Shown one piece after another: positions 1 through 64,000 of a stretch of DNA of 64,000 nucleotides. The notes under the pieces are model-generated. The model worked only from the letters and a program-made list of their open reading frames with translations. It searched no databases and was not told the DNA's origin. Origin of the DNA: Parashewanella curva (GTDB taxonomy: Bacteria > Pseudomonadota > Gammaproteobacteria > Enterobacterales > Shewanellaceae); NCBI RefSeq assembly GCF_003675895.1, contig NZ_ML014754.1:55288-119287 (forward strand). The letters run 5' to 3'. The position numbers and the translations under genes were made by a program. The number at the start of each line of letters is the position of its first letter. The first letter of the stretch is position 1.

Positions 1-3
1 AAG

Positions 4-79
4 TGGTATCCCATAGGGGATTCGAACCCCTGTTACCGCCGTGAAAGGGCGGTGTCCTAGGCCTCTAGACGAATGGGAC
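4..79 (-). tRNA. tRNA-Glu (anticodon TTC), copy 1
   Basis: The minus strand reads a complete 76-nt cloverleaf that starts GTCCCATTCGTC and ends in an encoded CCA, with a T-arm GGTTCGAATCC and anticodon TTC in a CTTTCAC loop. It is identical to the copies at 201-276 and 398-473 and is the last of the three in transcription order. Only three bases precede it in the window, and they match the flank of the other copies, so the array may continue beyond the window edge. Confidence 0.97.
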
Positions 80-200
80 ACAATAGGACTAATAATTTTA
101 TTTCTACTCAAAATTACTAAAAGAGCTTATTTACTATCTAATAAAAGATAGTGGTATCTGTTTCCAGATTCCCCTCTTATAATCTTACGATTATAAGAAG

Positions 201-276
201 TGGTATCCCATAGGGGATTCGAACCCCTGTTACCGCCGTGAAAGGGCGGTGTCCTAGGCCTCTAGACGAATGGGAC
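201..276 (-). tRNA. tRNA-Glu (anticodon TTC), copy 2
   Basis: This is the same 76-nt tRNA-Glu as copy 1, with encoded CCA and TTC anticodon, exactly 197 bp away. The spacer to copy 1 contains two GNRA-tetraloop hairpins (about 154-169 and 176-197) that are probably structures in the precursor RNA. Confidence 0.97.
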
Positions 277-397
277 ACAATAGGACTAATAATTTTATTT
301 CTACTCAAAATTACTAAAAGAGCTTACTTACTATCAGATGAAAGATAGTGGTATCTGTTTCCAGATTCCCCTCTTATAATCTTACTATTATAAGAAG

Positions 398-473
398 TGG
401 TATCCCATAGGGGATTCGAACCCCTGTTACCGCCGTGAAAGGGCGGTGTCCTAGGCCTCTAGACGAATGGGAC
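398..473 (-). tRNA. tRNA-Glu (anticodon TTC), copy 3
   Basis: This is the first intact tRNA-Glu in transcription order, 76 nt with encoded CCA, identical to the other two copies and again on the 197-bp period. It follows tRNA-Ala and a decayed tRNA-Glu piece on the same precursor. Confidence 0.97.
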
Positions 474-516
474 ACAATAGGACTTATCGTTTATGCCGAA
501 GCACTACCACCTGATA

Positions 517-560
517 AGGGCGGTATCCTAGGCTCCACTCTCAAAAGACGCGAATGGGAC
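517..560 (-). pseudogene. Decayed tRNA-Glu 5' half
   Basis: Read on the minus strand, this piece begins GTCCCATTCG like the intact tRNA-Glu genes and later carries CCTAGGATACCGCCCTT, matching the D-arm/anticodon-stem side. An insertion and changes in the D-loop destroy the fold, and the 3' half is missing. It sits where a fourth array member would be expected, between tRNA-Ala and tRNA-Glu copy 3. Confidence 0.7.
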
Positions 561-617
561 ACATAGGACTTACTATTTATCTTTCATGCTAGGCATTAAG
601 ACAAACATTTAAGAATT

Positions 618-693
<76 letters not shown>

Positions 694-758
694 GAAATTC
701 TTAATTACATTTGAGTACACTGCGACTTAGGTCACCCTGTGTCTCAACTGCGAGGCGC

Positions 759-787
759 ATTCTATGCAGCGTACCCAAATGTGTCAA
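759..787 (-). promoter_or_regulatory. Strong sigma-70 promoter of the tRNA-Ala/Glu operon
   Basis: On the minus strand a perfect -35 box TTGACA (782-787) is followed after exactly 17 bp by TAGAAT (759-764) and then a GC-rich discriminator GCGCCTCGC. The -35 box lies within ten bases of the gltX stop codon. The GC-rich discriminator is typical of stable-RNA promoters under stringent control; that regulation is inferred. Confidence 0.85.
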
Positions 788-795
788 CACGTTTT

Positions 796-2205
796 TTAGG
801 AATTAAGCCTGTTTGCTATAAATTCAACCGCTTTCTCGATTCTTTGAATACAACGCTCTTTACCAATCAGATATATAGTCGTGTCTAAAGAAGGCGACTG
901 CCCTGCCCCAGTCACGGCTACACGCAGTGGCATGCCTACTTTGCCCATACCTACTTCGAGTTCAGCAGCGGTATCTTGAATTGCTTGATGAATAGCTTCT
1001 GGCGTCCACTCTGCTAGAGCAGCTACTTTTTCTTGAACAAGTTTCAATGGCTCCATTGCAACACCACGAAGATGTTTTTTAGCTGCTGCTTCATCAAATG
1101 TTTCGTAGTCTTCATAAAAATAACGACTAGATGCAGCCAGTTCTTTTAGTGTCTTAGCTCGTTCTGATAAGGCAGTAACCACTTGCGACAATTCAGGGCC
1201 ATTAGACATATCGATGCCTTGATCCATCATGTGCCACATCAAGTGTTCAGCCACATATTCAGCCGGCAACGATTTAATGTAGTGTTGGTTCAACCATATT
1301 AACTTTTCAGTGTTAAAGGCAGAAGCGGCTTTATTTATGGCATCTAAAGAAAATAACTCTTTCATTTCATCCATAGAAAACACTTCCTGATCGCCATGAG
1401 ACCAGCCCAAGCGCACAAGGTAGTTCAACAGAGCTTCAGGTAAATAACCATCATCACGGTATTGCATCACACTCACCGCACCGTGACGTTTAGAAAGCTT
1501 GGCACCATCATCGCCTAAAATCATGGCAACATGAGCGTATTCAGGAATTGGAGCATTTAACGCTTTCAATACATTAATTTGCTTAGGCGTATTGTTGATA
1601 TGATCTTCACCACGAACAACGCAAGTAATGCCCATGTCCCAATCATCTACAACAACGCAGAAGTTATAAGTTGGAGTACCGTCACTACGAGCAATAATAA
1701 AATCATCTAGCTCTTCGTTTGAGATTTCAATACGACCACGAACATGATCATCAAAGACTACGCTCCCAGTTAAAGGGGTTTTAAAACGTATAACGTATTC
1801 TTCATCGGTATCACGTGGGGCATGATCACGACAATGACCATCATAACCTTGACGTTCACCTTTCTCTGCTTGCTCTTCTCTTAACTTCTCAACACGTGCG
1901 CGAGAGCAATAACATTTATAAGCAGTGCCCTCTTCTAACATTTGTGCAATCACTTCGTTATAACGGTCAAAGCGCTTAGTTTGGTAGTGTGGTCCTTCGT
2001 CCCAGTTCAAGCCTAACCAATCCATTCCTAACAAAATGGCATCACAAGCTTCTTGGGTTGAACGCTCAATATCGGTATCTTCGATACGAAGCACAAATTC
2101 ACCATTGTTCGCTTTGGCATATAACCAAGAATATAATGCAGTACGAGCACCACCTACATGAAGAAAACCAGTAGGACTTGGCGCAAAACGTGTCTTAACT
2201 GTCAT
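796..2205 (-). CDS. gltX: Glutamyl-tRNA synthetase
   Basis: GltX charges tRNA-Glu with glutamate in the cytoplasm. The 469-aa product has the class I HIGH-type signature [13 protein letters not shown] near the N-terminus, a KMSKS-type AKLSKRHGA near residue 238, and the CYC...C cluster of zinc-containing bacterial GltX around residues 98-125. Its length is normal. The ATG at 2205 is chosen because it gives the family's usual N-terminus ([13 protein letters not shown]); an in-frame GTG at 2214 lies only three bases from the AAGG motif and is less likely. The tRNA-Glu operon follows immediately, so enzyme and substrate genes are neighbours. Confidence 0.97.
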
Positions 2206-2314
2206 AATGGACACTTACCTTGAAATCTATATTGAATAAAGTGGCGTTATTCTATACCTGAGAGAATTGAGGTGCAATTTTCATGGGGATATCAAATAGA
2301 AAAGAATCTTGGTT

Positions 2315-3481
2315 CTAATCCGCCCCAAACAAATCTCTGGTATAGACTTTATCTGCAACATCTCGAATATCATCAACCATACGATTAGCCACGATTACAT
2401 CACATTCTTGCTTAAAAACACTTAGCTCTTTTACCACTTCTGAATTAAAAAATGATGATGTTTCCAAAACAGGTTCATATACAACAACTTCGATACCCTT
2501 GGCTTTTAATCGTTTCATAATGCCCTGAATTGAAGATGCTCGGAAGTTGTCAGAACCGCTTTTCATGATCAACCTATAAATACCTACTTTTCGAGGTTTT
2601 CTCTTGATGATGGAGTCTGAAATAAAGTCTTTACGAGTGTTGTTCGCTTCTACAATCGCTCCGATAATATTATTCGGAACATCTTTATAGTTGGCGAGTA
2701 ATTGCTTGGTATCCTTTGGTAAACAGTAACCACCATAACCAAAAGAAGGGTTATTGTAATGTGAGCCTATACGAGGATCTAACCCAACACCTTCTATTAT
2801 CTGCTTACTATCCAAGCCATGAGCTTCAGCATACGAATCTAACTCATTAAAATAGGCCACACGCATCGCAAGATAAGTATTCGAAAATAGCTTAACCGCC
2901 TCAGCCTCGGTTGAATTAGTAAAAAGTATCGGGATATCTTTTTTTTCAGCTCCCTCAATCAACAATTGTGCATAGCCCTTTGCCCGCTCAGAGTTCTCAC
3001 CAATAATGATCCTCGATGGGTATAAATTATCATATAACGCCCTACCTTCACGCAGAAACTCAGGTGAAAAAAGAATGTTATCTGTCTCAAACTCAAGTTT
3101 GAGTCGCTGGGTATATCCAACGGGTACCGTGGACTTTATCACTATCAGAGCATTGGGATTTATTGATAATAACGACTTAATAACAGCCTCTACTGAAGCC
3201 GTATTAAAATAATTAGTCTCTGGGTCATAATCTGTAGGGGTAGCAATAATAACGATGTCAGCATCAGTATAGGCTTCTTGCTCATATACCGTTGCCTGTA
3301 GACTCAAGGGCTTGGTCGCCAAAAATGATACAATCTCAGCATCGATAATGGGTGACTCTTTCTGATTAACCTTTTCGACTTTAGCTAAATCAATATCTAA
3401 AGCAATGACTTCATTGTGCTGGGCCAATAAAACTGCATTTGAAAGCCCGACATAGCCGATACCCACAACGCAAATTTTCAT
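2315..3481 (-). CDS. ugd: UDP-glucose 6-dehydrogenase (stand-alone copy)
   Basis: This enzyme oxidises UDP-glucose to UDP-glucuronate with two NAD+. The 388-aa product has the Rossmann motif GIGYVGLS at the N-terminus, the substrate-binding [19 protein letters not shown] stretch, and the catalytic cysteine in [11 protein letters not shown] near residue 253. It is the short form with the compact C-terminal domain. A second copy of the same length and very similar sequence lies inside the polysaccharide operon at 17770-18936. This copy stands apart from other sugar genes, directly after gltX, so it may be a displaced part of an older locus or a copy with its own control. Confidence 0.95.
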
Positions 3482-3670
3482 AGATTCCCTTCATGTATAT
3501 TGGTATAGCTTCAATTATTAACCAATTTTAAGACAAAGCTATTTCAGTTTTATATCAATTTGATTAGATTTTTTCCAATAATGTAGAAAGGCAAAAAATA
3601 TCATCAATGCTTTTCATCTAAGTACCTGTCGATAAGTTCTTTGAGAATGATTACCGACATACAAAACAGT

Positions 3671-3938
3671 TATACTCGTGATACTTGAAGATGCAACTTT
3701 CAGGGCTTATTCAGCGTTGCATTATTCGAGGCGTGAAAGTGCAGAACTAGCGGGTTAATTCAAGCTTTCACAACAAAGAAGAATCAATGCTGAAAAGCCC
3801 ACGTAGTGCGAGTTTAATTTCCATTTATACTGCGTTACTTTCCTTTGTAATAGAATAACTATTACTACAGGTAAGTGCCTTGCCTAAATGACAATTAATT
3901 CTCGCTGAAATCCTGCATCTTCAGGTATCACGAGTATA
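3671..3938. mobile_element. 268-bp MITE, family A, complete
   Basis: The element is bounded by 25-bp terminal inverted repeats with one mismatch; the outer bases are TATACTCGTGATAC. It has no room for a transposase. An internal palindromic block (GGCGTGAAAG ... CTTTCACAACAAAGAA) and the motifs CTGCGTTA and TGCCTTGC recur in the element at 60984-61252, so the two are related. Family A also has a deleted copy at 8110-8167 and a solo end at 54128-54158. TA at both outer ends may be part of the target duplication. Confidence 0.85.
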
Positions 3939-4104
3939 TTACATTTGTGTTCATGTTTAGTACAATACAAGGCGCATAGTAAACCAAGGTGAGCGGACAT
4001 CCGTTATTTGATTTAAAGAGGATTTACGGCTTAACATGCTTCCGCCATCTCTTTGCAACGACAACCATGAAATTCCTACCCGCTCAGTACTTGGTTTAAT
4101 GGTC

Positions 4105-4500
4105 ATTAAATCAAGATGAATTGCCGCAACGCAGTTAACCTTATCAATTGTTCTTCTTAATGTTTTTCCATCATATCTTCATTGAGTTCACTTCATTGAG
4201 TTCACAAAGATGCTTTACCCACTCAGTAAAGGCAGCATGGAAAGCTTTCGGGGATAAACGATTGAGAAGATCATTGAAGGTATCGTGACTGGGAATACCA
4301 TTAGGCATATCTAAAAATGTTTTAACCCATTGCTTTTTCAAAAAAACCCTATTCTTCAATCGCATTAAAGTTATAGCAACCGCAAATGACAGCGCATAAA
4401 GTAATGGTAAGGATTATTTACTAAAGGATGGTGTTGAGTGCGTTTTATTCGTGGGTCTGGAAGATTCGCAAAGTGCTGGCTAATAATGATAGTTTTCATG
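4105..4500 (-). pseudogene. ISAs1-family transposase remnant
   Basis: Only pieces of the N-terminal part remain, spread over several reading frames: HFANLPDPRIKRTQHHPL, then ILTITLCAVICG one frame over followed by a stop, then MPNGIPSHDTFNDLLNRLSP, and finally DGKTLRRTIDK near 4140-4172. Together these follow the order of an ISAs1/H-repeat transposase. Frameshifts, a stop and loss of the DDE C-terminal part make it non-functional. I see no clear terminal repeats. The rest of 3482-4709, apart from this relic and the MITE, holds no gene I can support. Confidence 0.8.
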
Positions 4501-4709
4501 GTGTTGAACAGGTGAAGACTATTATAAACCACGAGTAATTCTGGTTGGCAAACGAGCAAATTTAACTGCTTAATTTTGACTCGATTGCCCTACATCAAGT
4601 TACCTATAGATTTCCACGAAATTCAGCAAGTCTGCTATATTTATGGCTTTAACTAGAGTGCATATATTGTCACCTCCAATATTGCAACATTAAAAATAGC
4701 TTTTGACAT

Positions 4710-7700
4710 TCAGCGGCTAAACAAAGATAACAACTCATCTGCATTTCCACTCCAAGCACTTTGTTTTTTACCGGATAAGACACTATCTGCGATATCTTGC
4801 TTATGCTTTTGCAGTTCTTGAATTTTCTCTTCAATGGTACCTTCTGCAATCAATTTATAAACAAAGACGGCTTTATCTTGACCTATTCTATGTGAACGGT
4901 CAGTAGCCTGTTTTTCAACGGCAGGGTTCCACCAAGGATCATAATGTATAACGGTATCGGCTGCAGTGAGGTTTAGTCCAGTCCCTCCCGCTTTTAGACT
5001 GATGAGAAAGACGGTATTTTCTCCCTCTTGAAAATTATCAATTTGAACTTGGCGTTTTCGAGTCTGCCCTGTCAATTTGCTGTATTTGATCCCAAGGCAA
5101 TAAAGCTCCTCTTCGATGAGAGTGAGCATAGTAGTAAATTGACTAAAAATTAGGATCTTACGTCCTTCCTTAACCATCTCAGGAACATTTTTTTTGAGCC
5201 AATCTAATTTGCCATTATTCTTCACGTTTTGTGCTTGTTTAAGCTTTACTAAACGAGCATCACAGCAGGCTTGACGCAATTTTAATAATGCATCTAAAAA
5301 TTCTATATGGCTATTGGCTACACCTTTTTGAGCAAACAATTCCCTGATCCGCTGCTCCATCGCAACTCGAATTGATTCATAAAGGTTGCGTTGATCTTTT
5401 TCTAAGATGATATCCTGCTCAATAACGGTTTTAGCAGGCAAATCAGCCATGACTTGATCTTTGGTTCGACGCAATAAAAACGGTGATACTCTTTGAACCA
5501 GCTCTTGCGCTCTTGCTACATTCCCTTCTTTCTCAATCGGTTGCCTGAAATATTTTTTAAACTGCAGATGATTTCCAAGCAAGCCAACCAAGGAAAAATC
5601 CATAAGAGATTTAAGCTCTCCCAAATGGTTTTCCAGTGGCGTCCCCGATAGGCACAATTTGAAACTCGCTTTTAACTCTTTTATTTGTTGAGTTGACTTA
5701 GCTTTTACGTTTTTTATCTGCTGAGCTTCGTCTAATACTATGTGATCAAAGGTCTCATTTTCGAAATGCTCAATGTCACGATTAATCAATGGATAGGTCG
5801 TGATCACAACATCATACTCACTTAACCGATTGAGTATGGGCTTGCGTTTAACACCATGACTCACTGCAACATTAAGTTTTGGCGTAAACTTTTGTAATTC
5901 TTTATGCCAATTACCAACCAAACTCGTTGGGCAGATGATCAAGCTCCCTTTTTGGTTTAGCCCTAATTCTTGCTGTTTGGCGATGAATGCCAAAGTTTGT
6001 AACGTTTTACCTAAGCCCATATCATCAGCAAGGATCCCGCCAAAGCCGTATTCTTTAAGGAAGCACAGCCAGTTCAAGCCTTCGTGTTGATACTCTCTGA
6101 GCGTGGCATTCATCGACTCGGGGATCGACACAGCTTCAATTCCTTTAAAATTCGCCAGCTTTTCAGCCAAAGCTTTAACCCGTTGCCCATTGATCAGACT
6201 AATTTCATGTGCCGACAGCTCATTAAGTAACATGGCGCGATTATCTGGAATTTTGAGCTTATCACCTCGGCCTGAAAACAACTCTTCGATAATATTGATG
6301 ATCGGTCTAATGGATGACACCTTTATTTTGATAAATCCTCCATGTGGAGAGGGCAATAGCAATTCCTCTTCATCACTTGGCTCATGATTTTGCCCTAACC
6401 AAGCGGCAATTAATGGTAAGAGCTCGATTTGTTGACCATTAATATCAGCGGTGAGTGACATACTGAACCAGCCACTCTCTTCCTCGTCATCAATATCGAC
6501 TATAACTTCAGGCTCAACAATATTTAAATCAAAATCATCCGCAAATTCAATAACAAAGCCAGCCTTCTGGCATTCATTGATACCTGTGTTAACAAATTCT
6601 ACCCACTCAACAATTGCGTCAGGAAGAGATCCTTGTGTCCATAAACTCATTGCTTGCTGAGTATCTGCGATACCACTACCATTAACTTGCCATGCTGTTA
6701 TCTCAGGTGAAATATCACTTAACCCTAACTCAAACAACAAACTGATAGCGTTTACCTCTGACTCATTATCCCGGTTAATTTTAATTGTTGTTCCTGAGTG
6801 CTTGATAACGCTAAATTCATCCCTAATGCCAGCTGCCGCAATGGAGTAATCTCCATAAGTAAATTCGGCTTTAACAATGGGTTGCAAACTTTGACTGATT
6901 TCGTCTTGCCACATCGTCAACGTCAGCTTTGTAACCAATGGTTCAACAATATCTTGAAAATCTAATAAGAGCGTTTTTGGAAGAGCGTTTGCCGGAAAGT
7001 GCTTGAAAAAGTAAGTACTGAATTTTTCTAACTCAGCCTCTGACATTACCGGCGCTTGCTTAAAAAGTTGGAGTTTTTCGGCAGATACGTTTGTGTCAAT
7101 AATCCCTATTTGTAATGTCTTTTCATCCAAGTAATAAGCTGGTTTTGTTGGCAAGACATGCCACTGTTTTTTTCCTTCAAGTAGCAACTCAAGCTGTTGC
7201 CCCTTTTTTCCATGATCTATCCAGTGGTACTCCAGTTCTTGCTTGCTATCTAATTTGAACGGCCATCGATCATCTCCAAGGAAACAACGTCCTGTTTCCA
7301 CCATTTTTTTTAACGCAAAAGCACCGGCTTCACCTTTGATTTTATATTCATAGTCATACTCTTCCTCATGAGCCAATAATTGAAACAGGCGGATTTCATC
7401 TTGACTAAACTCCCATGTCGAGACAAAACGAGGCTCATCAACCTGTTTGAACCTACCTTTACCAAACTGACCGAATTTATTTAATTTTCCTTTTCGAAAT
7501 TCAACGAGCCATTCACCGTTTCGAGGGCGCAAAATATACAGTAACTCTTCTTTATTATTTGGTTTCCCAATCTCTTCAATAGAACTGTCTTGCTCTTCAA
7601 GTTGATCAAACCAACCTTGAATTGGAGTGAGGGCTTCTGTTCCATTATGCACAATATGGAGAAGCGACGCCGCTACATGCTTACAACTCTGACCAACAGG

Positions 7701-7946
7701 GCAGCTACAATCGCTAAAAAGAAATTTTTTTGCGTGCTTTTCAAAAAGACCAAATACCAATTTATAGGTCTGCCCCATAGAGCCTTTCACTCTTGCATTG
7801 GCTGTCAACAGATCATCACTTATCTCGATGTCGATCACTCTGCCTTCTTTGAAATATTGCAGCCCTCGGATAAAGGTCAACTGATTGAATAAGGGTTTTA
7901 TTTCTGAATTGGAAATTTGATTGAGATATATGGCACGGTTAGACAT
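4710..7946 (-). CDS. SWIM zinc-finger SNF2-family helicase
   Basis: The 1078-aa protein is a predicted superfamily 2 DNA translocase. An N-terminal SWIM zinc motif (CSCPVGQSCKH, about residues 79-90) is followed by a long variable region. The ATPase core starts near residue 625 with Walker A GILADDMGLGKTLQTL, a DEAQ box (VLDEAQQIKN), SGTPLENHLGEL, and the C-terminal lobe with SLKAGGTGLNLTAADTV and SHRIGQ. SWIM-SNF2 proteins are widespread in bacteria with largely unassigned functions in nucleic acid metabolism. It is the last of four co-directional genes, and a deleted MITE separates it from the gene upstream. The start gives a normal N-terminus. Confidence 0.9.
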   Translation of the reverse strand: MSNRAIYLNQISNSEIKPLFNQLTFIRGLQYFKEGRVIDIEISDDLLTANARVKGSMGQTYKLVFGLFEKHAKKFLFSDCSCPVGQSCKHVAASLLHIVHNGTEALTPIQGWFDQLEEQDSSIEEIGKPNNKEELLYILRPRNGEWLVEFRKGKLNKFGQFGKGRFKQVDEPRFVSTWEFSQDEIRLFQLLAHEEEYDYEYKIKGEAGAFALKKMVETGRCFLGDDRWPFKLDSKQELEYHWIDHGKKGQQLELLLEGKKQWHVLPTKPAYYLDEKTLQIGIIDTNVSAEKLQLFKQAPVMSEAELEKFSTYFFKHFPANALPKTLLLDFQDIVEPLVTKLTLTMWQDEISQSLQPIVKAEFTYGDYSIAAAGIRDEFSVIKHSGTTIKINRDNESEVNAISLLFELGLSDISPEITAWQVNGSGIADTQQAMSLWTQGSLPDAIVEWVEFVNTGINECQKAGFVIEFADDFDLNIVEPEVIVDIDDEEESGWFSMSLTADINGQQIELLPLIAAWLGQNHEPSDEEELLLPSPHGGFIKIKVSSIRPIINIIEELFSGRGDKLKIPDNRAMLLNELSAHEISLINGQRVKALAEKLANFKGIEAVSIPESMNATLREYQHEGLNWLCFLKEYGFGGILADDMGLGKTLQTLAFIAKQQELGLNQKGSLIICPTSLVGNWHKELQKFTPKLNVAVSHGVKRKPILNRLSEYDVVITTYPLINRDIEHFENETFDHIVLDEAQQIKNVKAKSTQQIKELKASFKLCLSGTPLENHLGELKSLMDFSLVGLLGNHLQFKKYFRQPIEKEGNVARAQELVQRVSPFLLRRTKDQVMADLPAKTVIEQDIILEKDQRNLYESIRVAMEQRIRELFAQKGVANSHIEFLDALLKLRQACCDARLVKLKQAQNVKNNGKLDWLKKNVPEMVKEGRKILIFSQFTTMLTLIEEELYCLGIKYSKLTGQTRKRQVQIDNFQEGENTVFLISLKAGGTGLNLTAADTVIHYDPWWNPAVEKQATDRSHRIGQDKAVFVYKLIAEGTIEEKIQELQKHKQDIADSVLSGKKQSAWSGNADELLSLFSR

Positions 7947-8109
7947 TAATGTCAGCCTTTGAATGCAACTAAAATGGATTTGAAATATTGGAGTTAATTT
8001 ACCTTATTGAGAAAATATAGCCAATCATCTTTGAGTTATACGATTTACAGTAATTCATCATTCATTCAGCCAAAGCCTATGCTTGTCATAAAAATCATTT
8101 TTGATAAGT

Positions 8110-8167
8110 TATACTCGTGATACTTGAAGATGCAACTTTCAGGGCTTATTCAAGTATCACGAGTATA
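8110..8167. mobile_element. Internally deleted copy of MITE family A
   Basis: These 58 bp consist of the left 40 or so bases of the 3671 element fused to its last 18, so both ends of the inverted repeat remain and almost the whole interior is gone. The result can fold into a short hairpin. It abuts a broken reading frame at 8165-8269. Confidence 0.85.
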
Positions 8168-8269
8168 GATATCGACCCGAGTAACGAAAATGTATCTCAG
8201 GTCATCCGTGGACTAGGAGAACTAGGTGTCATTGATGCTGCTAATCGATATATTGAAAAAGAAAGATGA
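8165..8269 (+). pseudogene. 3' remnant of a plus-strand gene cut off at the MITE
   Basis: Directly after the deleted MITE the plus strand has 34 codons reading IDIDPSNENVSQ, then VIRGLGELGVIDAANRYIE and KER, ending in TGA. It looks coding in composition but has no start codon; upstream in frame there is only MITE sequence and then a stop. I read it as the C-terminal end of a gene whose front was lost when the element inserted or deleted. I do not recognise the family. Confidence 0.45.
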
Positions 8270-8271
8270 AA

Positions 8272-10008
8272 TTACTGGCAGCCGATTCCCATTTCATTGA
8301 GCTTATTTTTAAAGCTTACTGCTTTATTTTTGGGAATAACCAACTGTAAATCATCGAGTGGCTGACAATATTTGGCCAGTACTTTATTGTTTAAGATAAG
8401 TGCTAACACGTCCTTATCCTTACAACGGTACACCATCGCCTCAAATTCTGCAGTAGCACCATCTAGGCGTTGGTTGATTTGCTTAAAGAGCGTTTCCCAA
8501 TCTTGAGGCAAAAAAGGTTGAGGATCACGTTGAAGTAAGAAGTCTTGTAGCTCATCAGTACTGCCACCAGATTGCAGGGCTTCCACTATAAGCTTTCGAT
8601 CCAATACCCAACACAAATCGTCTTTCTGCTTACAATATAGACCGATAAACTGGGTTTCCCATGGCAATGGTGTACTTTCAAAGCTCAATCGTCCTTTCGG
8701 CATTAACGTCACAGGAGTGACATCAAGGTTTACCGTTTCAGATTCATAATAGTCACTTTCTCCTAAAACATAAGCACCAAGGTTAGTTAAACGGATATGC
8801 GTCAGCCCTTCATATCGATGAAAACACTCAAGATCCATCAAGCCCCAATACTGCTCATTTGAGCTATTGGTTTTATCGAGATCTTGCAACACAATATCAA
8901 CTAAGCCTAAGGTGGCCGCATACTCTAATAGCAAACACTGTAAATAAGGCTCGGCAAGCACATCCCAATCCGCATTGTAAAAGCGACCATAATGTGAGTC
9001 ACAAGCATACAAGTAATCCGGTGCGGTCGTCACAACAACACCTGCACCTGTGGCTTTTAGGTATCGTGAAAAATCACTAAAACTGACCCATTCCCCAACA
9101 GGACAAATCTTTAGACCTTCGACCATAGCAACACGGCGCTCTGACACGTCAGTCATATAACGACTGCCTTTGCCTGTCTGTCCTTTTACAGCATTAATTC
9201 GATTGAACTCATCTTGGATGCTCTTAAACACCCAATCATGCCAAATAGAGCGGATTGTCTCAGCATTAGATTTAGCTGGCGTGGATGACATGGTCAACAT
9301 TGTGCTGCTGTTCTTGATAAAACGGCTATTGGCCAATAACCTTATCCAGCCATACGCCAAGATATGCTCTTCTCCTGATACCTCATAAAAATCAAAGCTA
9401 GAGTAATACTCCTCTAAAGATTTTGAGCAATATTTCAGCGTTGCCGCAGTTGGGCTCACCGTTTTATCGCTCACTTTGATTTTTTGGTTTTGAATGGCGG
9501 TTAATAACAAGTTGAGTTCAGTGAACACTCGTGGTTCACGATCATGAATGCGACAAGAAGCATCAAGGGGTTCGCTCAAGACGACTGATGTTATCGACTC
9601 TTTTTCAGGTGGCAATGCCCATTTTTTCAACTGTTCTTGTAAAGATAAAGGGATTGAGTGTTCTGATCGATTATTCGATTTATAAAAAAATACTGAATAA
9701 CCTAACAACTTTTCAACCTGCCAGTGATTGCGCCTTTTCGATGCAGGAAAATAGCCATATTTAGCCGTAAATCGATTCCTATCAATCACACCTTGATAAT
9801 TATAGATAGACTCACGTACAAGGTGCTGCTCAATTTCAGGCAGTGCCTCCCAATATGCCTTAAGCAAAACAAGATCAGATAAGCCCTTTTCTAACGCATC
9901 GACAATATCGGCTTTTCTAGTTACAGAAGGCTTTTTTCCGAAATAGGTAAAATAATGAGATTTTAATTCGTCGACAGTAAACAGCATCATGGCTTGAACA
10001 AGCGTCAT
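8272..10008 (-). CDS. Unknown 578-aa protein, possible helicase-associated or winged-helix type
   Basis: I do not recognise a named family. The N-terminus (LFTVDELKSHYFTYFGKKPSVTRKADIVDAL) resembles a SAP/LEM-like helix-extension-helix. The middle contains a stretch (LLTAIQNQKIKVSDKT then PTAATLKYCSKSL) reminiscent of the repeated winged-helix segments in helicase-associated proteins; both comparisons are by eye. No signal peptide or membrane segment is visible. The ATG at 10008 is preferred over a TTG at 10020; a run of seven G lies just upstream and is the only candidate ribosome-binding sequence. It sits between a J-domain gene (30 bp upstream) and the SNF2 helicase on the same strand, suggesting shared work on nucleic acids. 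Confidence 0.7.
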   Translation of the reverse strand: MTLVQAMMLFTVDELKSHYFTYFGKKPSVTRKADIVDALEKGLSDLVLLKAYWEALPEIEQHLVRESIYNYQGVIDRNRFTAKYGYFPASKRRNHWQVEKLLGYSVFFYKSNNRSEHSIPLSLQEQLKKWALPPEKESITSVVLSEPLDASCRIHDREPRVFTELNLLLTAIQNQKIKVSDKTVSPTAATLKYCSKSLEEYYSSFDFYEVSGEEHILAYGWIRLLANSRFIKNSSTMLTMSSTPAKSNAETIRSIWHDWVFKSIQDEFNRINAVKGQTGKGSRYMTDVSERRVAMVEGLKICPVGEWVSFSDFSRYLKATGAGVVVTTAPDYLYACDSHYGRFYNADWDVLAEPYLQCLLLEYAATLGLVDIVLQDLDKTNSSNEQYWGLMDLECFHRYEGLTHIRLTNLGAYVLGESDYYESETVNLDVTPVTLMPKGRLSFESTPLPWETQFIGLYCKQKDDLCWVLDRKLIVEALQSGGSTDELQDFLLQRDPQPFLPQDWETLFKQINQRLDGATAEFEAMVYRCKDKDVLALILNNKVLAKYCQPLDDLQLVIPKNKAVSFKNKLNEMGIGCQ

Positions 10009-10038
10009 AGGCCCCCCCAAAATGTTTTTAATACTTAG

Positions 10039-11250
10039 TTAATGGCCAAATATCTCTTCAAACAATCTTTCATCAAAGTCATCATGTTGCCATCGCCTAG
10101 GTTGCAATCGTTGCCCTAAAACCTTATTCATCACTTTGACAGTGGTATAACTCTGTGTTTGTTTTTCTAGCTCATTGATTCTTTTAACAAGATCACTAGC
10201 ATGTAGCTTAAGATTAGCAATCCCTTTTTTGGTGTTGCTTTCGGAAAACCTAAACCACACCATAGTTTGTGGTGTCGAAGGGCGATCGAGATCGTGATAT
10301 TCTTCCTCTAACCACTCAACTTTTTGTTTTAACGACTCAATCATGGCATCCAAAGCAGGTTTAGATAAATTCAATTCGAAATTGGGCAGCCATTGCTGCG
10401 CCATCATCAATAACTGATGGATGTCATTTTCTTTTTTCGCTTTAGAGAGTTGCTGCATTAACTCATGCTTTTGCAATTTTTGGGTGCCGTCTTTTTCTTT
10501 ATCAGGATGCAACAAGGTCGCCAACTTCTTGTAGAGCTTATTTAAATCTGAATGTTTGAGTACATGATCCGCATCGACAGGACGTTTGATAGTTTCAGCT
10601 TCTTGGGTAAATTCATCATCAAAAAACATCGTTTCAACATTATCATCGATATCTGCATGCTCCTCAGAAATACCCTCTTCTTCCATTTTTTCGTCAGATG
10701 CGAGCTTTTCTTGTAACAATGCGTTCATAAAATCACTTACTAACTCTGGCTGCATCAGCACGGCTTTTAGCTCGTTATCATCATGCTCGATATCCATTTC
10801 GAATACCGATGACAACATCTGTCTAAACTCATCAATAAGTTCATCATCCACCTCTTTTAAGGCTTTAAGCTCTGTATATTGTGCTGCCATCCATGCTTGC
10901 CTTAAAGCTTGTGTGCTGGTTTTGTTAAATGGATTCGCTTCGATATTTTCAATCTCATCTTCAATCCAATTTAACAAGGCTTCTCTTTTTTGACCCTTAA
11001 TGCTTTTTCGAGATGTAAAACTGAGTAATTTTTCAGTTTGCTGATAAACTGCACGACACATCGACTCTTCAGCAGATTCAATAATCGCTTTCGCTTCAAG
11101 GTAAAATTTTTCAATTTTAACGAGCTTGGATTTATTGCGTTGTTCAAGACGTTCAATTTTTTTCTGAAGTTCAATAAGTTTTGATAACCGACTATTATTT
11201 TTTTTATTTTTTGATGCAGGAGAAATGTCGCTAACGCAAAGTTGAGTCAT
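10039..11250 (-). CDS. J-domain-containing protein
   Basis: The roughly 403-aa protein is rich in charged coiled-coil segments. Toward the middle is a J-domain with the HPD signature (LYKKLATLLHPDKEKDG), the part that stimulates Hsp70 ATPase; the rest shows no DnaJ zinc finger, so it is a specialised co-chaperone or adaptor, not DnaJ. An acidic stretch (EEEGISEEHADIDDNVETM) precedes the J-domain. The start is uncertain: ATG codons at 11304, 11265 and 11250 and a TTG at 11367 are in frame and none has a good ribosome-binding site; 11250 gives the most globular-looking N-terminus. Followed after 30 bp by the unknown 578-aa gene. Confidence 0.75.
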   Translation of the reverse strand: MTQLCVSDISPASKNKKNNSRLSKLIELQKKIERLEQRNKSKLVKIEKFYLEAKAIIESAEESMCRAVYQQTEKLLSFTSRKSIKGQKREALLNWIEDEIENIEANPFNKTSTQALRQAWMAAQYTELKALKEVDDELIDEFRQMLSSVFEMDIEHDDNELKAVLMQPELVSDFMNALLQEKLASDEKMEEEGISEEHADIDDNVETMFFDDEFTQEAETIKRPVDADHVLKHSDLNKLYKKLATLLHPDKEKDGTQKLQKHELMQQLSKAKKENDIHQLLMMAQQWLPNFELNLSKPALDAMIESLKQKVEWLEEEYHDLDRPSTPQTMVWFRFSESNTKKGIANLKLHASDLVKRINELEKQTQSYTTVKVMNKVLGQRLQPRRWQHDDFDERLFEEIFGH

Positions 11251-11363
11251 AAGAAAGTACGTCATTGAAATTTTAAGAGAACGAAGTATAAGCTTGGTAA
11301 TCATGACTTTCAATAAGTTATAGCAATTGACATCATTACTATTCAGGTTTAATAATGATTCTG

Positions 11364-12719
11364 TCAATTCATTATGTTTGGCACCTCACATGCCAATTCA
11401 ATATCCACATTACTCAGTACTTCCAACAAGCGTTCTTTCAACTTCAATTGCGATTTAGGCTCACCATGAATGAGACGCACTTTCTTCAACCCATCAATTT
11501 TACTTACAAAATCAGTCAACTCATTTGCGTCCGCATGAGCAGAATAACCATTCAACTTGTGAATTTGAGCTTTCACCTCAACAGACTCATCATTAAACTC
11601 GACTATCGGTCGTCCCTTAAACAAGTCTCTACCTGGCGTACCTTTGGCTTGATAACCGACTAATAACACATCAGTACGTTCATCAGCTAACAACGCTTTC
11701 ATATAATCGACTATTCGACCACCTGTTAGCATTCCACTTGCAGCAATTACAATCACAGGTTCTGCCGAATGTTTAATACGATTAACCAAAGCGAGATGCT
11801 TTTTATGTGAGTTAATAGTTACCAACTGTTCAAAATCTAATGGATGACGGCCATTGATAATTTTCTCTTTAGCCTCTTTACTCCAAAGCGACCTAAACTC
11901 TCGATAACTTTCAGTAAATTTATTCGCTAATGGTGAATCCAGCACCACAGGAATACGAGCAACTTCACTTTTGGGCAGCTCATATATCAATTGCTCTAAA
12001 TCAAATAATAATTCTTGGGTTCGACCGATGCTAAAAGCGGGAATTAAAATAGCACCACCATCTTGCAATGACTTTTCTAAGACCTGCTTTAAGCGCACAC
12101 GACGAGAAGCAATATCTTCATGCACTTTACTACCATAAGTGCTTTCAATCACTAACCAGTCAGCAAATTTGGGAGGTATAGGATCTGGAAGTAACGGTGT
12201 ATTCGAAGGACCTAAATCACCACTAAACACGCCCACTTCACCATTAGGAAGAAAGCATTCAACATAAGCAGAACCTAGAATATGCCCAGCTTGTTGAAAG
12301 CGAATAGAAAAAGGAAGATCTGAATTTAAAGGAACGACTTGTTTAACATTATAATTAACAGGTACGATTTGCTTGCTAAGAAGAGGCTTAATCGCATCAA
12401 ACATGCGACGAGAAGAGAAATGAACTTTTAACGCATCTTCAAGCACAATCGGCAACAATGCCGCACTAGCTTGAGTGCAATAAATAGGGCCACGAAATCC
12501 CGCAGCCAATAACCAAGGTATGCGACCAATATGATCCACATGACAATGAGTCACTACCAAGGCTTTAATATTAGAAACATCAAACTCAATCGTTAAATCA
12601 CGGCTTTCATTCCCTTGAAATAAACCGCAATCAATTAACACTGAGCATGAAAAGTCGAGAACTAACTCATGACATGAGCCAGTAACGCCATCCTTAGCAC
12701 CATGATGAATCACATCCAT
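11364..12719 (-). CDS. MBL-fold beta-CASP hydrolase, predicted RNA-processing nuclease
   Basis: The 451-aa protein has the metallo-beta-lactamase motif THCHVDHIGR (about residues 57-66), further metal ligands in QAGHILGSAYV and FSGDLG, the beta-CASP segment with PAFSIGRTQELLFDLEQL, and a C-terminal IHKLNGYSAHADANEL and LIHGEP. This is the layout of the CPSF73/YSH1-like group, whose members act as RNA exo- or endonucleases. It reads in the same direction as the J-domain gene downstream and may be the first gene of that group. The upstream neighbour is galE, with a REP-like palindrome in the gap. Confidence 0.9.
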   Translation of the reverse strand: MDVIHHGAKDGVTGSCHELVLDFSCSVLIDCGLFQGNESRDLTIEFDVSNIKALVVTHCHVDHIGRIPWLLAAGFRGPIYCTQASAALLPIVLEDALKVHFSSRRMFDAIKPLLSKQIVPVNYNVKQVVPLNSDLPFSIRFQQAGHILGSAYVECFLPNGEVGVFSGDLGPSNTPLLPDPIPPKFADWLVIESTYGSKVHEDIASRRVRLKQVLEKSLQDGGAILIPAFSIGRTQELLFDLEQLIYELPKSEVARIPVVLDSPLANKFTESYREFRSLWSKEAKEKIINGRHPLDFEQLVTINSHKKHLALVNRIKHSAEPVIVIAASGMLTGGRIVDYMKALLADERTDVLLVGYQAKGTPGRDLFKGRPIVEFNDESVEVKAQIHKLNGYSAHADANELTDFVSKIDGLKKVRLIHGEPKSQLKLKERLLEVLSNVDIELACEVPNIMN

Positions 12720-12826
12720 AATTCACCTCGTTTACTTAAAATGTTTAAATTCGTAAAATGATTTCACGCACATAAGCAACATATTCTACACTAAGTTCAT
12801 TACCACTTAGGTTAGCTAAATAAACC

Positions 12827-12857
12827 GTCGCTCCTGTGAAAGCAGGAGTCTAGTGAC
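12827..12857. repeat. REP-like palindrome
   Basis: GTCGCTCCTGTGAAAGCAGG followed by AGTCTAGTGAC is one member of a family of short palindromes of the type GTCaN-CCTGCGaaaGCAGG-atCcagaGaC. Related copies are at 15813-15846, 31048-31150 and 49304-49401, always between genes. Confidence 0.7.
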
Positions 12858-12909
12858 TTTGATTCTGCATAATACAAAATCCAATGCCTTTCATGCAAAA
12901 TAAAGTACT

Positions 12910-12936
12910 CTACTCCCAAAAAAAGCAGAGTAGCTT
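12910..12936 (-). terminator. Possible terminator after galE
   Basis: Immediately after the galE stop, the minus strand can form a CTACTC/GAGTAG stem with a T-rich loop. The U-tract after the stem is poor, so this is a weak call for the end of the polysaccharide operon. Confidence 0.35.
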
Positions 12937-13950
12937 TTACCCCTCATACCCATTCGGATTCATTGACTGCCAACGCCAAGTATCTTCAACCATCTCATCT
13001 AAAGTATGTTTAGCTTTCCAGCCTAGAACTTCTTCAGCATGACTTGGGTCAGCCCAACACTCAGCAATATCACCAGCTCGTCTTGCCATTACTTCATAAG
13101 GCACTGGCTTGTTAGATGCTTTTTCAAACGCCGCTACCATTTCAAGTACGCTTTGCCCTTGCCCTGTACCTAAATTGAAAATGTGTAACCCTGACTTTTT
13201 GCCCACTTTATTTACCGCAGCAATATGGCCATCAGCCAGATCGACAACATGAATATAATCTCGCACCCCAGTTCCATCAGGCGTTGGGTAATCATTACCG
13301 AACACACCCAATTTCTCACGACGTCCTACAGCAACTTGGGCAACAAAAGGTAAAAGGTTATTCGGAATACCTTGCGGGTCTTCGCCCAACATTCCTGATT
13401 TATGCGCACCAACGGGATTAAAATAACGAAGTAAAGTAATACTCCATTCAGAGTTCGCCTTTTTAAAATCCGTTAAACATTCTTCCACCATCAGCTTGCT
13501 GCGCCCATAAGGGTTGGTAGCCGAAGTAGGAAAGTTCTCTCGAATCGGAACAGAATCAGGATCGCCATAAACCGTTGCAGAGGAGCTAAAGACTAACTGC
13601 TTAACACCAGCCTTATCCATCGCTTGCACGAGGTTTAACGTGCCAGATACATTGTTGTCATAATACATCAAGGGTTTTGCGACAGACTCACCCACCGCCT
13701 TGAAACCAGCAAAATGAATCACACCTTCAATATCATGTTCAGCAAAAATTTTTTCTAATATGTGGCTATCACGAATATCACCCTCATAAAATTCAGGTTT
13801 ACTACCCGTCACTGCTTTTATTCTATCAAGAACTAGCTCTTTGCTGTTATATAAGTTATCCAAAATAATCGGCGTAATGCCCGCCTCGATCATTTGGATA
13901 CAAGTGTGGCTACCAATATAACCAGTGCCACCTGTTACTAAAATTTTCAA
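12937..13950 (-). CDS. galE: UDP-glucose 4-epimerase
   Basis: GalE interconverts UDP-glucose and UDP-galactose. The 337-aa protein has the Rossmann motif GGTGYIGSH, the SSSATVYG serine motif and the YGRSKLMVE catalytic Tyr-Lys pair, and the length expected for GalE. The start is a TTG at 13950: it gives the canonical MKILVTGGTGYIGS N-terminus and lies five bases from a GAGGT ribosome-binding site, while the upstream ATGs add a 14-residue tail with no support. It is the last gene of the polysaccharide operon, separated from galU by two HEPN/MNT modules. Confidence 0.95.
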   Translation of the reverse strand: MKILVTGGTGYIGSHTCIQMIEAGITPIILDNLYNSKELVLDRIKAVTGSKPEFYEGDIRDSHILEKIFAEHDIEGVIHFAGFKAVGESVAKPLMYYDNNVSGTLNLVQAMDKAGVKQLVFSSSATVYGDPDSVPIRENFPTSATNPYGRSKLMVEECLTDFKKANSEWSITLLRYFNPVGAHKSGMLGEDPQGIPNNLLPFVAQVAVGRREKLGVFGNDYPTPDGTGVRDYIHVVDLADGHIAAVNKVGKKSGLHIFNLGTGQGQSVLEMVAAFEKASNKPVPYEVMARRAGDIAECWADPSHAEEVLGWKAKHTLDEMVEDTWRWQSMNPNGYEG

Positions 13951-14082
13951 GATAACCTCAGATTTCAAAAAACGCTTCATGTAATATGGCACTAACCAAA
14001 AATCAATTTAGCGAAGAAACGCCTTCTATGCGTTAGTGAATGATAAAAATTTGTAATACTACCCTCAAGGTAAATACTGTAA

Positions 14083-14478
14083 TCATCTGATTTCGATAAT
14101 AAAGTCTTCAAAATCAGACAGGTCATTTTCTATGACATTAATGACAATATCTAAATTTAATGACTGATATTCATGCACCGCAATATTTCTTAATCCGACC
14201 ATACGCTGCATTTTTTCAGACAATTCAGGAGAAAGGTGTGATGACTTTTCTAAAATGGAGAAACTATCTCTACTTGACTGAGGCACTGATAACTTATGCG
14301 TTTTTATAACCACATTAGCCATATCAATTGAAGCTTCACAAGCTCGTTGTAAGTTCAAAATAACACTATCTTGGCGAGTAAAATCCAATCTAAAATTGTC
14401 GGATTCTCGGTAGACTTCATTAATCCTGCTAATGCAACGCCTAATTATTGAAGCTTTATCCATTAGTATATCATTCAT
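14083..14478 (-). CDS. hepT: HepT-like HEPN ribonuclease toxin (DUF86)
   Basis: The 131-aa all-helical protein carries the HEPN active-site motif R-X4-H-X-Y as RNIAVHEY (R97, H102, Y104). In the Shewanella oneidensis HepT/MntA pair, HepT is an RNase and the tyrosine of this motif is polyadenylated by MntA, which silences it; the motif spacing here is the same. Its gene follows mntA with a 5-bp gap and a ribosome-binding AGGA overlapping the mntA stop. Its role here is a type VII toxin or phage-defence function inside a polysaccharide operon, by family analogy. Confidence 0.9.
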   Translation of the reverse strand: MNDILMDKASIIRRCISRINEVYRESDNFRLDFTRQDSVILNLQRACEASIDMANVVIKTHKLSVPQSSRDSFSILEKSSHLSPELSEKMQRMVGLRNIAVHEYQSLNLDIVINVIENDLSDFEDFIIEIR

Positions 14479-14483
14479 TCAAT

Positions 14484-14870
14484 TCATCCTAAATAAAAGC
14501 TATCTACAATCAATTTCCTCTCTTCTTGTAAGCGCTGATACATTGACATTGTCTTGAGATTGAACCTAAAATCATCCGGTTCAGACCCATAAAGCAACTC
14601 ACCAGTTTGAGTAACTTGCATAGCAAGAACCGTAGAGCAAGATGTTAAATCGATGAGATCGACATCTCGACCAAACTGAATGGCTAAATCCTGAGCGCAA
14701 TTCCACAGCATCAATTTATCAACAGGTTCATTGCACAACACAGCAATGTCTATATCGCTCGAATATCTGTCTGAGCCGTTGGACATTGAACCAAATAAAT
14801 AAATTAACTTCACGTTATCTAACGTAGAAGTAAGGTGCTTCACGATGATTGGTTTGAAGTTCCGATTCAT
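14484..14870 (-). CDS. mntA: MntA-like nucleotidyltransferase antitoxin
   Basis: The 128-aa protein has the minimal nucleotidyltransferase signature GS-X10-DXD (G27-S28 ... D39-I-D41, in LFGSMSNGSDRYSSDIDIAV). In the characterised family it transfers AMP units to the HepT tyrosine and so neutralises the toxin. It lies just upstream of the HepT gene, antitoxin first, the usual order. The GSX10DXD motif is complete, so the enzyme should be active. Confidence 0.9.
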   Translation of the reverse strand: MNRNFKPIIVKHLTSTLDNVKLIYLFGSMSNGSDRYSSDIDIAVLCNEPVDKLMLWNCAQDLAIQFGRDVDLIDLTSCSTVLAMQVTQTGELLYGSEPDDFRFNLKTMSMYQRLQEERKLIVDSFYLG

Positions 14871-14916
14871 TTTAAATAATACAATTCATGTAATGAATAA
14901 AGCATACATTGATACC

Positions 14917-14949
14917 TTAAGCTGTGCCAGCAATCACTAAAATCTTCAA
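14917..14949 (-). pseudogene. Vestigial start of a nucleotide-sugar enzyme gene
   Basis: On the minus strand a TTG-led frame reads MKILVIAGTA and then stops. Its DNA resembles the first 30 or so bases of galE (TTG start, MKILVTGGTG) 1 kb downstream. It overlaps the end of the second nucleotidyltransferase gene. I read it as a leftover galE-type 5' end, perhaps from insertion of the mntA-hepT module. The call rests on a short match. Confidence 0.35.
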
Positions 14950-15251
14950 TTTGATAAAACCTTAACTCCCTCATTCTCTATTTGAGCAAGAAGTTTTTCA
15001 TTAGTAATTTTTTCTTTAATCACAATATCGACACGATAAGGAAACGTGCTAAGCTCAAAAATTTCCTTTAGATCAGAAACATCTTTTTCAGATAAACCTG
15101 AACCTGTAAGGGCAATATCAAGATCTGAACCGTCTTTAAATGAATTTGTAGCACGAGACCCAAAAAACCATGCAGATTCAATCCTTGAATTATCAGATAA
15201 AGAAGAAATAACAAAACTCAATTGAGAATGTGTAAGACCGAAGTCGTTCAT
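14946..15251 (-). CDS. Minimal nucleotidyltransferase (HI0073-like)
   Basis: The 101-aa protein contains a complete GS-X10-DXD motif (G31-S32 ... D43-L-D45, in FFGSRATNSFKDGSDLDIAL). It overlaps by 4 bp (ATGA) the gene upstream, which encodes its probable HEPN-type partner, so the two are translationally coupled. It belongs to the other MNT/HEPN arrangement, where the helical partner comes first. By analogy it is an antitoxin-type AMP transferase; this subfamily is less well characterised than MntA. Confidence 0.88.
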   Translation of the reverse strand: MNDFGLTHSQLSFVISSLSDNSRIESAWFFGSRATNSFKDGSDLDIALTGSGLSEKDVSDLKEIFELSTFPYRVDIVIKEKITNEKLLAQIENEGVKVLSN

Positions 15252-15655
15252 AATGTTCTTCTAGACAAGGTTTCAACCACACTTTCAAGCACCGAAAAAT
15301 ACTCTTTTTTTATTATCTTCAAAGATTTTTCGGCTAGTTGCTTATCATAAGTATGGGTAAGTAAGTTTCGATTATTTAACGCACTGAGCAAGCATTCACA
15401 ATCTGAAGATGTAATAAGGCCTGCTTGAAGAGCTGTACGGATGACGCTTCTTGGGCTTGCTTCAGTGTAGCCTTCATATTCCAACAAGTCTTTTAGCGTC
15501 TTCCATGTTAATTCGAACGTCATTTCAAAAGTTTTAATAACACCAGTCAACTCTAAAGCGGAATACTGCTTCATTTGACAGGCATCACTTAAATTATCAA
15601 AAGATAGCTTAAGATTACTAAATCGCAGTTTAAACCTTTCAAATTTATCAACCAT
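15248..15655 (-). CDS. HEPN-family partner of the nucleotidyltransferase (HI0074-like)
   Basis: The 135-aa helical protein has the family block FEMTFELTWKTLKDLL and a HEPN motif R-X4-H-X-Y as RNLLTHTY (R96, H101, Y103). HI0074-type proteins were first called substrate-binding subunits of nucleotidyltransferases; the intact HEPN motif suggests a ribonuclease toxin. It is the first gene of the second module, followed by its nucleotidyltransferase with a 4-bp overlap. Confidence 0.88.
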   Translation of the reverse strand: MVDKFERFKLRFSNLKLSFDNLSDACQMKQYSALELTGVIKTFEMTFELTWKTLKDLLEYEGYTEASPRSVIRTALQAGLITSSDCECLLSALNNRNLLTHTYDKQLAEKSLKIIKKEYFSVLESVVETLSRRTL

Positions 15656-15812
15656 GTCATTACTCTTTGAATAACCGAATTTTAATAAAGTGTATTACAT
15701 TGATAAAAAACGAACAACAAGCCATAGACCACAGAAAAACTCGAATTTAAATTCAGAGATTACCGATAACTACATTCGGGAATGGCAGGTTGATGCGCAT
15801 CACTCACCTTAT

Positions 15813-15846
15813 GTCGTCATGCCCGAGTAGTCGGGCATCCAGAGTC
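15813..15846. repeat. REP-like palindrome
   Basis: GTCGTCATGCCCGAGTAGTC then GGGCATCCAGAGTC is an intergenic palindrome of the same general type as those at 12827, 31048 and 49304. It lies between galU and the HEPN/MNT genes. Confidence 0.7.
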
Positions 15847-15862
15847 TTTGCCCTTAACTTAT

Positions 15863-16753
15863 CTAAACACGAGAATCTAATAACTTCTTAAGTTCTTCTT
15901 TAAACTGCTCACTCAATTTATCATCATTCAAAGCATATTCAGCAAATGCCAAAGCGTATCCTAGCTTATCACCACAATCGTGTGACTTGCCTGACATATG
16001 GAAAGCTTCAACGGTTTCTTGCTCGATTAGCATGTCAATAGCATCTGTAAGTTGAATCTCATCACCCGCACCTACAGGAGTTTTTTCGAGTAACGGCCAA
16101 ATATTAGCAGACAACACATAGCGGCCAACAACTGCAAGGTTAGATGGTGCATCTTCAACAGCTGGTTTTTCAACCATGCTATTAATTTTTGCAGATTCAC
16201 CATCACATAGTCCTACACCATTACAATCTGCAATGCCGTATTTATTGACTTCACTTTCAGGCACGGGAGCAACCATTATTTGACTTGCTTGAGTTTCTTT
16301 AAAGCGAGCCTTCATTGCCGCTAAGTTCATTGTGCTTTGATTAGCGGTATGTTCGTCAAGGATCACATCAGGTAAAACAACCATAAACGGGTTATCACCG
16401 ATACATGGTTTTGCACACAATACTGCATGTCCAAGCCCTTTAGCTTCCCCTTGCCTAACATGCATAATAGTTACATCTCTAGGGCAAATTGAGCGAACTT
16501 CTTCTAGAAGCTGACGCTTTACGCGCTTCTCAAGCGTAGATTCAAGCTCATAAGAAGTATCAAAATGGTTTTCGATGGCATTTTTACTTGAGTGGGTTAC
16601 TAAAACAATTTCTTTTATGCCGGCTGCAATACATTCATTTACAATATATTGAATTAATGGCTTATCCACCAAAGGTAACATTTCCTTTGGGATTGCTTTA
16701 GTTGCAGGCAACATTCTTGTGCCTAAACCTGCAACAGGAATAACTGCTTTCAT
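15863..16753 (-). CDS. galU: UTP--glucose-1-phosphate uridylyltransferase
   Basis: GalU makes UDP-glucose, the precursor for the ugd and galE products of this operon. The 296-aa protein begins [20 protein letters not shown], the nucleotidyltransferase signature, and has [15 protein letters not shown], the metal-binding PDVILDE region and MVEKP, all typical of bacterial GalU. It starts 12 bp after the epimerase stop. Spacing and direction place it in the polysaccharide operon. Confidence 0.97.
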
Positions 16754-16765
16754 TCTCTATCCTTT

Positions 16766-17767
16766 TTACTTGTAAAACCCTTTATACCATTTAACAAACT
16801 CCGCCACTCCCTCTTTAACAGAGACCTGCGGTTTATAACCTGTTGCCTCAAATAAGTCTTGTGTATCAGCATACGTTTGATATACATCCCCAGGTTGCAT
16901 TTCCCTGAAGTTCTTTTTTGCCTCGATACCAAGTTCTGATTCAACCGCTTTTACAAAATCCATCAAATTAATTGGTGAACCATGGCCAATATTATACACA
17001 GCATAAGGTGCCGAGCTGCTTGCTGGTGTGCCACTTTCTACTGTCCAGTTATCATTCCGCTTTGGAATAACGTCAGCGATACGTACCACCCCTTCAACAA
17101 TGTCATTTACGTGAGTGAAATCACGCCACATATCACCATTATTATTAATATCTATCACTTCACCGTTAAGGATTTTCTTTGTGAAGATAAATGGCGCCAT
17201 ATCTGGACGTCCCCATGAACCATAAACAGTAAAAAATCGAAGCCCTGTAGTCGGAATATCATACAAATGAGAATAACTATGTGACATCAGTTCATTTGCT
17301 TTTTTCGTCGCTGCGTACAGTGAAACGGGATGATCAACAGAATCTGTTGTAGCAAAAGGTACTTTACTGTTTAACCCATACACAGAACTTGATGACGCAT
17401 AAACTAAATGCTTAACATTATTATGACGGCACCCTTCTAAAATATTAAGATGACCTGTTAAGTTGGAATCTGCATAAGCATGGGGGTTTTGAAGCGAGTA
17501 ACGAACACCTGCTTGAGCCGCCAAATGAATAACAACATCAAAATTCTCCGATTTAAATAAACTCTCTACATCATTCCGATCAGAAATATCTAATTTCAAA
17601 AAGCGAAAATTTGTGTGTTCAATTCTTTCCAAACGAGCATGCTTCAAACTGACTTCATAATAGTCATTAAGGTTATCTATACCTACTACTTGATGGCCTT
17701 TTGAAATTAATCTTTCTACAACGGCACTACCGATAAAACCCGCTGCTCCTGTCACTAAATATTTCAT
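16766..17767 (-). CDS. NAD-dependent sugar epimerase, probably UDP-glucuronate 4-epimerase
   Basis: The 333-aa short-chain dehydrogenase has GAAGFIGSAV at the N-terminus, the SSSSVYG motif and the catalytic YAATKK. The sequence IDNLNDYYEVSLKHARLERI is characteristic of UDP-glucuronate 4-epimerases (GalE relatives that make UDP-galacturonate). It directly follows ugd, whose product would be its substrate; the ATG at 17767 lies two bases past the ugd stop. The exact substrate is inferred from context and sequence type. Confidence 0.88.
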   Translation of the reverse strand: MKYLVTGAAGFIGSAVVERLISKGHQVVGIDNLNDYYEVSLKHARLERIEHTNFRFLKLDISDRNDVESLFKSENFDVVIHLAAQAGVRYSLQNPHAYADSNLTGHLNILEGCRHNNVKHLVYASSSSVYGLNSKVPFATTDSVDHPVSLYAATKKANELMSHSYSHLYDIPTTGLRFFTVYGSWGRPDMAPFIFTKKILNGEVIDINNNGDMWRDFTHVNDIVEGVVRIADVIPKRNDNWTVESGTPASSSAPYAVYNIGHGSPINLMDFVKAVESELGIEAKKNFREMQPGDVYQTYADTQDLFEATGYKPQVSVKEGVAEFVKWYKGFYK

Positions 17768-17769
17768 AA

Positions 17770-18936
17770 TCAATCTGCTCCGAACAAATCCCTTGTATAA
17801 ACCTTAAATTCAACATCACTTATTTCATCGACCATACGATTGGCAACAATCACATCACAGCTAGATTTAAATTCATTGAGATCTTTGATCACTTTAGAAT
17901 TAAAAAACTCAGCATCATCAAGAACTGGCTCATACACAACAACTTCAATACCTTTCGCTTTTATACGCTTCATGATCCCCTGAATTGACGACGCTCTGAA
18001 ATTATCAGATCCTGATTTCATAATTAACCGATAAACACCTACTCTTTTCGGTGATTTTTTGATCACAGAATCGGCGATAAAATCTTTACGAGTAGTATTA
18101 GCATCAACGATGGCATTAATGATATTATTTGGAACATCACGATAATTAGCACGAAGCTGTTTCGTGTCTTTAGGTAAACAGTATCCACCGTAGCCAAACG
18201 AAGGATTATTGTAATGATTACCAATTCTCGGATCTAACCCAACACCTTCAATAATCTGCCTCGCATCAAGCCCATGAGATTCCGCATATGAATCCAGCTC
18301 ATTAAAGTAAGCAACACGCATAGCAAGATAAGTGTTAGAAAAAAGCTTAACGGCCTCAGCTTCAGTTGAATCGGTAAATAAAACAGGAATATCTTCTTTA
18401 ATAGCACCATCAGTCAGCATCGAGGCAAAAGTTTGTGCACGGTCACTTTTTTCACCAACAATAATACGAGAAGGATACAAATTATCATGCAGCGCCTTAC
18501 CTTCACGTAGAAACTCAGGTGAAAAAATAATACTATCGCAGCTAAACTTTTCTTTAACTTCCTTTGTAAACCCAACAGGAACAGTAGACTTAATGACCAT
18601 TACAGCGGTTGGGTTTATATCTAGAACATCTTTAATTACTGCTTCTACAGAGCTGGTATTAAAAAAGTTCGTCTCAGGATCATAATCTGTTGGTGTCGCT
18701 ATGATGACGAAGTCTGCATCCTGATAGGCAAGTTGTTTATTCGTAGTTGCTTTGAAATTTAAAGTATCATTACTAAGAAATTGTTCAATTTCAGTGTCAA
18801 CAATAGGAGAAACTCTGTTATTTAATAAATCGACTTTCTCTTGAATAATATCGAGTGCTACTACTTCGCTGTTTTGCGCTAATAAAAGCGCATTCGATAA
18901 CCCAACGTAACCAGTGCCAGCAACTGCAATTTTCAT
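17770..18936 (-). CDS. ugd: UDP-glucose 6-dehydrogenase (operon copy)
   Basis: A second 388-aa Ugd, collinear with the one at 2315-3481 and identical over long stretches including SPEFLREG and [14 protein letters not shown] (catalytic Cys near residue 253). It supplies UDP-glucuronate to the epimerase downstream and to polymer assembly. It is 16 bp after a glycosyltransferase gene and 2 bp before the epimerase start, so it is firmly part of the operon. Confidence 0.96.
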
Positions 18937-18952
18937 TTTTATACCTAAATAT

Positions 18953-20086
18953 TTAATCTGTAATTAACTGAATCAATTTTTTGTTAACTTTATGGACATC
19001 GTAATTTGCTTGAGCAAACTCAAAACTTTTTTGCCCCATTTTTGAAATAAGTTGAGGATTTTCAATAAATTGGATCATTTTTTGTGCCAAAGCATCCACA
19101 TCCCAAGCAGGAACGATAAAACCGTTAGAGCCATCTAAGACGGTATCTCTACATCCTGGTACATCGGTAGTCACCACAGGCTTTCCCATTGCCATTGCTT
19201 CTTGAGTACTCCTAGGAATACCTTCTCTGTACGAAGGAAGCACAAAGACATCTGAAGTACGAACAAAATCAAGTACATTTGAAACATGTCCCGGATACGA
19301 AACAATACCTTTCTCAATGTATTCATTTAAAACTTCAGGTTTAATGCCCGAAGGGTTTTCTAGATCGAATGCACCCAATACTGTAAATTTGGAACTTGGA
19401 ATAGCTGTTTTTATTTTTCTAGCCGCTTCAAGAAACTCAAATATTCCTTTCTCTTTGAGCAATCGGCCAACAAATAAAAAAGAGACTGGTGAATCTTCAT
19501 TTCTAATTTTAGATGCAGCATTATATTCAATATCAACACCAATTCCACCGAGAATAAAAGCTTTATTTTTACTCAACAAAGATGATTTAGCCAAATCCCT
19601 AGGATCATCATGGTTCAAAAAAATGACTTTTTTGGTCAACGGCAAACTGATCGTATAAAGACAACCTAATGCTATTTGCAAAAAACGTTTTTTAAAGCTA
19701 AATCCATTTTTGTCTTTTGTGTGTGCATAACCAAGACCTTCAATCATAGCAAAACGTTTAGGAACGCCAGCTAGAAATGCTGCTATAGTCCCATAAATCG
19801 AAGGTTTCACAAAAAAGCTTAATACAGTATCTAACCCTAAATCACAAAATTGCTTGTACAACAAGAACGTGTCTTTAATGTCTTTTATTGGGTTCATCCC
19901 GGCACGAGATAGAGAGTATTTTACAGGTATTGCACCTAATGCTGAAATCCGTTTTAAAGAAACGTCATCATAATCAAGAGCGAAAGCATAAACCGTATGT
20001 CCCTGCTTTACTAAAGACTGAATTAGGTCTTTTCTAAAAATCAACAAACCGGGTGAAACACACTGTGAAACAAGAGCAATCTTCAA
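18953..20086 (-). CDS. Family 4 glycosyltransferase
   Basis: The roughly 377-aa GT-B enzyme has the C-terminal donor-binding region [20 protein letters not shown] and the EX7E-type motif [19 protein letters not shown]. The N-terminus [22 protein letters not shown] resembles transferases adding N-acetylated hexosamine or galactose-type sugars to lipid-linked intermediates; the sugar is not predictable. A TTG at 20086 is chosen because GGA lies seven bases upstream and it gives the normal MKIALVS start; a TTG at 20098 lacks a site. It adds one residue of the repeat unit on the inner face of the membrane. Confidence 0.88.
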
Positions 20087-20118
20087 TTTAAAATCCAAAC
20101 GTTGAAAAAACGGAAAAA

Positions 20119-21231
20119 CTAATTCTTATTTTGAAAATTCAAATTTCTATATAAATCAATCCACTTATCAGCTACCGCATCCAAAGAAAAATGATTAACA
20201 ATATAGTTTCTGGCATTGTTTCCTAAAACTTTTCTTTCTTGCTCAGGCATATCAAGAACGGACTGAATTCCTGCAGCTAGAGCATCAGCATTTTGAATAG
20301 GTACAACAAAACCATTATCGTTAACAAACTCTCGACTACCGCCTGCATTAGTCACCACCACAGGAAGTTCACATGCCATAGCCTCTCCAATCACTAAGGG
20401 CAACCCTTCCCACTCTGACGATAAAACAAAGCAATCGGCAGCTGACATAAGACAATTAATGTCATGTCTAACGCCTAGAAAAGTGACATTTTCTGTTAAA
20501 TTAAGCTCCTCAACCAGTGTATTCAGGCTATCACTGAGCTCACCTTGACCTGCGATAAAAAGCTTTAATTTGTTATTCTTCTCAATCAGAAGCTTGATAG
20601 CTCGAAGCATATTTGGATAATCTTTAGCTTCAGTTAGTCGGCCAACAGCCAGAAGCATCTGATCATCCTGAGATATCCTCAATTCATTGCGAAGAGAAGA
20701 TCTGCTTTCTTTGCAGTAGTGAAATAAATCAGTATTGATACCATTGTAAAAGACTTTAATCTGATCTTTCGGAACTGCTTTTTTTTCAATAAAACTAAGG
20801 GCAGCTTGCTCACTTACATTCGTGGTCAAATCGCTAAGATTATTTGTAACTCTGTATGCTAACATCCTTAGCTTACCACCTTCATTTTGGTTGTGAGCTG
20901 ACGATATTAAAACAGGAGTTTTTGTAAAAAGACGCACGATCCTTGAAAAAATGTTTGCGTGAACCATATGACTATGGACAGCGTCTGGCATAAATTGTCT
21001 AATAATTGTAGACAGCTTGAATAATGCGTTTAACAAGCTGATTGGAGACTTGTTGGCATTTAAATAACAAAGAGATTTCTGAACTTCATTACTCAAGGGG
21101 TAAGCACAATCACCTGTTATACAAGCAACTTTTACAGAATGACCTTTCTTAATTAATGCCTCAGCTAGGTCTAAAATTTGTTTTTCAGCACCACCGATGC
21201 CTAAACCGGTAGCTACAAAAAGGACTCTCAT
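20119..21231 (-). CDS. Family 4 glycosyltransferase
   Basis: The 370-aa GT-B protein opens MRVLFVATGLGIGGAEKQIL, a classic GT4 acceptor-side glycine-rich loop, and has LLAVGRLTEAKDYPNMLRA and SEWEGLPLVIGEAMACELP for donor binding. It overlaps the putative polymerase gene upstream by 4 bp (ATGA), implying translational coupling. Likely builds the polysaccharide repeat unit; linkage and sugar unknown. Confidence 0.92.
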   Translation of the reverse strand: MRVLFVATGLGIGGAEKQILDLAEALIKKGHSVKVACITGDCAYPLSNEVQKSLCYLNANKSPISLLNALFKLSTIIRQFMPDAVHSHMVHANIFSRIVRLFTKTPVLISSAHNQNEGGKLRMLAYRVTNNLSDLTTNVSEQAALSFIEKKAVPKDQIKVFYNGINTDLFHYCKESRSSLRNELRISQDDQMLLAVGRLTEAKDYPNMLRAIKLLIEKNNKLKLFIAGQGELSDSLNTLVEELNLTENVTFLGVRHDINCLMSAADCFVLSSEWEGLPLVIGEAMACELPVVVTNAGGSREFVNDNGFVVPIQNADALAAGIQSVLDMPEQERKVLGNNARNYIVNHFSLDAVADKWIDLYRNLNFQNKN

Positions 21232-22349
21232 TTAATTGACTTTTCACTCCGATGAAACAATGAAATTGATAGAACCAGCCATATTCCAGGGATATAGTAG
21301 TGGTCCATCGCAAAATATAAGAAAAAAATAGATAAAATTGATGTTCTAACTAAAACAAAATTTTTATCCAATCTGAAAAAATGATAAAAAACAAATAATA
21401 AAAATGTAGTCAATCCTAACAAGCCAGATTCAATATACAACTGAAGGTATAAATTAAACAAGCCAAAATCAAAATAATTATAATAAAACGAAGGACCGTG
21501 ACCAAAAAAAACAGAGTCACTTATATAATCTAAAGATTTTATAATCGCATCGTATCTTGTACTATCATGCTGCGAAACATTCACAATCTTTTGAATTAAT
21601 TGTGTGTCTGACATAAAGTACAAACCGACCAAGCCAAATAGAATGATAAAAAAAGAGCTAAAAACAGCTTTCAGCTTCTTAAATTCAATGGGTTTCAATA
21701 AATTTAAAACTAAAAAAGAACTTGCAATGCCAAAAAAAGCAGCACTAGATAGAGTGCTCATAAGTACAAAAACATAGCACAATTTATGCTTAAACTTATT
21801 ATAAAGAATTGGAAGTATACTTAACAAGTAAATAGCTAAATGACTAGGTTCATTGAAAGTAGAGCGCATTCTAGGAAGATGCATTGTTGTTCCAACATTT
21901 TGATCATGATTAAGAAAATTTGCATAAGCAGAATAACCATAGATAAAATAAAATGAAAGTTCGACCACACCAATCATTGCAATCAAATAAAAACCATAAA
22001 CAATATATCTACAAAAATCTTTCCAGCCAATTAATAAAACTGACAAATAAATAGCAACATAATAGGTAAAAAAAGAAATAATATAATAGAGTATATGATT
22101 CAGAGACTTTTCTGGAAATTCAACGACCGTAAAATTCAACACCCCAGAAAACGAATACAAACAAAGAAATATAAGAAACAACAATATAGAAAATAAAAAA
22201 TCACGTTTGACTGGAACTTTTTTAAAAAGAGAAATAACTAAAATAAACAATGCAAGATAAAAAGATAGTGCGATACCCTTAATTCCAATTCTCGGAACAT
22301 CAAAAAAAGGTATGCTTAATACATACAAAGCAACGATTAGTCGAGACAT
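21228..22349 (-). CDS. wzy: Putative polysaccharide polymerase (Wzy-like)
   Basis: The 373-aa protein is almost wholly hydrophobic with about ten predicted membrane spans and very high AT content. It resembles O-antigen/polysaccharide polymerases, which are diverse and recognised mainly by topology and a large periplasmic loop; a stretch MHLPRMRSTFNEPSHLAIYL and a loop around STRYDAIIKSLDYISDS fit the Wzy_C/O-antigen ligase pattern. A Wzx flippase and Wzz are in the same operon, so a polymerase is expected and no other candidate exists. Overlaps neighbours by 1 and 4 bp. Confidence 0.8.
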   Translation of the reverse strand: MSRLIVALYVLSIPFFDVPRIGIKGIALSFYLALFILVISLFKKVPVKRDFLFSILLFLIFLCLYSFSGVLNFTVVEFPEKSLNHILYYIISFFTYYVAIYLSVLLIGWKDFCRYIVYGFYLIAMIGVVELSFYFIYGYSAYANFLNHDQNVGTTMHLPRMRSTFNEPSHLAIYLLSILPILYNKFKHKLCYVFVLMSTLSSAAFFGIASSFLVLNLLKPIEFKKLKAVFSSFFIILFGLVGLYFMSDTQLIQKIVNVSQHDSTRYDAIIKSLDYISDSVFFGHGPSFYYNYFDFGLFNLYLQLYIESGLLGLTTFLLFVFYHFFRLDKNFVLVRTSILSIFFLYFAMDHYYIPGIWLVLSISLFHRSEKSIK

Positions 22350-23434
22350 TACTTATGACTCTCAATAATAGATATCCATGAATCTAGATTTTGAGAGTTT
22401 CGATACATTAGTGATGAAGATGAAACAGAGCTGTAATTCCATGAATAGTTTAAAGACTCTTGAATGAACTCTGTTAAAGAATCTTTGGAGGATACCAAAA
22501 AACCATTCTCAATGTGAATGATTTCTGAAGGCCCACTGGAACAATCAACCGAAACAACCGGAGTCCCCAATGTAATAGATTCTATTAACGCATTAGGAAA
22601 TCCTTCATATAAACTGGTTAAAAGCGTCATTCTTGCTTTTAAATAATAAGGAATAATATCTGACTGAAAACCCTCAAAGTCAACACTATCAGACACTTTT
22701 AACTCAGTAGCCAACTGTTTCAATTGAGGCTCTAACGAACCTTCACCTACGATTTTTAAACGCAGATCAGGATATTTTTTAATAACTAAAGAAAACGCAT
22801 CAATCGCACGATGAAACGCTTTTTGTTCTTCAAGTCTACCGACACAAAGGATATAGTTATCCTTACTAATTGAGCTAAAATCAGTGTTCTCAGCAAAGTC
22901 TTCTATTTGCTTGTTTACAGGATTGTAAATTACTGATGTTTTCCCCTCTAATGCTGGAATGTGCATTATAAGATCTTCTTGCATTGCTTTACACTGATTA
23001 ACAACATGATCAGCTTTGCAATAAAACCAAGCAATCATTTTTTTCTTCCACCAACTAAAATCACGACTCTTTGTATTCTGTGAGATTGTATTGATATTCC
23101 GAGCAATAATTTTGCAATGGCCTTTCAAAGTAGCTCTTACTAAAACCGATATAACTGTTAACTCATAATTGAAAACTAATAAAAACTTCACATTATTTTC
23201 AGCTAAATACTGTCTGAGTTTAAAGAAAACGTTTCGAGCCCGATCTACACCTAATGAAACAACGTTTACACTTTCTATAACTTTATGTTTCAATTGGGCA
23301 TTCTCAAGGTTCAATACCAACAGGGTAACATCGTACCCTCTATCAGAAAGCCCATTCGCTAGATTTACACATACACCTTCGGCTCCACCACCTGATAGTG
23401 AAGAGACAAATAAAGTGACTTTATTGTCTATCAT
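22349..23434 (-). CDS. Family 4 glycosyltransferase (tandem duplicate a)
   Basis: The 361-aa GT-B protein starts with LFVSSLSGGGAEGVCVNLAN and has ILCVGRLEEQKAFHRAIDAF and SLYEGFPNALIESITLGTP. It is clearly paralogous to the next gene (23475-24572) along its whole length, sharing DIIPYY, LLTS-EGFPN and GPSEII blocks. It ends in a TAATG overlap with the wzy start. Probably adds a similar sugar or linkage to its paralogue. Confidence 0.92.
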   Translation of the reverse strand: MIDNKVTLFVSSLSGGGAEGVCVNLANGLSDRGYDVTLLVLNLENAQLKHKVIESVNVVSLGVDRARNVFFKLRQYLAENNVKFLLVFNYELTVISVLVRATLKGHCKIIARNINTISQNTKSRDFSWWKKKMIAWFYCKADHVVNQCKAMQEDLIMHIPALEGKTSVIYNPVNKQIEDFAENTDFSSISKDNYILCVGRLEEQKAFHRAIDAFSLVIKKYPDLRLKIVGEGSLEPQLKQLATELKVSDSVDFEGFQSDIIPYYLKARMTLLTSLYEGFPNALIESITLGTPVVSVDCSSGPSEIIHIENGFLVSSKDSLTEFIQESLNYSWNYSSVSSSSLMYRNSQNLDSWISIIESHK

Positions 23435-23474
23435 TGATATCTAAACCTTTTAATAAATTTTCAATAAACCGCTA

Positions 23475-24572
23475 TTAGAAATATCTGTTTAAAATTTGCT
23501 CATATTGATTAAAAACACTATGGCTATAGAAGCGTTCAGAAGAAGCAACGACTTGCTCTAAACTCCACTCCTTTAAAAGCGCTTTGATTAATGATTTTTC
23601 GAGCTCTTCCATATTTCGATTTTCAACAAGGAAGCCATTGATATCATCAGAAATAATTTCTGATGGCCCACTAGGACAATCATACGAAACAACTGGCGTA
23701 CCTAGTGCTATAGACTCAAGCAATACATTAGGAAAGCCTTCAAATTTAGACGTTAAGAGTGTCAACTTTGCGTTCTCATAGTATGGAATGATGTCAGATT
23801 GAAAACCGTCAAAATCAATCTTATCCGATACCCCTAAAGAAAGTGCACACGCCTTTAAATCATTTTCAAGTTCACCTTCCCCAATAATTTTCAAACGCAG
23901 ATTCGAAAACTGCAAAGAAATTTTTGCAAACACCTCTATAGCTACATGAAAAGCTTTTTGATCGTCCAAACGGCCTACACATAGAATATAGTCTTGTGTT
24001 CGACTCTCTATTTCTAGAGTGATTTTACTTTTAGATTCTATCGCTATACGTAAAGGGTTATATATGTAATCAGTTTTAGATTTCACCTTAGGAAACAAGC
24101 GAATAAGGTCTAACTTCATTGCTTCACATTGGTTAATGATTAAATCGCAGTTTTGATAGAAACGTTTCACCGTTTTCATTTTCCAACCTGGAAAATTAAT
24201 CAAAACTTGAGAAAACGTATTCATATTACGGTTAATGACCGTGATTTTTTTAAAGAAATAATCTCGGGCAATCACCAATAACATTGCACTGATATAGTCA
24301 AAAGAAAAATAAATTTTGTTATCAGTGGATGAAATAATACGCAACAGTTTAGGTACAGCTCGAACAGTGCTATCTACATTCAAGTTGATAACATTGATTT
24401 TTGGCGAAACAAGAGACAAGTATTTTTCGTTTTTCAAACTAAAAACAACAAGATCAACTTGCCATTCCCTTTCAACTAAGTAGTTCGCGAGGCTGACACA
24501 AACAGCCTCAGCTCCACCGCCACTTAACGAGCAGATAGTTAACGTAATGCTTTTTTTACTTAACTTACTCAC
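23475..24572 (-). CDS. Family 4 glycosyltransferase (tandem duplicate b)
   Basis: The 365-aa GT-B protein parallels its neighbour: LTICSLSGGGAEAVCVSLAN, ILCVGRLDDQKAFHVAIEVF, SKFEGFPNVLLESIALGTP, GPSEIISDDINGF. It lies 40 bp upstream of duplicate a in transcription order. The conserved donor-side motifs and diverged N-terminal half suggest the same nucleotide sugar but different acceptors; that is inference. Confidence 0.92.
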   Translation of the reverse strand: MSKLSKKSITLTICSLSGGGAEAVCVSLANYLVEREWQVDLVVFSLKNEKYLSLVSPKINVINLNVDSTVRAVPKLLRIISSTDNKIYFSFDYISAMLLVIARDYFFKKITVINRNMNTFSQVLINFPGWKMKTVKRFYQNCDLIINQCEAMKLDLIRLFPKVKSKTDYIYNPLRIAIESKSKITLEIESRTQDYILCVGRLDDQKAFHVAIEVFAKISLQFSNLRLKIIGEGELENDLKACALSLGVSDKIDFDGFQSDIIPYYENAKLTLLTSKFEGFPNVLLESIALGTPVVSYDCPSGPSEIISDDINGFLVENRNMEELEKSLIKALLKEWSLEQVVASSERFYSHSVFNQYEQILNRYF

Positions 24573-24625
24573 TAAAAACCTTAATATCTTAATGCAAAAG
24601 AAAAATTATAAATTAGACAAAGATC

Positions 24626-25597
24626 TTAAAGATTAATCTTTAGCTTATTACCGTAGAATTCATCAAATTTCTCAGGAATAATCATGTCAAAGCCACTACT
24701 ATGCTGCATCGTGAACTCTCCAAAGAAGATTTCATCATCACATAAATATAAATCTACTCGTATATATTCAAAATCTTCTGATAGCTTCTCTGCAATAGCG
24801 ATCATATCGTCAAGTCTATTTGGTTTTTCTACCTCAGGGCCTTCAAAAACTTTTTCATTTCCTAATTTAGTCCATGTAAAAGGGGCTAACGTCCAGTCTG
24901 GATAATAGATTTTTCGATAATTTAAATTTTCTCTATCTGCAGAAACATAAATAAATTCAACCTTTCCTTTAAAACAATGAAATTTTAAATCATTAGGGAT
25001 ATTGCCATTTCTATCTTGCAACAATTTCTCTGCTAATGATTTTTTTACAATATTCTTATATTGCCATTCTTTAGTTAGAAGATAATGGTTACATTTGAAT
25101 CTTTCGCGAAGAAACAAGTTGATGTATTTATTGTTGTACTCGACTACTGAATCGAAATCATTTAATGATATCTTAGGCTCGCTGATCCCCTTTACATTAC
25201 TAAGAGCCTGATGTTTATTTTTAATAATTAGGCCACCTGAGCTATCATGATTAGATTTAACAATTAAAGGGAAATCGCTATCATCAATTAATTTAATGTC
25301 AACAACATCATGACTCCCAAGAGTAAACACACTTGGTATAACAATATTAGTAAGTCCTTTATTAGCAATATACTCTTTTACAAGAGCCTTATCAGTGATC
25401 ATCGTATAGACAGGGTTTCTATCGTAGAGCTTAATATATTGAAGTTTTTCATTTAATGTTTTAGGTGACCTTAAATTTAGTTTTTTCTTAGTCAATTTAT
25501 AATACATAAACTTAAGGTACACTGAGTCTAAAGCCCTAATACCAGAAGTCGCTTCCAATATAGAATAAACTACTTTTTTTAAAACACGTTTAATCAC
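24626..25597 (-). CDS. ATP-grasp TupA-like protein
   Basis: The 323-aa protein matches the TupA-like ATP-grasp type found in polysaccharide loci: an N-terminal LRSPKTLNEKLQYIKLYDRN, the nucleotide-binding FPLIVKSNHDSSGGLIIKN, and a C-terminal metal-binding EYIRVDLYLCDDEIFFGEFT. TupA was named for teichuronopeptide synthesis, joining peptide to polyglucuronate; ATP-grasp enzymes generally make C-N bonds to carboxylates. Many relatives are loosely annotated as glycosyltransferases. In this locus, which makes uronic acids and carries an amino-alcohol cassette, an amide ligase role is attractive but unproven. Confidence 0.85.
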   Translation of the reverse strand: MIKRVLKKVVYSILEATSGIRALDSVYLKFMYYKLTKKKLNLRSPKTLNEKLQYIKLYDRNPVYTMITDKALVKEYIANKGLTNIVIPSVFTLGSHDVVDIKLIDDSDFPLIVKSNHDSSGGLIIKNKHQALSNVKGISEPKISLNDFDSVVEYNNKYINLFLRERFKCNHYLLTKEWQYKNIVKKSLAEKLLQDRNGNIPNDLKFHCFKGKVEFIYVSADRENLNYRKIYYPDWTLAPFTWTKLGNEKVFEGPEVEKPNRLDDMIAIAEKLSEDFEYIRVDLYLCDDEIFFGEFTMQHSSGFDMIIPEKFDEFYGNKLKINL

Positions 25598-25626
25598 AAC
25601 AATCCTTTAAATCCAAAAATATAAAA

Positions 25627-26865
25627 TTATTTAATAACATGCCTGTTATAGTTCAACAAGAAATAAACAGAATGAAATGCCAACATTAATACCCAAGACC
25701 ATGCAAGCCCATAAGCTCCAAACAAATGAATCAAGGGTATCGCAAGCAAAAAGTTGACTATTACTGTCACTTTCAGTATGTGTGTGACAATCTCACTTTT
25801 TCCTGCAGCGATGAGCACATAAGTATAAAGAGGTCCCACTTGAAAAAATACTAATGAAATTGAAAGTATTTTCAGAATATTCACGACTTCCGGATTCATA
25901 TCTCCTGAAAATAAGAAAATAATCTGTTTACTCAAAAAATAGAAACCAAGAGAAGATGCAACTGAAAGTAATCCGACGCCTATATTGATTTTACGTAAAA
26001 AAATAAAAAACTCTGATTTTTTTTGAGTGAAAAGTCTAGATAAGTAAGGGAATGATGCTTGATAGATAGGTGAAAATAAGGCTGAAAGCGTTTGGACAAT
26101 ACGATCTGCAATAGAGTAATACCCAACAATCGTATTATTTGTCATAAACCCTAACAATAAAACATTCCCATTAACATATATATTGGTGTAAATACGACTT
26201 AAAAAAATATTCCACCCTGTAACAAATTGCTCTTCTATAGTTTTATATCCTTGTAGTTTATAGCTTATTCCAAATTTAGAATGGGCAATATATAATGAGA
26301 TCACAGAAGAAAGAGTCACCCCAATGGATGTTATAATCGGCACATAATGAAAATCTTCAGGCTTATTTACAAAAATAAAAATACATATAGTACTGAGCGC
26401 TCTAGATAGTACATTCAGATTTGTAACATACTTCATTTCTTCTAAGCCCTGAAACAGCCATACAGGAAATAAAACTTGAGCCAAAACTGTTCCAAAAGTA
26501 AAGAAATATATGAGACTATTTTCAGAATATTTGGGTATAAAAGCAGTAAGCAAGGAAAGTATTAAAAAGCAGATTACTAACAGTAACAATTTAACCGTCA
26601 AGACTGAACTAAATATTTCTTCTATCTTTATTTTATCGTTTCTATTTAATGAGATTTCTTTGGTTGCAGACAGGTTAAATCCATAATCAGTGATTAATAA
26701 AAAATATGAAACCGTTGCAGTAGCAAAAGCTAATAAACCAAAATCATCTACATCTAAAATACGAATTAGATAAGGTAAGGTAATTAAAGGAAACACATAT
26801 CCAGCCCCTTGTAATAGGGTTAAATACAACGTATTTTTTAATACAACTTTTTTATCTTTATCCAC
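25627..26865 (-). CDS. wzx: Polysaccharide flippase
   Basis: The 412-aa protein is a MOP-superfamily transporter with about 12 membrane helices. The N-terminal LQGAGYVFPLITLPYLIRIL and DDFGLLAFATATVSYFLLI are typical of Wzx flippases that move undecaprenyl-linked repeat units to the periplasm. It pairs functionally with Wzy and Wzz encoded in the same operon. Confidence 0.92.
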   Translation of the reverse strand: MDKDKKVVLKNTLYLTLLQGAGYVFPLITLPYLIRILDVDDFGLLAFATATVSYFLLITDYGFNLSATKEISLNRNDKIKIEEIFSSVLTVKLLLLVICFLILSLLTAFIPKYSENSLIYFFTFGTVLAQVLFPVWLFQGLEEMKYVTNLNVLSRALSTICIFIFVNKPEDFHYVPIITSIGVTLSSVISLYIAHSKFGISYKLQGYKTIEEQFVTGWNIFLSRIYTNIYVNGNVLLLGFMTNNTIVGYYSIADRIVQTLSALFSPIYQASFPYLSRLFTQKKSEFFIFLRKINIGVGLLSVASSLGFYFLSKQIIFLFSGDMNPEVVNILKILSISLVFFQVGPLYTYVLIAAGKSEIVTHILKVTVIVNFLLAIPLIHLFGAYGLAWSWVLMLAFHSVYFLLNYNRHVIK

Positions 26866-26934
26866 TTTATTTAAATTACCTAAAAGGGATCAAAAAAGCT
26901 AGAGAAAACATTGCACTTTCTCTAGCTACAATAG

Positions 26935-27399
26935 TTACGAGAATTGCTTTATCCACGCATAGTCATAATATTCAATATCTGAATTACTGTTAGCAAAGTT
27001 TATGACTTCTTGATAATACTTTATCTCACCATTTTCATGATTATAACTAAGGTCATCAAAATATTTTATTGAGTATCCTTCTGAGAGATATCTTTTAAGA
27101 TAATCGACTTTATCATTCGCCCTATCAACTAAAATTGTTTGATAATTCAATTTAAATCCAAGTACAAATCTCAACCAAAACCTGGTAACAGGCTTATAAT
27201 AATATGTTCTTGCAGAAAGAAAAAGCACTTCAACACTAGAGTCCTCTTGTTTAATCAGATCATATATTTTACTTACAACATTTCTTTTAGGCTTAAGCTT
27301 TAAATAATTTAAAACAAGTGGAATTTTTCTATCAACTAATGTCGGCCAAGTTTCTGCTATTGTGTTGTCGATATCTATAATAAAAATTGATTTTTGCAT
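26935..27399 (-). CDS. HAD-superfamily phosphatase-like protein
   Basis: The 154-aa protein carries all four HAD motifs: DIDNT (D9, D11), LSART (motif II serine), a lysine in VDYLKRYL, and FDDLSYNHE (motif IV). It has no large cap, so it should accept a bulky or small exposed phosphate ester. It starts 2 bp after the PLP-enzyme stop. In Campylobacter capsule loci a HAD phosphatase works with PLP enzymes making ethanolamine or serinol phosphate; the same role is proposed here by analogy. Confidence 0.85.
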   Translation of the reverse strand: MQKSIFIIDIDNTIAETWPTLVDRKIPLVLNYLKLKPKRNVVSKIYDLIKQEDSSVEVLFLSARTYYYKPVTRFWLRFVLGFKLNYQTILVDRANDKVDYLKRYLSEGYSIKYFDDLSYNHENGEIKYYQEVINFANSNSDIEYYDYAWIKQFS

Positions 27400-27401
27400 A
27401 G

Positions 27402-28595
27402 TTAATCAAGCAATTTTTTAAAATCTGATAATGTATCTGAAATAGCCTTAACGACAAGCTTATTTTCATCTGGTCTTCGTGTGGCGACACGAATATAATT
27501 ACCATCAAGACCTACTTTATCATTAGCGCCTCTGACTAAAACATTATATCTTATCAGCATAACGTAACAGAATACTTGAGGATCTATATTATCTGGTAGC
27601 TCAATTAAATAAAAGTTCGTATTTGTAGGGAGTACTTTAACATCATCAATATTATTTAGTAATATACCAAGCTCTTTTATGTCATCTATATGCTGCTTGC
27701 GACAAGCTTCATATTGCATCATATAATCATTTGCAGATAATAAATCTACAAAGTGCTCAGCAAAGCCACTCACATTCCATAACTTACCATGAGCCAAAGT
27801 ACGATTGATAGTAGATTCATCTGCAAGCATATAGCCTAAACGCAAACCAGCTATGCCAAAGTCTTTGGAAAGGCTCTTGACAATAATAACATTATCGTAG
27901 TTTTCAAAGAAATAATTATGTGAAGCATCTTGATAAGAATTAAATCCATCTTTGAGATGTATAAAGCTTTCATCAATGATCACTTTAACATCCTTTCTTT
28001 TACAGGCCTGAATAATTTCTTCAAGTTTATCAAACTGAGTATATTGAGCATCGGGATTATTAGGATTAATTACAACAAGAGCTTCAGCTTCATCTAACAT
28101 ACCTTCTATGTCACTGAGCTCAAGCTGATAGTTATTCGACTTTTTTAAATAATTGAGTAATAATCTTTCCTTTTCCTCACAAAACTCATAGTAACTGGAA
28201 AAAGTAGGCAAATTAACAATAATTTTACCTTGAATAACCTCTTTTAGTAGTAGCTCAATGATTTCAATTGCACCATTACCAACAAATACATTTTTTTCAT
28301 TAACAGAGAGAACGTTTGATAACTTTTTTGAAATGCTATGATTTTGTGATGGGTAATTTTCAATATACCCTCTACAAGCATCTGAACTCATTAACTTGTT
28401 AAGCTCACGTAAATATAAATCTGTTCCATAAGGATTAGATAAAAAGCACGCATCAACCAAAATATTTTTAGGCGATAGTATCTGGTCAATTTCTGATGGG
28501 CTTGGTGAATGTGTTCCAGATTCTTTTTTTAACTCTAATAATTTTTCTAAAGTTATTCTTTCTTGTTCATTTAAACTTTCAAAAAGTTTACTCAT
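27402..28595 (-). CDS. PLP-dependent aminotransferase/decarboxylase (HisC/CobD-like fold)
   Basis: The 397-aa fold-type I enzyme has the PLP lysine in SLSKDFGIAGLRLGY (K244), the PLP-ring aspartate in VIIDES (D208), and NPNNPDA. SNPYGTDLYLREL near residue 53 matches the substrate-side entry of HisC/CobD proteins, after an N-terminal extension of about 45 residues. Relatives include histidinol-phosphate aminotransferase, threonine-phosphate decarboxylase and the capsule enzymes making ethanolamine phosphate or serinol phosphate. Its position between a putative serine kinase (1 bp upstream) and a HAD phosphatase (2 bp downstream) favours a phosphoserine decarboxylase or amino-alcohol phosphate role; not histidine biosynthesis. 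Confidence 0.85.
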   Translation of the reverse strand: MSKLFESLNEQERITLEKLLELKKESGTHSPSPSEIDQILSPKNILVDACFLSNPYGTDLYLRELNKLMSSDACRGYIENYPSQNHSISKKLSNVLSVNEKNVFVGNGAIEIIELLLKEVIQGKIIVNLPTFSSYYEFCEEKERLLLNYLKKSNNYQLELSDIEGMLDEAEALVVINPNNPDAQYTQFDKLEEIIQACKRKDVKVIIDESFIHLKDGFNSYQDASHNYFFENYDNVIIVKSLSKDFGIAGLRLGYMLADESTINRTLAHGKLWNVSGFAEHFVDLLSANDYMMQYEACRKQHIDDIKELGILLNNIDDVKVLPTNTNFYLIELPDNIDPQVFCYVMLIRYNVLVRGANDKVGLDGNYIRVATRRPDENKLVVKAISDTLSDFKKLLD

Positions 28596-28596
28596 A

Positions 28597-29034
28597 TCAA
28601 AATTCCAATTTTGCTAAGCTTGATAGTAAAATAATTGGTTGAGGTTCGCTAGAGACATCCACAATATGATGAAATGTAGATTTAGGCTCTAATAAATTTT
28701 TATTTACCGCATGCTGAATTACTACTTCTTTTTTTATTGGTTGTTCATTCAAGTCAGTAATAATTCTATGATTTGAATAGTTCAGTTTTATTGTTGGAAT
28801 CTTTTCAAACCCTAACTTTTTTAGCGCAAAATATCGATGATGCCCATCAATGATTACATTTGTTTTATCACAAACTAATATAGATGGCACAATTACATAT
28901 GGCTTTAGCGATTCTAAATAGTTAATTAATGAAGCACAGCGCTCCTCTACAACTTTTTCGTGAGTTAAAATCAGATCTGGATGTTCCCAAGAAAATCCTT
29001 TTACAAGTGGTTCATTAAAATCAAGTGAATACAT
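28597..29034 (-). CDS. ParB/Srx-fold protein, possible free-serine kinase
   Basis: The 145-aa protein has the ParB-like core with VVEERCASLINYL followed by VIIDGHHRYFALKKLGFEKI (DGHHR at 63-67). The DGHHR box is the hallmark of the SbnI/SerK branch of the ParB fold, which phosphorylates free L-serine to O-phosphoserine. There is no DNA-binding helix-turn-helix, unlike chromosome-partition ParB. It is tightly coupled (1 bp) to the PLP gene, which could use O-phosphoserine. The kinase call rests on motif and context. Confidence 0.72.
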   Translation of the reverse strand: MYSLDFNEPLVKGFSWEHPDLILTHEKVVEERCASLINYLESLKPYVIVPSILVCDKTNVIIDGHHRYFALKKLGFEKIPTIKLNYSNHRIITDLNEQPIKKEVVIQHAVNKNLLEPKSTFHHIVDVSSEPQPIILLSSLAKLEF

Positions 29035-29068
29035 ACAAACTCCTTATTCTATTTAATTAAAATACCAT

Positions 29069-30004
29069 CTACCTTCCCATACCAAATAAAACAACTTTAA
29101 TTGTTTTAAATAAAATTTTAATATCTAAAAGTGTACTGTGATGTTTTATGTAATATATATCAAATTTGTGCTTCCATATTGCATCCTCAAGCGATGCACC
29201 ATAAGGATAACTCACTTGTGCTAGCCCCGTAACTCCTGGTTTGACAGCATGCCTAAAGCGATAGTATGGAATTTGCTCTTCAAGGTCTTTAATGAAAACT
29301 TCACGTTCAGGGCGAGGGCCAACAATTGACATCTCGCCTTTTAGGATATTGATAATTTGAGGTAATTCATCAATCCTAGTTTTTCTTATGAAGTTTCCAA
29401 CCCTCGTTACTCTTGCATCATTTTTGGTGGCCCATCGTGCGCCTGATATTTCAGCATCATTTCGCATTGAGCGAAACTTAATGACTTCGAACTCGTCATT
29501 ATATTGGCCGGTTCTTTTTTGTTTATAAAAAATTGGCCCTGGACTTTCCAACTTTATGAATAAAGCTGTAATAAGGCCAATAGGTAACGCAATTAGAGCT
29601 AAAAGAGCCGCAGACAATACATCAACACAACGTTTGGCGATTTGCGTACGTTTAGTTGATAAGATTGAAAATGCTTTTTGATGTAAAAAATAACCACTAT
29701 GGAGTAATTTTACCTCAGTGTACGCGAGCCTAGAGTCTAGATAACTGATTAATGGTTCAACCCAAGCCCCCTGCTCAGTTGCTCGAACAAGAAAATCACG
29801 CTGTTCCTCACTTAAAGAGCTGCTCTCATAATGGCAAATTACCTTACAACTTAAATCACTTAACTCGTAATGGTTTACCTTTATTTTAAAATTATAGTCT
29901 TCTGAAATTGTATTTATTTCAGCTTCTTTTTCTAAAGGACAAAAAACATATATTTCATTTTGTGAAAGAGCTTTTTCAGGATTTTTAAATCTTTTTAGAG
30001 GCAT
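29069..30004 (-). CDS. Undecaprenyl-phosphate sugar phosphotransferase (initiating transferase)
   Basis: The 311-aa protein ends in the bacterial sugar transferase domain: KRCVDVLSAALLALIALPIG membrane segment, KFRSMRNDAE, RKTRIDELPQIINILKGEMS and IVGPRPERE. It loads the first sugar-1-phosphate on undecaprenyl phosphate. The N-terminal 120 residues lack the usual four-helix membrane domain of WbaP and look soluble, so it is a shortened form. The first sugar (glucose, galactose or an N-acetylated sugar) cannot be read from sequence. Confidence 0.92.
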   Translation of the reverse strand: MPLKRFKNPEKALSQNEIYVFCPLEKEAEINTISEDYNFKIKVNHYELSDLSCKVICHYESSSLSEEQRDFLVRATEQGAWVEPLISYLDSRLAYTEVKLLHSGYFLHQKAFSILSTKRTQIAKRCVDVLSAALLALIALPIGLITALFIKLESPGPIFYKQKRTGQYNDEFEVIKFRSMRNDAEISGARWATKNDARVTRVGNFIRKTRIDELPQIINILKGEMSIVGPRPEREVFIKDLEEQIPYYRFRHAVKPGVTGLAQVSYPYGASLEDAIWKHKFDIYYIKHHSTLLDIKILFKTIKVVLFGMGR

Positions 30005-30051
30005 TATAGAATTTTAAACAAACCTTATTTTTATAAATCATTAAAAAATGT

Positions 30052-31002
30052 TTAATCTTTTTTATTAAAAGCATATCTAACTAACACAATAGCAACTCCA
30101 AGCATTCCACCTAGAAGTGTACCTAAAATGCAAATTAGTGCTCTTTTAGGCTTTGCTTTTTCTTCTGGTACTAGTGCAGGGTCTACTGTAGCAAATACAT
30201 ACTCATCTCTCACGTCCGCAAACATGATGGTTTTGGTTTGCTCTTCGATAAGTTTGAATAAAGTGCTTCTTAAGTCTGCCACTTTTGTTTGATTGATTTG
30301 TTTTTCTAAAAAGTTAATGCTTTTGGTGGCTTCTTTAACATCACGCTTTTTCATTTCTAAGTTGATGTCTGCCACTAACCACTTTACCCATTGCTGGGCG
30401 ATATATGGAGATTTGTGTTCAATAGAAATAGTAACCAAATTGCTCTTTTTGTCTTGATTAACTGAAAATATTTTTTGCCACTCTTTATAAGCTTCTTGCA
30501 TTGATGGTTTTGATTTAAATGGGGCACTGACTTTTCTCAGCCATTTTTTCTCGGGTTCATTATAAACTTCAGGGTCATAAGCAAGACCATTTGTTGCTCT
30601 ATCCCACTTATCTACGGCCATGAGTTCAGGCAAGATTTGATGTTTTTGTATAAATTTACTGGTGAATTCACGGGATTTTAGAATTTCAATTGCAAGTTGG
30701 CTTTTGTCCCCTTTACTACCACCTAAGTTAATGCCTGCTAAGCTCGCTAGGCCACCGAATTGACCAGCTAAGGCAGATAAACCACCGCCTTTTTGATCAC
30801 TTACCGGTGATAGCAAAGCTTCTGATTTATAAATATTTGGAAGCATTAAAGCAATGATTACTGCACCAATTGCAAACACTGTTGTGATGCTAGTGATCAG
30901 CCACTTCCCTTGCCAGATAACACTAAAAAGTTCTTTTAAATCAATTTCATCGTCGGATATATAATTAGTTGGCAGCTGTGGTGTTGGCGTATTTTGATTC
31001 AT
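30052..31002 (-). CDS. wzz: Chain-length determinant (Wzz-type)
   Basis: The 316-aa inner-membrane protein has an N-terminal helix (about residues 34-55), a periplasmic coiled-coil domain with IEHKSPYIAQQWVKWLVADI, and a C-terminal helix after the proline/lysine PALVPEEKAKPKRALICILG. It lacks a cytoplasmic tyrosine-kinase domain, so it is Wzz-like and not Wzc. A glycine-rich insert (LSALAGQFGGLASLAGINLG) is typical of the marine gammaproteobacterial form. It sets chain length of the Wzy product. Confidence 0.92.
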   Translation of the reverse strand: MNQNTPTPQLPTNYISDDEIDLKELFSVIWQGKWLITSITTVFAIGAVIIALMLPNIYKSEALLSPVSDQKGGGLSALAGQFGGLASLAGINLGGSKGDKSQLAIEILKSREFTSKFIQKHQILPELMAVDKWDRATNGLAYDPEVYNEPEKKWLRKVSAPFKSKPSMQEAYKEWQKIFSVNQDKKSNLVTISIEHKSPYIAQQWVKWLVADINLEMKKRDVKEATKSINFLEKQINQTKVADLRSTLFKLIEEQTKTIMFADVRDEYVFATVDPALVPEEKAKPKRALICILGTLLGGMLGVAIVLVRYAFNKKD

Positions 31003-31047
31003 ATGGTTTCTGTTTGTTTTAACTAAATTAGGCTGTTCGTACTAAAG

Positions 31048-31150
31048 TCTCTGGATACCGGCTTCGCGGGTATGACAATATAGCGATATAGCCACTGGGC
31101 ACCGACATACGAAACTGTCGTTACTTCGCTTCTTGCCTTAGCAGAAGCGA
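31048..31150. repeat. Composite REP-like element
   Basis: Two palindromes lie head to head: CTCTGGATACCGGCTTCGCG with GGTATGAC, and about 40 bp on, CTTCGCTTCTTGCCTTAGCA with GAAGCGAC. The same two-palindrome layout occurs at 49304-49401. It lies between the export gene and wzz inside the operon, so it is transcribed. Confidence 0.65.
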
Positions 31151-31160
31151 CTCATAAAGA

Positions 31161-33959
31161 TTAATTATTGATTCGAGCGATAGATGCGATAGCTACAGCA
31201 CTGTTGTACACCACGCTTGTTACTTGCTGCCATAATGTAAGCGTATCTTTGTACTCGGTATCTAGCGGTACGATAATTGTGTCACCAGGCATCATTCTAG
31301 TGCCAGCACTAAGGAAGCCAGTATCTGGAATAACCACTGAACCATTCGCTCTTAGGATATAGCTTCTACCCTCATCCGCACGTTTACGCGCACCGCCTGC
31401 CATACTTAGGTATTGTTCAAAGGTTTCACCTTTAATAAACCTATGCGTACTTGGGTACTGTACTTGTCCCATCACTGACACAGTTTGGTTCTTAGATGGA
31501 ATGTAGAGTTCATCGTTTGCTTCTAGTTCAATATCCGCTGATTTGATATCACCTAAAATAGCTGATAAATCGATACTTAAGCGCCCAACAACTTCGATAT
31601 TTTGTAATTGGTCAAGCATTTGCTGTGAGTCTTTATAGCTTATCGTTGTCCCATCTTTGGTTAACGCTTTTGCTGCGATTTCTCTTCTCAACTCATCTGC
31701 TAGGTTTCTTACCTGCTCCTGCTCTTTTTCTTTGATTGATTCACGAAGGAAAATCGAGCCATAGGTGAAGGCATTAGGTGTTAAACCGCCTGCTCTAGTG
31801 ATTACGTTTTTAAGCGTTTCTCCACGTTGAATACTGTATGTACCAGGAAAACGTACTTCACCTTTAATGCTTACCCAACGTGTTTGCTGCCAATCAGGTA
31901 GTTTGCGTACTGAAATAACATCACGAGATTGAAGTTTTAGAGAGTTATGGTTTACGTGCAATACATCATTAAGATTCAATTCTTTATGTATGATCTTCGC
32001 ACCTTTAATTGGATCAATTTGTTGGCGAGTAAGCTCAGCAGACAGAGTATAACTGCCTTCTTCTAAACCTCCAGCTGCTGTTAATAAATCTCTTACAGAA
32101 CCATTCTCTACAAGAGGATAAACACCTGGATATCGAACCGAACCATTAACCTCAACTAGCTTAGCCATTTCACCCAAATGGGTTTGTTTTTTCAATTGCT
32201 GGATGATTGGTAGCAGTGCAATTTGACGTTCATCGTCTTTAAAGACAACAATTTTATCTCTAGGTTCTAACAGTAAGTTATCTTTTGAATCATTAAACTT
32301 GATTGCATTGTTTAACGAAAATTGAAGAACCTCAACTTCATCTTGCTCATTGATGGCTCTAAGCACTACAGCATAAGTTAAATCAGCCCCTTTGCTCAAA
32401 TCCGAACGAACAGAATGGAAGATATCTGAAACTCGCATCCCTTTCGTCCACTGGTATTGACCAGGACGAGTTGCAGCACCAGCAACTTCAACTGAATTCT
32501 CAAGGCGATCCGAAGAAGAACTTACTGTGATGTAGTCCCCATCTTTCACATTTTGACGTCGGCCTTGAGTGGTTGTGTAATCTACTGAAATAACGGTTTT
32601 GAGATGATTTTTATTAAATCTTTCTACTGATATTGCTTTTGCAAATGCTTTTGCTTTAAGTCCACTTGCCATGTTAATGACATCGGCAAAGTTTTCATCT
32701 TTTTTTAGCTCATAAATCGCAGGGCGACGAACATCACCATCGACACTTACATAAGCTTTAGCTGCAGGAATAAAAACAACATCGCCAGATTGCAAACGTA
32801 GGTCAGAAGATGAATCACCACGCATCAATAAGTCGTATAAATCAAGCTTTCCAACGAGTTTACCCGCTCTTTTTAACTCGATATTACGCAAGGAACCGAT
32901 ATTGCTAATACCACCAGATACATAAAGCGCCTGTGTGATTGTAGATAGACTCGATACTGTATAACTGCCTGGCTTATAGGCTTCGCCAGCAATAAAAATA
33001 CGAATAGAACGCAGTTGACCTAGTGTAACACTCGACTCTACGCCAATCGTTGAAGACTTAATTTTATCTTTGATGAGCTTTTTAGCTTCTGCAAAGCTTA
33101 GGCCTACGATTGAGATCGGCCCTACCTGCGGTAATTGAACCGTACCATTGCGCTGTACAACAAGCTCAAAGTTATCGCTTTCTTTACCATAAGTTTGAAC
33201 ATTGATGGTATCTCCTGGGCCAACCATATATTCAGATGGAACGGGTACATCTGAAATAGGAGCAAAAGTGGTTGGCTCACCTGCAAACATATCTAGACCG
33301 AAGATTTGAAGCGGTTTCTTTGTTTTTTGTTGCTTATCGTTAACTTTGGCTAGAGTTAATGTCCCAAAGTTATTTAAAGTGTATTTCTTACCAAGATTAT
33401 CAATAAAGTACTGATTCCCAGCAATTGTTGTTTTACAAATAATATTTGGTTGATTTTCAGGCCTAGGCTGTAAATTTGTGTTCTGCTGCCCGCTATTATT
33501 TAAACTATTTAAGCCTCGACTTTGACCACTCAGATTCCCATTCTGGCTATTCAAACCATCCATTTGAACGTGCCGGCTAAATTGACCGTTATTAGCCTTA
33601 AAATTTTGATAATCACTTTGGCTACTTCTTATTGTGTTCTTTTTATGTTTTGTTGATACAAATGAGCTAGAGCCGATGGCGCTACAATCTTCAATTAAAT
33701 CTGCATCAAAGTAAGCTGTTCTTGGTTTTACAATTGGCTCTTCAAAATCATTGTTATCATTACGGTTTAATTTAGAACCACCAGTAAGACTCGAAATATC
33801 TATGCCGTATTGTTTGGCTAACTTCAACTGTTCTGATTTTGGCAATTGTTTGAATTGCTCGATCATTTGTGGGGTTGGAGTTAATGCAATTGATGAAAAA
33901 CTCGCTGTTGCGACAATTGCTATTCCTACAGCAATGAGAGATTTCGCTTTTGGAAACAC
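31161..33959 (-). CDS. Multi-SLBB polysaccharide export protein (Wza-like)
   Basis: The 932-aa protein has a signal peptide (LIAVGIAIVATASFSSIA) without a lipobox cysteine, a poly-export domain (VPSEYMVGPGDTINVQTYG, about residue 240) and about six SLBB repeats, each with a xGxVxxPGxY core (GEAYKPGSY, GDVRRPAIY, GAATRPGQY, GSVRYPGVY, GEVRFPGTY, GQVQYPSTH). It is far larger than the ~380-aa Wza of E. coli and matches the long export proteins of Shewanella and Vibrio. The C-terminal helix could line an outer-membrane pore. It is the first gene after the ops element. Confidence 0.93.
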   Translation of the reverse strand: MFPKAKSLIAVGIAIVATASFSSIALTPTPQMIEQFKQLPKSEQLKLAKQYGIDISSLTGGSKLNRNDNNDFEEPIVKPRTAYFDADLIEDCSAIGSSSFVSTKHKKNTIRSSQSDYQNFKANNGQFSRHVQMDGLNSQNGNLSGQSRGLNSLNNSGQQNTNLQPRPENQPNIICKTTIAGNQYFIDNLGKKYTLNNFGTLTLAKVNDKQQKTKKPLQIFGLDMFAGEPTTFAPISDVPVPSEYMVGPGDTINVQTYGKESDNFELVVQRNGTVQLPQVGPISIVGLSFAEAKKLIKDKIKSSTIGVESSVTLGQLRSIRIFIAGEAYKPGSYTVSSLSTITQALYVSGGISNIGSLRNIELKRAGKLVGKLDLYDLLMRGDSSSDLRLQSGDVVFIPAAKAYVSVDGDVRRPAIYELKKDENFADVINMASGLKAKAFAKAISVERFNKNHLKTVISVDYTTTQGRRQNVKDGDYITVSSSSDRLENSVEVAGAATRPGQYQWTKGMRVSDIFHSVRSDLSKGADLTYAVVLRAINEQDEVEVLQFSLNNAIKFNDSKDNLLLEPRDKIVVFKDDERQIALLPIIQQLKKQTHLGEMAKLVEVNGSVRYPGVYPLVENGSVRDLLTAAGGLEEGSYTLSAELTRQQIDPIKGAKIIHKELNLNDVLHVNHNSLKLQSRDVISVRKLPDWQQTRWVSIKGEVRFPGTYSIQRGETLKNVITRAGGLTPNAFTYGSIFLRESIKEKEQEQVRNLADELRREIAAKALTKDGTTISYKDSQQMLDQLQNIEVVGRLSIDLSAILGDIKSADIELEANDELYIPSKNQTVSVMGQVQYPSTHRFIKGETFEQYLSMAGGARKRADEGRSYILRANGSVVIPDTGFLSAGTRMMPGDTIIVPLDTEYKDTLTLWQQVTSVVYNSAVAIASIARINN

Positions 33960-34102
33960 GTGCTTTCTCCGTATTTGAGAATGTTGAGTAATTCCAGCAG
34001 TCCTGCTGGGTAAATTTTTTGTTGAAAGAGTTAACAGATGAGAGCTTTGTTACTTGTTAGTATATAAATGCTGAAAATGACAAGGTGCCTTTCAGTGTCG
34101 CA

Positions 34103-34441
34103 CAGTACCGACCCGCATATCGCACGCTACCGATCCGCGTGGCCCGCCAGAGGTGCTTCGGCGGTAGCTAAAAGAGTGAAACTGTTCACTTATTTGCCCT
34201 TCGAAAACATCTAAGAAGACACTTTTCAAGTGTCACACACTACCGACCCGCGTGGCGCGCCAGAGGCGCTTCGGCGGTAGCTAAATAAGTGAAACTTTTC
34301 ACTTATTTGCCCTTCGAAAACCTCCAAGAAGACACTTTTCAAGTGTCACACACTACCGATCCGCGTGGCGTGCCAGAGGCACTTCGGCGGTAGCTAAATA
34401 AGTGAAACTTTTCACTTATTTGCCCTTCGGGCACGCTACCG
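34103..34441 (-). repeat. Three 113-bp hairpin-rich tandem repeats in the operon leader
   Basis: Three units on a strict 113-bp period (starts 34103, 34216, 34329; the first partly diverged). In the transcribed minus strand each unit can form three hairpins: AAATAAGTGAAA/TTTCACTTATTT, a CTACCG...CGGTAG stem enclosing GTGCC/GGCAC, and GACACTT/AAGTGTC. Base changes in the inner stem are compensated between copies (GTGCC/GGCAC, GCGCC/GGCGC). Each unit also carries an ops-like core (CGGTAGTGTG or CGGTAGCGTG) on the transcribed strand. Confidence 0.85.
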
Positions 34442-34472
34442 CCCATAGGTTTCGGCTCCTAAAGACCATCTG
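34432..34472 (-). promoter_or_regulatory. JUMPstart element with ops site
   Basis: On the minus strand the 41-bp block begins CAGATGGTC, contains TAGGAGCCGAAACC, and ends with GGCGGTAGCGTG (34432-34443), a perfect 12-nt ops core. In known systems RNA polymerase pauses at ops and RfaH loads on the exposed non-template strand, then suppresses termination over the long operon. It lies 470 bp before the export gene, and rfaH is encoded just upstream. Confidence 0.93.
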
Positions 34473-34549
34473 TTTTTGATTTTTTTCAGTGTAATTAGCA
34501 AGTTACTTCTCTTCTCACACCTAAACCTTTAGGCTCAGAATTATGAGAT

Positions 34550-34601
34550 TAAAAACAAGCAATGCTTATGAATATCTTACTACTGATACTCATAAGCATT
34601 G
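34550..34601 (-). terminator. Rho-independent terminator after rfaH
   Basis: The minus strand forms a long stem CAATGCTTATGA ... TCATAAGCATTG (12 perfect pairs, extended inward with one mismatch) followed by CTTGTTTTTAATC. It lies 240 bp past the rfaH stop and before the JUMPstart, so it would separate the two transcription units. Confidence 0.65.
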
Positions 34602-34837
34602 TCAGTTGTGCAAGCGCGATATTTTATCAAAAAACAATTTACTCGTCTTGTCTTTTTACTACAGAGTTCCTTTATTTTAAAGGTTAATTTTCAAAATGAA
34701 AATAATAGTCTTTTTAAATAAAACGCAATGCTCACCAATTAAACAACATGTCTATTTTTTAACAAGGAGACTCATATTTTTTAGTCTAAATTTAAAAAGC
34801 CTAAAGCATAACTCATTAAATTAGTTACGAAGCCGAC

Positions 34838-35350
34838 CTAAGCTGAAAGCTTGTCTATTGCCTCTAGTGGAACTTCCACTCGCTTCATAGAACCCAGTAG
34901 CTTAAGAAGTACGAAACACCGCTTTTCACCAGACGTTTCTTCAAATACACCTTCTATTTCAGAAAATGCACCATGGTTGACTTTAATTTTGTCACCTTTT
35001 TGGGGTAGCTGTTCTTCTAACTCGATAGGTTGGTTCATCATCTTAGCAACTTGAACTTTGATTGCCGTAATGAGTGAAGGATCAATCGCAGTCATCACTT
35101 CTTTGCAACCCACGATTTGGCTTACGCCGCGGGTAGAATGGATACGACTTACCGAAGTGACTTTGGGGTCAAAATAAATAAATAGGTAATTTGGAAATAA
35201 AGGCACATTACTTACGGTCTTCTTTCCCGACCTTTGCTTTTTGGCCTCGAGATACATGGGTAAGTATGTCTCGATACTTTGCATTTGGAGGTTTTGCTGT
35301 GCCCGTATTTCACTTTTGGGTTTGCAGTAGACTAAGTACCAAGCTTTCAT
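34838..35350 (-). CDS. rfaH: Transcription antitermination factor RfaH
   Basis: The 170-aa NusG paralogue starts MKAWYLVYCKPKSEIRAQQN, has the NGN-domain PLFPNYLFIYFDP and a C-terminal KOW domain with KGDKIKVNHGAFSEIEGVFE. RfaH binds the ops element and promotes transcription and translation of long surface-polysaccharide operons. The ATG at 35350 is used because AGGA lies six bases upstream and it gives the family N-terminus; an upstream ATG at 35386 adds 12 unsupported residues. The ops target lies about 400 bp downstream of its own stop. Confidence 0.94.
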   Translation of the reverse strand: MKAWYLVYCKPKSEIRAQQNLQMQSIETYLPMYLEAKKQRSGKKTVSNVPLFPNYLFIYFDPKVTSVSRIHSTRGVSQIVGCKEVMTAIDPSLITAIKVQVAKMMNQPIELEEQLPQKGDKIKVNHGAFSEIEGVFEETSGEKRCFVLLKLLGSMKRVEVPLEAIDKLSA

Positions 35351-35835
35351 TGTTGTTCCTGATTCATTATATGTAGCAGGTGACATCCTCTATCACGGCG
35401 ATTGATACTACAAACATTTAGATCTGATTAAAAGTGGTTTTGCTACTTTTTTTGATCTCAACAGGCTTAACTGATTAAAAATTATCTAGCAATGAATTTT
35501 CTTTATCACTAGAAACTATTACATCTCTATTGACCGAGTAAAAACTATATTGATATTAATTACTCACGTTACAGCCTAGTTCTTTATTAAACTGCTCAAA
35601 TTACGAAGCACATCTTTTATTCTAAAAAAACCGATTGGTTAATCGAATTTAATGCGTAATTGCTTGCTTATTTTGTGATATGTACAGCTATGAATAAGTA
35701 GCCATTCTGGGGCTTTCAGTTTGACTTTTCCTCTCTATAAAAGGTATATATAGCCTGATAATTCATAAAAATTAATATTGGTTAATCTTTGTTTTTAAGT
35801 AAACCAAAAAATTTTAAATTAGGTGGGAAACAATA
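35351..35835 (+). promoter_or_regulatory. Intergenic region with probable promoter of the peptide transporter
   Basis: This 485-bp gap between divergent genes is very AT-rich. A TTGACT box at 35721-35726 is followed after 18 bp by TATATA (35745-35750), about 85 bp before the transporter start. I see no gene or repeat in the rest. Confidence 0.5.
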
Positions 35836-37308
35836 ATGAGTGTTACTAAACCTCAGGGAACAATTATGGGGCACCCGAAAGGGCTGTTTCTATTGTTCAC
35901 CACTGAGCTGTGGGAACGGTTCAGCTATTACGCAATGCGCGCTATTTTGGTACTTTATCTTGTTGATAAAGTAAAATCAGAGGGTGGTCACGGTCTAGGT
36001 TGGACTCAAGCAGACGCTATCTCTTTATATGGTACTTTCACAGGTCTTGTTTATCTGACTCCACTTATAGGTGGTTGGATTGCTGATAACTTCCTTGGTC
36101 AACGTAAAACCATCATGATTGGTGGTGCGTTAATGGCGCTAGGTCAATTTACTCTCGCATTACCTCACGCATGGCTTCCAGGTATGGAAACTGAAGTTTT
36201 CTATCTTGGTCTATTTACCTTGATCATTGGTAACGGTCTGTTTAAGCCAAATATCTCGACCATGGTTGGTGACTTATATGAAGAGGGTGATCACCGCCGT
36301 GATGGTGCGTTTACTATCTTTTATATGGGTATTAACGTTGGTGCTTTCCTATCTGGTATCGTTGTAGGACTAGTTGTTGCTGCATTTGACGGAAACTACC
36401 AAGCAGGTTTCTTTGCTGCAGGTGTTGGTATGGTTCTTTCTCTAATTATTCAGATGGTTTTTGCACAAAAGCTATTAGGCAACATTGGTACTGTACCAGC
36501 CGCCAAACTTGAAAGAGAACGTAATGCAGCGAAAGGTCAAGTTCGTAAAGAGCCACTAACAAAGATTGAACGTGACCGCATTAAAGTTATCATGGTGATG
36601 GGTCTGTTCACTATCGTATTCTGGGCTGGTTTTGAACAAGCCGGTGGCTTGATGAACTTATTCACCAACGACTTTACTGACCGTATGATTGGCAGCTGGG
36701 AAGTTCCGACTACTTGGTTCCAATCTTTGAATGCTATGTTTATCGTTATTTTTGCTCCAGTAATTGCCTCGATTTGGGTGCGCATGGGTAAAAATGAGCC
36801 AAACTCTCCAGTTAAATTTGCAATGGGCCTATTCTTCCTAGCAGTTGGTTTCCTATTTATGATGGGCGCTGTTGTTGAGATGGGTGGAGATGCTACAGCC
36901 AAATCTTCTATGTGGTGGCTTGTTGGTGCATATTTCTTCCACACTATTGGTGAGCTTTGTCTTTCTCCTATCGGTCTTTCAATGGTAACTAAACTTGCTC
37001 CTCTGCGTTTAGCTTCTCTAATGATGGGCGCTTGGTTCCTATTTATCGCTATGGCGAATAAGATTGGTGGCGTTGTGGGTTCTCTCATTGGACATGGTGG
37101 TGCAGTTGAAGATCAATTAGCAAACGCGATGTCTATCTTCGCAGGGATTGCGATTACTGCTGTTGCATCAGCTATTCTGCTTTACTTTATGGCTGATAAG
37201 CTCGTTGATTGGATGCATGGTGCTGAAGTTGCACACGATCATACTTTAGAAGAAGCTGTTGATGAAGAAATTGCAGTAACTGCTGAGCATGAAGCGCTGA
37301 AGCACTAG
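35836..37308 (+). CDS. Proton-dependent oligopeptide transporter (POT/PTR family)
   Basis: The 490-aa inner-membrane protein imports di- and tripeptides with protons. The ExxERFxYY proton/peptide motif is present (ELWERFSYYAMR, about residue 24-35), as is the PTR2 signature FYMGINVGAFLSG near residue 167. About 12-14 helices are evident and the length fits bacterial Dtp proteins. The C-terminal tail is acidic. A ribosome-binding AGGTGGG lies upstream of the ATG. It stands alone and ends in a clear terminator. Confidence 0.95.
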   Translation: MSVTKPQGTIMGHPKGLFLLFTTELWERFSYYAMRAILVLYLVDKVKSEGGHGLGWTQADAISLYGTFTGLVYLTPLIGGWIADNFLGQRKTIMIGGALMALGQFTLALPHAWLPGMETEVFYLGLFTLIIGNGLFKPNISTMVGDLYEEGDHRRDGAFTIFYMGINVGAFLSGIVVGLVVAAFDGNYQAGFFAAGVGMVLSLIIQMVFAQKLLGNIGTVPAAKLERERNAAKGQVRKEPLTKIERDRIKVIMVMGLFTIVFWAGFEQAGGLMNLFTNDFTDRMIGSWEVPTTWFQSLNAMFIVIFAPVIASIWVRMGKNEPNSPVKFAMGLFFLAVGFLFMMGAVVEMGGDATAKSSMWWLVGAYFFHTIGELCLSPIGLSMVTKLAPLRLASLMMGAWFLFIAMANKIGGVVGSLIGHGGAVEDQLANAMSIFAGIAITAVASAILLYFMADKLVDWMHGAEVAHDHTLEEAVDEEIAVTAEHEALKH

Positions 37309-37330
37309 TGGGGTAATTCGTTATAATTAA

Positions 37331-37358
37331 AAAGCAATCCAAATGGATTGCTTTTTTT
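37331..37358 (+). terminator. Rho-independent terminator of the peptide transporter
   Basis: AAAGCAATCC, loop AAAT, GGATTGCTTT followed by more T residues. It begins 22 bp after the transporter stop and can act in both directions, so it may also serve the pilin genes converging from the right. Confidence 0.92.
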
Positions 37359-37381
37359 GTAGCAAAAAAAGTTAAACTCTC

Positions 37382-37678
37382 TTATCTCAATAAAGCCTTA
37401 TCTAATTTTTTGGCCTCAGCATTTCTAAATTCTGACTTTTCTTTTACACACTCAATCACGTCTTTGATAAAAGCATTTTTAGAACCATCAACAGTAATTT
37501 GAGATGCAGGAAGGTTAGCTAATCGTTTGCGTGCGTCACTGGTTTTAAAGCTAAATAAGGCAAGTTTTTTTCCAGATGTAGTATCTAAATAACATTTGTA
37601 ATCTACATAGCCTGTTGCACTAACTATTGGGCTTAACATGAACAAAGTTAGCATTGTGCTTATCCTTAATCGTTTCAT
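37382..37678 (-). CDS. tapY2: TapY2-family type IV pilus locus protein
   Basis: The 98-aa protein has a short signal sequence ([16 protein letters not shown]) and two cysteines (YKCYL, IECVK). Small exported proteins of this kind, TapY2, are found just after pilE in the minor-pilin locus of Aeromonas and Shewanella; their function is unknown. The ATG at 37678 overlaps the pilE stop (AATGA) with GAGGAG eight bases upstream; the upstream GTG is not needed. It is the last gene of the pil operon. Confidence 0.8.
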
Positions 37679-38073
37679 TTCCAGCACTCCTCTGGCGCTC
37701 TGCTTCCTGTTGAACTTAACGTTATTTCTTTACAATCAGGATCTCTTGTAGCCTGAGTTCCTACAGCTGTTGCTTTTAAGCTATAGGTTTTGTCGACAAC
37801 TTTAGCATCAATTTTGTAGTGTTTATTTTCGACTTCAAAGGGATCTGCGGCTAAGCCTAATTTTGTCATATCTTCTGTAAATTTACGATGATCAAGGTAA
37901 TATTGCTCTTGCAGGTTAGCAACATGAACTAATCCCGCTATTGCATCGGCTCTAGCCGCGTGAGCTACGTATTTGGTATATGATGGATAGCCTATTGAAG
38001 CAAGGATGCCAATAATTGCAACCGTAATCATCAGTTCAATTAATGTAAATCCATTTTCTGTAATCTTAAACAT
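37675..38073 (-). CDS. pilE: PilE-like type IV pilin
   Basis: The 132-aa prepilin has the leader MFKITENG cleaved before [20 protein letters not shown], with the +5 glutamate in the conserved place. The C-terminal part has two cysteines (RDPDCKEI and APEECWK) expected to form the D-region disulfide. PilE-type minor pilins join PilV-W-X and PilY1 in priming the pilus tip. The ATG at 38073 gives the normal prepilin leader; upstream ATGs would overlap pilY1. Confidence 0.93.
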
Positions 38074-38077
38074 TTTC

Positions 38078-41000
38078 CTATTCCACCACATGGTAGTAGA
38101 CTCGGTTTGCTTGTGGCCCAGATCCGAGGCAGCGGTTATCACCATCAGCGCATTTGGATTTATCATCTCCCACTTTTACCATTTTATCACCCGCTGAACC
38201 AATACCAATGAGATACATGTAACTTGGGTCATCACCATTAGGTGGGACAACCAGCTGTGGAGTATCAGGTACCCTTTGACTCATTTCATAAAATTCAGAA
38301 GTGTATGCTCTAGCACCTCTATGTAAGTCGAAACCATAAAGGCGACCTACACCTCCAACTAAACATTGGTTTTCAGAGCTATTGCCAGGGACAAATGAAG
38401 TAAAAAATACTTTTCCATTAATAATGGTTGCGGCAGATAAACTTTTCTCTCCTGAAGCCTTAAAATCGTAGTACCAACCTTTTTTGGCACTGAACAATAA
38501 GTTTTGCGACTCATTTGCAGGCGAAGCCGTTGTAACATCAAACAAATCGCTTATTGTTAACGAGTCTGGTACGCTATTGCCATCAGTTCCATCAAATGAT
38601 TTCGAATTAATATTCCTATCTTGCAACGTAAAGAAAATATCACTTCTGGATTTATCGAGTGGGCTTGGTCGGCTGCCACTTCCAACAACTACGGCATCAT
38701 AGGGGATATCTTGTTTAATGATTCTAGTCGTTGTGGTCCCTCCTGTATCTGTTGTGACTTGTTTCACATTAGTGATAATAGTCTGGGCAACAGTAGGTGC
38801 AGAAAAAAAGCGTCTATCAGTCGTTTGCGTATTTCCACCTAAATCGGCAAATTTGAATGCTGTCCATTTAGAGCTATCCCAAGTAGCTAAATCCATTCGC
38901 CATACATTTCCGCCAGTATCAGTGGCATAAATCCTATCCGTGAAACCATCCGCATCGCTATCCAATACAGCTACAGAGTTAGGAATACTATCAGTAATTC
39001 CTGGAAGTAGGGTTTGTTTACTGCCAGAAGCACCGTGACCGAAATAGTGTACTAAACTCCCTGTTTCGGCATCTACGATGAACACACCACGGCCTTTGGA
39101 GTCATCTTGTCCTACTCCTGTTCCATCTTTTGTTATTGGAGCATATCCTGCACCGAAGATAAGTACAGGCTTACCTTCCCCATGAGTACCATGACCGGGA
39201 ACCCTTGTTACTACGGGTTCAGACCATGTTTGGCCGAGTTCATTTATACCCAGTGTACCTGAGTCTATTTTCCATAAAAACTTCGGTGAGTCAGGGCTTG
39301 TTATATCAAGTGCATAATAAGCCCCACCGCCACGGCGCATACCAACAAACACCCATGCTTTTTGAATGCCTGTTGTTGAACGTTCAATGTAAGCCACTGG
39401 AGGGCTATCAATCCCATATACAGAATGAACACCTGTAGGAACGTTTGCTCTTAATTCTGGCAGGTTCGGCAGTAATTCATAAGGAAGAAATGCCCATGAC
39501 TCTTCCACATTAGCACCAGAGTCTTTGAACATATGTAAGAAGCCGTGATTGGTTCCCATTAAAATACGTATGTTTTCAGAACCAGTGCTTGAACCAAAAT
39601 CAATGGCTAAAGGCTTTGAATGTAATGGATCACCTAAAATATCGACTCGGTTTTCTGAAGAGTTTCCGTCTCCATCTTCATCATCAATATCTTTTCCTTT
39701 TGCCCATTCTAATATATTTGAAACTTGAGTGGGATCGACACCGATATGTGTTGCAAGTTGATCTCCCCCTCCTGCACGAGCTTCTGCATTGGTTTTAGTT
39801 AGTGCTTTTAAACCGGCTTCCAAATTACTATAAATAGTACGTTCGGATACTCCCTGAAGCATTCCAAGCACACCACCTGAAGAAACTTCATTACCATCGG
39901 AACCGCCATTGCAGTTGGTCCAATAAGAACAGGCTCCCGAATCAATATTACCATCAGCACCTATGACATTATTACCCTTACTGTCTTTAATTACACCATT
40001 ACCACTCACTTTAAATTTTTTAAGATTTCCTAACCAACGCGCCCCTTTTTTGGGGGAAAACATGGCGTAGTAGACAGAATCATGAGTCTGTGTTCTATCA
40101 AAGTTATTACTGGCAATGGATGGAGATGTGAAACTTGAACTATTTGTAAGAATTTCATTTACTGTTTGCCTTAGTGCATTTTGTAACTGCACACTATCCA
40201 AAGCAGAAAAATACTGGCCCTTCCCACTTTGTGCAGCAGCATTTAGCACAGGAGCTGCGTCAGTGGCACCTGCGCTGAAACCAATAGTAAATGTTCGTAC
40301 TGTTTGTGTACCTTGTAGGGTAGGGTTTACATCATTAGAACTTAACCAACCAGCTAATGATGGTAGATAACTTTCTTGTACACGATCTGCGGGTGTTGCT
40401 CCAGTAAGGGCAACCACATCAGCATCCGAGTCGTTATCATATGTTGGCTCTCCATCTGTGATATAAATGATCGCTGATGAGGCTCCACATACATTATCGT
40501 CAAAGGGTGAAATATATTTCCCCTCTCTCTCAGCAGTTGAATCTTTTCCAGGACTCAGCCCTCTGAGGTTTTGGTTACCAAAAACGACATCTTTTCCTGA
40601 GAAATATCGATATGCTTCATACATAGTTTCACATAAAGGCGTACCACCTCTGGCATTGAGGTCGGGGATTAGAGACAGCAATATATCCCTTCCAGAATCA
40701 TTATTTTTCTCAATTTTTTTAACAATTCGCCCACCATTTTCGTCGCCTACTGCATAATTAAATGCCATCAACCCAAAATCTACCGCAGGTGTTGTCACAA
40801 CCGTATCTTCGATAACCCGTTTAGCTATATCCATTCTCGAATAATCTTGCGTATCTGAATTGGTGTGATACCAATTTATATAATTTTCAGTATACAAAGT
40901 AACAGGCTTACCGATGCCAAATTCAGTTAATTTTGCTTTTGATATTGCATTTGCTATTTCAGCTTCTGTCGGTGTGTCGCTAAGTAATTCATAACGCTTT

Positions 41001-41533
41001 GGACTATCTCTTGTTCCTTCACCATCCACAGGAAAACCATTTGGTAGCGCTCCATTCCCCGAATATTTATTTTCAATATCACCATAGCAGTCAATAACCT
41101 GAATAGAGTCCCCACTTCCATATGGTAATTCCTCCCAACTGCCATTGTCAGAGGTAAACCTGTACTCCCTTAAATACCCTGTATACATCCCATAATGTTG
41201 TAGATACTCTTTGGACGTTTCACATGCATTAATCCCATTACTGATAAATGATAAACTCGTTTGAGTTGGGACAGTATCGGTTTTTGAAAAAAATAGTTTT
41301 GTCGAGTTATCTAATGAATCTGTTCTGGGGTAGAATTTTTTAGCATTAAGTGACGTCCTCATACTCCCAGAGGTATCAAAAATAATTAATACCTTTGGTC
41401 GCACGCCTGAACGCGCACTCGATTCGGCAATATACAGTTCTGTGTCATCTGCAAAACTAAAGGAAGCAGCACATGACGCAACCACTGATACAGCGGCAAC
41501 AAACTTTTTAATAACGTTTTCTTTGGAAATCAT
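38078..41533 (-). CDS. pilY1: PilY1 type IV pilus tip adhesin
   Basis: The 1151-aa protein has a signal peptide ([18 protein letters not shown]), an N-terminal von Willebrand A-like region with the metal site FDTSGSM near residue 53, and a C-terminal seven-bladed propeller-type domain with the calcium loop [15 protein letters not shown]. PilY1 sits at the pilus tip, promotes extension, and can sense surfaces. The ATG at 41533 follows GGGAG by six bases; it overlaps the end of pilX. The C-terminal cysteine-rich tail ([11 protein letters not shown]) is typical. Confidence 0.95.
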
Positions 41534-41535
41534 AA

Positions 41536-41973
41536 TCAACTCCCTGTAAGTACTTCTTGTTGGATGCCGGTGACCACACTCATTCTTCCAAGATCTTCAC
41601 GGCCGTATACACCATCAGACGTCACTTCGATTCTTCTGCAACGAATATTGTTTCCTGAAGTAGCCTTGGCACTGCGGCCACATTCAACATCAACATTCTC
41701 CAGTGGAACGACAACATGATTTACTTTCATTTCGTTGTCAGTCATTCTAGCTTCAGCATCTAAATCTGTGAGCATAGGTGTTCCCTCATACTCCATAATG
41801 AATTTTTCTTGGGCACCCTGTGCATGTGCAACAGCTTCTAAACGCTCTACACCAGAGCCAGCCATTCTTAAAGATTGCGTTGAGTTCATGGCTAATGACA
41901 CTCCAATGATCGTCATTAATAACAAAACAATCAATGCGAAAAAAAGAACCACACCTTGTTGTTTTTTCATCAT
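41536..41973 (-). CDS. pilX: PilX minor pilin
   Basis: The 145-aa protein has the PilX N-terminal form MKKQQGVVLFFALIVLLLMT, with Gly-Val at the processing site and no Glu5, and a helical MNSTQSLRMAGSGVERLEA stretch. PilX is part of the minor-pilin priming complex at the pilus tip. Two adjacent ATGs (41973, 41970) both suit the AGGA site. It lies between pilW (8 bp upstream) and pilY1. Confidence 0.92.
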   Translation of the reverse strand: MMKKQQGVVLFFALIVLLLMTIIGVSLAMNSTQSLRMAGSGVERLEAVAHAQGAQEKFIMEYEGTPMLTDLDAEARMTDNEMKVNHVVVPLENVDVECGRSAKATSGNNIRCRRIEVTSDGVYGREDLGRMSVVTGIQQEVLTGS

Positions 41974-41981
41974 CGAATCCT

Positions 41982-42980
41982 CTAGTTCCGATTAACCATA
42001 AGGTTATCGAGTGAAATTGTGGTCATAACGACTTTTCTTCGATAATTGTCATCAAAAGCAGCTATGTCTTTATCACCTAATTTATAGGTGTTTTTGTTGG
42101 TATAACTTTTATCTTTATTAATAGAGCGAACAAGTAAACTCACTTGAATCGCAATAATTCTGTCATCTCCAGCGCCACTCCACATTAAATCTGTCACATC
42201 TTCTGCTGGTAAAAAAATATCTGCACTATTATCAAAATCTTGATCGATACCATAGAGGATACGCATATTTTCAATGCCCTCTACCAGCTGCTGATCGCCA
42301 CCACCATCACCATTCATATTTACGCCAACTAAGCGACGTCGACGTAAACTCGGAATATCATCACTTTCACGAATGTAATAGATATGATGAGCATATTGCC
42401 AAAATCGTAAGCGTGGCTTATTGGGAGTAGGTTGATCACCTTTGAAAAAAATGGCTTCATTTTGAGTAGTGCCAACATAATACTGATTTTCTTGATCAGT
42501 GGTATTTGTCACAGGCCCAATAACGCGTTTGATTTGCAGTACATCGGTATTTTTTGTCACTGAATTTAGACAGCGAAAACTATAGGCACTCACATCATTT
42601 TCATATCCCCAAATGACTCTGAATGGTGACGGGCTAATTACTGGAATACTGGCATTATTCATACCAGCACCAATACAATCCTCAGCAGCATTTAGAGGAA
42701 TTGCATCAACTCTTGTATTGGCACCCGCAATAAGGTTTATGCCTGTTATATCGCCAAAAAAACCCGTCTGACTTACATCACGCTCCATTAACGATAGAGC
42801 AATTCGACCATTCTCTTGTAACTCATTAAAGTGAGTCGTTGTCGTAACGTTAGTGGATGACATACGAAACATGGTAAACAAACCTAGAGTTAAGAATAAG
42901 CTGATCACCATAGCAATCATTAGCTCGACTAATGAGAACCCTGATATTTTTTTTCTGAAATAGGTAAGCTTATAATTCAT
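41982..42980 (-). CDS. pilW: PilW minor pilin
   Basis: The 332-aa prepilin has the leader KKISG followed by FSLVELMIAMVISLFLTLGL and the length typical of PilW. It belongs to the minor-pilin complex that initiates pilus assembly. It starts 5 bp after the pilV stop, so the genes are co-transcribed. Confidence 0.93.
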   Translation of the reverse strand: MNYKLTYFRKKISGFSLVELMIAMVISLFLTLGLFTMFRMSSTNVTTTTHFNELQENGRIALSLMERDVSQTGFFGDITGINLIAGANTRVDAIPLNAAEDCIGAGMNNASIPVISPSPFRVIWGYENDVSAYSFRCLNSVTKNTDVLQIKRVIGPVTNTTDQENQYYVGTTQNEAIFFKGDQPTPNKPRLRFWQYAHHIYYIRESDDIPSLRRRRLVGVNMNGDGGGDQQLVEGIENMRILYGIDQDFDNSADIFLPAEDVTDLMWSGAGDDRIIAIQVSLLVRSINKDKSYTNKNTYKLGDKDIAAFDDNYRRKVVMTTISLDNLMVNRN

Positions 42981-42985
42981 CTACC

Positions 42986-43528
42986 CTAACTCTCTCTTAT
43001 GATACTTTTAACAACGTAAAGACGACGTTGAGAGCTTGCTGTGCCACAAGTTTTTCCACTGTAATGATCCGTCGCGCCATCAGACGTTTTTCTTATCCCT
43101 CTCCAGCTGATCATAACTTCTACTCTTGAGTTGTTTACAACGATACAAGCTGTAGGGGAATCTAGTCCGCCTACAGCCGTAGTGCCTTCAAGCTCACTTT
43201 TACCCATCAAAGCTTGTTCCCACAAATACAAATTTGCACGCCTCATTTGGCTAGGAGTGCAAACTGCGGCACGGTCTTGACATAAGTTATCGGGTTTGGG
43301 CAAGTTGCCTGTATATGTTCCGGGATAGCGAGGAAGTTCTGAAGCGTTAATTTTAATGCGATTTAAAATATCGTGAGCGAGATACGCGGCTTGTGTTTGC
43401 TGAAAGGATTCGAAACTGCCCTGTTTAGAGATAAGATGCAGATTAAAAACGCCAATAAGTCCTATCACCAATATTACAAGCGATACTAGAACCTCGATCA
43501 GTGAAAGTCCTTTTTCATAGCGTTGCAT
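42986..43528 (-). CDS. pilV: PilV minor pilin
   Basis: The 180-aa prepilin has the short leader MQRYEKG before LSLIEVLVSLVILVIGLIGV. The ATG at 43528 follows AAAGGAG by about eleven bases and gives the standard leader; a longer form would add 14 residues. It is the first gene of the pilV-W-X-Y1-E-tapY2 operon. The fimT/fimU gene that often precedes pilV is not present. Confidence 0.92.
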   Translation of the reverse strand: MQRYEKGLSLIEVLVSLVILVIGLIGVFNLHLISKQGSFESFQQTQAAYLAHDILNRIKINASELPRYPGTYTGNLPKPDNLCQDRAAVCTPSQMRRANLYLWEQALMGKSELEGTTAVGGLDSPTACIVVNNSRVEVMISWRGIRKTSDGATDHYSGKTCGTASSQRRLYVVKSIIRES

Positions 43529-43799
43529 TATCGTCAAAGCTCCTTTATCCGTCACCTTTTTGACAGTCACTAATAGGCTTTTTCTATTAAAAACGGCCAG
43601 TTAATAACCCAGCGGGGTTCGATTCTAGGACATGTAAAACATAATTGCTACAAATTATAATTATCAAAACCAAAATAATAAATATGATAATTAGGGCAAA
43701 CAGAGCTCAGAATGAGTTCCTTTCAAATTGAGACATTCATCTTGTTTTAATCAAAGCTTATCAGCTATAACCATCAAAAATAGTTAGTTGGAGTCAGCT

Positions 43800-44228
43800 A
43801 TGGCGAGTTCGACACAATCTGCTTTGGTATCAGATTTAAACCTCTTTATTACTCTATTAGAAACCAATACTCATAAAGCCATATCTGATGAATCAGTAAC
43901 ACGAGAACTCAATGCAATGCTCTCTGCCTCACTGGGTGGAAATGATTTTGAAGTACGGTTCACATTTGAAAGCATGGAGTTTAAGGGACACACTAAATTA
44001 GAGAAAACGACTCGAAAAAATACTTCTAGTAGGCAAAAACATCGAGTTAATAGCGTTAATGGCTTCAAAGAAGTTGCAGCTCACTTTACTGGATTTCTCT
44101 GTGTTGATGAGCAAATTAAGCATGAGCAGCTTGTCGCAGGAGTCGAAAAAAATGGCTATGTGACCCTCAAAGACTTAAGAGATCTACATAGCATTATTAA
44201 AACGTTTCACAAACCAAAAACAGTTTAA
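43800..44228 (+). CDS. Hypothetical protein, 142 aa
   Basis: I do not recognise a family. The protein is soluble, with a helical N-terminal half (SDLNLFITLLETNTHKAI) and a basic linker (KLEKTTRKNTSSRQKHR). The C-terminal half has HFTGFLCVDEQIKHEQL and ends KTFHKPKTV. The ATG at 43800 lies six bases after TTGGAG, a better start than the TTG at 43788. It is transcribed away from the pil operon and toward ispH, convergent with it. Confidence 0.6.
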   Translation: MASSTQSALVSDLNLFITLLETNTHKAISDESVTRELNAMLSASLGGNDFEVRFTFESMEFKGHTKLEKTTRKNTSSRQKHRVNSVNGFKEVAAHFTGFLCVDEQIKHEQLVAGVEKNGYVTLKDLRDLHSIIKTFHKPKTV

Positions 44229-44279
44229 ACTATCCAGTGGTCAATACTAATTTTGTAATGACCAATCAACTAGGACTAT

Positions 44280-45272
44280 TTAACGTAATTCAGCTGGAAC
44301 AGCAAAAACCGTGTCTTCTTCACGTCCTACGATTTCTGAAATCGTATTAGGCGCAAAGTAGCTTATTGCATCAACTACTTGCTGAACCAAAACTTCAGGA
44401 GCTGACGCACCAGCTGTAACAGCCACTTTGTTAATACCATTAAACCATTCAGCCTTAACGTCTTTTGGGTCATCAACCAAATAGGCTTCGGTTCCAGTTT
44501 TTTCAGCTAACTCTCTTAAACGATTAGAGTTAGAGCTATTCTTGGAACCAACTACTACCATAAGATCCGCATTAGGTGATAAATGTCTTACTGCATCTTG
44601 ACGGTTTTGAGTTGCATAACAAATGTCATCTTTGCGAGGGCCTTCTATTGAAGGGAATTTAGCTTTTAACGCTTCAATAATATCAATGGTTTCGTCTACT
44701 GAAAGCGTTGTTTGAGTAACAAAGCATAATTCATCAGGGCGTTTAACTTGCATGTTCGCTACATCTTCCACCGACTCAACAAGGTAAACTCCACCTTCAT
44801 CATTGCTGTATTGCCCCATAGTCCCTTCAACTTCTGGGTGACCAGCATGACCAATAAGAATACATTCAATGCCTTTACGGCTTGCTCTTGTTACTTGTAA
44901 ATGGACTTTAGTTACCAACGGACAAGTGGCGTCAAAGACTTTTAAACTACGACGTTTTGCTTCAGCTCTAACAGCCTGTGATACTCCGTGAGCACTGAAA
45001 ATGACGATACAATCATCAGGCACTTGATCAAGCTCTTCAACAAATATGGCGCCACGACTTTTTAGGTCTTGCACAACATATCGATTGTGCACAACCTCAT
45101 GACGAACATAGATTGGCGGTTCGAATAGCTCTAATGCACGTTCAACAATACTAATGGCTCTATCTACACCAGCACAAAAACCACGAGGGTTTGCCAACAT
45201 AATTTGCACGTCGTTTGAATCTTCAATGTGTTGGATATCTATTTTTTTTGCCTGTTCACTTGCTGTTGGCAT
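44280..45272 (-). CDS. ispH: 4-hydroxy-3-methylbut-2-enyl diphosphate reductase
   Basis: IspH is the last enzyme of the MEP isoprenoid pathway, making IPP and DMAPP with a [4Fe-4S] cluster. The three cluster cysteines are in [17 protein letters not shown] and [10 protein letters not shown]. At 330 aa it has about 20 extra N-terminal residues compared with E. coli; an AGG eight bases before the ATG at 45272 supports the long form, though a GTG at the usual position also exists. It follows fkpB, as in many gammaproteobacteria. Confidence 0.96.
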
Positions 45273-45400
45273 ATTTGTTACCTGAATAAAATTCTAAAAA
45301 TATCTAGATCAATGATGGATATTCTATACAAATTATTACCATTTGTTAGGTAATTTTTAATTAACCTTCAAACAAGAGTTCGTAAAAGGAAAGTATGGAG

Positions 45401-45428
45401 AAAGAGTAAGACACAACTCCTACTCTTT
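45401..45428 (-). terminator. Possible terminator after fkpB
   Basis: Eight-bp stem AAAGAGTA/TACTCTTT with a 12-nt loop directly downstream of the fkpB stop. The tail is CT-rich, not a pure T run, so it may only attenuate transcription into ispH. Confidence 0.45.
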
Positions 45429-45436
45429 AGATTTGA

Positions 45437-45856
45437 TTACAGAACTTCTACAACTTCAATATCAAACGTGACTTTATGCCCTGCTAACGGATGGTTCAAA
45501 TCGACAGTAACAGAATCACCTGCCACCTCACGAACCATTCCAGGGATTTCACTTCCACCAGGACCAGCAAAGCTAACGATGACTCCCTCTTCAAGGGTCA
45601 TATCTGCAGGAAAGCGAGTCTTATCCATGTAGTGGATGGCGTCAGGGTTTGACTCACCAAACGCATCTTTAGCCTCAAGAGTGAACTTATGTTTATCACC
45701 CTGAGCCAATCCTGATAGCTCTGCTTCAAATGCTGGACTAAGGCTGTTATCACCTAGATTTAAACGAGCAGGTTTGCCAGAAGCTCTGGTACTATCCGCA
45801 GTTGAGCCGTCTTCTAATAAGATTTCCATATGACAAATGTATGATGCTTGTGTCAC
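45437..45856 (-). CDS. fkpB: FKBP-type peptidyl-prolyl isomerase (SlpA-like)
   Basis: The 139-aa protein belongs to the short SlpA/FkpB branch of FKBPs: an FKBP half followed by an insert-in-flap domain, with LNLGDNSLSPAFEAELSGLA, KFTLEAKDAFGES and VTVDLNHPLAGHKVTFDIEV. It has proline isomerase and chaperone activity in the cytoplasm. It starts 15 bp after lspA and precedes ispH, the order seen in E. coli. Confidence 0.95.
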   Translation of the reverse strand: MTQASYICHMEILLEDGSTADSTRASGKPARLNLGDNSLSPAFEAELSGLAQGDKHKFTLEAKDAFGESNPDAIHYMDKTRFPADMTLEEGVIVSFAGPGGSEIPGMVREVAGDSVTVDLNHPLAGHKVTFDIEVVEVL

Positions 45857-45871
45857 TGGTATTCCCTCTAA

Positions 45872-46369
45872 TTATGATTTTTTCTCTGAATCGTTATTAA
45901 CAAACGAGTCTAAAATAAGTAAGCCGGCTCCAATACAAATCGCAGAGTCAGCAATGTTAAATGCAGGGAAATGACTGGTTCCCCAATAAAAGTCTAAAAA
46001 GTCGACGACAAAACCGTGTATCAAGCGATCAATTAGATTACCAATCGCGCCACCAATCACTAAAGTAAAGGCTAAGTTAAGACGCCATTGAGTCACCGAT
46101 TCTTTTCTGAGCCAGAATGTCAGAAGAACACTGATCCCAATCGCAATGGCGGAAAAGAACCAAACTTGCCAGCCACTGGCATCATGTAGAAAACTGAACG
46201 CAGCTCCATAATTTCGAACATAAGTGAAATTGAATATAGGTAGCAGTTCAATGGATTCATACAGTTTAAAGTTAGCAAGAACCCACTGCTTTGATAGTTG
46301 GTCGAGCAGAATTACTAAAGGTACAATCCAATACCATTTCAGCCCACTTTGTTTCCAATCTGTTGGCAT
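45872..46369 (-). CDS. lspA: Lipoprotein signal peptidase II
   Basis: LspA cleaves the signal peptide of diacylated prolipoproteins in the inner membrane. The 165-aa protein has four membrane helices and the two catalytic aspartates in GNLIDRLIHGFVVDFLDF and AFNIADSAIC. It lies between ileS and fkpB; a hairpin with T run separates it from ileS. Confidence 0.96.
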   Translation of the reverse strand: MPTDWKQSGLKWYWIVPLVILLDQLSKQWVLANFKLYESIELLPIFNFTYVRNYGAAFSFLHDASGWQVWFFSAIAIGISVLLTFWLRKESVTQWRLNLAFTLVIGGAIGNLIDRLIHGFVVDFLDFYWGTSHFPAFNIADSAICIGAGLLILDSFVNNDSEKKS

Positions 46370-46395
46370 AAAATATTCCTTTCTGTAGATTAAAG

Positions 46396-46427
46396 AAAAA
46401 GCAAAAGCATTAATGCCTTTGCTTTTT
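46396..46427 (-). terminator. Hairpin between ileS and lspA
   Basis: The minus strand reads AAAAAGCAAAGGCATTAATG then CTTTTGCTTTTT, a nearly perfect stem ending in T residues. It is a good Rho-independent terminator shape inside an otherwise conserved operon, so it may partly uncouple lspA-fkpB from ileS. Confidence 0.65.
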
Positions 46428-46454
46428 ACGATCTAAAGATTCTTTATGTTTGAG

Positions 46455-49277
46455 TTAAGCAAACTTACGATGCTCACCCTCGCCTTCAATGTTGGTCACA
46501 CAACGTTGACACAAACTTGGGTGCTGCTCAGTTTGTCCTATATCATCACTGAAGTGCCAGCAACGCTCACACTTAGAAGCATCACTTTTAGCAATCGATA
46601 ACTTCAATGATTCAAGTTCAGTTACCGTAGCATCTGCAGGTGCTTGAGCCAATGGAGAAACGGTTACTTTTGATGTCAGCAATACAAAGCGTAATTCATC
46701 ATCAATTTGTTTTAGTTGCTCAATTAATTCATCGCTAGCAAATAACGTCACTTCCGCTTCTAGTGAGCCACCAATGGTTTTATCACGGCGAGCTTGCTCA
46801 AGTACACGGTTCACTTCGTTACGAACCGTTAATAGTTGCTGCCAGTATTCGTCACTCAAATCGCTCTCAGTCACTACTGACTCTAAACCATCATACCAGT
46901 GTTGAGTAAATACATACTTATCACGCTCACCCGGTAATAACTGCCATATTTCATCAGCAGTGAAGCTCAGGATTGGCGCAATCCAACGAACTAGCGCTTC
47001 TGAAATCAAGTACAATGCAGATTGACAACTACGACGAGCATGACCTTCGGTTTTCGCTGTGTACTGACGATCTTTAATGATATCAAGGTAGAAGCTACCT
47101 AATTCAACTGAGCAGAACTGCATCAGCTTTTGAGTCACTACGTGGAAGTGATACTCGTCATACGCCGCTAAAATTTCTTCTTGAAGAGCGTGAGCACGAC
47201 GTACAACCCAACGATCTAGCGCCACCATGTCTTTAACGTCAACCATATCGGTTTCAGGATTAAAGCCACTCAGGTTAGCCAATAAGAAACGACCTGTATT
47301 ACGAATACGGCGATAAGCATCAGCACTACGCTTTAAGATTTCATCCGAAACCGTCATTTCACCACTGTAATCAGTCGCCGCAACCCAAAGACGTAGAATA
47401 TCTGCGCCTAGCTTGCCAGTCACATGCTGAGGAGAAATCACGTTACCAATTGACTTAGACATCTTGCGGCCTTGTCCATCTACCGTGAAACCATGTGTTA
47501 GTACTTGCTTATACGGAGCTTTACCATTCATCGCGGTTGAGATCATCAACGACGACATAAACCAACCACGGTGTTGATCACTACCTTCTAAATAAAGGTC
47601 AATATCTGCACCATTGAATTCTGGGCGATTCGCTACAACAGAAGAGAAAGTTGAACCAGAGTCATACCAAACATCTAGAGTATCTGTGATCTTACGGTAT
47701 TGTTCGGCTTCATCACCTAAAAGCTCTGAGGCTTCTAAATCAAACCAAGCTTGAATACCTTGTTGCTCAACTTTATTAGCCACACGTTGCATCAAAGAAA
47801 CACTATCTGGGTGAAGCTCTTCGGTTTCTTTATGAACGAATAACGCAATCGGAACACCCCAAGTACGTTGACGAGAGATACACCAGTCAGGACGGTTCTC
47901 AACCATCTTTTCGATACGGCTTTGTCCCCAATCTGGGATCCACTGTGTTTTTTCGATTTCATTTAAAGAAGTCGAACGCAAGCCATTGTTGTCCATGGAT
48001 ACAAACCACTGTGGCGTCGCGCGGAAAATGATTGGCGTTTTGTGACGCCAGCAATGTGGATAGCTGTGGCGAATGTTTTCATGGTTAAGAAGCACTTGCT
48101 TCTCTTCCAATAATTCAACAATTGCCTTGTTCGCTTTGAATACGTGCTGACCAGCAAAAATTTCAGTGTCCGCTTTATAAACACCGTTATCGCCAACAGG
48201 GTTCGCAACTTCTAAACCATATTGTTGACCAACTACAAAGTCTTCTTGACCATGACCCGGAGCGGTATGAACCACACCTGTACCCGCATCAGTGGTTACG
48301 TGATCGCCTAAAATTGCAGGTACATCGTAATCGTAAAATGGATGTGCGAAACGAGCGTGTTCTAATTCAGCGCCTTTCACTGTGCCAAGTACTTTGTGGC
48401 TTTCAGCACCAAAACGGCTCATACAGTCTTCAACTAACACACCACCAAGCACTAATGCTTGAGTCACGCTATCTTTAGTAAACTCAACAAGTGCGTATTC
48501 CAAATCAGCACTTAATGCTACAGCGCGGTTTGCAGGAAGAGTCCAAGGCGTTGTTGTCCAAATAACGGTTGACACTGGGTGAGAGTAACCGCTTACACCA
48601 AACTTGGTAGTAACCGCTTCAACATCAACTGCTTTAAAGGCAACATCAATGGCTGGAGAAGTTTTATCTTCGTATTCAACTTCAGCTTCTGCCAGTGCAG
48701 AACCACAGTCAGTACACCAATGAACCGGCTTCACACCTTTGTGTAGATGACCATTTTCAATTACTTTTGATAATGAGCGAATGATATTGGCTTCAGTGTC
48801 AAAGTTCATGGTCAAGTAAGGGTTTTGCCAATCACCAAATACACCTAAGCGAATAAAGTCATCACGCTGACCATCTACTTGCTTAGCGGCATATTTACGA
48901 CATTCTTCACGGAATTCGGCAACAGAAACTTTATGGCCTGGCTTACCCACTTTTTGCTCAACTTTAAGCTCAATAGGTAGACCATGACAATCCCAGCCCG
49001 GAATATATGGCGCGTCAAAACCTGATAAGGTTTTAGACTTGATAATAATATCTTTTAGGATTTTGTTTACTGAGTGACCAATGTGAATATTGCCATTCGC
49101 ATAAGGAGGGCCATCATGCAAAATGAATGGCTTACAGCCTTGGCGGCTTTCACGAATTGCTTGATAAAGTTTATCTTCATCCCAACGCTTTAACATTTCT
49201 GGCTCACGATTAGCCAAGTTTCCTCGCATTGGAAACGCCGTTTCAGGCAAATTCAATGTAGATTTATAGTCGCTCAT
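46455..49277 (-). CDS. ileS: Isoleucyl-tRNA synthetase
   Basis: IleS charges tRNA-Ile. The 940-aa class I enzyme has [16 protein letters not shown] (HIGH), [14 protein letters not shown] (KMSKS), the CP1 editing domain with [14 protein letters not shown], and the C-terminal zinc site CERCW...CQRC. Length is that of E. coli IleS. The ATG at 49277 gives the usual [19 protein letters not shown] start. It lies downstream of ribF with a REP-like element in the gap. Confidence 0.97.
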
Positions 49278-49303
49278 TGATCCCATACCATTAATAATAT
49301 ATA

Positions 49304-49401
49304 CGTCACTCCTGCGCAGGCAGGAGTCTAGTGTCTTCAGTCACTCTATGACCGACATGAAAGTCTGTCGTTACTCCGTTTCCTGCCTTCGCAGGTATGA
49401 C
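49304..49401. repeat. Composite REP-like element
   Basis: Two facing palindromes: CGTCACTCCTGCGCAGGCAG with GAGTCTAGTGTC, and TTTCCTGCCTTCGCAGGTAT with GAC, separated by about 40 bp containing ACCGACATGAAAGTCTGTCG. The layout matches 31048-31150. It lies between ribF and ileS. Confidence 0.75.
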
Positions 49402-49424
49402 GGTATTTGAGGTAAAATAGTAAT

Positions 49425-50360
49425 TTACCCTGCATCATTTTCAAACAAAGCTTTTGCTTCATTCGCATCTATTTCAATTTGTTGCTTGAGTGCTTCTAAT
49501 GATTCAAATGGTTTCTCATCACGAATCTTAGCCACAAGCTCGACTTCAATATATTGACCATAAAGATCACCATTGAAGTCAAAAATGTTTACTTCTAGTT
49601 GGCACACTTGCCCATTTACTGTCGGGCGGAAACCGATATTAGCCACCCCTTCATAAACCTCACTGTCTTGCCAAAAACAGCGAACGGCAAACACACCCCG
49701 CACAGGTACAACATTACGCTTTAGAGCAATGTTTGCTGTAGGAAACCCAATAGTTCTGCCCAATTTTTTACCATGAGCAACACGACCACTGAGCAAATAG
49801 GGATGCCCAAGCATGCGTCTTGCCGCTTCAAAATTTCCTTGAGATAAGGTTTCGCGAATTGCGGTCGAACTTACTCGAGTACTACCCAACATAAAGCTTT
49901 CGGTACTGACCACTGCAAAGCCATATTTTTCACCAGCTTCGCACAGCATTTTGAAGTTACCTTGGCGCTTGGCACCAAAACAAAAGTCATCGCCCACAAC
50001 TAGGTATTTAATGCCTAACTTTTTTACCAACAATTCTTTGATAAAATCTTCAGCTGGCATCTGTGCAAATTGCTTGTTGAAGTTAACGCACAATACACGG
50101 TCAACACCAAGTTCATCAAGAAGAATGATCTTATCTCTCAACAAACTTAATCTTGCTGGAGCATTTTCACCTTGAAATAACTCTTGAGGTTGAGGTTCAA
50201 AGGTCATTACCGTCGCTGGTAAAGAAAAATGCTCAGCTTTTTCCAATAAACTAGCAATGACCTTGGCATGACCTCGGTGAACACCATCAAAGTTCCCAAT
50301 GGTGAGTACACAACCATGGTGAGATGGCAAAATATTGTGGATCCCGCGTATTAATTCCAT
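49425..50360 (-). CDS. ribF: Bifunctional riboflavin kinase/FAD synthetase
   Basis: RibF turns riboflavin into FMN and then FAD. The 311-aa protein has the N-terminal nucleotidyltransferase motif TIGNFDGVHRGH and the C-terminal flavokinase GRTIGFPTANI, in the standard order and length. It lies between murJ (57 bp upstream) and ileS, the usual neighbours. Confidence 0.97.
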   Translation of the reverse strand: MELIRGIHNILPSHHGCVLTIGNFDGVHRGHAKVIASLLEKAEHFSLPATVMTFEPQPQELFQGENAPARLSLLRDKIILLDELGVDRVLCVNFNKQFAQMPAEDFIKELLVKKLGIKYLVVGDDFCFGAKRQGNFKMLCEAGEKYGFAVVSTESFMLGSTRVSSTAIRETLSQGNFEAARRMLGHPYLLSGRVAHGKKLGRTIGFPTANIALKRNVVPVRGVFAVRCFWQDSEVYEGVANIGFRPTVNGQVCQLEVNIFDFNGDLYGQYIEVELVAKIRDEKPFESLEALKQQIEIDANEAKALFENDAG

Positions 50361-50417
50361 TATTCAGCTGTTATTGCACGCTAATTCGCAAAAGTATAAA
50401 CGAAGTGAGGATCAGAG

Positions 50418-51983
50418 TCAGCTATCTAATTCAGGTTTCAAGCGCCATGGTTTAACACCAAGACACAATAAGCTTATTAAATAACTTATTGCCCCTATGC
50501 CTATAAGTAAAGCTAAGTAACCTGAACGTTCAGAAAAGGTTTGATTTAACCAAGCTTCTGTAACCAAATCGAAATGATATAAAACAGTCCCCATAACAGC
50601 AGTAGCGACAACAACTTTCACAAAATAGATTAATGTTGAACGGCTAAATTGATATACCTCAGCTTTATGCAAACCATAGTAAAGTAGGCTTGCGTTTAAA
50701 AGAGCTGAAAAAGACGTAGCCACAGCTAATCCCACATAACCAAAAGGAACGGCAAAAATGACGTTCAAGACCATATTACTTACCATAGCTATAATACCGA
50801 AACGAACAGGGGTTTTGGTATCTTGTCGAGAATAATATCCCGGTGCTAACACCTTAACCATCATAAAACTTAAAAGGCCTGTTCCATATGCAATAAGAGA
50901 GTATGAGGCTTGAGTTACATCAAAATAATCAAACTCCCCTCGCATAAATAACACCATAAGCATTGGCTTGGCTAACAGGATCAACCCCACCATTGCTGGA
51001 ACCCCCAACATTAAGATGAACTTGACGCCAAAATCCATAGTATGGCTAAAACCAGCGCCTTCATTATTAACATGTTTTTTAGACAAAGCTGGTAAAATAA
51101 CGGTTGCGATAGCGATCCCGAACAAACCTAATGGAAATTCAAGTAATCGGTCAGAATAATACAGCCAACTGATGGAACCTGTGATCAAAAAGCTAGCTAT
51201 AAAAGTGTCAAACAATAGGTTTATCTGACTTACTGACACACCAAATAATGCTGGAATCATTAAAGTTCGAATTTTAACCACCCCAGGATGTTTCCATCCC
51301 CAAGATGGCTTAACTAATACTCTTTCTCTGTATAAAAATGGGATTTGAAACAAAAATTGAATCAAACCACCTAAAAACACACCTATTGCTAAACCAACCT
51401 CTGGTTGTTCCATTTTAGGAGAAATCCAAATTGCCGCAGCAATCATGGCTATATTAAGGAATACAGGCGTAAACGCAGAAACGGCGAATCGTCCTTTAGT
51501 GTTTAATATTGAACCTGCCAAGGCAGTAAAAGTAATAAACCAAAGATAAGGAAAAGTAATTTTCAGCATTAACGATGCAAGTTCATATTTACCTGCATTA
51601 GGACCATCATTCACCCAATCCCAAAACCAGCCTGCTCCAAATAACGCTGCAACGACTGGAGAACCTATCATGGCTAAAAAAGTAACAATGGTAATGATTA
51701 ACCCTAAAGTACCAGCCACTTTAGAAATCAACTCTCTTGTTTCTTGCTGTGATTTTGTTTCTTGGTATTCCGTCAGTACCGGCACAAATGCTTGATTAAA
51801 TGCTCCTTCAGCAAATAAACGGCGTAAAAAGTTTGGAATTCTATTAGCAAAAAAGAATACATCTGCGCTGGTTCCAGCCCCAACAAGGTTTGCGATAACC
51901 ACGTCACGAACTAATCCCAATACACGAGAAATTAAGGTCATAACACTGACAATAATGCCGGATTTTAATAATTTTTTACTCAA
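50418..51983 (-). CDS. murJ: Lipid II flippase MurJ
   Basis: MurJ moves lipid II across the inner membrane for peptidoglycan synthesis. The 521-aa MOP-superfamily protein has about 14 helices and the N-terminal SGIIVSVMTLISRVLGLVRD and NRIPNFLRRLFAEGAFNQAF typical of MurJ. It is divergent from rpsT and first in the murJ-ribF-ileS group, the order found across gammaproteobacteria. Confidence 0.97.
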   Translation of the reverse strand: MSKKLLKSGIIVSVMTLISRVLGLVRDVVIANLVGAGTSADVFFFANRIPNFLRRLFAEGAFNQAFVPVLTEYQETKSQQETRELISKVAGTLGLIITIVTFLAMIGSPVVAALFGAGWFWDWVNDGPNAGKYELASLMLKITFPYLWFITFTALAGSILNTKGRFAVSAFTPVFLNIAMIAAAIWISPKMEQPEVGLAIGVFLGGLIQFLFQIPFLYRERVLVKPSWGWKHPGVVKIRTLMIPALFGVSVSQINLLFDTFIASFLITGSISWLYYSDRLLEFPLGLFGIAIATVILPALSKKHVNNEGAGFSHTMDFGVKFILMLGVPAMVGLILLAKPMLMVLFMRGEFDYFDVTQASYSLIAYGTGLLSFMMVKVLAPGYYSRQDTKTPVRFGIIAMVSNMVLNVIFAVPFGYVGLAVATSFSALLNASLLYYGLHKAEVYQFSRSTLIYFVKVVVATAVMGTVLYHFDLVTEAWLNQTFSERSGYLALLIGIGAISYLISLLCLGVKPWRLKPELDS

Positions 51984-52117
51984 GATATCTCCAAAAAAGC
52001 TTGGGAGTTAATAGATATGTCACCACAGAAACGATCAATATTAATCGTAAATTACAGCTAGTTATAGTCTAGATTTGGCAGAACTATATTTTTACTCCCG
52101 ATTTATCAAAAAAACTA

Positions 52118-52146
52118 TCGCTCAGACTGTAATTAGCTGGTAGAAT
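52118..52146 (+). promoter_or_regulatory. Probable rpsT promoter
   Basis: TAGAAT at 52141-52146 is preceded after 17 bp by TCGCTC and followed by a GC-rich TGCGCC, as expected for a growth-regulated ribosomal promoter. The -35 box is weak. It implies a leader of about 145 nt. Confidence 0.5.
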
Positions 52147-52176
52147 TGCGCCACATTTTACACGAGTTAGGTTGAT

Positions 52177-52209
52177 GATCGCCAAATCCTTCGGATTTGA
52201 TCGTTTTTG
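52177..52209 (+). promoter_or_regulatory. Hairpin with T run in the rpsT leader
   Basis: GATC-(GCC)-AAATCC, loop TTC, GGATTT-GATC then GTTTTTGTG. It lies in the rpsT leader, about 90 bp before the start codon and has the form of an attenuator or a protein/RNA binding hairpin. No upstream plus-strand gene needs a terminator here. Confidence 0.5.
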
Positions 52210-52297
52210 TGTGTCTTTTAGATTGACATTTCAACGATGATCAGGCATATTCCTCGGCCTTAATAAAGTATCAAATCCAGTTTTTAGGAGTTGCACC

Positions 52298-52564
52298 TTG
52301 GCTAATAGCAAGTCTGCAAAAAAACGCGCGATTCAATCTGAAAAGCGTCGTCAACACAACGCAAGCCGTCGCTCTATGCTACGCACTTATCTTAAAAAAG
52401 TTATCGCTGCTATCAAGGCTGGCGATCACGCTGCTGCAACTGAAGCTTTCAATGCAGCACAACCTATCGTTGACCGTATGGCAACTAAAGGTTTAATCCA
52501 CAAGAACAAAGCAGCTCGTCATAAGGCTCGCTTGAATGCAAAAATCAAAGCACTTGCTGCTTAA
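52298..52564 (+). CDS. rpsT: 30S ribosomal protein S20
   Basis: The 88-aa basic protein ([20 protein letters not shown] at its start) is S20, which binds 16S rRNA early in small-subunit assembly. The start codon is TTG, eight bases after AGGAG; E. coli rpsT also uses TTG and is autoregulated at translation initiation, so this rare start is probably functional. Ends in a strong terminator. Confidence 0.97.
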
Positions 52565-52580
52565 TTTTCGTTAGTTCTCT

Positions 52581-52608
52581 AAAAAAACCGGCTTCAGCCG
52601 GTTTTTTT
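52581..52608 (+). terminator. Rho-independent terminator of rpsT
   Basis: AAAAAACCGGC, loop TTCA, GCCGGTTTTTTT: a GC-rich stem with a long T run 17 bp after the stop codon. Confidence 0.95.
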
Positions 52609-52663
52609 ATGTCCAATAATGAGATGCAACTTTTAGCCCCCTTACGGTGTATTTACTATGCTG

Positions 52664-54028
52664 CTATTTCATTATCTTTTGGGGGAGTTCAGGCTCTCCA
52701 ACATCTTGGGTATTTGTAAGATAAGTAGACCACGATTTTCCCATATCAGTCCGTTGTAATAATTTTTCAAACTTAACCTTAGATTGTGTAGATTTAAGAG
52801 TATTTAATTTCATGTCTGGATGCTTTTTAAACCAATCCCTCAACAGAAGCTGACAGGCATTATCAGTTCTATTTTCAGCTGCAGCCATAAGCTCCTTACT
52901 AGGAAATGGTTCATTTGGCAGTTCAGTTTGCTCTATTCCTTTATCGATAAAAATCTGCAGTGCATTGCAATAGCCACACCTAGCAGCAAATTCGAATGCT
53001 CTTTTAAAAGGTTCACTGTTAATTTGCTGACCTTGAATGTCGCAATGAGTAAAAACAAGATTAAGGTACTGAACGCGCTGTTTACTTTTCACCATTGCTG
53101 ATAATGCATTATGCCCATTCTTATCGCATATACCTAAACTGGCTCCATTTTGTAAAGCAAAAATGATTCCTTTTTCATTCCCTGCTATGATCATGTTGAG
53201 TAGTGCAGTACGTTGTTTACTGTCTTGCTCGTCCAATTTTGCACCATTGGCAAGCAATGATTTGGCCACATCAGTTGAATAAGGGTAAGATAAATTACCC
53301 GCAACTAAAGCCTTTTGCATTAAAGTTCGACCTTGCGTAACAGCGCCCTCTTTCATTAAGGCTTGGGATTCTGCAGTCCTTCCAGATTTAACAGCCAACT
53401 CGAGTGGTGTCTCCTTTGAATTATTCACCTGCTCAAGATCCGCACCTCCTGCAACAAGTGCATGAATAAGCACAGACCGTTTCCCTAGAACGGCAAGATG
53501 CAGTACCGATTGACCGTCATAGATATCATCAGAACAATAATCTAACCTAACATTTGCTTCATGAAGAACATCTGGCCCCAAATTAGAGTAATGGGTTTTA
53601 ACCGCTAGGTTTATTGGTAAACGTAATTGATCATCAACATCGCTTTTCTTTCCATTAATCACCGCGACAAATAAATGTAATGGCTTTCTAGACATTAAAC
53701 TATGTTTTACCGAAGAAGCGACTTTGGGGTTAGCGTCTCTTGTACAGAAACAATAGGCTTCTCTCTCTAGGTTTGTGCATTTCCATCTGGGGTGAGCACC
53801 ATTAACCCACCCTTTTTGTCTTTCACATAACAACGTGACCACACGCTGATCAGATAATTTAACTTCGAGTTGAAACTTATCTCTTTGCCCCCATCCAGAA
53901 ATTGTTTTTGAATCAGTTTGTAATCTTGGTTCACCACCGACTTCAAATGTTGAAACTTGTTCAGGATGAGTAACGAGCGTTGCCATTAGCCATGTTTTTT
54001 CATTATTTATTGCTGTGCCGTAAGCCAT
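52664..54028 (-). CDS. Ankyrin-repeat protein
   Basis: The 454-aa protein has about five to seven ankyrin repeats from residue 140 on (DGQSVLHLAVLGKRSVLIHA, NSKETPLELAVKSGRTAESQ, KQRTALLNMIIAGNEKGIIF). The first 130 residues are not ankyrin and contain several cysteines (CERQKGW, WKCTN, YCFC). There is no signal peptide. Ankyrin proteins of this kind mediate protein binding and are numerous in some Shewanellaceae; no specific role can be given. MITE family A sequence is present at its upstream side, and the gene sits in an otherwise conserved region, suggesting later arrival. Confidence 0.85.
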   Translation of the reverse strand: MAYGTAINNEKTWLMATLVTHPEQVSTFEVGGEPRLQTDSKTISGWGQRDKFQLEVKLSDQRVVTLLCERQKGWVNGAHPRWKCTNLEREAYCFCTRDANPKVASSVKHSLMSRKPLHLFVAVINGKKSDVDDQLRLPINLAVKTHYSNLGPDVLHEANVRLDYCSDDIYDGQSVLHLAVLGKRSVLIHALVAGGADLEQVNNSKETPLELAVKSGRTAESQALMKEGAVTQGRTLMQKALVAGNLSYPYSTDVAKSLLANGAKLDEQDSKQRTALLNMIIAGNEKGIIFALQNGASLGICDKNGHNALSAMVKSKQRVQYLNLVFTHCDIQGQQINSEPFKRAFEFAARCGYCNALQIFIDKGIEQTELPNEPFPSKELMAAAENRTDNACQLLLRDWFKKHPDMKLNTLKSTQSKVKFEKLLQRTDMGKSWSTYLTNTQDVGEPELPQKIMK

Positions 54029-54127
54029 AAAAACCTCTTAATATTGTAAGTTGTTATTTATAGCTGACATACCCTTGTAGGCTAAGTTTCAAATGTTAAT
54101 TCAAATTAATTTAATACATAGCTACTT

Positions 54128-54158
54128 GAAAGTTGCATCTTCAAGTATCACGAGTATA
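54128..54158. mobile_element. Solo end of MITE family A
   Basis: These 31 bp are the reverse complement of the left end of the element at 3671-3938 (outer TATACTCGTGATACTTG through AACTTTC), with no second end. It is a deletion remnant between the ankyrin gene and yaaA. Confidence 0.8.
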
Positions 54159-54196
54159 TGAAATAGAATCAAAGGAGCAGTTAAGAGTTGCTTTGT

Positions 54197-54229
54197 ATAA
54201 AACACCAACAGCCGTTGCAGCTGTTGGTG
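54197..54229 (-). terminator. Rho-independent terminator of yaaA
   Basis: On the minus strand CACCAACAGC, loop TGCAACG, GCTGTTGGTG is followed by TTTTAT. It begins about 10 bp after the yaaA stop and ends the alsT-type symporter/yaaA unit. Confidence 0.88.
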
Positions 54230-54239
54230 CCAATAATAT

Positions 54240-55007
54240 TTATTGTTCTTCCCTTAAAAAGACAGGTTTAGCATAAGTGGATTGTTCTTTACTGTAGTAA
54301 TAACCAGCCACATCAAAAGTTTCTAGTTGATCGCGGGTCTTAATATCATTTTCAATAATAAAACGTGCCATCATACCTCTTGCTTTTTTAGCGTAAAAGC
54401 TAATCACCTTATATTTACCTGATTTAAAATCCTTAAATTCAGGAGTAATTAGCTCACCTTTTAACAATTTAGGTTTAACCGCTTTAAAATATTCATTAGA
54501 AGCAAGGTTCACAACCAAGTCATCATCAGTTAGCTCTTGGTTTAGCTTCTCCGTAATAATGTCACCCCAAAATTGATATAAATTGCTTCCACGAGCATTA
54601 GAGAGTTTTGTTCCCATTTCTAAGCGATACGCTTGCATTAAATCTAACGGTTTAAGGACGCCATATAACCCTGAAAGCATACGCAGGCAAGATTGCGCTT
54701 TTTGCAATGAATCAGCAGACAAAGAATCCGCGTCTAACCCTGTATACACATCACCTCTAAACGCAAACAAAGCTTGCTTAGCATTCTTGAGGTTGAACTC
54801 TGGTTGCCACTCAGCAAATCTTGCAGCATTTAATCCAGCAATTTTATCACTTACTTTCATTAAACTGGCTATATCAGCTGGAGTCAGTTCTTTACATACC
54901 TTAATAAGCTCAGCACTTTGCTCAAGCAATACAGGCTGCGTGAATTCAGTAGTTGTAGCAGAGTTTTCCATATCCAGCGTTTTGGCTGGAGATACTAATA
55001 TCAACAT
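54240..55007 (-). CDS. yaaA: Peroxide stress protein YaaA
   Basis: The 255-aa protein is of the YaaA/DUF328 family: [16 protein letters not shown] at the N-terminus, [34 protein letters not shown], and LEMGTKL. In E. coli YaaA lowers free iron during peroxide stress and binds DNA. The gene starts 2 bp after the symporter stop, so it is co-transcribed with it, as in several gammaproteobacteria. Confidence 0.95.
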
Positions 55008-55009
55008 AT

Positions 55010-56449
55010 CTACTCCTTGATAGATTTATTCTCAGCAGGCTGCCAAATATCGTCATTAAGTTCTTTAGCAAGCTCAGGAAATTTATTAGGATCAAATTCC
55101 GGCTCTACGCCCTCTTTCACTTGCTGGCGATAATCTTTGATCACTTTAAAGGCAATACCTGATAACAATAGCAATGCTGACAAGTTGACTAATGCCATCA
55201 GCCCCATTGCAACATCAGCTAAATTCCACACTAGACTGATTTTAGCTAGAGAACCAAACATGACCATACCTAAAACAGCTACCTTTAAAAGGTTAACCCA
55301 AAGTTTACCGTGCTTAGCGATAAACAGAATATTAGTCTCAGCGTAAGAATAATTCGCAATAATAGAAGTAAAACAAAACAACAAAATCGCAAAGGCGAAG
55401 AATAAACTACCAAAGCTTCCAATGTGATTATTCAAGGCTTCAATAGTTACTGCAATACCATCTTTACCGGCAGGAATATCACCAGCAAGAAGAATAATTG
55501 CCGCGGTTGCCGTACAAATCACGATAGTGTCAATAAATACCCCAATCATCTGCACATAACCTTGTGACGCAGGATGATTTGGATTTGGTGTTGCACTCGC
55601 TGCGATATTAGCTGCACTCCCCATACCGGCTTCATTAGAAAACAGACCACGTGCGATACCCGCTTGCATTGCCTGCGCAACTGCATAAGCAACACCACCA
55701 GCAGCCACTTCTTGCCAACCAAACGCACTTTTAACTACAAGCATAAAGATACGTGGTAGCTCAGTCACATTCATAAAGACAATCACAAAGGCTACAGCCA
55801 CATAAGCAACAGCCATAATAGGTACAAGTAATTCAGATACTCTGGCTACTTTACGCATACCGCCCATAATCACAAAAGCGGTTGCAACAACAATAATAAT
55901 ACCGGTCCATAAATCATCAACATGATAAATGCTGCTAATAGCAGAGCTAATGGTGTTAGCTTGTACTGCGCTAAACACCAGACCAAATGCAATAATCAAT
56001 AAGATGGAAAATAAAATACCCATCCAACGTTGCCCTAACCCTCTTTCCATATAATAAGCAGGACCACCACGGAATTCACCGTCATCATCGCGTACTTTAT
56101 ATACTTGTGCTAATGTGCCTTCGATCATGGCTGTAGCCATACCTAATACAGCAATCAACCACATCCAGAAGACAGCCCCAGGGCCACCAGCACCAATTGC
56201 AACTGCAACGCCGGCCATATTACCTGCGCCAACACGAGCGGCCATAGAAGTACAAAATACTTGGAAAGAAGAAAGGCCACCCTTCGCTTTATCGCGGCTG
56301 ATCTTCATTAAGTGAATAGAGTGCTTAAACTCTGTCAATTGAATTAATTTAAGACCTAAGGTGAAATAAACACCAGCTCCGACAAGTGCGTAAACTAATA
56401 GTTTGCCCCACAATAATCCGTTCAAGAAATCAATAATGGTTTCTAGCAT
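55010..56449 (-). CDS. Sodium:alanine/glycine symporter (AGCS family)
   Basis: The 479-aa inner-membrane protein has about ten helices and the AGCS signature [24 protein letters not shown] near residue 75; [19 protein letters not shown] and [17 protein letters not shown] follow. It imports alanine, glycine or a related small amino acid with Na+. The substrate is not predictable. It follows a long structured leader (56450-56790) that ends in a terminator hairpin, so expression is probably controlled by attenuation, and it is translated with yaaA. Confidence 0.94.
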
Positions 56450-56790
56450 CCAATCTCTACCTTGTATTACATCAAAGCCTCATAGCTTACTAAAAAAAGA
56501 GCCATACTCAAAATGACCACAGTTCAACCTAACACTTTCAATTTGGCTCACTGTGACTTTTTTAAGCTTTCCTACTGACACTAGGTCGTTCAGTAGGTAC
56601 CTTCAGCCTGTTATGTTTAATTCCTAAAACTCTCAACAAATGAAGCCGTGATCCACCTCACATTTGTTGCTTTATACAACGATTTCATCTCGAATCTGGA
56701 TATTGAATAAGCTAAAGTCGGCTTTCACACTAGGGATAGCTCTCGGCATTACTCCATCCTCACAGCCTGCCAAAACCAAAACTTTCAAAT
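56450..56790 (-). promoter_or_regulatory. Structured leader of the symporter gene, candidate riboswitch or attenuator
   Basis: The minus-strand leader has a run of stable hairpins: CAACAAATG/CATTTGTTG (56634-56669), CCTACTGA/TCAGTAGG (56571-56597), and last GAGCCA/TGGCTC followed by seven T (56492-56549). The arm CACAGT next to GAGCCA can pair with ACTGTG inside the terminator loop, so two alternative folds exist. I do not see the conserved boxes of the glycine, lysine, TPP, SAM or cobalamin classes. The rest of the gap to 56934 holds the phosphoketolase promoter region. Confidence 0.55.
56492..56549 (-). terminator. Terminator-like hairpin just before the symporter gene
   Basis: GAGCCA/TGGCTC stem with a long loop followed by TTTTTTT on the minus strand, about 40 bp before the symporter start codon. 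As it precedes the gene on the same strand it must be conditional for the gene to be expressed. Confidence 0.6.
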
Positions 56791-56860
56791 GTGAGAGATA
56801 AGTAAAAAGTTTTTAATTATTTTCAACGTAATAATTAAAAATTGGATGTAAAGCACATTT

Positions 56861-56877
56861 TTGTAACTAAATTACAA
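56861..56877. promoter_or_regulatory. HexR-like operator upstream of phosphoketolase
   Basis: TTGTAACTAAATTACAA is a 17-bp palindrome differing at one base from the HexR consensus TTGTAATnnnATTACAA described for Shewanella and other gammaproteobacteria. HexR controls central carbon genes and is released by KDPG. It lies 58 bp before the phosphoketolase start. The match is by eye. Confidence 0.65.
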
Positions 56878-56934
56878 ATATTATAGCCACAGGTATTTAG
56901 TTGTATTCATCTCGTTTGCTCCAGTGAGGCTAAC

Positions 56935-59301
56935 ATGACCCAAGCAAGAGAAATTACTGCTCTAAAAAAATTAGTAAGAGCATCAAACTTTCTAGCAACA
57001 TCTCAAATTTATCTTAAAAAGAACGTCTTACACAAAAGACCTCTTGAACATGGCGACATCAAACCGCGACTTTTAGGTCACTGGGGAACATGTCCCGGCA
57101 TTAACTTCGTTTATGCACATGTAAATCGTCTTATTGTAAAAAACCAACGTCCTTTCTTATACTTAGTTGGACCAGGCCACGGTTTCCCAGCTGTTCAAGC
57201 TAACTTATTCATTGAAGGCTCACTAAGCCACTACTACCCAGACATCATTCCTTACAACGAAGACGGCATCGTCGATATTTGTAAGAAATTTTCAGCAGCA
57301 TACGGTTATCCTTCACACGCTAACCCAGAAGCTCCTGGTCAAATTCTTGAAGGTGGTGAGCTAGGTTACTCTTTATCTGTTGGTTTTGGTGCGGTTCTAG
57401 ATAACCCTAACCTAATCGCAACAGTGCTTGTTGGTGATGGTGAAGCCGAAACAGGTCCTCTAGCGGCATCTTGGTATGCAAACCGTCTTATCAACCCAGC
57501 GACTGATGGTGCAGTACTTCCTATCGTTCACATCAATGGTTATAAGATTTCTGGCCCTACTCGTATGGGTCGTATGAGCCACGAAGAGTTAGATCTTGAA
57601 TTCCGTGGTCTTGGTTATCACCCAATCATTGTGGACGATCAAGAAGAAGGTGACGTGTATGTAACTATGGCTGAGGCTATGGACAAAGCATACGAAATCA
57701 TCAATGACGTTCAAACTCGTGCTCGTAACGGTGAAGATGTAGAAAAACCACGTTGGCCTGTAATCTTAATGCGTACAGCTAAAGGTTGGACTGGTGTTTC
57801 TGAAGACAACGGTAACAAGCTTGAAGGCAACTGTGACTCTCACCAAGTTATCGTTAACAAGTGTGCGACGAATAAAGAACACCTTGAAGCATTAGATGCT
57901 TGGTTAGCAAGCTACAAGTTCGATGAGCTATATAAGCAAGACGCTCATGGTCATTTAACTTTCGATAAAGACATTCAGTCTTTACTTCCACCAAAAGAGT
58001 TATGCTGTGGTCGTCAACACCTAAGCTATGGCGGTGAAGTTGTTCGCGCACTGAACAACCCAGATCTAAACAAGCTATCTTATGGTCCAGAAGTACCTCG
58101 CGGTCACCGTGGCTTCTCGATGAACAAGATGGGTGAGTGGATGCGTGAAGCGTTTAAGCTAAACCGCGATCAACGTAACCTACGTATCTTCAGCCCTGAC
58201 GAAACATACTCTAACCAGCTTCAAGCGGTATTCGAAGAAACTGACCGTGCATGGCAGTGGCCTATCGAAGAATGGGATAAAGACATGGCTCGTGATGGTC
58301 GTGTACTAGAACTACTTTCTGAAAACTTACTGTTCGGGATGCTTCACGGCTACACAGTAACGGGTCGTCACGGTATGTTCCCAACTTATGAGTCTTTCTC
58401 ACAAGTTATTTCTTCAATGGCTGACCAATACTGTAAATACGTTTATGCAAGCCAAGGTGTACATTTCCGTAAGCCTTTACCATCTTGCAACGTAGTATTG
58501 TCTTCACTACTAGAGCGTCAAGATCACAACGGTTACTCTCACCAAAACCCATCGTTCTTAGGTGCGATGCTAGAGAAACACCCTAAGATCACTTCTGCAT
58601 ACTTACCAGCGGATGCAAACAGCACTCTGGTATATACAGAAAAAGCATATGCAGGTCGTGACAAGCTAAACATTCTAGTTGCTGGTAAGAAAGAACTTCC
58701 TCAATGGTTGAACCTAGAAGAAGCTCGTAAGCAAGCTGCTGATGGTGTAATGGTTTGGGACTTCGCTTCTGACGAAAACCCAGATGTAATTCTAGCGGCA
58801 TGTGGTGACTATGTAACTCAAGAAGCCATGGCTGCTCTAGTACTTATCCGTGAAATGCTTCCACGTGTACGTGTTCGTTTCGTGAGCGTTACTGAACTAA
58901 CTTCAAGCGGTCTAGGTAGCCCAGAGTTCCAAGCTAAACCTTGGCTAATGGATGAAATCTTTACTGAAGATAAAGGTGTTGTATTCAACTATCACGGTTA
59001 TCCAAACACCATTAAGAAACTTATCTTTGATTACAAAGGTTGTAAGCGTTTCCGTATTAAAGGTTACGAAGAAGAAGGTTCTACTACAACTCCATTCGAT
59101 ATGGGTGTACGTAACGGTACTTCTCGTTTCCACTTAGTCATTGATATGGCTTACAAGTTGTTCCAACAAGGTGTTATCGACGAGCCACAGCATGTTGATA
59201 TCACCACAGATATGTTGCAGCGTCTTGTTGACCATAACAACTACATCAAAGTACACGGTGTGGATCCTAAGCACATCGAAGACTGGGTGTGGACTCGCTA
59301 A
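56935..59301 (+). CDS. xfp: Xylulose-5-phosphate/fructose-6-phosphate phosphoketolase
   Basis: The enzyme cleaves xylulose-5-P (and usually fructose-6-P) with phosphate to acetyl-phosphate plus a triose or tetrose phosphate, using thiamine diphosphate. The 788-aa protein has GPGHGFPAVQANLFIEGS, EGGELGYSLSVGFGAV, the ThDP/Mg site GDGEAETGPLAASW and HINGYKISGPT, all phosphoketolase hallmarks, at normal length. The start follows GAGG by six bases. Codon use is strongly biased to the preferred set, suggesting high expression. A HexR-like site upstream and tal/pgi downstream tie it to central carbon control. Confidence 0.97.
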   Translation: MTQAREITALKKLVRASNFLATSQIYLKKNVLHKRPLEHGDIKPRLLGHWGTCPGINFVYAHVNRLIVKNQRPFLYLVGPGHGFPAVQANLFIEGSLSHYYPDIIPYNEDGIVDICKKFSAAYGYPSHANPEAPGQILEGGELGYSLSVGFGAVLDNPNLIATVLVGDGEAETGPLAASWYANRLINPATDGAVLPIVHINGYKISGPTRMGRMSHEELDLEFRGLGYHPIIVDDQEEGDVYVTMAEAMDKAYEIINDVQTRARNGEDVEKPRWPVILMRTAKGWTGVSEDNGNKLEGNCDSHQVIVNKCATNKEHLEALDAWLASYKFDELYKQDAHGHLTFDKDIQSLLPPKELCCGRQHLSYGGEVVRALNNPDLNKLSYGPEVPRGHRGFSMNKMGEWMREAFKLNRDQRNLRIFSPDETYSNQLQAVFEETDRAWQWPIEEWDKDMARDGRVLELLSENLLFGMLHGYTVTGRHGMFPTYESFSQVISSMADQYCKYVYASQGVHFRKPLPSCNVVLSSLLERQDHNGYSHQNPSFLGAMLEKHPKITSAYLPADANSTLVYTEKAYAGRDKLNILVAGKKELPQWLNLEEARKQAADGVMVWDFASDENPDVILAACGDYVTQEAMAALVLIREMLPRVRVRFVSVTELTSSGLGSPEFQAKPWLMDEIFTEDKGVVFNYHGYPNTIKKLIFDYKGCKRFRIKGYEEEGSTTTPFDMGVRNGTSRFHLVIDMAYKLFQQGVIDEPQHVDITTDMLQRLVDHNNYIKVHGVDPKHIEDWVWTR

Positions 59302-59325
59302 TCTAAGCGCATTCGCTTTAATGGC

Positions 59326-59361
59326 AAAAAGGCCGTCAGTATAAGCTTGACGGCCTTTTTT
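59326..59361 (+). terminator. Rho-independent terminator of xfp
   Basis: AAAAAGGCCGTCA, loop GTATAAGCT, TGACGGCCTTTTTT: thirteen pairs with A and T tracts, so it can also serve the converging gene at 59380. Confidence 0.95.
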
Positions 59362-59379
59362 ATAATATTAGATCTAATT

Positions 59380-60846
59380 TTAATTCCATTTTGCCCAATT
59401 AAAAACAAAAACCGTACCTACTTTAGGTGCATATTTCCCTGTTGCGGGTTGACCATTATGCAGTTTAAGAAATGCGTATTTTCCTCGAGGATCATGCCAA
59501 CCAAGGTAGCCATCTCTAATAACTAATTTACCGCTAAGGTCGGTTGAAAACCAACGAACAGAACTTCCATACCAGACTTTATCGCCATTAGCGATGTCTT
59601 TTAAACTGATATTTTGCGCTGTTTTATCTTCACCGTGTAGTTTATTTAGTGGCTTTAACTCTATACGACCCTCTTTATCATACTTGCTTACAATATAAAA
59701 TCGCTGTTTATGAAATTCTGGCTGTTCCAAGGGCTTAGGATCAAAATAACGATTCCCTTGGGAAGTATTGACGTGAGTGATGAGCGAAACAATTTCGCGG
59801 TCTAACTCTGACACTCTAACATTGGGTTTGTTAGGTTGCTTTTTAATCGTTCCAAAATCGCTTTGATAAGGATATCTTGCACTCATGTATAAAGAGGGTT
59901 CATACCAACCAGAACTTAGCCCTTTTCCAAAGATGTCATCACCAAGAATGACCGTACTCGGTAAATACCCAAGAGGTAAAGCATAAACGCTTCCAGGTGC
60001 ATGACCTAGTTCTATCTCTTCATATGTCTGGAAAAAAATGCTATTCCGTTTGGGATCTGAATAAATTTTATTTGATGATCTTTGTTGAGGTCTAACGTAA
60101 TCATTGACATATGAAACTAAGTGATTTGTTGTATATGTTCCTTCTTTTTTTTGCTTAACTTTATTGCTTTTTAAAGCATAAAAAAAGTTTCTTACTGGAT
60201 ATGAATCAGGAATATCGATCCTACCTGTTCGTACTCTAACGTCATTAAAATATGTTTCCCCTTCAATATAAATGTGAGTTTTATAATTAATATTGACAAT
60301 CTCAACAGGTATAGATGTCTTAGTTATTTCTTCAGCAACACCACTAATAATATTTTGATTCCCATCAATTAAAAAAATGTCATAGAATCTGGAACCTTCA
60401 AGGTCAACCCTATCTGCTCGATTTTTGAAAGGCGTATCAATGACGAAACTTTTGAAATCAACTTTTATCCGACGAATTCTTTGCCCCTGCCTGAACACAT
60501 CACTAACGATATCATCGTATAATATTTCCCCTCCCAACACAGCCCCCTCACCTGAAACAGATGCTGTTTCAGCACCTAGATCATAGGGAGATATTCTTAT
60601 TTCTTTTTTTGATCTTCTCTCCCTTAAAAGCAAACCGTATCTTGGTAATGTATCTATGTTATTAACCCTAAAAAAACCAAGTGTTTTGTTTATCTTAACG
60701 GTCGATTGCCTTTGGTTTTTTATCCCTATCTCTAATAGAATACCTCCATCTACTTTAGCTGCATCTTGCCCTTCACCTGCTATAGTTGATGCAGAAATGC
60801 AAACTAATATCACTAATGAAACTATTCGTATTACTTGACTGTACAT
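59380..60846 (-). CDS. Unknown secreted protein, 488 aa
   Basis: I do not recognise a family. The N-terminus MYSQVIRIVSLVILVCISAS then TIAGE is a signal peptide, so it is periplasmic or exported. The mature part is beta-rich and polar, with paired charged segments (KNRADRVDLEGSRFYDIFLI, KTHIYIEGETYFNDVRVRTG) and a C-terminus with aromatic clusters (WYGSSVRWFSTDLSGKLVIR, DGYLGWHDPRGKYAFLKLHN). The ATG at 60846 follows AAGGA by six bases and starts the signal peptide; an upstream ATG at 60924 would spoil it. It converges with xfp and stands alone. Confidence 0.7.
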   Translation of the reverse strand: MYSQVIRIVSLVILVCISASTIAGEGQDAAKVDGGILLEIGIKNQRQSTVKINKTLGFFRVNNIDTLPRYGLLLRERRSKKEIRISPYDLGAETASVSGEGAVLGGEILYDDIVSDVFRQGQRIRRIKVDFKSFVIDTPFKNRADRVDLEGSRFYDIFLIDGNQNIISGVAEEITKTSIPVEIVNINYKTHIYIEGETYFNDVRVRTGRIDIPDSYPVRNFFYALKSNKVKQKKEGTYTTNHLVSYVNDYVRPQQRSSNKIYSDPKRNSIFFQTYEEIELGHAPGSVYALPLGYLPSTVILGDDIFGKGLSSGWYEPSLYMSARYPYQSDFGTIKKQPNKPNVRVSELDREIVSLITHVNTSQGNRYFDPKPLEQPEFHKQRFYIVSKYDKEGRIELKPLNKLHGEDKTAQNISLKDIANGDKVWYGSSVRWFSTDLSGKLVIRDGYLGWHDPRGKYAFLKLHNGQPATGKYAPKVGTVFVFNWAKWN

Positions 60847-60983
60847 AACTCGTCCTTGCCCATAGTTATAACTAACGTTAACTATAGACAAAAGAATTCC
60901 GCTAAGCAGATACGAAAAGCACATAGCTTAATATTTAACGAAGTTCAGTACGTATATTTTCTTCACTCTGTAGTTTTCTCAAC

Positions 60984-61252
60984 CTAGGGCGTGTTGATCT
61001 TTCAGGATTAAATTTTGTGCTATTTGAGCACTTTTCTGTTCAAGGCGTGAGCAGTGAAGCTTAGTCAACTCAGAGAGCTGCTCACAACAAAGAACAGGAA
61101 GTGCTCAAAAGCATCGAAGACAACGTAAATTGGTCACTTCTGCTGCGTTATCGTCTGTTTATGTGGGGCAGCCACACTTCACAAACTCTGCCTTGCATAA
61201 GATAACCAATTTATCGCTGCAAAAATAAACACGAAAGATCAACACGCCCTAG
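60984..61252. mobile_element. 269-bp MITE, family B, complete
   Basis: Perfect 20-bp terminal inverted repeats (CTAGGGCGTGTTGATCTTTC) bound the element. Its interior shares blocks in the same order with the family A element at 3671: TTC.AGGCGTGA, an inverted TCACAACAAAGAA, CTGCGTTA, TGCCTTGC.TAA and TCGCTG. The outer CTAG at both ends may be a target duplication of the YTAR type. No transposase is encoded. The rest of the 60847-61328 gap holds nothing else I can support. Confidence 0.88.
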
Positions 61253-61328
61253 AATACAAAAACGATTTAAGCCAAGCATCTTGAAATCCACTTATGATAA
61301 AATTCGACTTTTGTATCAATCTAATTTT

Positions 61329-61769
61329 ATGGATTTTTTAGTTGATTTTGGGTATGCAGGACTGTTTTCTGCCGCATTTTTAGCCGCTACGATACTCCCC
61401 CTTGGCTCAGAAGTTATTTTGGTTTCTTTATTGATATCAGGGTTATCACCGACAGCATTAGTCGTTGTAGCCAGCATAGGTAATGTTCTTGGTTCTTACA
61501 CCAACTATCTTATCGGTGCATATCTTTCCCAAAGCAAAGCGCAACGTTGGCTAAAAATCTCAGACAAAGAACTTGAGCAAGCTCAACAAAGATTTAAAAA
61601 ATACGGTACTTTATCGTTGTGTTTTGCATGGTTGCCTGTCATAGGTGATCCTCTAACATTAATTGCGGGAGTATTAAGAGTTAAATTACTTCACTTCTTC
61701 ACACTCGTCACAATAGGAAAAGCAGGTCGTTATTGTGTTTTAGCCTATTTAACGTTATACGCCCTTTAA
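61329..61769 (+). CDS. YqaA-like small membrane protein (VTT/DedA-type)
   Basis: The 146-aa protein has four hydrophobic segments and the VTT-type pattern: FLAATILPLGSEVILVSLLI, a GNVLGSYTNYLIGAYLS re-entrant stretch, and FAWLPVIGDPLTLIAGVLR near the C-terminus. DedA-type proteins act in lipid carrier recycling or membrane homeostasis; the role of YqaA is unknown. The ATG at 61329 gives the family length; a TTG at 61281 adds 16 unsupported residues next to the MITE. Confidence 0.85.
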   Translation: MDFLVDFGYAGLFSAAFLAATILPLGSEVILVSLLISGLSPTALVVVASIGNVLGSYTNYLIGAYLSQSKAQRWLKISDKELEQAQQRFKKYGTLSLCFAWLPVIGDPLTLIAGVLRVKLLHFFTLVTIGKAGRYCVLAYLTLYAL

Positions 61770-61806
61770 CCCAGAGACTATATGGCCTCTAGTTTACTTC
61801 TCCCTC

Positions 61807-61846
61807 CTAAAGCAAAAATGTAAATAAAGTTACATTTTTGCTTTAG
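61807..61846. repeat. Perfect 17-bp inverted repeat upstream of tal
   Basis: CTAAAGCAAAAATGTAA, loop ATAAAG, TTACATTTTTGCTTTAG. It may be a bidirectional hairpin terminator of the YqaA-type gene. Its core TGTAA...TTACA also resembles a HexR half-site pair with one extra base in the spacer. Confidence 0.6.
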
Positions 61847-61973
61847 AATGCGCATTAGCTGCCACAGAAATTATCTATTTCAAGTATTTTTAGTAATTTA
61901 ATTTCAAGATATTGGAATTTACTTTAAAATAGTTTTTAATACTGAAAACTCTTTTTATGTTAAGAAGTATCTC

Positions 61974-62930
61974 ATGACAAACAGCTTAGAACAGCTAAAG
62001 CAACACACCACTGTAGTTGCCGATACTGGTGATATTGAAAGTATCAAACGATACCAACCAGAAGATGCCACCACCAACCCATCACTTATTTTAAAAGCAT
62101 CTGAAATTCCACAGTATGCGAATTTAATTGAAGACGCCGTAAATTGGGCAAAATCTCAAAGTGGTAACCTTGAGCAACAAATTGAAGATGCTGCTGATAA
62201 ACTGGCAGTCAACATCGGTGTTGAAATTCTTAAATATGTACCAGGCCGCATGTCTACCGAAGTAGACGCACATCTGTCTTTTGATAAAGAAGCATCTATC
62301 GCTAAAGCTCATAAGCTTATCAAGCTATATCAAGATGCTGGTATCGATAAGTCTCGTATCCTTATCAAACTTGCTTCAACTTGGGAAGGCATTGCTGCTG
62401 CTAAGGAACTTGAGCAAGAAGGCATTAACTGTAACTTAACGTTATTGTTTAGCTTTGCTCAAGCTAGAGCTTGTGCTGAAGCAGATGTATATCTGATCTC
62501 ACCTTTTGTCGGTCGTATTTTAGATTGGTACAAAAAAGCACATCAAAAAGACTATACAGCTCAAGAAGATCCTGGAGTTCAATCTGTTACTGAAATTTAC
62601 CAGTACTACAAAGAACATGGCTACAACACTATTGTAATGGGTGCTAGCTTCCGTAACACTGGGGAAATCTTAGAGTTGGCAGGCTGTGATCGTCTCACTA
62701 TCGGTCCTTCACTATTAGAAGAGCTTACAAATTCAGAACTTACAGTTGAACGCAAGCTAAGCCCTGTTGAAGCCAGTAAAAAAGAACCTACACAACTTAC
62801 TGAAGCAGAGTTCCGTTGGCAGTTTAACCAAGATGCTATGGCGGTTGAAAAACTGGCAGAAGGCATTAGAAACTTTGCGATAGATCAAGACAAGCTTGAA
62901 GTGATGCTTAAATCTAAGTTACAAGCTTAA
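61974..62930 (+). CDS. tal: Transaldolase
   Basis: Transaldolase moves a dihydroxyacetone unit between sedoheptulose-7-P and glyceraldehyde-3-P in the non-oxidative pentose phosphate pathway. The 318-aa protein has the substrate motif [13 protein letters not shown], the Schiff-base lysine in [13 protein letters not shown], and [10 protein letters not shown], with the length of TalB. It ends in a terminator and is followed by pgi, a pairing common in Shewanella and relatives. Confidence 0.97.
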
Positions 62931-62946
62931 AAAACTATAAAATACT

Positions 62947-62972
62947 CAGGCGACTTAGGTCGCCTGTTTTAT
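62947..62972 (+). terminator. Rho-independent terminator of tal
   Basis: CAGGCGAC, loop TTAG, GTCGCCTG then TTTTATTTATT, 16 bp after the tal stop. Confidence 0.9.
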
Positions 62973-63038
62973 TTATTCTACATAACTAATTTAACAGTTA
63001 TTAAATCCTAAACGGACTTAACTCAGGAGAAGCGTTAC

Positions 63039-64000
63039 ATGTCCCATCTAACCGAATCTTCAGCTTGGCAAGCTCTTTCATCTCATCAGCCAAGCATCAA
63101 GCATATGCGTGAGTTATTTAAAGAAGATCCACAACGTTTTGAAAAAATGTCTTTAAAAAGCTGTGGCTTCTTATTCGACTATTCTAAAAACCGTCTCGAT
63201 GATAAAGCGCTCGAACTTCTTATTGAATTAGCTAACTCAGCTAATCTCCCAGCAAAAATAAAAGCCATGTTCGCTGGTGAAGCCATTAATACCACAGAAA
63301 ATCGAGCGGTATTGCACACAGCACTTCGCGCAGATTCAAATGCAGACATTCGAGTCAACGGTGAAAACATTGTTCCTGAAGTTCAACAAACACTGGCTAA
63401 AATGGAGCAATTTGTTGCTGACGTTCACCAAGGTACTTGGAAAGGTCACACAGGTAAAACCATCACAGACATCGTAAGTATCGGTATCGGCGGTTCATTC
63501 TTAGGCCCAAAAATCGCATCTCAAGCGCTTCGCCCATTTTGGACTGGCCACCTTAACTGCCACTTTGTGGCCAACGTAGATGCCACTTCAATCGTTGAAA
63601 AGCTAAAAGGGTTAGATCCTGAAACTACATTGTTCGTTATGTCTTCTAAGTCGTTTTCGACTCAAGAAACATTAACTAATACCTTATCAGCAAGAAAATG
63701 GCTGTTGGATTCTGGCGCTGAGCAATCAGCAGTAGCAAAACACTTTGTTGCGATTACGTCGAACGTACCCAAAGCCACCGAGTTTGGTATCGATGCCAAT
63801 AACATTTTCCCTATGTGGGACTGGGTTGGCGGTCGCTACTCCATGTGGTCTGCTATCGGCTTACCAGTAGCGCTGTTAATCGGCTTTAATGCGTTTAGAG
63901 AGCTTCTAGCTGGTGCTGCTGAAATGGATGAGCATTTTGCAACTCAGCCATTAGAGCAAAACATGCCTGTATTAATGGGAATGATTTCTTTGTGGTACAG
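63039..64000 (+). CDS. pgi: Glucose-6-phosphate isomerase, cut by the window end
   Basis: Pgi interconverts glucose-6-P and fructose-6-P. The first 320 codons are present and the frame is open to the end of the window. They include [18 protein letters not shown] and the signature [16 protein letters not shown] with [16 protein letters not shown]. The ATG at 63039 follows AGGAG by about seven bases. The missing third lies beyond the window. Confidence 0.97.

Follow-up and report, generated by a model that had tools for sequence, protein, structure and literature searches.

A putative short serine kinase beside a phosphoserine-decarboxylase-family enzyme in a polysaccharide operon of Parashewanella curva

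Introduction

In Campylobacter jejuni, the C-terminal domain of Cj1438 couples either ethanolamine phosphate or serinol phosphate to glucuronic acid (GlcA) as an amide, after which Cj1435 takes off the phosphate (PMC12409886). Kinases of free serine are known from other settings. Archaeal SerK is serine specific, with no activity towards threonine or homoserine (PMC5120207), and for SbnI, Glu20 and Asp58 are reported to be essential to kinase activity in the passage of PMC9641203 that cites Verstraete 2018. A search of the open-access literature found no polysaccharide locus described as containing a serine kinase. Here we describe a gene cluster within a 64,000-nucleotide stretch of Parashewanella curva DNA (the window) which probably makes an amino-alcohol amide on the uronic acid of an exported polysaccharide, starting from free serine. 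The direct basis of this reading is gene order, membership of families and folds, conserved catalytic residues and recurrent co-occurrence, from which we infer what each of the four enzymes does, the specificity for serine, and which substituent is carried and where.

Results

The cluster (Table 1) runs in the order KIN, PLP enzyme, HAD, Wzx-like flippase and TupA-type protein, with ugd, the epimerase gene and galU downstream. The spacing of 1 to 2 bp that an earlier note on this DNA had claimed for the first three genes was borne out, with gaps of 1 bp between KIN and the PLP gene and of 2 bp between the PLP and HAD genes, and the TupA-like ATP-grasp gene was found where that note had placed it, two genes past the HAD gene, after the flippase gene. 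Both ugd and the epimerase gene, which the note had put at the end of the operon, indeed lie downstream, but the very end is taken by galU, which comes after the epimerase gene. The SDR epimerase is probably a UDP-uronate epimerase, and Ugd is proposed as the source of the uronic acid.

Table 1. Genes of the polysaccharide cluster and their positions in the window
Feature	Position	Strand	Basis
KIN, 145 aa, short SerK/SbnI-type predicted free serine kinase	28597..29034	-	profile and fold matches
PLP enzyme, 397 aa, phosphoserine-decarboxylase family	27402..28595	-	sequence group; Aminotran_1_2 E = 5.7e-36
Small HAD, 154 aa, putative phosphatase	26935..27399	-	catalytic motifs, HAD fold
Wzx-like flippase	25627..26865	-	Polysacc_synt E = 1.2e-57
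TupA-type ATP-grasp, putative ligase	24626..25597	-	PF14305 E = 1.8e-39
Bacterial sugar transferase (initiating glycosyl-phosphate transferase), just upstream of KIN	29069..30004	-	Bac_transf E = 4.4e-66
ugd, UDP-glucose 6-dehydrogenase	17770..18936	-	NF011631 702 bits; TIGR03026 over cut-off
SDR nucleotide-sugar epimerase, Epimerase family	16766..17773	-	Epimerase E = 4.8e-58
galU-like UTP-glucose-1-phosphate uridylyltransferase, last gene of cluster	15863..16753	-	sequence reading

In the proposed pathway, KIN would convert free L-serine to O-phospho-L-serine, which the PLP enzyme would decarboxylate to ethanolamine phosphate. The TupA-type ligase would then link ethanolamine phosphate, through its amine, to the carboxylate of a glucuronic or galacturonic acid residue supplied by Ugd and the epimerase, and the HAD protein would dephosphorylate the product to an N-(2-hydroxyethyl) uronamide.

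The DGHHR box noted earlier in KIN is real (residues 63 to 67), and both by profile and by the fold of its predicted structure KIN is closer to SerK/SbnI than to ParB or a nuclease. Against NCBIfam profiles KIN matched SerK (E = 7.5e-11) and SbnI (E = 2.4e-4), and in profile comparison its nearest entries were SerK (1.1e-16) and SbnI (1e-11), while those of the ParB family scored 1e-3. For the AlphaFold model (pLDDT 80.8), the nine best fold matches in the PDB were all SerK/SbnI or the Pyrococcus furiosus homologue 1vk1. Residues E26, D63-GHHR-67, K118, T120 and H122 were invariant; E26 aligns with SerK E30, which is mutated (E30Q, E30A) in phosphoserine-bound crystal structures, and the SbnI residues Glu20 and Asp58 correspond to E26 and D63. 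KIN shares with SerK/SbnI the fold, the catalytic Glu and Asp and the DGHHR box, but not the full-length architecture, about 100 central residues present in both SerK and SbnI being absent (145 aa versus about 240 to 255 aa), and it scores below the curated NCBIfam equivalog cut-offs (41.6 and 20.6 bits versus 380 and 350 bits). We propose that KIN is a minimal SerK/SbnI-type kinase of free L-serine; the missing residues and the low scores tell against this.

The PLP enzyme was 37% identical to 6oux and 37.8% identical to its closest annotated relative, a protein in a cobamide operon annotated as 'norcobamide biosynthesis serine-O-phosphate decarboxylase'. A supported group of 82 sequences contained it together with enzymes of Campylobacter capsule loci (assigned to Campylobacter from the order of genes in the MAG loci L027 and L056 and not via C. 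jejuni proteins), and the aminotransferase adjoining the PLP gene in Campylobacter fell outside this group. The PLP lysine and the family's own conserved H-S-P-S motif are retained. The enzyme groups with phosphoserine decarboxylases and not with sugar aminotransferases, a grouping that would have told against the earlier proposal, and it is predicted to decarboxylate O-phosphoserine to ethanolamine phosphate. We regard it as very improbable that it is a sugar or histidinol-phosphate-type aminotransferase among unrelated polysaccharide genes: the HisC and CobD profiles do both match, but the family stands apart from the adjoining Campylobacter aminotransferase, has a conserved motif of its own and regularly occurs with genes for a ligase and a phosphatase.

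The best-scoring profile was that of the threonine-phosphate decarboxylase CobD, and no other family member diverges as much as the window enzyme: it departs from the family at 31 of 130 conserved positions, against a median of 3 and against 20 in the next most divergent member, so that it may act on another substrate or give another product. Both observations would suit the same four-step module with another amino-alcohol, KIN acting on threonine or some other hydroxy-amino acid, or the PLP enzyme making another amine phosphate, with, e.g., 1-amino-2-propanol or serinol in the polymer. This we consider unlikely, given that archaeal SerK does not act on threonine or homoserine (PMC5120207), that further short KINs adjoin phosphoserine-using genes and that the closest annotated relative of the PLP enzyme is, by annotation, a serine-O-phosphate decarboxylase.

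For the amide bond between the uronic acid and ethanolamine phosphate, the TupA-type protein is the candidate. In line with the ligase family suggested earlier, it belongs to the same Pfam family (PF14305) as the Campylobacter GT2-ligase fusion, where this domain stands at the position of the proven uronic-acid amide ligase, and it was 44% identical to a TupA adjoining the PLP gene in another locus (L040). The window HAD, which would strip the phosphate after amide coupling, has the HAD fold and the catalytic motifs DxD, K and DD; its DxDNT, R64, K97 and DD were invariant in 20 relatives, and its fold matches were modest (best E = 9e-3). A HAD gene adjoins the PLP gene in many loci. No NCBIfam model, HAD-IB included, matched the window HAD, and the L027 HAD matched TIGR01490; judged by sequence, the window HAD is in a HAD group other than that of the Campylobacter-type phosphatase.

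The gene set, sought in other polysaccharide loci as the earlier note had advised, does recur elsewhere. A ligase and a phosphatase gene were both found within 2.5 kb of the PLP gene in 41 of 80 PLP relatives from many phyla; the ligases were of three unrelated types (TupA, RimK-like and PaaK-like), and the HADs of two. KIN was rare, with three loci beyond the window among PLP relatives, and most PLP loci were without it. In two of the three (L018 and L066), KIN adjoins the PLP gene or sits a few genes away, and in the third (L055) it is fused to a PaaK-like ligase directly upstream of the PLP gene. With KIN scattered as densely as in the family of the window, the expectation is about 0.008 linked KINs, versus 3 observed, and 34 PLP-bearing genomes searched whole held only the three linked ones. 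The association of the cassette goes beyond chance because PLP relatives show the same partner genes, three with KIN close by. The PLP genes of the window and of these three loci occupied four separate places in the tree, corresponding to at least four changes. The kinase-first route of the earlier note is supported as an arrangement, but it is not unique to this genome, three other loci carrying KIN. Further short KINs are found next to SbnA-like or SbnH-like genes, in one case within a staphyloferrin-B-like siderophore locus.

Several other candidates were rejected. DGHHR matches in L058 and L068 were unmatched by the KIN profile and were discounted as chance frames in GC-rich DNA. Of 369 class genomes, 92 gave weak A2 matches; besides the window KIN these reached at most about 32 bits, mostly in frames of 270 to 560 aa, and we took them for ParB-type proteins. 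The KIN of G967 was set aside, its contig being archaeal-looking and without a PLP partner, and the three viral contigs with DGHHR proteins that were examined were irrelevant (one was phage-like, one had a TonB-receptor-like frame and one had no long frame). Plasmid searches did not find the cassette.

SerC is also encoded in the genome, so that phosphoserine is already available from central metabolism and KIN is not strictly needed. Together with the many PLP loci that lack KIN, and with the DNA binding or control of transcription reported for its relatives SbnI and EdeB (PMC9641203), this could point to KIN as mainly an operon regulator or nucleotide sensor, as claimed for those two proteins, with phosphoserine drawn from SerC. 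We find this improbable: KIN is too short for a DNA-binding domain and keeps all kinase residues, its gene is surrounded by biosynthetic genes within the operon, and the fusion of KIN to a ligase in L055 is more in keeping with an enzyme than with a regulator.

Discussion

Taken as a kinase, KIN would open a previously undescribed kinase-first form of uronic-acid amidation. With somewhat less assurance than for the cassette itself, we favor a reading in which a minimal serine kinase was recruited several times independently, in at least four unrelated lineages of bacteria and once as a ligase fusion, and in which one conserved phosphoserine decarboxylase is combined with exchangeable ligases (three types) and phosphatases (two types). 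If true, chemistry proven only in Campylobacter capsules would extend to many phyla, and the gene signature of phosphoserine decarboxylase, ligase and phosphatase would predict amide-linked ethanolamine in bacterial polysaccharides. Short 'ParB-like' proteins of metabolic operons would likewise be explained as serine kinases, not DNA-binding proteins.

With the glucuronic acid amidation system of C. jejuni HS:2 (Cj1436, Cj1437, Cj1438C and Cj1435; order of chemistry according to PMC12409886), the window has in common a predicted PLP phosphoserine decarboxylase, a TupA-family ATP-grasp ligase, a HAD phosphatase and a UDP-GlcA dehydrogenase in one polysaccharide locus. In contrast to HS:2, it adds a putative dedicated serine kinase, lacks a Cj1437-type aminotransferase, has a free-standing ligase without GT2 fusion and a HAD of a different group, and contains Wzx. 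With SerK of Thermococcus and SbnI of staphylococcal staphyloferrin B synthesis, KIN shares the ParB-type fold, the catalytic Glu, the DGHHR box and a C-terminal K-[ST]-T-x-H, and, as with SbnI, its phosphoserine would be fed into a dedicated pathway. KIN differs from both in its length of 145 aa, with some 100 central residues absent, and in its place in a polysaccharide operon beside a phosphoserine-decarboxylase-family gene, whereas theirs is cysteine or siderophore synthesis. The norcobamide system of Sulfurospirillum resembles the window in its PLP decarboxylase (the 37.8% identical relative), but there the product enters the cobamide nucleotide loop, and kinase, ligase and HAD partners are absent.

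Gene arrangement in the window

The genes for KIN (the 145-aa candidate serine kinase), the PLP enzyme, and HAD were found where the earlier note had placed them. All three lie on the minus strand, separated by 1 and 2 bp, and are followed by genes for a Wzx-like flippase and a TupA-type ATP-grasp protein and, further downstream, by glycosyltransferases, ugd, an epimerase, and galU. The earlier note had ugd and the epimerase at the end of the operon; its last gene is instead galU. Strong Pfam/NCBIfam scores were obtained for ATPgrasp_TupA, Aminotran_1_2, Polysacc_synt, Bac_transf, UDPG dehydrogenase, and Epimerase. An exact ops element (GGCGGTAGCGTG) is present between an RfaH/NusG-like gene and export genes (3 matches at ≤1 mismatch versus 1.24 expected by chance); element and gene together make RfaH-dependent antitermination of the polysaccharide operon likely. 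The surroundings of the operon also include an additional ugd and a galE-like gene, and two adjacent gene pairs just downstream of galU look, from their sequences, like minimal nucleotidyltransferases with HEPN-type partners, a toxin-antitoxin-like arrangement.

Coordinates of the features discussed
Feature	Source	Position	Strand	Remark
KIN	window	28597-29034	-	
PLP	window	27402-28595	-	
HAD	window	26935-27399	-	
TupA	window	24626-25597	-	
Second ugd copy and galE-like gene	window	2315-3481 and 12937-13992	-	read from sequence
Gene pairs	window	14083-14870 and 14946-15655	-	
ops element	window	34432-34443	-	exact
RfaH/NusG-like gene	window	34838-35386		read from sequence
PaaK-KIN fusion	locus L055	8119-9957		
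Short KIN	locus L146	2284-2676	-	

KIN resembles free serine kinases

A profile built from eight short KIN proteins matched SerK (1.1e-16) and SbnI (about 1e-11), and ParB-family structures at 1e-3 only. The AlphaFold model of KIN (pLDDT 80.8) had 1vk1, SerK, and SbnI as its first fold matches, and all nine matches with E < 1e-3 belong to these; profile and fold both put SerK/SbnI ahead of ParB, in line with the kinase reading of the earlier note. KIN E26 aligns with SerK E30, which is mutated in the phosphoserine crystal structures; the counterparts of E26 and D63 in SbnI are Glu20 and Asp58, needed for activity according to a statement in PMC9641203 that cites Verstraete 2018. E26, D63-R67, K118, T120, and H122 were unchanged in all seven short KINs compared. 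Since the profile aligns to SerK as two blocks only (19-100, then 204-231), the short form lacks the intervening stretch.

Elsewhere, KIN is rare: it was present in 3 of 146 other genomes of the family (siderophore-type, judged by neighbours), gave one convincing match, apparently a contaminant, when 317 further members of the order of genome G889 were searched, and was not found in 194 others in the order of genome G890. Short KINs adjoin an SbnA-like PALP enzyme (locus L003) and, in L005, a decarboxylase resembling SbnH; another is found among IucA/IucC genes in a siderophore locus of Agrobacterium. Together with the PLP loci below, these cases link short KINs to two different phosphoserine-using pathways, which lends independent support to the prediction that KIN phosphorylates serine. 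The convincing match in the order of G889 is a short KIN (L146) without a PLP partner, lying within a Flavobacteriales bin on a contig that looks archaeal.

PLP relatives and their partners

The best solved relative of the window PLP enzyme is 6oux (37% identity), a threonine-phosphate-decarboxylase-like enzyme; a plasmid homologue inside a cobamide operon, annotated as norcobamide serine-O-phosphate decarboxylase, is 37.8% identical. In the tree all 82 family members, including Campylobacter capsule-locus and norcobamide enzymes, grouped together, and Cj1437-like aminotransferases fell outside. No family member diverges more than the window enzyme, which calls for caution over its exact product.

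One genome scan yielded 80 PLP loci from many phyla. Within 2.5 kb of PLP, 50 had a ligase, 43 a phosphatase, and 41 both, counts that reflect recognition of partners rather than blind discovery, since the seed profiles derived partly from these loci. Ligases were of three unrelated types (RimK-like ATP-grasp, 31; PaaK-like, 14; TupA, 6) and HADs of two (small HAD, 27; SerB-like, 16); the TupA adjoining PLP in locus L040 is 44% identical to that of the window. Neither partner was found at 28 loci, including several Planctomycetes, Chloroflexi, Desulfohalobiaceae, and a Sulfurospirillum cobamide operon, where the PLP enzyme probably serves other ends. A planctomycete branch of this phosphoserine decarboxylase family, lacking both kinds of partner, comprises L046, L048, L054, L057, L058, L064, L065, L067-L070, L075, and L087.

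KIN occurred at three of the 80 loci, versus 0.008 expected at family density, a rough background: L018 (Bacteroidota; RimK-like, PLP, and KIN, the last two frames without a gap), L066 (Tenacibaculum; PLP, HAD, RimK-like, two glycosyltransferases, KIN), and L055 (Kerfeldbacteria). No other KIN was found in 34 PLP-bearing genomes searched whole. In the PLP tree these loci and the window fall at four distinct places, requiring at least four changes; recurrent loss, as an alternative to recurrent gain, could account for them. In L055 a PaaK-like ligase and a candidate short serine kinase form one protein directly upstream of the PLP decarboxylase.

HAD and comparison with Campylobacter

The HAD model was excellent (pLDDT 95), with weak fold matches to PNKP phosphatase, acid phosphatase, and deoxynucleotidase; D9, D11, R64, K97, D115, and D116 were unchanged in 20 of 20 relatives. 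Its substrate may be the amidated sugar or free ethanolamine phosphate. The genome encodes SerC, so phosphoserine need not come from the kinase.

Campylobacter MAG loci L027 and L056 have the order ugd, Glf (L027 only), GT2-TupA fusion, aminotransferase, PLP, and HAD-IB, which corresponds to that in the HS:2 capsule locus of C. jejuni. The C terminus of the fusion is PF14305; in C. jejuni the domain at that position forms GlcA amides with either ethanolamine phosphate or serinol phosphate, whose phosphate is then removed by Cj1435 (PMC12409886; also PMC13276843). The protein at the Cj1435 position in Campylobacter is of the HAD-IB type, whereas the window HAD is of another type.

Follow-up and report, generated by a model that had tools for sequence, protein, structure and literature searches.

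RfaH is a model for the recruitment of a specialised NusG paralogue, and the locus described here raises the question of what further ops-like cores, built into tandem hairpin repeats directly after a perfect ops, might do in the leader of a polysaccharide operon. The window, a stretch of 64,000 nucleotides from the 4.78-Mb genome assembly of Parashewanella curva, carries on its minus strand, in this order, rfaH, a terminator-like hairpin, a JUMPstart-like stretch with ops, three repeat units and a polysaccharide-export gene (Table 1), with further polysaccharide genes detected by profile search 3' of the latter. A first-pass annotation made from the letters had described a perfect ops followed by three 113-bp units, each with CGGTAG(C/T)GTG on the transcribed strand, and both the coordinates and our pattern search agree with it. 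A tandem-repeat scan likewise recovered direct repeats of 113 nt, three times over, at 34120-34458 (2.7 copies, 93% matches). The protein encoded by the window rfaH matches E. coli RfaH chains in the PDB, and the JUMPstart match of the window (32.2 bits) lies below the gathering score of RF01707, which is 35.

Table 1. Features of the rfaH leader and its surroundings, in window positions; features of the leader are ordered as transcribed.
Feature	Position	Strand	Evidence or remark
rfaH	34838..35386	-	directly 5' of the leader; scores 181.1 bits with TIGR01955 RfaH (cut-off 144.5)
Terminator-like hairpin between rfaH and ops	34560..34601	-	scan: 2 in the region against 0.9 expected in shuffles
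JUMPstart-like stretch, with hairpin J and with ops at its 3' end	34432..34464	-	RF01707, 32.2 bits, E 4.6e-05
Repeat unit 1, first transcribed	34346..34458	-	R1, 110.8 bits, but unit 1 is itself in the R1 model
ops GGCGGTAGCGTG, perfect 12-mer; also the 5' strand of RNA stem A	34432..34443	-	exact match
hp1 of unit 1	34422..34431	-	comparison of leaders and fold prediction
hp2 of unit 1	34396..34421	-	both-side changes in 7 of 10 pairs
Anti-ops strand GCTACCGCC, forming 9 bp with ops in the window (stem A)	34386..34394	-	fold prediction
hp3 of unit 1	34370..34382	-	comparison of units and leaders
Linker GCCACGCGG and second core	34349..34369	-	linker CACGC can pair with core positions 8-12 (hairpin E)
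ops-like core 2, CGGTAGTGTG	34349..34358	-	pattern match
hp4, 3' of core 2	34331..34348	-	fold prediction
Repeat unit 2, ending in core 3 (CGGTAGTGTG, 34236-34245)	34233..34345	-	repeat search, R1 and pattern match
Repeat unit 3, ending in core 4 (CGGTAGCGTG, 34123-34132); hp3 broken	34120..34232	-	
Degenerate fifth core CGGTACTGTG, after unit 3	34101..34110	-	read from the sequence
First gene after the leader, polysaccharide-export protein	31161..33959	-	top hits are EpsE and further export proteins, none of which reaches its cut-off

The array is confined to this leader in the window genome: no full copy was found elsewhere in it, besides two short matches of 22-26 nt (E 0.47). CGGTAGYGTG occurs at 13 sites in the 4.78 Mb, four of them, ops included, within 320 bp at the leader; the pattern read backwards occurs 19 times. 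Bases 3-8 of the core, CGGTAG, are present in all three units, and each extra core of the window differs from ops in at least two of the 12 bases. A second ops leader of the same genome (C13:6777) carries no module. Elsewhere in the genome, two further CGGTAGCGTG sites (C7:965 and C25:61504; L217 and L221) have alike surroundings, with an AGAAGGA..TCCTTCT palindrome and a GTTATG end, and positions 1-484 of the window hold a tandem 197-bp unit, in 2.5 copies, with three tRNA genes on the minus strand.

We built a covariance model, R1, from an alignment of 14 units (A1), dropping one module copy that touched a run of N, and searched relatives with it. Besides the window genome, its GTDB genus includes Parashewanella hymeniacidonis (G001) and Shewanella sp. 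OPT22 (G002), and the element is present in all five genomes of the genus, always between rfaH and the operon. Its copy number differs between species, from one to at least seven modules: there is one in G003 and in G004, there are three in the window genome and in G002, and G001 gives seven matches, or eight with a partial one, in an array that holds a run of N. RF01707 scores above its gathering score in G001 (43.5 bits) and G002 (42.1 bits), G003 has an exact ops without an RF01707 match, and in G004 another gene follows the leader, judged by eye to encode a Wza-like lipoprotein. In the wider family, probably Shewanellaceae, R1 matched 58 of 152 genomes under strict filters that lose weak matches: the five of the window genus, 53 of 129 in a large genus (g4) that is probably Shewanella, and none in the three other genera. 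An order-wide sample of 394 genomes from 115 genera gave matches in 13 genomes, and these belong to the same two genera.

Within those 58 genomes the module keeps its place. By hand tally it sits at or near the leader ops in 56, abutting or overlapping ops in 52 and lying within about 75 nt of it in four, while G028 and G042 have dispersed copies only; 49 of the 58 have no dispersed match at all (also a hand tally). An rfaH gene lies 5' of the leader in 56 of the 60 loci fetched from outside the genus, as it does in all five within it. The leader module appears, from sequence comparison, to extend to Parashewanella and many Shewanella species. Two other searches were run. Ops followed by CTACCGCC was found in 23 stretches among 84,980 species genomes, two of which are the same element by eye (L031, Parashewanella hymeniacidonis; L036, Shewanella sp. 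OPT22), while the other 21 look unrelated; two ops cores with 57-87 nt between them, the one spacing searched, were found in four genomes, each from the window family, out of 295 that represent the order. JUMPstart itself is commoner, with RF01707 matches in 118 of the 152 family genomes. About half of these have no R1 match under the strict filters, and the C13 ops leader of the window genome lacks the module, so the module is not required. One such JUMPstart leader, at the rfaH locus of G042 (L115), has no R1 module and seemingly, by eye, a different array of small hairpins after ops.

For a closer comparison we took 50 of the 51 module-bearing g4 leaders and the five of the genus, 55 in all, together with ten JUMPstart leaders without an R1 match; each was cut at the first open reading frame of at least 140 codons, which is approximate, and four (L127, L152 and L154, together with L175, which has a very early reading frame) were cut arbitrarily or short. 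The usual layout, read 5' to 3', starts with hairpin J and ops, runs through hp1, hp2 and the 3' strand of stem A to GAAG and hp3, and closes with GCCACGCGG, two variable bases and core 2. The transcribed strand of the window leader (441 nt) folds better than its shuffles (z -4.3), but the opposite strand folds more strongly (z -7.1), as inverted repeats do, so energy alone is no proof of a function in the transcript. For the first module of the window the program predicted J, stem A, hp1, hp2, hp3 and E (z -4.0), and for four relatives wholly or partly other folds (z -4.5 to -0.7). Given these variable predictions and the stronger antisense fold, the structure rests on comparison more than on energies.

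That comparison used an alignment of 40 first modules (A2), the other 15 of the 55 leaders being left out for insertions or a different hp3 region. Changes on both sides of a pair were found in two of four pairs of J, two of four of hp1, seven of ten of hp2, three of five of hp3 and two of five of hairpin E, where they come from rows L141 and L163. Cells with such changes numbered 150, against 43.6 in shuffles, a count reached by none of 500 shuffles, which ignore relatedness. Stem A, paired in 77.9% of cells over the 40 leaders, had none in its nine pairs, since ops does not vary; the stem reaches its full 9 bp in three of the five genus genomes (G000, G001 and G002), whereas g4 has interruptions in it. 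When 42 dispersed module copies, most of them without ops, were compared, both-side changes were found in two of six pairs of stem A and nine of 11 of hp2, with 148 cells against 43.7 in shuffles. Stem A, compensated in these copies, therefore belongs to the fold.

The proposal of the first-pass annotation that the fold is being kept is thus supported by covariation scoring over relatives, with compensatory changes beyond those of shuffles. Its particulars fared less evenly. The exchange of GTGCC/GGCAC for GCGCC/GGCGC that it had cited as compensation is real (four pair types among 13 distinct units), but unit 3 breaks the stem at two pairs (GCACC/GGCGG); and the three hairpins that it had drawn for each unit hold in outline, though not in every copy, hp1 relying on G-U pairs in units 2 and 3 and hp3 being broken in unit 3.

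A run of GC-rich hairpins directly after ops might suggest an array of terminators or attenuators that only RfaH-modified polymerase passes, all the more as E. coli RfaH is known to suppress termination, and a graded terminator barrier had indeed been suggested for this leader. We regard this as very improbable. The scan found no terminator-like site, that is, a GC hairpin with a T run, in 34120-34458, and the sole such site on the minus strand lies upstream of ops. Nor is the pairing of the anti-ops strand with core 2, on which an attenuator switch would turn, kept over the 40 leaders: it is possible in 71.2% of cells, no better than in shuffles, and we rejected a switch between ops and core 2 as a general mechanism, even if fold prediction makes one look possible in some Parashewanella leaders. 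Two other pairings are possible in nearly all cells of the alignment, that of ops positions 8-12 with the linker (99.5%) and that of the JUMPstart loop GCCG with core 2 (97.5%), and neither showed covariation beyond shuffles.

We then asked how far the second core accompanies the module. An extra CGGTAGYGTG was found in 41 of the 55 module-bearing leaders, for a total of 61 extra cores, where 0.05 would be expected by chance in 26 kb of uniform bases; 14 leaders have none, 25 have one, 13 two, two three and one four. The antisense strand of the same 55 leaders holds no extra core, and neither do the ten sampled JUMPstart leaders without an R1 match under strict filters, two of which (L177 and L178) give weak R1 matches of 22-24 bits in a more sensitive search and one of which (L176) resembles a decayed module. 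The leader of G069 (L120), which lies outside the 55, has a degenerate second core, CGATAGTGCG.

From the start of ops to the start of the next core the distance is mostly 82-87 nt (80-85 nt when counted from core to core), lengthening to 154-156 nt where a 72-nt hairpin module sits in a loop or, in L156, another insert; exceptions are L145 (98 nt), L160 (130 nt) and L147 (226 nt), as well as G001 and G002, in which the first units are short and have CGGTTGTG at their end. The 72-nt module, itself made of several hairpins (L140, 1566-1637), occurs in the hp1 or hp3 loops of RfaH leaders and was matched in seven of ten genomes tried (G026, G033, G041, G065, G069, G096 and G147), at several places in G033 and G069.

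Within A2 the second core has CGGTAG in 32 of 40 leaders, the whole CGGTAGYGTG in 27 and GTG at positions 10-12 in 28, and GG precedes it in none of the 40, which means the loss of G1 and G2 of ops. Core positions 3-8 have a mean pairwise identity of 0.92, compared with 0.68 at positions 9-12 and 0.61 at the two bases before the core, next to 1.0 for ops, 0.97 for the GAA after stem A, 0.94 for the linker and 0.63-0.75 for hp1-hp3. The core shares half of its length with the 3' arm of hairpin E, so its conservation may in part reflect structure.

A different explanation uses this overlap: the module would persist solely on account of its RNA fold, through mRNA stability or by blocking Rho or backtracking after ops, and the second core would be a by-product, its GCGTG half being the 3' arm of hairpin E and the rest a remnant of tandem duplication of the ops region. 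Tandem duplication is evident, two of the five pairs of hairpin E do show both-side changes, and compensation is also seen in the dispersed copies that lack the core (nine of 11 pairs of hp2 and two of six of stem A, n = 42). The bases of the core argue otherwise, since positions 3-7 lie in the loop of hairpin E and are yet kept better than the paired positions 9-12. In three leaders, moreover, the hp3 region looks replaced and the core stands at the same spacing nonetheless, intact in L153 and L165 and degenerate in L167.

The module copies away from JUMPstart leaders provide a control for the same question. R1 gave 43 such matches (tallied by eye), 42 of which we examined. At the 3' place where leaders have their second core, CGGTAG is present in none of the 42; near the 5' end it is present in four, three of them with a full ops there, which may be RfaH leaders of another kind. 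Because R1 found both sets, detection does not explain the difference between 41 of 55 and none of 42. A Fisher test gives p of about 1e-15 if the copies are independent, which they are not, as they fall into few subfamilies with more than half in two genomes, and the value therefore overstates the evidence. It is thus the RfaH leader, more than the fold, that the second core accompanies. With CGGTAG missing from that place in the copies examined elsewhere, we consider conservation of the fold alone unlikely, if still a serious contender.

The dispersed copies also bear on the idea that the module is a spreading hairpin repeat, of REP or MITE kind, that is tolerated in an untranslated RfaH leader and has no function for the operon. 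Related modules are indeed dispersed in some genomes, in mosaic blocks (14 in G042, 11 in G069), and the 72-nt hairpin module inserted in hp1 or hp3 loops of some leaders is found elsewhere in some genomes too. A repeat that merely spreads would not be expected at or near the leader ops in 56 of 58 genomes, with 49 of the 58 free of dispersed matches, nor with a core that goes with leaders and an array found nowhere else in the window genome, and we think this explanation improbable. For the window genome itself we rejected a purely dispersed repeat, the array being single there; a minority of relatives, G042 and G069 among them, do have many copies.

The dispersed copies have features of their own. 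Those of L101-L105, L116, L192, L193, L204 and L208 (in G042, G069, G099, G028 and G149) are embedded in repeat mosaics that extend over several hundred bp. One type, whose end resembles TATACAAATGTTAGGY, stands in several loci just before an open reading frame, and in L101 the GTTAGGC is preceded by a GCCTAAC some 540 bp upstream, ends that we take to be reminiscent of those of integron attC sites. Reading frames beside the copies (L107, L116, L106 and L109) encode nSTAND1, AAA_21/AbiEii-like and ORC-CDC6-like ATPases, with AAA_23 just under its cut-off; ATPases of such kinds are often seen in defence islands. Five of the ten reading frames tried had no Pfam match.

Repeated RfaH loading sites, the first of the functions that had been suggested for this leader, is the one best supported by the comparison, given extra cores in 41 of 55 leaders on the transcribed strand only and the lack of CGGTAG at that place in all 42 dispersed copies examined. 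We put it at an even chance, judging from sequence, that the structured leader offers RNA polymerase repeated ops-type sites and that the extra cores are additional sites of RfaH recruitment. The repeats would be copies of a structured module that belongs to the leaders of RfaH-type polysaccharide operons, in Shewanella as well as in Parashewanella. A polymerase that missed RfaH at the first ops would meet another ops-type non-template hairpin, and more of them where modules stand in tandem. Folded RNA between the cores probably shields the untranslated leader from Rho and hinders backtracking, and RNA folded close behind the polymerase could help it to escape, with little free RNA left for Rho; a polymerase that RfaH holds at ops is prone to backtracking and depends on help for its escape (Zuber 2024, PMC11001881). 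The sequences themselves show the position, the strand, the compensated fold and a core that these leaders keep and other copies of the fold lack; recruitment at the extra cores, the shielding from Rho and any effect of copy number are what we infer from this arrangement.

How well an incomplete core might serve can be gauged from E. coli ops, where the single changes C3G and T6A reduce RfaH recruitment and G4C, G5A, A7T and G8C abolish it (Zuber 2018, PMC5995543), bases 11-12 set the pause, and each single substitution except G2C lowers the effect of RfaH (PMC5995543). Core 2 keeps bases 3-8 best and lacks G1 and G2, which suggests a weaker but usable RfaH site. Several observations weigh against repeated loading: 14 of the 55 module-bearing leaders have no intact extra core, G1 and G2 of ops are missing from the extra cores, second cores arise by tandem duplication without any further cause, leaders that share ancestry do not count as independent cases, and two of the four ops-contact residues are changed in the RfaH found here.

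These residues in E. coli RfaH are K10, H20, R23 and R73 (PMC5995543). The window RfaH keeps K10, R16 and R73 and has N for H20 and M for R23; in a set of 27 RfaH sequences of the clade, 25 carry N and two carry H at position 20, and position 23 is L or M throughout. Its C-terminal domain was predicted by AlphaFold2 as a beta barrel (pLDDT 84, pTM 0.60), from a shallow alignment of 27 close sequences and without an E. coli control. In an assay in E. coli, RfaH relatives of the beta-barrel kind were reported to be active in the absence of ops (PMC13015549, preprint), which together with the prediction speaks against strict ops dependence. One might guess, on the other hand, that an RfaH with weaker ops contacts profits from several sites.

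The locus resembles the RfaH/ops leaders of E. coli (of the rfa, kps, hly and wza type) in having an rfaH homologue, a perfect ops in a JUMPstart setting and a polysaccharide operon 3' of it, and differs from them in that its leader contains further ops cores, each part of a module that folds and is repeated in tandem. In E. coli CFT073, with a single ops per unit, RfaH reloading was judged unlikely (PMC9765446). As in the JUMPstart RNA (RF01707), hairpin J is followed by ops, but that family spans 38 positions and ends at ops, whereas the module lies 3' of it. No Rfam family reaches its gathering score on the window module; the window has two weak matches, both far below gathering, one to BSR0709 (E 0.005) that lies for the most part upstream of ops and one to SSRC8_2 (E 0.12) on the opposite strand. 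On the module copies of 19 G042 and G069 loci no family matched at E up to 0.5, save JUMPstart before the module.

In Shewanella, RfaH proteins of cluster CL7 are encoded within exopolysaccharide operons (PMC7593976), and the likeness to our locus is one of gene position, with rfaH adjoining an exopolysaccharide operon; the available text of that paper describes neither repeated ops cores nor a leader module. Like REP and BIME palindromic repeats, the units are short hairpin modules that are dispersed in some genomes of the family, and unlike them they stand at one operon leader in 56 of 58 genomes. RfaH/ops control is already known; among the open-licence literature, as far as its accessible text goes, we found no report of repeated ops cores in a leader, and the modular leader with repeated cores is new there.

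The module is a structured leader motif for which we found no Rfam match above gathering. If repeated loading is true, each added module, with the ops RNA built into its fold, would bring one more non-template ops hairpin. It is conceivable, though we hold it doubtful, that two genera have turned single-shot loading into a distributed RfaH loading zone tunable by copy number, in which module number would set the read-out of the operon, perhaps offsetting weakened ops contacts. A leader common to two genera, its ops cores repeated within a conserved RNA module, would give natural templates with one to several ops-type sites. On these one could directly test reloading, how expression depends on site number, and what RNA that has folded behind a polymerase does during a pause.
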